NCBI GenBank assembly: GCA_027024625.1
Contig: JALVRY010000282.1
Span: 1 to 13,490 of the forward strand
DNA length: 13,490 nt
Direction: 5' to 3'
Source: Thiotrichaceae bacterium
Lineage (GTDB): Bacteria > Pseudomonadota > Gammaproteobacteria > Thiotrichales > Thiotrichaceae
Positions 1 to 13,490 of this stretch are shown piece after piece. Numbering within the stretch: position 1 is the first letter of the stretch; every line of letters begins with the position of its first letter. A program made the position numbers and the translations under genes. The notes beneath the pieces were generated by a model that made no database searches, had not been told where the DNA came from, and saw only the letters and a list, made by a program, of their open reading frames with translations.

Positions 1-2
1 CC

Positions 3-1034
3 GAAGTATCACTCGCAAGCTCAACAAAAACATATTTTAAACAATTCTTCCAACAACGTGGTTTTTATCTCTTTCAAGCTTTCATTTTAATCATATTTAT
101 CCTGCTACTATCTCAATTTATTCGTACGCTATTAATCCGGTTCGTGCCTGGCTTCAATCATAACCCACGCAGCTTCCAGATACGTTTACTCGATTTATTC
201 CATCGTATAGTTACCTTTTTATTACTTCTCATTGGCCCCATGATTGTCTTTTATTTGGCGGAAGATTGGGTGCTTTTCAGTTTCAGTATCTTAATGCTGA
301 TAGGTATTTCATGGACACTAAGAACAACCATTCCACAATATTGGAATCAAATTCAGCTATTTTTAAATATTGGTGCAGTAAGAGAAGGAGAGCGAATCTT
401 TTTAGAGGGGATACCTTGGCGGGTTGGCGTTATTAATATTTATTCCACTCTAGAGAACCCCGTTGCAGGCATTAAACAACGTATTTCAATTAAAAATTTG
501 GTTAATTTAAAATCTCGGCCCTATAACAGTGACGAACCTTGGTTTCCTTGCACTAAGGGGGACTGGGTTATCCTATCCGATGGTATTCGGGGAAAAGTCA
601 TCGGTATTTCACATGAGCTAGTAAAACTGGTGCAACGCGGTGGAGCACATAAAACGTATCTGACCTCAGAGTTTCTAGCATTATCACCTCTCAATCTATC
701 GGTAGATTTTCGCATTAAAGAAACCATCGGAATTAGCTATGATTTACAGAAAGACAGTACAAGCACTATACTTGAAACATTAAAGTCCTATATTGAAACT
801 AGAATCCGTCAAGAAGGTTATGCCCGTGATTTACTAAACCTTCGAGTAGAATTTGAACGAGCAAATGACTCATCGTTAGACCTTGTTGTTATCGCAGATT
901 TTAAAGGCAATATGGGTGATTTATATAACCGCTTACGCCGAGCAATTCAACGCTGGTGTGTCGATGCTTGCACGGAGAACCATTGGGAAATACCTTTCAC
1001 ACAGATAACACTGCATGGAAATAATAAGTTGTAA
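3..1034 (+). CDS. MscS-like mechanosensitive channel family protein, 5'-truncated by the window edge
   Basis: The frame is open from base 3 to the stop at 1032-1034, so the true start lies outside the window. The GTG at 144 is only an internal codon. The visible N-terminal part is hydrophobic, with membrane segments at about bases 60-143 and 200-330. Next come a segment with GERIFLEGIPWRV and then GDWVILSDGIRGKVIGIS, the latter resembling the beta domain of MscS channels. The C-terminus has the alpha/beta layout of MscS and ends EIPFTQITLH, close to the usual IPFPQ-x-x-x-H ending of the family. In MscS homologues this part forms the cytoplasmic cage beneath an inner-membrane pore that opens under tension. 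A pore helix was not clearly identified, so channel activity is inferred. A gap of 104 bases separates it from the cyclic-nucleotide-binding gene. Family assignment is fairly secure; substrate and gating are unknown. Confidence 0.75.
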   Translation, partial: EVSLASSTKTYFKQFFQQRGFYLFQAFILIIFILLLSQFIRTLLIRFVPGFNHNPRSFQIRLLDLFHRIVTFLLLLIGPMIVFYLAEDWVLFSFSILMLIGISWTLRTTIPQYWNQIQLFLNIGAVREGERIFLEGIPWRVGVINIYSTLENPVAGIKQRISIKNLVNLKSRPYNSDEPWFPCTKGDWVILSDGIRGKVIGISHELVKLVQRGGAHKTYLTSEFLALSPLNLSVDFRIKETIGISYDLQKDSTSTILETLKSYIETRIRQEGYARDLLNLRVEFERANDSSLDLVVIADFKGNMGDLYNRLRRAIQRWCVDACTENHWEIPFTQITLHGNNKL

Positions 1035-1138
1035 TCGAGTCCAATATAAATCATGGCTTATTTACTGCTCCATAATAAAATCACGGACTCAGGACTTAAT
1101 AACTAATATTACGCAGTAGAACAAAAAGGAGACTTGTT

Positions 1139-1675
1139 ATGGCTTCACACTTGAATACCAAGCAAGATGGTTTATGGGCGAATATATTTGCAAAAAAGGA
1201 GACATCAAATACAGATGTTATTGATGTCTTAAAAAACAGTCCCTTGTTTTCTACCTTGAACAAATCCGAACTAAAAGAATTTGAGACAATAACCCATCTT
1301 CGTCATTACCAAGCAAAAGATGTAATCTTTTGGGAGGGAGAACCTGGCGTTGGAATGTATGTCATTAAGTCAGGTGAGATCAGTGTTTGGGACATTAAAA
1401 ACGAAGAAAAAAATAAAATTGCCCAGTTAATAGAAGGTGATTTCTTTGGTGAACTGGCATTGCTAGACGAGATACCCCGATCCGCCACCTGCATTGCAGA
1501 TACAACATGCGAAGTGATTGGTTTATTCCAACCTGATTTATTTTCACTCCTTTCCAAGAAACCCTCTTTGGGTAATAAATTTTTATTTCAATTAGCCTCA
1601 GTCATTGGTGAACGCCTCGTTGAAAAAAATAAAGAGTGTGCTGAACTACGCAAACGTTTGACGGCAGAGGAATAA
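1139..1675 (+). CDS. Stand-alone cyclic-nucleotide-binding domain protein
   Basis: A 178-residue soluble protein, well placed behind an AAGGAG ribosome site 7 bases before the ATG. It is essentially a single cNMP-binding fold: N-terminal helix with SPLFSTLNKSEL (about residues 34-45), beta barrel from about residue 50, and the phosphate-binding cassette FFGELALLDEIPRSAT at about 101-116. The cassette keeps the Glu of GEL, which contacts the ribose, and the Arg of PRSAT, which contacts the cyclic phosphate in CRP-like and PKA-like domains. Real nucleotide binding is therefore plausible. After the barrel there is only a charged helix (about 145-178); there is no DNA-binding HTH, kinase or channel domain. 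It probably acts by protein-protein contact. The next gene starts 8 bases after its stop, so the two are almost certainly cotranscribed. The partner and ligand are not known. Confidence 0.85.
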   Translation: MASHLNTKQDGLWANIFAKKETSNTDVIDVLKNSPLFSTLNKSELKEFETITHLRHYQAKDVIFWEGEPGVGMYVIKSGEISVWDIKNEEKNKIAQLIEGDFFGELALLDEIPRSATCIADTTCEVIGLFQPDLFSLLSKKPSLGNKFLFQLASVIGERLVEKNKECAELRKRLTAEE

Positions 1676-1683
1676 CACTTGCC

Positions 1684-2805
1684 ATGAAAAACAATCAAAC
1701 GCTTAGCAATAACAATAAACTGTATATCAACTTTGATACGAGCCTCTTTCTAAAAACAATCAGCCTTTTTCTCGTTATCTATTTATTTTTCTTAGGGCTA
1801 ACTTTTTTACCCAAATTACTTAGTGTTGTTTACTTGCTTATTGCGGCTCTACTACTGTCAATCGTATTAAGTCCAATTGTAAACCTGCTAGAAAAATTTG
1901 GATTAAATCGTAATATCGCAATTATCAGTTTATATTTATCGATCGGCTTACTGCTGGCTATCCTGTTTAGCACCTCATTTCCTCTTTTGTCTGAACAACT
2001 TGTATCCTTAGAAAATTATCTTAGCCACATGCAACAAGGCGATTCGATATTGGATATATCGAAGTATCCTTTATTACAAAATCTTCCATTTCTTGATAGT
2101 GATGAAATACAACTCAAGATAACAGAAGGCATTAATCAATTAGCTATTCCTCTATTAAAAGGGCTGGCAAGTATGATTTCATCCCTCCCTTATCTTATGA
2201 TAGTTGCCTTTATTGTTTTCTTTTTGTTAAAAGATGGAGTAAAGATCAAACATTCAATGATTCGTTTGATGCCTAACCGTTATTTTGAAATGTCATTGAT
2301 TATAATGGACAAAACTTCAAAACAGTTAAGTGCTTACATCCGCGGACAATTAATTGTTGCCACACTGGTTGGCCTACTATCCATCCTAGCTTTAAAAGTC
2401 ATTGGTGTGAAATACTCGATCATTATCGGTGCAATAGCTGGTATCGCTAATTTAATCCCTTATATTGGTCCCATAGCAGGAGCTACTCTTGCCGTTATTG
2501 TCGCCTACGTTGATACAGGGAATATGCAAATTATTATTGAAATTCTTATCGCTTTTACCGCAATCCAGCTTGTCGAAAATGTTATTATTTCTCCATATGT
2601 CGTTGGTCGAAGTGTTGAGATGCATCCACTGACAATCATTATCGTTGTGCTGATCGGTCAAGTTTCCTTAGGTTTATGGGGAATGCTACTTGCTGTGCCT
2701 ATTACCAGTATCATCAAAGTTGTCAGCAAAGAAGTATTCTGGGGGATTAGTCATTATCGTCTGAAAGATAAAACATTTGATCAGGCATCCCAAGAATATC
2801 AATAG
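1684..2805 (+). CDS. AI-2E family (PerM/UPF0118) membrane transporter
   Basis: A 373-residue polytopic inner-membrane protein. The layout is that of the AI-2E family: N-terminal hydrophobic pair (about residues 22-62), further segments near 75-100, a soluble middle region (about 105-155), and a C-terminal block of membrane helices. The family-typical stretches IANLIPYIGPIAGA (about 254-267), ENVIISPYVVGRSVEMHP (about 299-316) and GLWGMLLAVPITSIIKV (about 331-347) are all present. Despite the name, few members have been shown to export autoinducer-2; others behave as ion antiporters, so the substrate is open. The ATG is 8 bases after the cyclic-nucleotide-binding gene, whose final GAGG codons probably supply the ribosome site. 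This suggests translational coupling and possibly a common function in membrane or ion homeostasis. Confidence 0.85.
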   Translation: MKNNQTLSNNNKLYINFDTSLFLKTISLFLVIYLFFLGLTFLPKLLSVVYLLIAALLLSIVLSPIVNLLEKFGLNRNIAIISLYLSIGLLLAILFSTSFPLLSEQLVSLENYLSHMQQGDSILDISKYPLLQNLPFLDSDEIQLKITEGINQLAIPLLKGLASMISSLPYLMIVAFIVFFLLKDGVKIKHSMIRLMPNRYFEMSLIIMDKTSKQLSAYIRGQLIVATLVGLLSILALKVIGVKYSIIIGAIAGIANLIPYIGPIAGATLAVIVAYVDTGNMQIIIEILIAFTAIQLVENVIISPYVVGRSVEMHPLTIIIVVLIGQVSLGLWGMLLAVPITSIIKVVSKEVFWGISHYRLKDKTFDQASQEYQ

Positions 2806-2905
2806 TTTAATATATTCTTACATTCTTTATTAAAACTTAAATGGCATTTCTAATCCTCACGACAAATAATAGAGAATTATTCATGTTATTTTTTGTCCCA
2901 GCTAA

Positions 2906-3922
2906 ATGATTATCAATTCACTCTCAAAAGCTCTTTGTTTTAGCCTTTTCATTTTTTTCCAAAGCCCCATCGTACAAGCTTTGGAGACTGATCAATATAT
3001 GATCTGGGGAAAACAGCTAAATGATGTAACAGCCTTTCTCAATGCATTTATCAATAAGCGTACATGGCATGCCATTGATGAAATCAATCACCTCCCAGAT
3101 GAACAGCGTCGTATATTAAGTTGTGAAGATGTGCATAAATACATTCTAAAGAGCTATAACAAAAATAAAGGAATGGATTTTATCTCAGAAATAGAGCGTC
3201 TTGTTTACGACGATCCCAATATTTCACGGTATCCGCCAATTCATACCAGTAAAAAAGCAACAATTAACCAATCTATCTACAAAAAAAGTAAGCTATTTAA
3301 GCTAAAAATGTTTGGCATTAACCTAAAAGTTAATGGAATCTACACAGGGGTAGATAAAACTGACCATGTTTTTCGTACAGGCTACGGCTATTTTAAGACC
3401 TACCTAAAACAAATAAAAAAAGGAAAAACAGAAAAACAGGCTTTAATTGCCGCAATCAAAAAAGGTATCAAACAGGAAAAAACATATTTTGGCTACTGGG
3501 TCTCGGGTGTATTTTCTTATGCTGACTTGGAGGCAAATTATCAGGGCTTGCGCTTCCATAGAAACTTTTGCGAGGGAGATAATCCTTACTTATTTAGACG
3601 CAACAATGGCTCTTGGGGGTTTTCACAATCCATTGAATTAGGCGATTACGTGAACCCTTGGTTTGATGAGTCTTACAATACCAGTGCATACCTAGCTATG
3701 CGTTTTAAAAGCGTTTATCCCGAACTAAAAAAGTATTGTGACAAACAAGGTCTGCAATGGATTCGAGAACGAGATCATTATTACAATAACTGGAAGGGGA
3801 AAGAGAGTTTTTCGGTACGCTATTTACAAAATTTAATAAGCGCTGGAAAGCTGCCTAACCCCAAGAAATATAGCCTTTCCAACATATGTAGCCCTCCTAA
3901 GACATCAGCCTCACTCCATTAG
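2906..3922 (+). CDS. Exported basic protein of unrecognised family
   Basis: I do not recognise a characterised family. The 338-residue product starts with a classic Sec signal peptide (Lys at position 8, hydrophobic core about 10-20, likely cut after VQA at residue 25), so the mature protein should be periplasmic or secreted. The middle is rich in Lys (about residues 110-200) and contains conserved-looking stretches VDKTDHVFRTGYGYFKTY (about 153-170) and TYFGYWVSGVFSYADLEANY (about 193-212). After that come NPWFDESYN and several Cys that could form disulphides (C117 is not among them; visible Cys include those in NFCEG, KYCDK and NICSP). The aromatic-rich, DLEANYQG-containing core looks like a real folded domain and not low-complexity sequence. 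No strong ribosome site precedes the ATG. The gap before it is 100 bases, and it may be its own transcription unit or share one with the following gene. Confidence 0.6.
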   Translation: MIINSLSKALCFSLFIFFQSPIVQALETDQYMIWGKQLNDVTAFLNAFINKRTWHAIDEINHLPDEQRRILSCEDVHKYILKSYNKNKGMDFISEIERLVYDDPNISRYPPIHTSKKATINQSIYKKSKLFKLKMFGINLKVNGIYTGVDKTDHVFRTGYGYFKTYLKQIKKGKTEKQALIAAIKKGIKQEKTYFGYWVSGVFSYADLEANYQGLRFHRNFCEGDNPYLFRRNNGSWGFSQSIELGDYVNPWFDESYNTSAYLAMRFKSVYPELKKYCDKQGLQWIRERDHYYNNWKGKESFSVRYLQNLISAGKLPNPKKYSLSNICSPPKTSASLH

Positions 3923-3992
3923 ATATATAGAAAGCAATGTGGCTAACTACATATACTCACTCCCCCCTAGACAAATTTGTGATACAAACGAC

Positions 3993-4748
3993 ATGGCAAA
4001 GCTAAGTGAAATCATTACTTATACAAATGCTCTACTGGACATCAATTCTTTTAAAGATTATGCACCCAATGGTTTACAAGTCGAGGGGAAGAACAGTGTT
4101 CAGCGCATTGTTAGTGGCGTAACCGCCAGCCTAGATTTAATTGAAGCTGCAATTAAACTCCAAGCTGACAGCATTCTGGTACATCACGGCTACTTCTGGA
4201 AAAATGAAGCACCTGAAATTACAGGGATGAAATACCAGCGAATCAAAGCCTTAATGGACTACGATATAAGTTTGCTGGGTTATCACTTACCCCTAGATGC
4301 TCACCCAGAACTAGGCAACAATATTCAACTTGCAAAACAACTAGGAATTAAAGTTGATGGTCTTATGCATACCAGTGGAACAGGTTTAGGTCATGCTGGG
4401 CATTTTCCTCAGGAATACAGCTTACAAGCACTTAGCGATAAGATCGAAAAAACGCTATCTCGCAAACCATTAGCCATTTCTGGTGGCAACCACCCTATTA
4501 AGACTATTGCTTGGTGCACAGGCGGTGCACAACACTACATTGATGATGCACTGGCAATGGGAGTTGATGCATTCATTTCTGGCGAAATTTCTGAAAACAC
4601 TGTACATATTGCTAGAGAATCTGGCATTCATTATTTTGCAGCAGGTCATCATGCAACAGAACGATATGGCGTACAGGCTTTAGGCGAACACCTTAAACAT
4701 AAATTCGATATTGAACATTATTTTGTAGACTGTGACAACCCAGCCTAG
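3993..4748 (+). CDS. NIF3/YbgI-like dinuclear metal-centre protein (DUF34)
   Basis: I place the start at the ATG at 3993, giving 251 residues beginning MAKLSEIITY, because NIF3-family proteins typically begin this way and E. coli YbgI is of similar length. A GTG at 3939 would add 18 unconserved residues. The metal-site residues expected of the family are visible: HH in LVHHGYFWK (64-65), H98 and D102 in GYHLPLDAH, and the late HH...E in AGHHATERYG (219-223). The motif NGLQVEG is at about 26-32 and WCTGGAQ at about 174-180. Family members form hexameric toroids with a two-metal site. Biochemical function is unsettled; roles proposed in the literature include a GTP cyclohydrolase-like or metal-insertion/repair activity. 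It lies after the unknown exported protein with about 70 bases between stop and start. Confidence 0.9.
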   Translation: MAKLSEIITYTNALLDINSFKDYAPNGLQVEGKNSVQRIVSGVTASLDLIEAAIKLQADSILVHHGYFWKNEAPEITGMKYQRIKALMDYDISLLGYHLPLDAHPELGNNIQLAKQLGIKVDGLMHTSGTGLGHAGHFPQEYSLQALSDKIEKTLSRKPLAISGGNHPIKTIAWCTGGAQHYIDDALAMGVDAFISGEISENTVHIARESGIHYFAAGHHATERYGVQALGEHLKHKFDIEHYFVDCDNPA

Positions 4749-5120
4749 AAGATCACCTAAGCACACTAACACATAACAATATCCAACTTGGTATAGTAAT
4801 ACTCTCCTCACTCACAACTGAAGTTATTAATATTACTCCATCCAATTAAGTCATACCTGAGCTTAAAAACTTTTCACCAAAGCATCTTTAGCAAATCCCA
4901 CTATAAAATAGTGTTATTGTTAAATTAATATTTATCAATGGGTTATTCTTGATTTGAATCTGCTTTACTATGAAAAAGCAGTATTTGAACTTGACCTTAA
5001 TCTCATCTTGAGCGATGCTACGCGGGTTTTTTAGCATCTTCTAATATACTCGCTGTTTTATTATCTAAATATGGGCAGTTTAGAGGATATACCGATTTAT
5101 TATTTTGTTGGGAGTGAGCA
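4749..5120. other. Intergenic region ahead of petABC
   Basis: This 372-base AT-rich gap holds no convincing coding frame. It contains a small perfect inverted repeat (CACTAT at 4899-4904, ATAGTG at 4908-4913) followed by TTATTGTT, possibly a weak terminator for the NIF3-like gene. It also holds an FNR-like box at 4949-4962 and a second inverted repeat, GATGCTA at 5014-5020 against TAGCATC at 5032-5038. A TATACT hexamer at 5045-5050 could be a -10 element, but no good -35 lies 16-18 bases upstream of it. The petA ribosome site GGGAGTGAG is at about 5110-5118. Confidence 0.5.
4949..4962 (+). promoter_or_regulatory. Possible FNR box upstream of petABC
   Basis: TTGAT, four bases, ATCTG: 8 of 10 positions agree with the FNR consensus TTGAT-N4-ATCAA, the first half-site being perfect. 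It is about 160 bases before the petA start codon. FNR-type control of a bc1 operon would make sense because oxygen supply determines its use, and an fnr gene lies in the same window. A match of this quality can occur by chance in AT-rich DNA, so this is tentative. Confidence 0.3.
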
Positions 5121-5717
5121 ATGGCGAATTCTGATGTCGACACAAGTCGTCGCCGTTTTCTGATTGGTGCCACATCTGTTGTTGGTGCTGCAGGAGTCGG
5201 AGCAATCGCTGTCCCTTTCCTCTCTTCTTGGAACCCTAGTGCAAGAGCACTAGCAGCAGGCGCACCTGTTGAGGTTAATGTATCCAAGATAGAGGACGGG
5301 CAGAAAATAACCGAAATATGGCGAGGCAAACCTGTTTGGATCGTTAAACGTACAGAAGAAATGGTGAAAAACCTGCCTTCAAATGATCCAAAACTCAAAG
5401 ATCCAAATTCTGATGTTGAATCACAGCAACCAGAATATGCAAAGAACGGAAATCGTTCACGTAAGCCTGAATATCTCGTTTTAGTGGGCATCTGCACACA
5501 CTTGGGTTGTTCTCCAACATACCGTCCTGAATTAGCTCCGGCTGATTTAGGTAGCGACTGGAAAGGTGGCTGGTACTGCCCATGTCATGGCTCTCGTTTT
5601 GATTTGGCAGGTCGTGTTCTCAAGGGTTCCCCTGCAGGAACAAACTTGGTTGTACCTCCATACTACTTCAAAACAGATAATGTAATTTTAGTTGGTGAAG
5701 ACGGGGAGGCAGCATAA
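5121..5717 (+). CDS. petA: Ubiquinol-cytochrome c reductase, Rieske iron-sulfur subunit
   Basis: This 198-residue protein is the [2Fe-2S] subunit of the cytochrome bc1 complex. It takes one electron from quinol at the Qo site and passes it to cytochrome c1. The N-terminus carries a twin-arginine motif (SRRRFLIG, about residues 9-16) followed by the hydrophobic anchor (about 17-36), as in Rieske proteins exported folded by Tat. The cluster motifs are complete: CTHLGC at 125-130 and CPCHGS at 153-158. This gives C125, H127, C153 and H156 as cluster ligands, with C130 and C155 as the expected disulphide. GSPAGTNL (169-176) forms the Pro loop. The start is supported by GGGAGTGAG 3-11 bases upstream. 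It is the first gene of the operon, and its stop overlaps the petB start at TAATG. Confidence 0.97.
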   Translation: MANSDVDTSRRRFLIGATSVVGAAGVGAIAVPFLSSWNPSARALAAGAPVEVNVSKIEDGQKITEIWRGKPVWIVKRTEEMVKNLPSNDPKLKDPNSDVESQQPEYAKNGNRSRKPEYLVLVGICTHLGCSPTYRPELAPADLGSDWKGGWYCPCHGSRFDLAGRVLKGSPAGTNLVVPPYYFKTDNVILVGEDGEAA

Positions 5718-7117
5718 TGAATGGTTTAGTCCAATGGATTGATGATCGTTTCCCACTGACTAAGGTGTGGAATGAGCATCTAGCACAATACTATGCACCA
5801 AAGAACTTTAACTTTTGGTATTTCTTTGGCTCACTTGCGATGTTGGTTCTTGTTATCCAAATCGTTTCTGGCATCTTCTTAACGATGCACTTTAAGCCCG
5901 ATACAGGCATGGCTTTTACCTCTGTTGAATACATCATGCGTGATGTGCCAAGCGGTTGGTTTATTCGCTACATGCACTCAACAGGTGCTTCTGCCTTCTT
6001 TATTGTTGTTTACTTACACATGTTCCGTGGCTTGATGTACGGGTCATTCAAAGGCAAGCGTCAGTTAGTTTGGCTAATCGGTATGGCTCTATACCTCGCA
6101 CTTATGGCTGAGGCATTCATGGGCTACCTACTACCTTGGGGACAGATGTCATTCTGGGGTGCTCAAGTAATCATCAATTTATTCAACACAATTCCTGTAA
6201 TCGGCAATGACCTTTCTGTATGGATTCGTGGTGACTTTGTTATCTCCGATCCTACTCTGAATCGTTTCTTCGCATTCCATGTTATTGCAGTGCCACTAAT
6301 ACTTGTAATGCTAGTATTTATTCATATTGTCGCTCTACACGCAGTGGGTTCAAACAACCCCGAAGGCGTTGAAATCAAGCAAGGCCCTAAAGGAAACAGA
6401 TGGAGTGATACTGCACCAGCTGATGGTATCCCTTTCCACCCTTACTACAGCGTAAAAGATATTGCAGGTGTCGTCGTTTTCTTGATGATTTTCTTTGCAA
6501 TCGTATTCTTTTCGCCTGAAATGAATGGCTACTTCCTTGAGCATGCAAACTTTGAACCTGCTAACCCAATGAAGACACCTGAGCATATTGCTCCTGTTTG
6601 GTACTTCACACCGTTCTACACCGTATTACGTGCTGTTCCTGACCCATTTGGTGGTACCTTAGCAATGTTTGCTGCAATTATCTTATTGTTCTTGTTGCCT
6701 TGGATTGATAAAAACCCTATCAAATCACACCGCTATCGTAACCGTGCAAACAAAGTAAATCTTGCTTGGTTTGTTGTCGTATTCTTGATTTTAGGTTATC
6801 TGGGTGTTCAGCCAGTGACAGATGTACTCAAAGAACTAGGTACACGCATGACGCAAGTTTACTTCTTGTTCTTTGCTGTACTTGCCATCCACAGTAACCC
6901 GAAAGAAGCAAAGTACGGCTTATGGTTTGTTGTTTTATTGTTTGTTGTTGGTATTACTGACTTCATTCGACTAGACCCAAGCTTCTCTGCTGAACAGGTA
7001 TCTCAATTCTGGATGCAATTAGCCATCCCTGTCGCATACTTAGCAATGACATTGCTAATGCCCATGCTGAATGCAGGATGTAATGCAGAAAAGACCGTAC
7101 CAGAGAGGATCGCATAA
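5717..7117 (+). CDS. petB: Ubiquinol-cytochrome c reductase, cytochrome b subunit
   Basis: The 466-residue core membrane subunit of bc1, carrying both b haems and the quinol oxidation and quinone reduction sites. The paired haem-ligating His are in their usual spacing: H87 and H101 (13 between) on the second helix, H188 and H203 (14 between) on the fourth. PWGQMSFWGA (140-149) is the Qo-side cd1 helix motif. The ef-loop motif is PVWY (293-296) where mitochondria and alphaproteobacteria have PEWY, so the acidic residue proposed to act in quinol deprotonation is Val here. The first part (to about 210) is the haem-binding b6-like half and the rest the subunit-IV-like half, fused as usual in proteobacteria. 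Start and stop overlap petA and petC through TAATG, implying translational coupling and equal subunit supply. Confidence 0.98.
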   Translation: MNGLVQWIDDRFPLTKVWNEHLAQYYAPKNFNFWYFFGSLAMLVLVIQIVSGIFLTMHFKPDTGMAFTSVEYIMRDVPSGWFIRYMHSTGASAFFIVVYLHMFRGLMYGSFKGKRQLVWLIGMALYLALMAEAFMGYLLPWGQMSFWGAQVIINLFNTIPVIGNDLSVWIRGDFVISDPTLNRFFAFHVIAVPLILVMLVFIHIVALHAVGSNNPEGVEIKQGPKGNRWSDTAPADGIPFHPYYSVKDIAGVVVFLMIFFAIVFFSPEMNGYFLEHANFEPANPMKTPEHIAPVWYFTPFYTVLRAVPDPFGGTLAMFAAIILLFLLPWIDKNPIKSHRYRNRANKVNLAWFVVVFLILGYLGVQPVTDVLKELGTRMTQVYFLFFAVLAIHSNPKEAKYGLWFVVLLFVVGITDFIRLDPSFSAEQVSQFWMQLAIPVAYLAMTLLMPMLNAGCNAEKTVPERIA

Positions 7118-7896
7118 TGAAAATTAAACAATCAATTGTAGCTTTTGCTCTTGCTGCGGTAATTATGCCTTTTGCAGCATTCGCAAATACACATGCTGTT
7201 TTACAATCTGCTAATAATGATCTTCATGACAAAGATAGCTTACAGCGTGGTGCCAAGTACTTTATAAACTACTGTATGGGTTGTCACTCACTAAAGTTCA
7301 GTCGTTACAACCGTGTAGCTGCTGACTTGGGCTTATCTGACGAGGAGGTAAAAGAAAACTTTATCTTCACACATGATAAAAAAGGTGACAAAACAAAAGT
7401 AGGTGAATTGATGGAAAATTCACTTGACCCTGATGCTGCCGCTAAATGGTTTGGTACACTACCGCCTGATTTATCATTGGTGGGACGTTCTCGTGGCCCA
7501 GATTGGATCTTCACTTACTTGAACTCTTTTTATAAAGATGATTCACGCCCATTTGGAGTAAATAATACAGTATTCCCTAGCGTTGGAATGCCTCATGTAT
7601 TAGCTAAGCTACAAGGCATGCAAGTGTTAGAAGAAGCCCATCACGGCAACAAAGAAGGAGAGGAAGGTGGTGAAGCTCACCATGCAGCTCCTAAGCTTGT
7701 GCTTAAAGCAAGTGGTACAATGAGCAGCGAAGCTTATCGCAATATGACTCGCGATATTACTAACTTCCTTGCTTATGTTGGCGAACCTGCGGCAACACAT
7801 CGTAAGGCTTATGGCATCTGGGTGTTATTATTCCTTGGTATCTTCTTTGTCTTCGCTTATTTATTGAAGAAAGAGTACTGGAAAGACGTCCACTAA
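7117..7896 (+). CDS. petC: Ubiquinol-cytochrome c reductase, cytochrome c1
   Basis: A 259-residue haem c protein that passes electrons from the Rieske cluster to soluble cytochrome c or directly to an oxidase. It has a Sec signal peptide ending about AFA (residue 23). The haem attachment motif is CMGCH at 53-57 and the distal Met is probably M158 in FPSVGMPH. One C-terminal membrane anchor spans about 233-250, followed by a short basic tail. Between the haem domain and the anchor there is an unusual acidic and His-rich stretch, AHHGNKEGEEGGEAHHA (about 174-190), probably a surface insertion whose length varies in the family. It is the last gene of petABC; terminator-like hairpins follow. Confidence 0.97.
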   Translation: MKIKQSIVAFALAAVIMPFAAFANTHAVLQSANNDLHDKDSLQRGAKYFINYCMGCHSLKFSRYNRVAADLGLSDEEVKENFIFTHDKKGDKTKVGELMENSLDPDAAAKWFGTLPPDLSLVGRSRGPDWIFTYLNSFYKDDSRPFGVNNTVFPSVGMPHVLAKLQGMQVLEEAHHGNKEGEEGGEAHHAAPKLVLKASGTMSSEAYRNMTRDITNFLAYVGEPAATHRKAYGIWVLLFLGIFFVFAYLLKKEYWKDVH

Positions 7897-7940
7897 AAGC
7901 CTGAGTAGCTTTATTGATTCTTAGAATTGATAGAGCTTCT

Positions 7941-7976
7941 CCGCATTGTAGTATACAATTGCGGGCTACCTTTTTT
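7941..7976 (+). terminator. Possible terminator after petC
   Basis: CCGCATTGTA (7941-7950) can pair with TACAATTGCGG (7954-7964) with one bulged base and a 3-base loop. A run of six T follows at 7971-7976, six bases past the stem. The offset T-run makes it less than ideal, but position, 45 bases after the petC stop, fits. Confidence 0.4.
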
Positions 7977-8021
7977 ATTCTGGATAATATTGGATCCACA
8001 ATAACAAGGGTTTAAATTCAC

Positions 8022-8055
8022 AAAAACTACCCTGATTTTGGTCTGGGTAGTTTTT
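8022..8055 (+). terminator. Rho-independent terminator between petC and sspA, with alternative pairing
   Basis: AAAAACTACCC (8022-8032) and GGGTAGTTTTT (8045-8055) form an 11-bp stem with a 12-base loop, ending in T residues. A second copy of CTACCC occurs at 8062-8067. TGGGTAG (8044-8050) can therefore instead pair with CTACCCA (8062-8068) across an 11-base loop, which would disrupt the terminator. This may be chance or an attenuator controlling entry into sspAB-folA-pyrC. Confidence 0.7.
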
Positions 8056-8154
8056 CTGTTTCTACCCACAGGTAAAGTAAGAAAACTTTTTGTTAATCAG
8101 TTCACCATGTGAGCTTATCAACAAGCAGTTTTGGAAGTATGGAGTATAAAAAGA

Positions 8155-8781
8155 ATGGCAGCAGTTTCAAATCGACGTTCAGTAATGACACTTTTCTCTG
8201 CACCAGATAATGCAGATAGCCACCGCGTAAGAATTGTTCTTGCTGAAAAAGATATATTGGCCGATGTTATCAACATTAACCCTGACAATCCCCCAGAAGA
8301 TCTTTCTGATTTGAACCCATACAACACAGCACCGACATTGGTTGATAGGGAACTAGTATTATATGAAGCCCGCGTTATTATGGAGTATCTGGATGAGCGT
8401 TTTCCTCACCCTCCTTTAATGCCTGTTGATCCCGTATCTCGCGCCCATTCTCGTTTAGCTCTATACCGTATTGAAAAAGATTGGTATACCTTACTGGATG
8501 ATATTGAGAATGGCGATAAAGAAAAGTGCGATGCTGCTCGCTCAATATTAAAAGAAGGCGTTTTGTCAGCAGGTAGTGTATTTGAACACAAACCCTATTT
8601 TTTGAGTGATACATTTTCATTAATTGACGCAACCATCGCACCCATCTTATGGCGTTTGCCAAAATATGGCATCAATGTACCAGAAACAGCAAAACCAATT
8701 TTAGCGTATATGGATCGTGTATTTTCACGAGATGCATTTCAGGTTGCACTAAGCGACGCAGAAAAGGCAATTCGCCCATGA
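8155..8781 (+). CDS. sspA: Stringent starvation protein A
   Basis: A 208-residue protein with a glutathione-S-transferase fold that, in E. coli, binds RNA polymerase-sigma70 and helps in starvation, acid tolerance and phage late transcription; it is not an active transferase. I chose the ATG at 8155 (MAAVSNRRSVMTLF) over an in-frame TTG at 8131. The reason is that SspA proteins start just before the RSVMTLF strand, and GGAG lies at 8141-8144. The thioredoxin-like N-terminal half contains NPYNTAPTLVDREL and EARVIMEYLDERFP. The surface pocket P84-H85-P86, needed for the polymerase contact in the E. coli protein, is conserved at the same residue numbers. RIEKDWYTL opens the helical C-terminal half. 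The stop overlaps the sspB start (ATGA). Position after petABC is common in gammaproteobacteria. Confidence 0.95.
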   Translation: MAAVSNRRSVMTLFSAPDNADSHRVRIVLAEKDILADVININPDNPPEDLSDLNPYNTAPTLVDRELVLYEARVIMEYLDERFPHPPLMPVDPVSRAHSRLALYRIEKDWYTLLDDIENGDKEKCDAARSILKEGVLSAGSVFEHKPYFLSDTFSLIDATIAPILWRLPKYGINVPETAKPILAYMDRVFSRDAFQVALSDAEKAIRP

Positions 8782-9215
8782 TCCCCAAACGCCCCTATTT
8801 TTTCAGAGCATTTTACGATTGGATTACAGACAACGGCTTTACGCCTCACCTTGTCGTAGATGCTGAATATCAGGACGTTAGTGTGCCGCAAGCTTTTGTG
8901 GAAAATGGGAAAATTATATTAAATGCCAGTATTGATGCCGTTCGTGGTTTGGTATTAGAAGACGAATATGTCAGCTTCAATGCTCGCTTTGGCGGGAAAC
9001 CACATAACATTTATCTGCCAATTTACTCTATCTTAGGGATATATGCTGCGGAAAATGGCGAAGGAATTGTACTTTCAGAACTTGATGGTGGCGAAACACC
9101 ACCTCCATCATCCCCTTCCCCAGTGCAAACTGAAGGCAGCTCCAGCACTGGCTCCCCTTCCCCTAAAAAAGACACGAAGAAAAAACGTCCCTCCCATCTA
9201 AAGGTTGTAAAATAA
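8778..9215 (+). CDS. sspB: ClpXP adaptor protein SspB (ssrA-tag specificity factor)
   Basis: SspB binds the ssrA tag added by tmRNA to stalled nascent chains and delivers them to ClpXP. The start is the ATG at 8778 inside the sspA stop (ATGA). It gives 145 residues starting MIPKRPYFFRAFYDWITDNG, the expected opening of the family, which a longer upstream frame lacks. The folded tag-binding domain covers about residues 3-103, including FTPHLVVDA, VRGLVLEDEYVSFNARFGG and PIYSILGIYAAENGEGI. A flexible Pro/Ser/Lys-rich linker (about 104-136) leads to RPSHLKVVK at the very end. This matches the ClpX-binding XB motif (hydrophobic-x-VVK) of E. coli SspB. The protein is somewhat shorter than the E. 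coli one because of its linker. The stop overlaps the folA start at TAATG. Confidence 0.95.
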   Translation: MIPKRPYFFRAFYDWITDNGFTPHLVVDAEYQDVSVPQAFVENGKIILNASIDAVRGLVLEDEYVSFNARFGGKPHNIYLPIYSILGIYAAENGEGIVLSELDGGETPPPSSPSPVQTEGSSSTGSPSPKKDTKKKRPSHLKVVK

Positions 9216-9700
9216 TGATCTCAATGATAGCGGCAATGGCAGAAAATCGAGTAATCGGCTTAAACAATACAATGCCTTGGCATCTACCTGCTGATCTTGC
9301 TTGGTTTAAAAAGAATACAATCAATAAACCCATTGTTATGGGCAGTAACACTTTCAACTCTATCGGCAAGCCCTTACCTAATCGACGTAATTTAATTCTC
9401 ACTAGAAAATTAGATCGTGATATTGAAGGTTGTGATTTATTTGACTCCCCTGAAGCTATCCTAGCAGACACATTCGATGAACCCGAGTTGATGATCACTG
9501 GCGGTGCTCAGTTGTACCAGTTATTTCTTCCAATGGCTGATCGGCTATACCTTACATTGATAGATGCACAGCTTGATGGAGATACATACTTTCCTGAATA
9601 CTCTCAGTTTAAGTGGAAAGAAACCTTCAGAGAGCAGCACGATGCCGATGAAAAGAACATTCACCCGTATACTTTCATTATAATGGATAGAGTTAGATGA
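9215..9700 (+). CDS. folA: Dihydrofolate reductase
   Basis: The 161-residue enzyme reduces dihydrofolate to tetrahydrofolate with NADPH, sustaining thymidylate and purine synthesis. It aligns over its length with chromosomal E. coli-type DHFR: MISMIAAMAENRVIG, then MPWHLPADLAWF with catalytic D27, W22 and F31. R57 in LPNRRN binds the glutamate tail of folate. ITGGAQLY (94-101) is the cofactor glycine pair region and DGDTYFPEY comes near the end. One difference from E. coli is MGSNTF at 42-47, where the cofactor 2'-phosphate contacts R44 and H45 are Ser and Asn. The start overlaps the sspB stop (TAATG), so translation is probably coupled. This is an ordinary chromosomal gene by context and not a resistance cassette. 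Confidence 0.96.
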   Translation: MISMIAAMAENRVIGLNNTMPWHLPADLAWFKKNTINKPIVMGSNTFNSIGKPLPNRRNLILTRKLDRDIEGCDLFDSPEAILADTFDEPELMITGGAQLYQLFLPMADRLYLTLIDAQLDGDTYFPEYSQFKWKETFREQHDADEKNIHPYTFIIMDRVR

Positions 9701-9788
9701 AGCTTTAAAGTAGCGGGGACGATAGCTTACTCTATTTTAGCCCCTCAATATAAAGCCATCAGCACAACAAGGCTACAAAGGATATACC

Positions 9789-11126
9789 ATGAACTCATTA
9801 CTGATAACCAATGCAAGAATCGTTAATGAAGGTAAAATACATGAAGGGGATGTCTTAATAAAAGATGGTCGTATCGAAAAAATAGCAAATCAAATCTCAG
9901 CAGAATCAAACAACAAAGTCTTTGATGCCAAAGGCAAAACACTCATGCCAGGCATGATTGATGGTCAAGTTCACTTCCGTGAGCCAGGAATGGAACACAA
10001 AGCAACCATTGAGACCGAAAGCAAAGCGGCAGTTGCTGGCGGCATTACCAGCTTTATGGATATGCCAAATACCATCCCCAATACGCTCACTTCAGATATT
10101 CTCGAAGAAAAATATCAACTCGCCTCTGATCGTTCAATTGCAAACTATTCCTTCTATCTTGGTGCATCAAACGACAATATTGATTCTATCAAGTCTTTAG
10201 ATCCTAATGCAGCCTGTGGCATAAAAGTCTTTATGGGGGCATCCACAGGTAACATGCTGGTGGATGACCCAGATACACTAGAGCAAATTTTTAAACATGC
10301 ACCAATACTTGTTGCAACACATTGTGAAGATACGCCACTAATATTAGAAAATGAAGAAAGCTATCGTCAAATCCACGGTGACGATATTCCCTTTGAACTA
10401 CACCCCATTATCCGTAGCGAAGAGGCTTGCTATAAATCCTCATCTTTTGCCGTTGAATTGGCAAAGAAACATGACACAAAATTACATGTGTTACACATCT
10501 CAACAGCAAAAGAAGTTGAATTATTTTCCAGTGCCGAGTTAAAAGACAAACAAATCAGTGCTGAAGCCTGTGCTCATTTCCTCGTGTTTTCTGATGAGGA
10601 TTATGCTGAAAAAGGCTCTCTAATCAAATGTAACCCCGCCATTAAAACAGCTGAAGATCGTGCAGGAATTATCCAAGGTTTAATGGAAGGACGAATTGAC
10701 ACAATTGCAACTGATCACGCTCCTCATACATGGGAAGAAAAACAAAATAGTTATTTCAAAGCTCCCTCTGGTTTACCCTTAGTTCAATATGCCTTACCCT
10801 CAATACTTGAAAACTACCACGATGGAATCTTTACACTTGAATTTATCGTAGAAAAGACAAGTCACGCTGTTGCTGAGCGTTTTCAAATTAAAGATAGAGG
10901 CTATATTAGGGAAGGCTATTGGGCTGATCTCGCACTTATAGACCTTGATAAACCCTTATTAGCAAGACATCGTGATGTTTTATCAAAATGCAAATGGACG
11001 CCGTTTGATGGCTACCAATTCCGCTCATCAATCGCAGCAACGTGGGTTAACGGAAATCTAGCTTGGAGCGACGGTGAAATTCAAGAAATTGACTTTGGTA
11101 AGCGATTAGAATTTGATAGAGCTTAA
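9789..11126 (+). CDS. pyrC: Dihydroorotase, class I-type amidohydrolase
   Basis: This 445-residue cyclic amidohydrolase is predicted to convert carbamoyl-aspartate to dihydroorotate in pyrimidine synthesis. It is the long class I-like form, not the roughly 350-residue E. coli PyrC. An N-terminal beta strand domain (1-55) precedes the metal motif DGQVHFREPG (58-67). Further sites are CGIKVFMG with the probable carbamylated K146, ATHCED with H178, LHVLHIST with H236, and IATDHAPHTWEEK with D309. The motif normally reads D-x-H-x-H, but here the first His is Q60; as I recall, a DHOase subfamily shares this. Substrate recognition residues R64 and N94 (MPNT) are present. AAAGGA lies about 8-13 bases before the ATG. 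The gap after folA is 88 bases, so cotranscription is likely but not certain. Hydantoinase or allantoinase are less likely alternatives. Confidence 0.88.
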   Translation: MNSLLITNARIVNEGKIHEGDVLIKDGRIEKIANQISAESNNKVFDAKGKTLMPGMIDGQVHFREPGMEHKATIETESKAAVAGGITSFMDMPNTIPNTLTSDILEEKYQLASDRSIANYSFYLGASNDNIDSIKSLDPNAACGIKVFMGASTGNMLVDDPDTLEQIFKHAPILVATHCEDTPLILENEESYRQIHGDDIPFELHPIIRSEEACYKSSSFAVELAKKHDTKLHVLHISTAKEVELFSSAELKDKQISAEACAHFLVFSDEDYAEKGSLIKCNPAIKTAEDRAGIIQGLMEGRIDTIATDHAPHTWEEKQNSYFKAPSGLPLVQYALPSILENYHDGIFTLEFIVEKTSHAVAERFQIKDRGYIREGYWADLALIDLDKPLLARHRDVLSKCKWTPFDGYQFRSSIAATWVNGNLAWSDGEIQEIDFGKRLEFDRA

Positions 11127-11146
11127 TAAGTTACTACGTTCTCAAC

Positions 11147-11316
11147 AAAAAAGAACCCTCCGCAAGGGAGGGTAAACTTTAGGGTATGTAGAGCTTAGCT
11201 CAGCATCATCGTAAAACAACATCGAGCTAAAAGGTCTATCAAAGGAGGAGGATGTAAAACTTGATAGACCTTAAGTACAGCCAACATGTCCTGTACTTGG
11301 AATGTATCTTAGTCTT
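11147..11316 (-). ncRNA. Candidate FNR-activated small RNA with anti-Shine-Dalgarno loop (novel)
   Basis: Read on the - strand from about 11316 to 11147 (roughly 170 nt), this non-coding gap folds into a compact chain. SL1 pairs 11291-11298 with 11273-11280 (8 bp). SL2 pairs 11261-11272 with 11231-11242 (perfect 12 bp). SL3 pairs 11224-11230 with 11195-11201 (7 bp). The three abut with no spacer. A final stem ACCCTCC/GGAGGGT (11173-11167 with 11161-11155) is followed by TCTTTTTT, a terminator only in this orientation. The SL2 loop holds CATCCTCCTCC, complementary to ribosome binding sites, as in many trans-acting sRNAs. An FNR-like box sits about 42 bases before the assumed start. No family was recognised. 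A 30-codon frame (11287-11195) lies inside it but lacks a properly spaced ribosome site. Confidence 0.55.
11155..11173 (-). terminator. Terminator of the candidate sRNA
   Basis: A 7-bp GC-rich stem (ACCCTCC at 11155-11161, GGAGGGT at 11167-11173) with a 5-base loop. On the - strand it is followed by TC and six T (11152-11147). On the + strand the stem is followed by AAACTTT, so it is poor as a terminator for pyrC, although the hairpin could still protect the 3' end of pyrC mRNA. Confidence 0.65.
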
Positions 11317-11322
11317 ATTAGT

Positions 11323-11365
11323 ATATTATTCAATAGCGGTATACTTATTTGTTGACGTAGGTCAC
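11323..11365 (-). promoter_or_regulatory. Putative FNR-dependent promoter for the - strand sRNA
   Basis: On the - strand, GTGAC-CTAC-GTCAA (11365-11352) matches the FNR box at 7 of 10 positions. It is followed by a TAATAT hexamer (11328-11323) as -10. With a start near 11316 the box is centred at about -42.5, close to the -41.5 typical of class II FNR promoters. The -35 hexamer at normal spacing (CAAATA) is poor, as is usual for activator-dependent promoters. An alternative pair is TTGAAT (11333-11328) and TAAGAT (11311-11306) with a 16-base spacer, giving a start near 11299. Confidence 0.45.
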
Positions 11366-11412
11366 ATCTCTACTCCCTTTCTTATTAACGACTTCACTTA
11401 TAGGATGCATTA

Positions 11413-11426
11413 TTGACAAAAGTCAA
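11413..11426 (+). promoter_or_regulatory. Palindromic FNR-like box upstream of hemN
   Basis: TTGACAAAAGTCAA is a perfect palindrome with half-sites TTGAC/GTCAA. It agrees with the TTGAY-N4-RTCAA form of FNR-family boxes (8 of 10 to the strict E. coli consensus). It lies 76 bases before the hemN ATG. hemN is a classic FNR/Anr target in other gammaproteobacteria. I could not fix a convincing -10 at the ideal distance, so activation at hemN is inferred. It is also 61 bases from the companion box at 11352-11365. Confidence 0.6.
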
Positions 11427-11501
11427 AGCCCATCTATGTGAATTGTCGCCCTGCTTTGTTAGATTACAGTTTCTATTTTAGCTTCTAGGTCTGAACCAAT
11501 A

Positions 11502-12893
11502 ATGCCAGAAAAAATACAATTCAATGCGGAAATGATTAAGCGATATGACACATCAGGTCCACGTTATACCTCGTATCCTACAGCAATAGCATTTACCGAG
11601 AAATTTACGGAGGATGACTACATTCAGCATGCTAAAAATAGTAATGATGACCTTATCCCATCTCCTTTATCACTCTATTTTCACATCCCATTTTGTGACA
11701 CCGTTTGTTTTTACTGTGCCTGCAATAAAATCGTCACAAAAGACTATTCTAAAGCTGATGTCTACCTCAAGTATTTATACAAAGAAATTGAAATGCAGGC
11801 AGCTTTATATGATCGAGATAGACGCGTCGAGCAACTCCATTTTGGTGGTGGCACACCTACTTTTTTAAGCGACGCACAAATTGAAGGTTTAATGGAGAAA
11901 ATCCGTAGACACTTTAATCTTTACCTCACAGATGATGGTGATTACTCGATAGAAATTGACCCACGTTCAGTCAATGCAAAAACAATTTCCGTATTACGCG
12001 ATGTCGGTTTCAACCGTTTCAGTTTAGGGGTTCAAGATGTTAATGATAAGGTGCAAAAAGCCGTAAACCGCATCCAACCAATTGAAGAAACAAAAGCGAT
12101 TATTGATGCCTGCCGTGATAACGATGCAAGATCAATCAGCATAGACCTAATATATGGCTTACCTTTCCAAACAGTAGAAAGTTTTAACCAAACCTTAGAT
12201 GAGATAATTAAACTTTCTCCTGACCGTATCTCTGTTTTCAACTACGCTCATTTACCCAATCGATTTAAGCCACAGCGAAGAATTAATGCAGAGGATCTAC
12301 CCACATCTGAAGAAAAATTAGAAATATTACAACTTTCGGTCGAAAAGCTCATTGATCATGGCTATGTCTACATTGGTATGGATCACTTTGCTAAACCTGA
12401 TGATGAGCTAGCACTCGCTCAAGAAAATGGAAAACTACACCGTAACTTTCAGGGCTATACAACACATTCAGATTGCGACTTAATAGCAATGGGTGTTAGC
12501 TCAATCAGCAGTGTAGCGGGATGTTACAGTCAAAACACAAAAAACAGCGATGATTATTATAAAGCCATTTCGGCAGGACACTTCCCCGTTGTAAAAGGCC
12601 TAACATTGGATGATGATGATTTAATCCGTCGCCGTATTATCCAACAGCTCGCCTGCCACTTTTCTCTAGATTTTGAAGTTTTTGAAACCAGCTACGGTTT
12701 TAAATTTACTGATGTCTTTGCAAGAGAGCTTGAAATGCTTCAACCAATGGTTGCAGATAAATTATTAGCCATTGATGATGATAGAATCCAAGTCTCTAGC
12801 TCAGGTCGTTTCTTGATTAGAAATATTTGTATGGTATTTGATGTAGGATTAAGAAAGAAGGATGTAAAAGAGCGTTTCTCTAAAGTGATTTAA
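11502..12893 (+). CDS. hemN: Oxygen-independent coproporphyrinogen III dehydrogenase
   Basis: A radical-SAM enzyme of 463 residues that decarboxylates two propionates of coproporphyrinogen III to make protoporphyrinogen IX without oxygen. The HemN-specific N-terminus RYDTSGPRYTSYPTA (14-28) separates it from the haem chaperone HemW. The cluster motif is CDTVCFYC with C65, C69 and C72, followed by C74 as in E. coli HemN. GGGTPTF (about 114-120) is the SAM-binding glycine motif. The C-terminal HemN domain is present, and the length is near that of the E. coli enzyme (457). The ATG at 11502 is taken because the conserved N-terminus begins right after it; only a weak AGG precedes it. FNR-like boxes upstream and fnr nearby fit low-oxygen induction. 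It ends at a very strong hairpin. Confidence 0.97.
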   Translation: MPEKIQFNAEMIKRYDTSGPRYTSYPTAIAFTEKFTEDDYIQHAKNSNDDLIPSPLSLYFHIPFCDTVCFYCACNKIVTKDYSKADVYLKYLYKEIEMQAALYDRDRRVEQLHFGGGTPTFLSDAQIEGLMEKIRRHFNLYLTDDGDYSIEIDPRSVNAKTISVLRDVGFNRFSLGVQDVNDKVQKAVNRIQPIEETKAIIDACRDNDARSISIDLIYGLPFQTVESFNQTLDEIIKLSPDRISVFNYAHLPNRFKPQRRINAEDLPTSEEKLEILQLSVEKLIDHGYVYIGMDHFAKPDDELALAQENGKLHRNFQGYTTHSDCDLIAMGVSSISSVAGCYSQNTKNSDDYYKAISAGHFPVVKGLTLDDDDLIRRRIIQQLACHFSLDFEVFETSYGFKFTDVFARELEMLQPMVADKLLAIDDDRIQVSSSGRFLIRNICMVFDVGLRKKDVKERFSKVI

Positions 12894-12901
12894 GGTGTTT
12901 C

Positions 12902-12957
12902 CGGTCACTTAGCATGCTTTGTTGAGTCGCAAAGTATGCTAAGTGACCGAGTTTTTT
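12902..12957 (+). terminator. Strong 20-bp hairpin terminator between hemN and fnr
   Basis: Arms 12902-12921 and 12930-12949 pair over 20 bp with a single G-T wobble around an 8-base loop. They are followed by AG and six T (12952-12957). It terminates hemN. It also lies just 3' of the convergent fnr, but the - strand side lacks a T-run. The stem is longer than needed for termination. Confidence 0.9.
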
Positions 12958-12972
12958 ACAGAGATAATACGC

Positions 12973-13490
12973 CTATTTATTATCCCTGCATGAACTATGT
13001 GCAAGGTTACGCAGCATATCCAAATCCAACACCTTAATCGAACGTCGGTTCACCTCAATAATCTTATTTTCCTGTAAGCGTGAAAAAATACGGCTGAGCG
13101 TCTCTACTGCCATACCAAGGTAATTTGCCAGATCACGACGCGGCATAGATAACAGAAAATCAGTCCCAGAAAATTGTCTCGCGGTATTACGTTGAGAAAT
13201 ACTTAGTAGAAACGTAGCCAAACGCTCCTCTGTTTGCATCTGTCCTAGCGTCAACATCGCAATATGATCATGTTGAATTTCTTTACCCACCTGATGCATC
13301 ATCTCATGACGCATTGCTGGAAGCGTCTCACACAGTGAATTAAAGTTTTCCATATTAAGCTCACAAACGAAAGTATCGTCCAGAGCTTGAGCAGAGCAAC
13401 TATGCTTATTCGTATAAAAAGCATCAAAGCCAACAAGATCACCCGGCAAGTGAAAACCTAAAATCTGTTCTTCACCCGAAGCATTGGAAA
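12973..13490 (-). CDS. fnr: FNR-family oxygen-responsive transcriptional regulator, N-terminus cut by the window edge
   Basis: Only the C-terminal 172 or so codons are visible; the frame runs off the right edge, so the apparent initiator at 13449 is an internal Leu codon. The sequence aligns with E. coli FNR: GEEQILGFHLPGDLVGFDAF, then ALDDTFVCEL, whose Cys corresponds to the cluster ligand C122. The dimerisation helix follows, and then the HTH with RRDLANYLGMAVETLSR, keeping the E-x-x-S-R recognition pattern that reads TTGAT half-sites. The three N-terminal cluster cysteines are outside the window. FNR binds DNA as a dimer when its [4Fe-4S] cluster is intact under low oxygen. It converges on hemN, a likely target, and FNR-like boxes occur elsewhere in the window. 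A stand-alone CRP-type protein is excluded by the cluster Cys and helix. Confidence 0.93.
   Translation of the reverse strand, partial: SNASGEEQILGFHLPGDLVGFDAFYTNKHSCSAQALDDTFVCELNMENFNSLCETLPAMRHEMMHQVGKEIQHDHIAMLTLGQMQTEERLATFLLSISQRNTARQFSGTDFLLSMPRRDLANYLGMAVETLSRIFSRLQENKIIEVNRRSIKVLDLDMLRNLAHSSCRDNK

Follow-up and report, generated by a model that had tools for sequence, protein, structure and literature searches.

Gene arrangement and RNA features of the locus

The whole stretch of DNA analysed here (13,490 nucleotides, hereafter the window) is contig C282 of a Thiotrichaceae metagenome-assembled genome, the assembly of which comprises 2.61 Mb in 490 contigs and is 83% complete. The hemN gene for the oxygen-independent coproporphyrinogen III oxidase is located on the plus strand (11502–12893) and was identified with NCBIfam TIGR00538 (608.6 bits; cut-off 324.95). 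HemN of the window shares 88% identity with its counterpart in 'Thiotrichaceae bacterium' JALWYT010000125 and 72% with that of Thiothrix lacustris. An fnr-like gene lies beyond hemN on the minus strand (12973–13490), and its 5' end is cut off by the end of the contig and the window. The best NCBIfam match of its product is Fnr (PRK11161, positions 84–245 of 250, E 9.5e-48), in agreement with the initial annotation, which had placed fnr near this locus. Because the start of the gene is missing, the product lacks its N-terminus and scores 162.6 bits, below the cut-off of 228. The genome of the window also encodes Hfq (PF17209, 100.9 bits; cut-off 27). Two ORFs elsewhere in the window, at 144–1034 (296 aa) and 2906–3922 (338 aa), matched nothing in Pfam or NCBIfam at E 0.001.

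The gap between the stop codon of pyrC (11126) and the start codon of hemN (11502) had been described as gene-free, and indeed no ORF of at least 80 aa is found at 11127–11501. The candidate sRNA locus occupies the minus strand at approximately 11299–11147 (about 150 nt) and is divergent to hemN. Three hairpins are arranged back to back (11298–11195), and after them come a linker and a T-tailed terminator. Hairpin 1 (11273–11298, minus strand) folds with 8 bp and has the loop GACATGTTGG. Hairpin 2 (11231–11272, minus strand) folds with 13 bp and holds the anti-Shine-Dalgarno sequence TTTTACATCCTCCTCC in its loop, which is kept in the related genome G001. Hairpin 3 (11195–11230, minus strand) folds with 8 bp and an inner helix of 7 bp. 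The three abutting stems claimed in the initial annotation are present, with a second stem of 13 bp in place of 12 bp. The linker (11174–11194, minus strand; GCTCTACATACCCTAAAGTTT) is mostly unpaired. The intrinsic terminator (11147–11173, minus strand) consists of the stem ACCCTCC/GGAGGGT (11173–11155), after which comes TCTTTTTT. Two terminator-like sites were detected at 11000–11600, compared with 0.4 expected from shuffled sequences; both are on the minus strand, to which the terminator with its T-run had been assigned.

The fold energy of the minus strand is −52.0 kcal/mol, compared with −34.3 kcal/mol (sd 3.6) for dinucleotide shuffles, and none of the 200 shuffles equals it (z −4.94). 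The plus strand has a good fold too (z −3.99, equalled by 1 of 200 shuffles), which is to be expected of inverted repeats.

Homologues and their distribution

Homologues of the candidate sRNA adjoin hemN in all 16 Thiothrix genomes examined and in two of the three genomes of the window's genus, including the window itself. The hemN genes of Thiothrix were identified through a short N-terminal motif, and their start codons are located upstream on the other strand in 16/16 genomes. The Thiothrix RNA has approximately 100–115 nt, compared with about 150 nt in the window. Upstream of hemN in G001, we observed the layout of the window: a first hairpin, a second hairpin with the loop TTTTTACATCCTCCTCCTCC, a longer third hairpin, AACATACCCTAAA and a terminator. 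G002, which also belongs to the window's genus, has no sRNA beside hemN.

A covariance model (R1) was built from 15 Thiothrix copies, and the window and G001 were not included. In 63 genomes of the family, which were the same as those used for the gene-order search, R1 found all 16 Thiothrix copies (E 4.1e-28 or better; the E-values are rough) and recovered both the window locus (33.7 bits, E 7.8e-7), which it had not seen, and the G001 locus (29.7 bits). At E ≤ 1, the search gave these 18 true loci and a further 31 weak matches, the best of which scores 26.9 bits (G061), and no match in G002. Eight of the 31 weak matches were inspected and rejected; none of them contains the linker core in exact form, and on visual inspection they resemble coding sequence or terminators on their own. 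All of the remaining 23 have E ≥ 0.086. The six further genera of the family yielded no credible copy at E ≤ 1, with eight of the 31 weak matches inspected. A class-wide sample of 369 genomes, searched at E ≤ 0.001 under strict filters with ten candidates scored per genome, yielded three matches beyond that in the window, at 26.5, 25.0, and 23.3 bits. One of them is a terminator, all three are without the exact linker core, and they were rejected. Judging from these false matches, the noise of the model reaches about 27 bits, and the loci of the window and G001 exceed this level and are syntenic.

Simpler searches gave a similar distribution. A pattern combining the linker and the T-run matched 16 of the 63 family genomes, namely the window and 15/16 Thiothrix genomes, and missed G001. 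A DNA similarity search in 57 relatives (E ≤ 1) detected the true locus in G001 and the linker, or the linker with the terminator, in six Thiothrix genomes. The other matches of this search were short and weak (five inspected).

Conserved secondary structure

The main stem of the Thiothrix RNA has 12 bp, and 98.3% of its cells are paired in the alignment of 15 sequences. When the partner was slid by 1–3 columns as a control, only 24–55% were paired. Both sides have changed in 7/12 pairs, a number that is reached in 1 of 500 shuffles; across the two measures, 0–1 of 500 shuffles score as high. An alignment-based consensus fold gives odd pairings in parts of the linker and of the terminator, and the covariation counts of the main stem agree with those given here. 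Between the window and G001, five of the eight pairs of hairpin 1 are compensated with pairing kept. Compensatory changes in the stems of relatives, which the initial annotation had proposed to look for, were thus found in both comparisons, and by covariation the predicted RNA secondary structure is conserved in Thiothrix and in the window and G001.

The best-conserved parts of the Thiothrix RNA are the loop and the linker. The loop has a mean conservation of 0.99 with 16/18 invariant columns, and it is C-rich and contains TTACCTCC in 16/16 genomes. In the linker, 24/25 columns are invariant among the 16 Thiothrix genomes, and the core ACATACCCTAAA is common to the window, G001, and all 16 Thiothrix genomes.

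FNR-like boxes and promoter elements

The initial annotation had placed an FNR-like box and a −10-like hexamer upstream of the hairpins. The sRNA-proximal box is present on the minus strand (11352–11365, GTGACCTACGTCAA) and agrees with the consensus at 7/10 positions; 120 of the window's 13477 places reach this score. On its own, the window box is no better than chance, and it is relatives that lend it support. The −10 element is weak, and a consensus scan of 11000–11600 found no sigma-70 promoter. One candidate −10 on the minus strand is TAAGAT (11306–11311), with TTGAAT (11333–11328) sixteen bases upstream and the FNR site at −59.5; the rival −10, TAATAT (11328–11323, minus strand), would place the FNR site at −42.5. 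The counterpart box in G001, ATGATCTACGTCAA, agrees at 8/10 positions and lies 32 nt ahead of the shared TTGAAT, which is the same offset as in the window. The candidate −10 elements of G001 put its box at −42.5 or −62.5.

In Thiothrix, a box of the type TTGAYNNGYATCAA, agreeing with the consensus at 9 or 10 of 10 positions, is found in 16/16 genomes and starts exactly 56 nt ahead of a −10 element, T(G/T/C)TAAT, in all of them. The centre of the box is thus at −61.5, taking the −10 element as beginning at −12. A TTGTAA-like −35 element is located seventeen bases ahead of the −10 element and is exact in 13/16 genomes. The conservation of the box (0.91), the −35 (0.96), and the −10 (0.94) is higher than that of the surrounding stretches (0.72–0.77), and the promoter and terminator share the strand of the hairpin.

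These elements have to be weighed against the explanation that the sRNA is real but lies outside FNR control, the box acting on hemN alone and the RNA being constitutive or otherwise controlled. hemN is a usual target of FNR-type regulators. A second FNR-like box in the window, which is palindromic and nearer to hemN (11413–11426, plus strand; TTGACTTTTGTCAA, 8/10), is probably hemN's own, and a perfect box (TTGATATTTATCAA) is found at a like position in G001. G002 retains a perfect box before hemN (TTGATCTTTATCAA) in the absence of the sRNA, and hemN therefore seems to be under its own FNR control. The weak sRNA-proximal box of the window (7/10) is also consistent with this explanation. In Thiothrix, a search of the 460 bases ahead of the linker gave only one box with at least 8/10 positions, and this single box may therefore serve both the sRNA and hemN. 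However, the spacing of exactly 56 nt is kept to the −10 element of the sRNA in these 16 related genomes, whereas the box lies at a slightly variable distance of 92–96 nt from the hemN start. In addition, the window and G001 keep the sRNA-proximal box despite the better second box nearer to hemN. We consider control of hemN alone to be unlikely.

Predicted pairing of the loop with mRNA leaders

Candidate targets of the loop were ranked in a sample of 60 stretches (1.19 of 3.69 Mb) of the Thiothrix genome G082, which were chosen by position only; the ORFs and their starts were called by a simple script, giving 988 ORF starts. The leader of sodB ranks second among the 988 ORF starts, with a predicted duplex of GAGGAG-UAACGA and UCGUUACCUCCUC at −22.8 kcal/mol, and it was first among the initial 336 ORFs. 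The best NCBIfam match of this gene is Fe superoxide dismutase, with 301 bits under a cut-off of 348. The first-ranked partner is another ORF with a G-rich leader. When the flanks of the loop were shuffled with the CCUCCUC core fixed, 0.7% of 400 loops paired as well with sodB. This test does not single out sodB because four other ORFs among the top 40 also have a fraction of 0.010 or less.

The sodB site was examined in those genomes in which a SodB had been detected. In 15/16 Thiothrix genomes, the sodB site pairs with the loop of the same genome at −16.2 kcal/mol or better, although these 15 pairings are not independent because the genomes share descent. In 12/16, the site ranks among the top 2.1% of the 336-ORF background, taken from G082 for all genomes. 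It is this conservation, and not the flank test, that marks out sodB as a predicted target. G010 shows matched changes, with C to U in the loop and G to A in the sodB leader; its neighbour G027 has the leader change alone and poorer pairing (9.5%). The sodB leader of G033 does not pair with the loop (79% of the background is as good). In G001, the leader shows no pairing with the loop (80% of the background) and weak pairing with the linker (15%). No SodB was detected at E ≤ 1e-20 in the genome of the window or G002. By predicted pairing, sodB is the best-supported candidate target in Thiothrix only, where the pairing fits the repression of aerobic functions.

The complement of the loop ahead of a start codon (GGAGGTAACN{0,9}ATG) occurs at 51 places in 15/16 Thiothrix genomes, compared with 34 for the reversed control. 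One of the 51 is the complement of the sRNA itself (G079) and one is a double count (G010). Among 30 inspected places, the recurrent ones are an rpmG-like ribosome-binding site (11 genomes), a cydA-like gene (5), and a PPIase-like gene (4); these names are our presumption from the translations. The rpmG-like sites were translated at six loci and otherwise assigned by the identical matched string, and they appear to be an ordinary conserved ribosome-binding site and were set aside.

A search for cydA in 19 genomes gave matches in 17 of them at 23 places, of which 20 were scored. Pairing with the loop is at 0.3–29% of the background in 19/20 scored copies and at 86% in G033. The cydA leader in the genome of the window, GAGGAGGAT, has nine bases complementary to the loop (5.4% of the background). 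We regard cydA as a weak candidate because any strong Shine-Dalgarno sequence pairs with such a loop. At 13 gene starts of the window, including those of hemN and petABC, pairing was not outstanding. Two or three cydA-like genes with differing leaders were seen in the Thiothrix genomes G021 (L266, L276, and L281), G075, G080, and G003.

The invariant linker

The complement of the linker, TTAGGGTATGT, is found at 25 places in the 16 Thiothrix genomes, and 16 of these are the complement of the sRNA itself. A few of the remaining nine are shared by two or three close relatives. Outside the sRNA locus, no site with the 11-nt complement of the linker core is conserved throughout the genus in these 16 genomes. 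In G082, a leader in the L203:3042 region (GAGGGGTATG) pairs with the linker at −21.2 kcal/mol, second of the 336 ORFs; from the look of its translation, we take the gene to be SecB-like.

An RNA with such a linker may act mainly as a sponge, in which the linker titrates a protein and pairing with mRNAs is secondary. The near-complete invariance of the linker in 16 species in spite of the lack of a genus-wide 11-nt complement would be consistent with this, as would the extra hairpins in the window and G001. However, the complement search used an exact 11-nt pattern, whereas real seeds often have 6–8 nt, and the gene-specific match of the loop to sodB points to a role in pairing. Known sponges repeat their site, whereas each of these RNAs has one copy of the linker. 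We consider protein titration as the main function unlikely.

Proposed mode of action

The reading that we favour, and consider fairly probable on the evidence of the sequences, is a free-standing, trans-acting sRNA that would be activated by FNR at low oxygen and whose loop would block the translation of mRNAs for aerobic functions. At low oxygen, active FNR would bind to the upstream box and switch on the RNA divergently from hemN. The RNA would take the form of a C-rich loop on a stable stem, a mostly unpaired invariant linker, and a Rho-independent terminator. The loop would cover Shine-Dalgarno regions, and gene-specific flanks would add pairing so that translation is blocked. Hfq probably assists in this process. 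The predicted structure and its conservation, the covariation, the promoter (in Thiothrix), the terminator architecture, and the complementarity are each supported by sequence. The interpretation as an FNR-controlled sRNA, put forward in the initial annotation, has passed most of the sequence tests able to refute it and is to that extent supported.

Hairpins with a terminator can also make an attenuator, and the RNA might be the leader of a downstream gene. This is improbable, since pyrC, the next gene beyond the terminator in the window, runs convergently on the opposite strand, and the conserved neighbour hemN sits on the other side. Moreover, the invariant linker parts the stem from the terminator, and in the 15 Thiothrix copies, of 16, that were folded, the two form together and not as alternatives. 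A small protein is more improbable still. An ATG is located within the Thiothrix loop and a 30-codon frame begins at hairpin 1 of the window, but among the 16 Thiothrix genomes the frame from the loop ATG is anywhere from 6 to 70 codons long and does not keep to a single reading frame, the corresponding frame of G001 stops after 9 codons, and the stems carry compensatory changes instead. Chance hairpins without function, a reading to which the weak box and promoter of the window taken alone might lead, are hardly credible given the conservation and covariation across 18 genomes.

Comparison with known sRNAs

The initial annotation had recognized no likeness to a known sRNA, and this was borne out by Rfam: cmscan with the whole library, which presumably includes FnrS, detected no family at the gathering threshold or even at E ≤ 1 in 11120–11505 or in L117, L123, and L003. 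FNR-activated sRNAs occur in a few lineages and have unrelated sequences. They include AniS of Neisseria, and PhrS and other Anr-dependent sRNAs of Pseudomonas show low-oxygen induction by an FNR-type regulator, although their reported role differs. The comparison with AniS and PhrS consists of the Rfam scans, in which the present RNA matches no family. Exposed CCUCC loops, which are expected to pair with ribosome-binding sites, are known from sRNAs with CUCC-rich loops (the sibling sRNAs of Neisseria and the 'cuckoo' RNAs of alphaproteobacteria). The present RNA differs from them in its putative control by an FNR box, its location, and the absence of an Rfam match.

The closest likeness in working is to FnrS of enterobacteria, which is a stand-alone sRNA activated by FNR, as is proposed here. 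FnrS is reported to target sodB (PMC8595263 and PMC10993149). The FNR site of E. coli fnrS is centred at −42.5, as stated in a passage of PMC3688515, and this position is one of the two options for the window RNA. The same source gives approximately −41.5 as the usual position of an activating FNR site and describes very few promoters with a site at or beyond −61.5; the Thiothrix site at −61.5 has a placement that this passage calls rare and differs in this respect from fnrS. In contrast to FnrS, the present RNA gives no match to the FnrS covariance model at E ≤ 1 and thus falls outside that family, and it is located beside hemN, its C-rich loop is of the anti-Shine-Dalgarno type, and its linker is invariant. 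It would thus appear to be a new sRNA family inside the known FNR-activated class, with a mode of working like that of FnrS but distinct from FnrS itself. Full-text searches found no sRNA study of Thiothrix by title (subscription journals are mostly outside their scope) and nothing relevant on FNR-dependent sRNAs among the matches listed.

We also considered, as a possible but doubtful extension, that the RNA is a convergent counterpart of FnrS, in which an unrelated RNA under a class I FNR promoter reaches the same target, sodB, and the linker (core ACAUACCCUAAA) is a second functional site. The linker, which is invariant and lacks a conserved long complement in mRNAs, would then serve either to bind a protein or to pair through many short seeds. 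The favoured reading, an FNR-activated sRNA with an anti-Shine-Dalgarno loop, would add an independent family in filamentous sulfur oxidizers. With sodB once more as a predicted target, such a family would suggest that regulation upon oxygen loss has recruited sRNAs to one and the same mRNA more than once. The analysis also provides a covariance model and, in Thiothrix, pairs of sites open to testing.

The RNAs of the window's genus have three hairpins, and those of Thiothrix have one. By eye, CGATGTTGTTTTAC of hairpin 3 in the window is similar to CGATGTTTGTTAC of the Thiothrix loop. The sequence GTTTTAC is found in the loop region of both hairpins 2 and 3 (11195–11272), and each of these two hairpins resembles a portion of the one loop of the Thiothrix RNA, as though a hairpin had undergone duplication.
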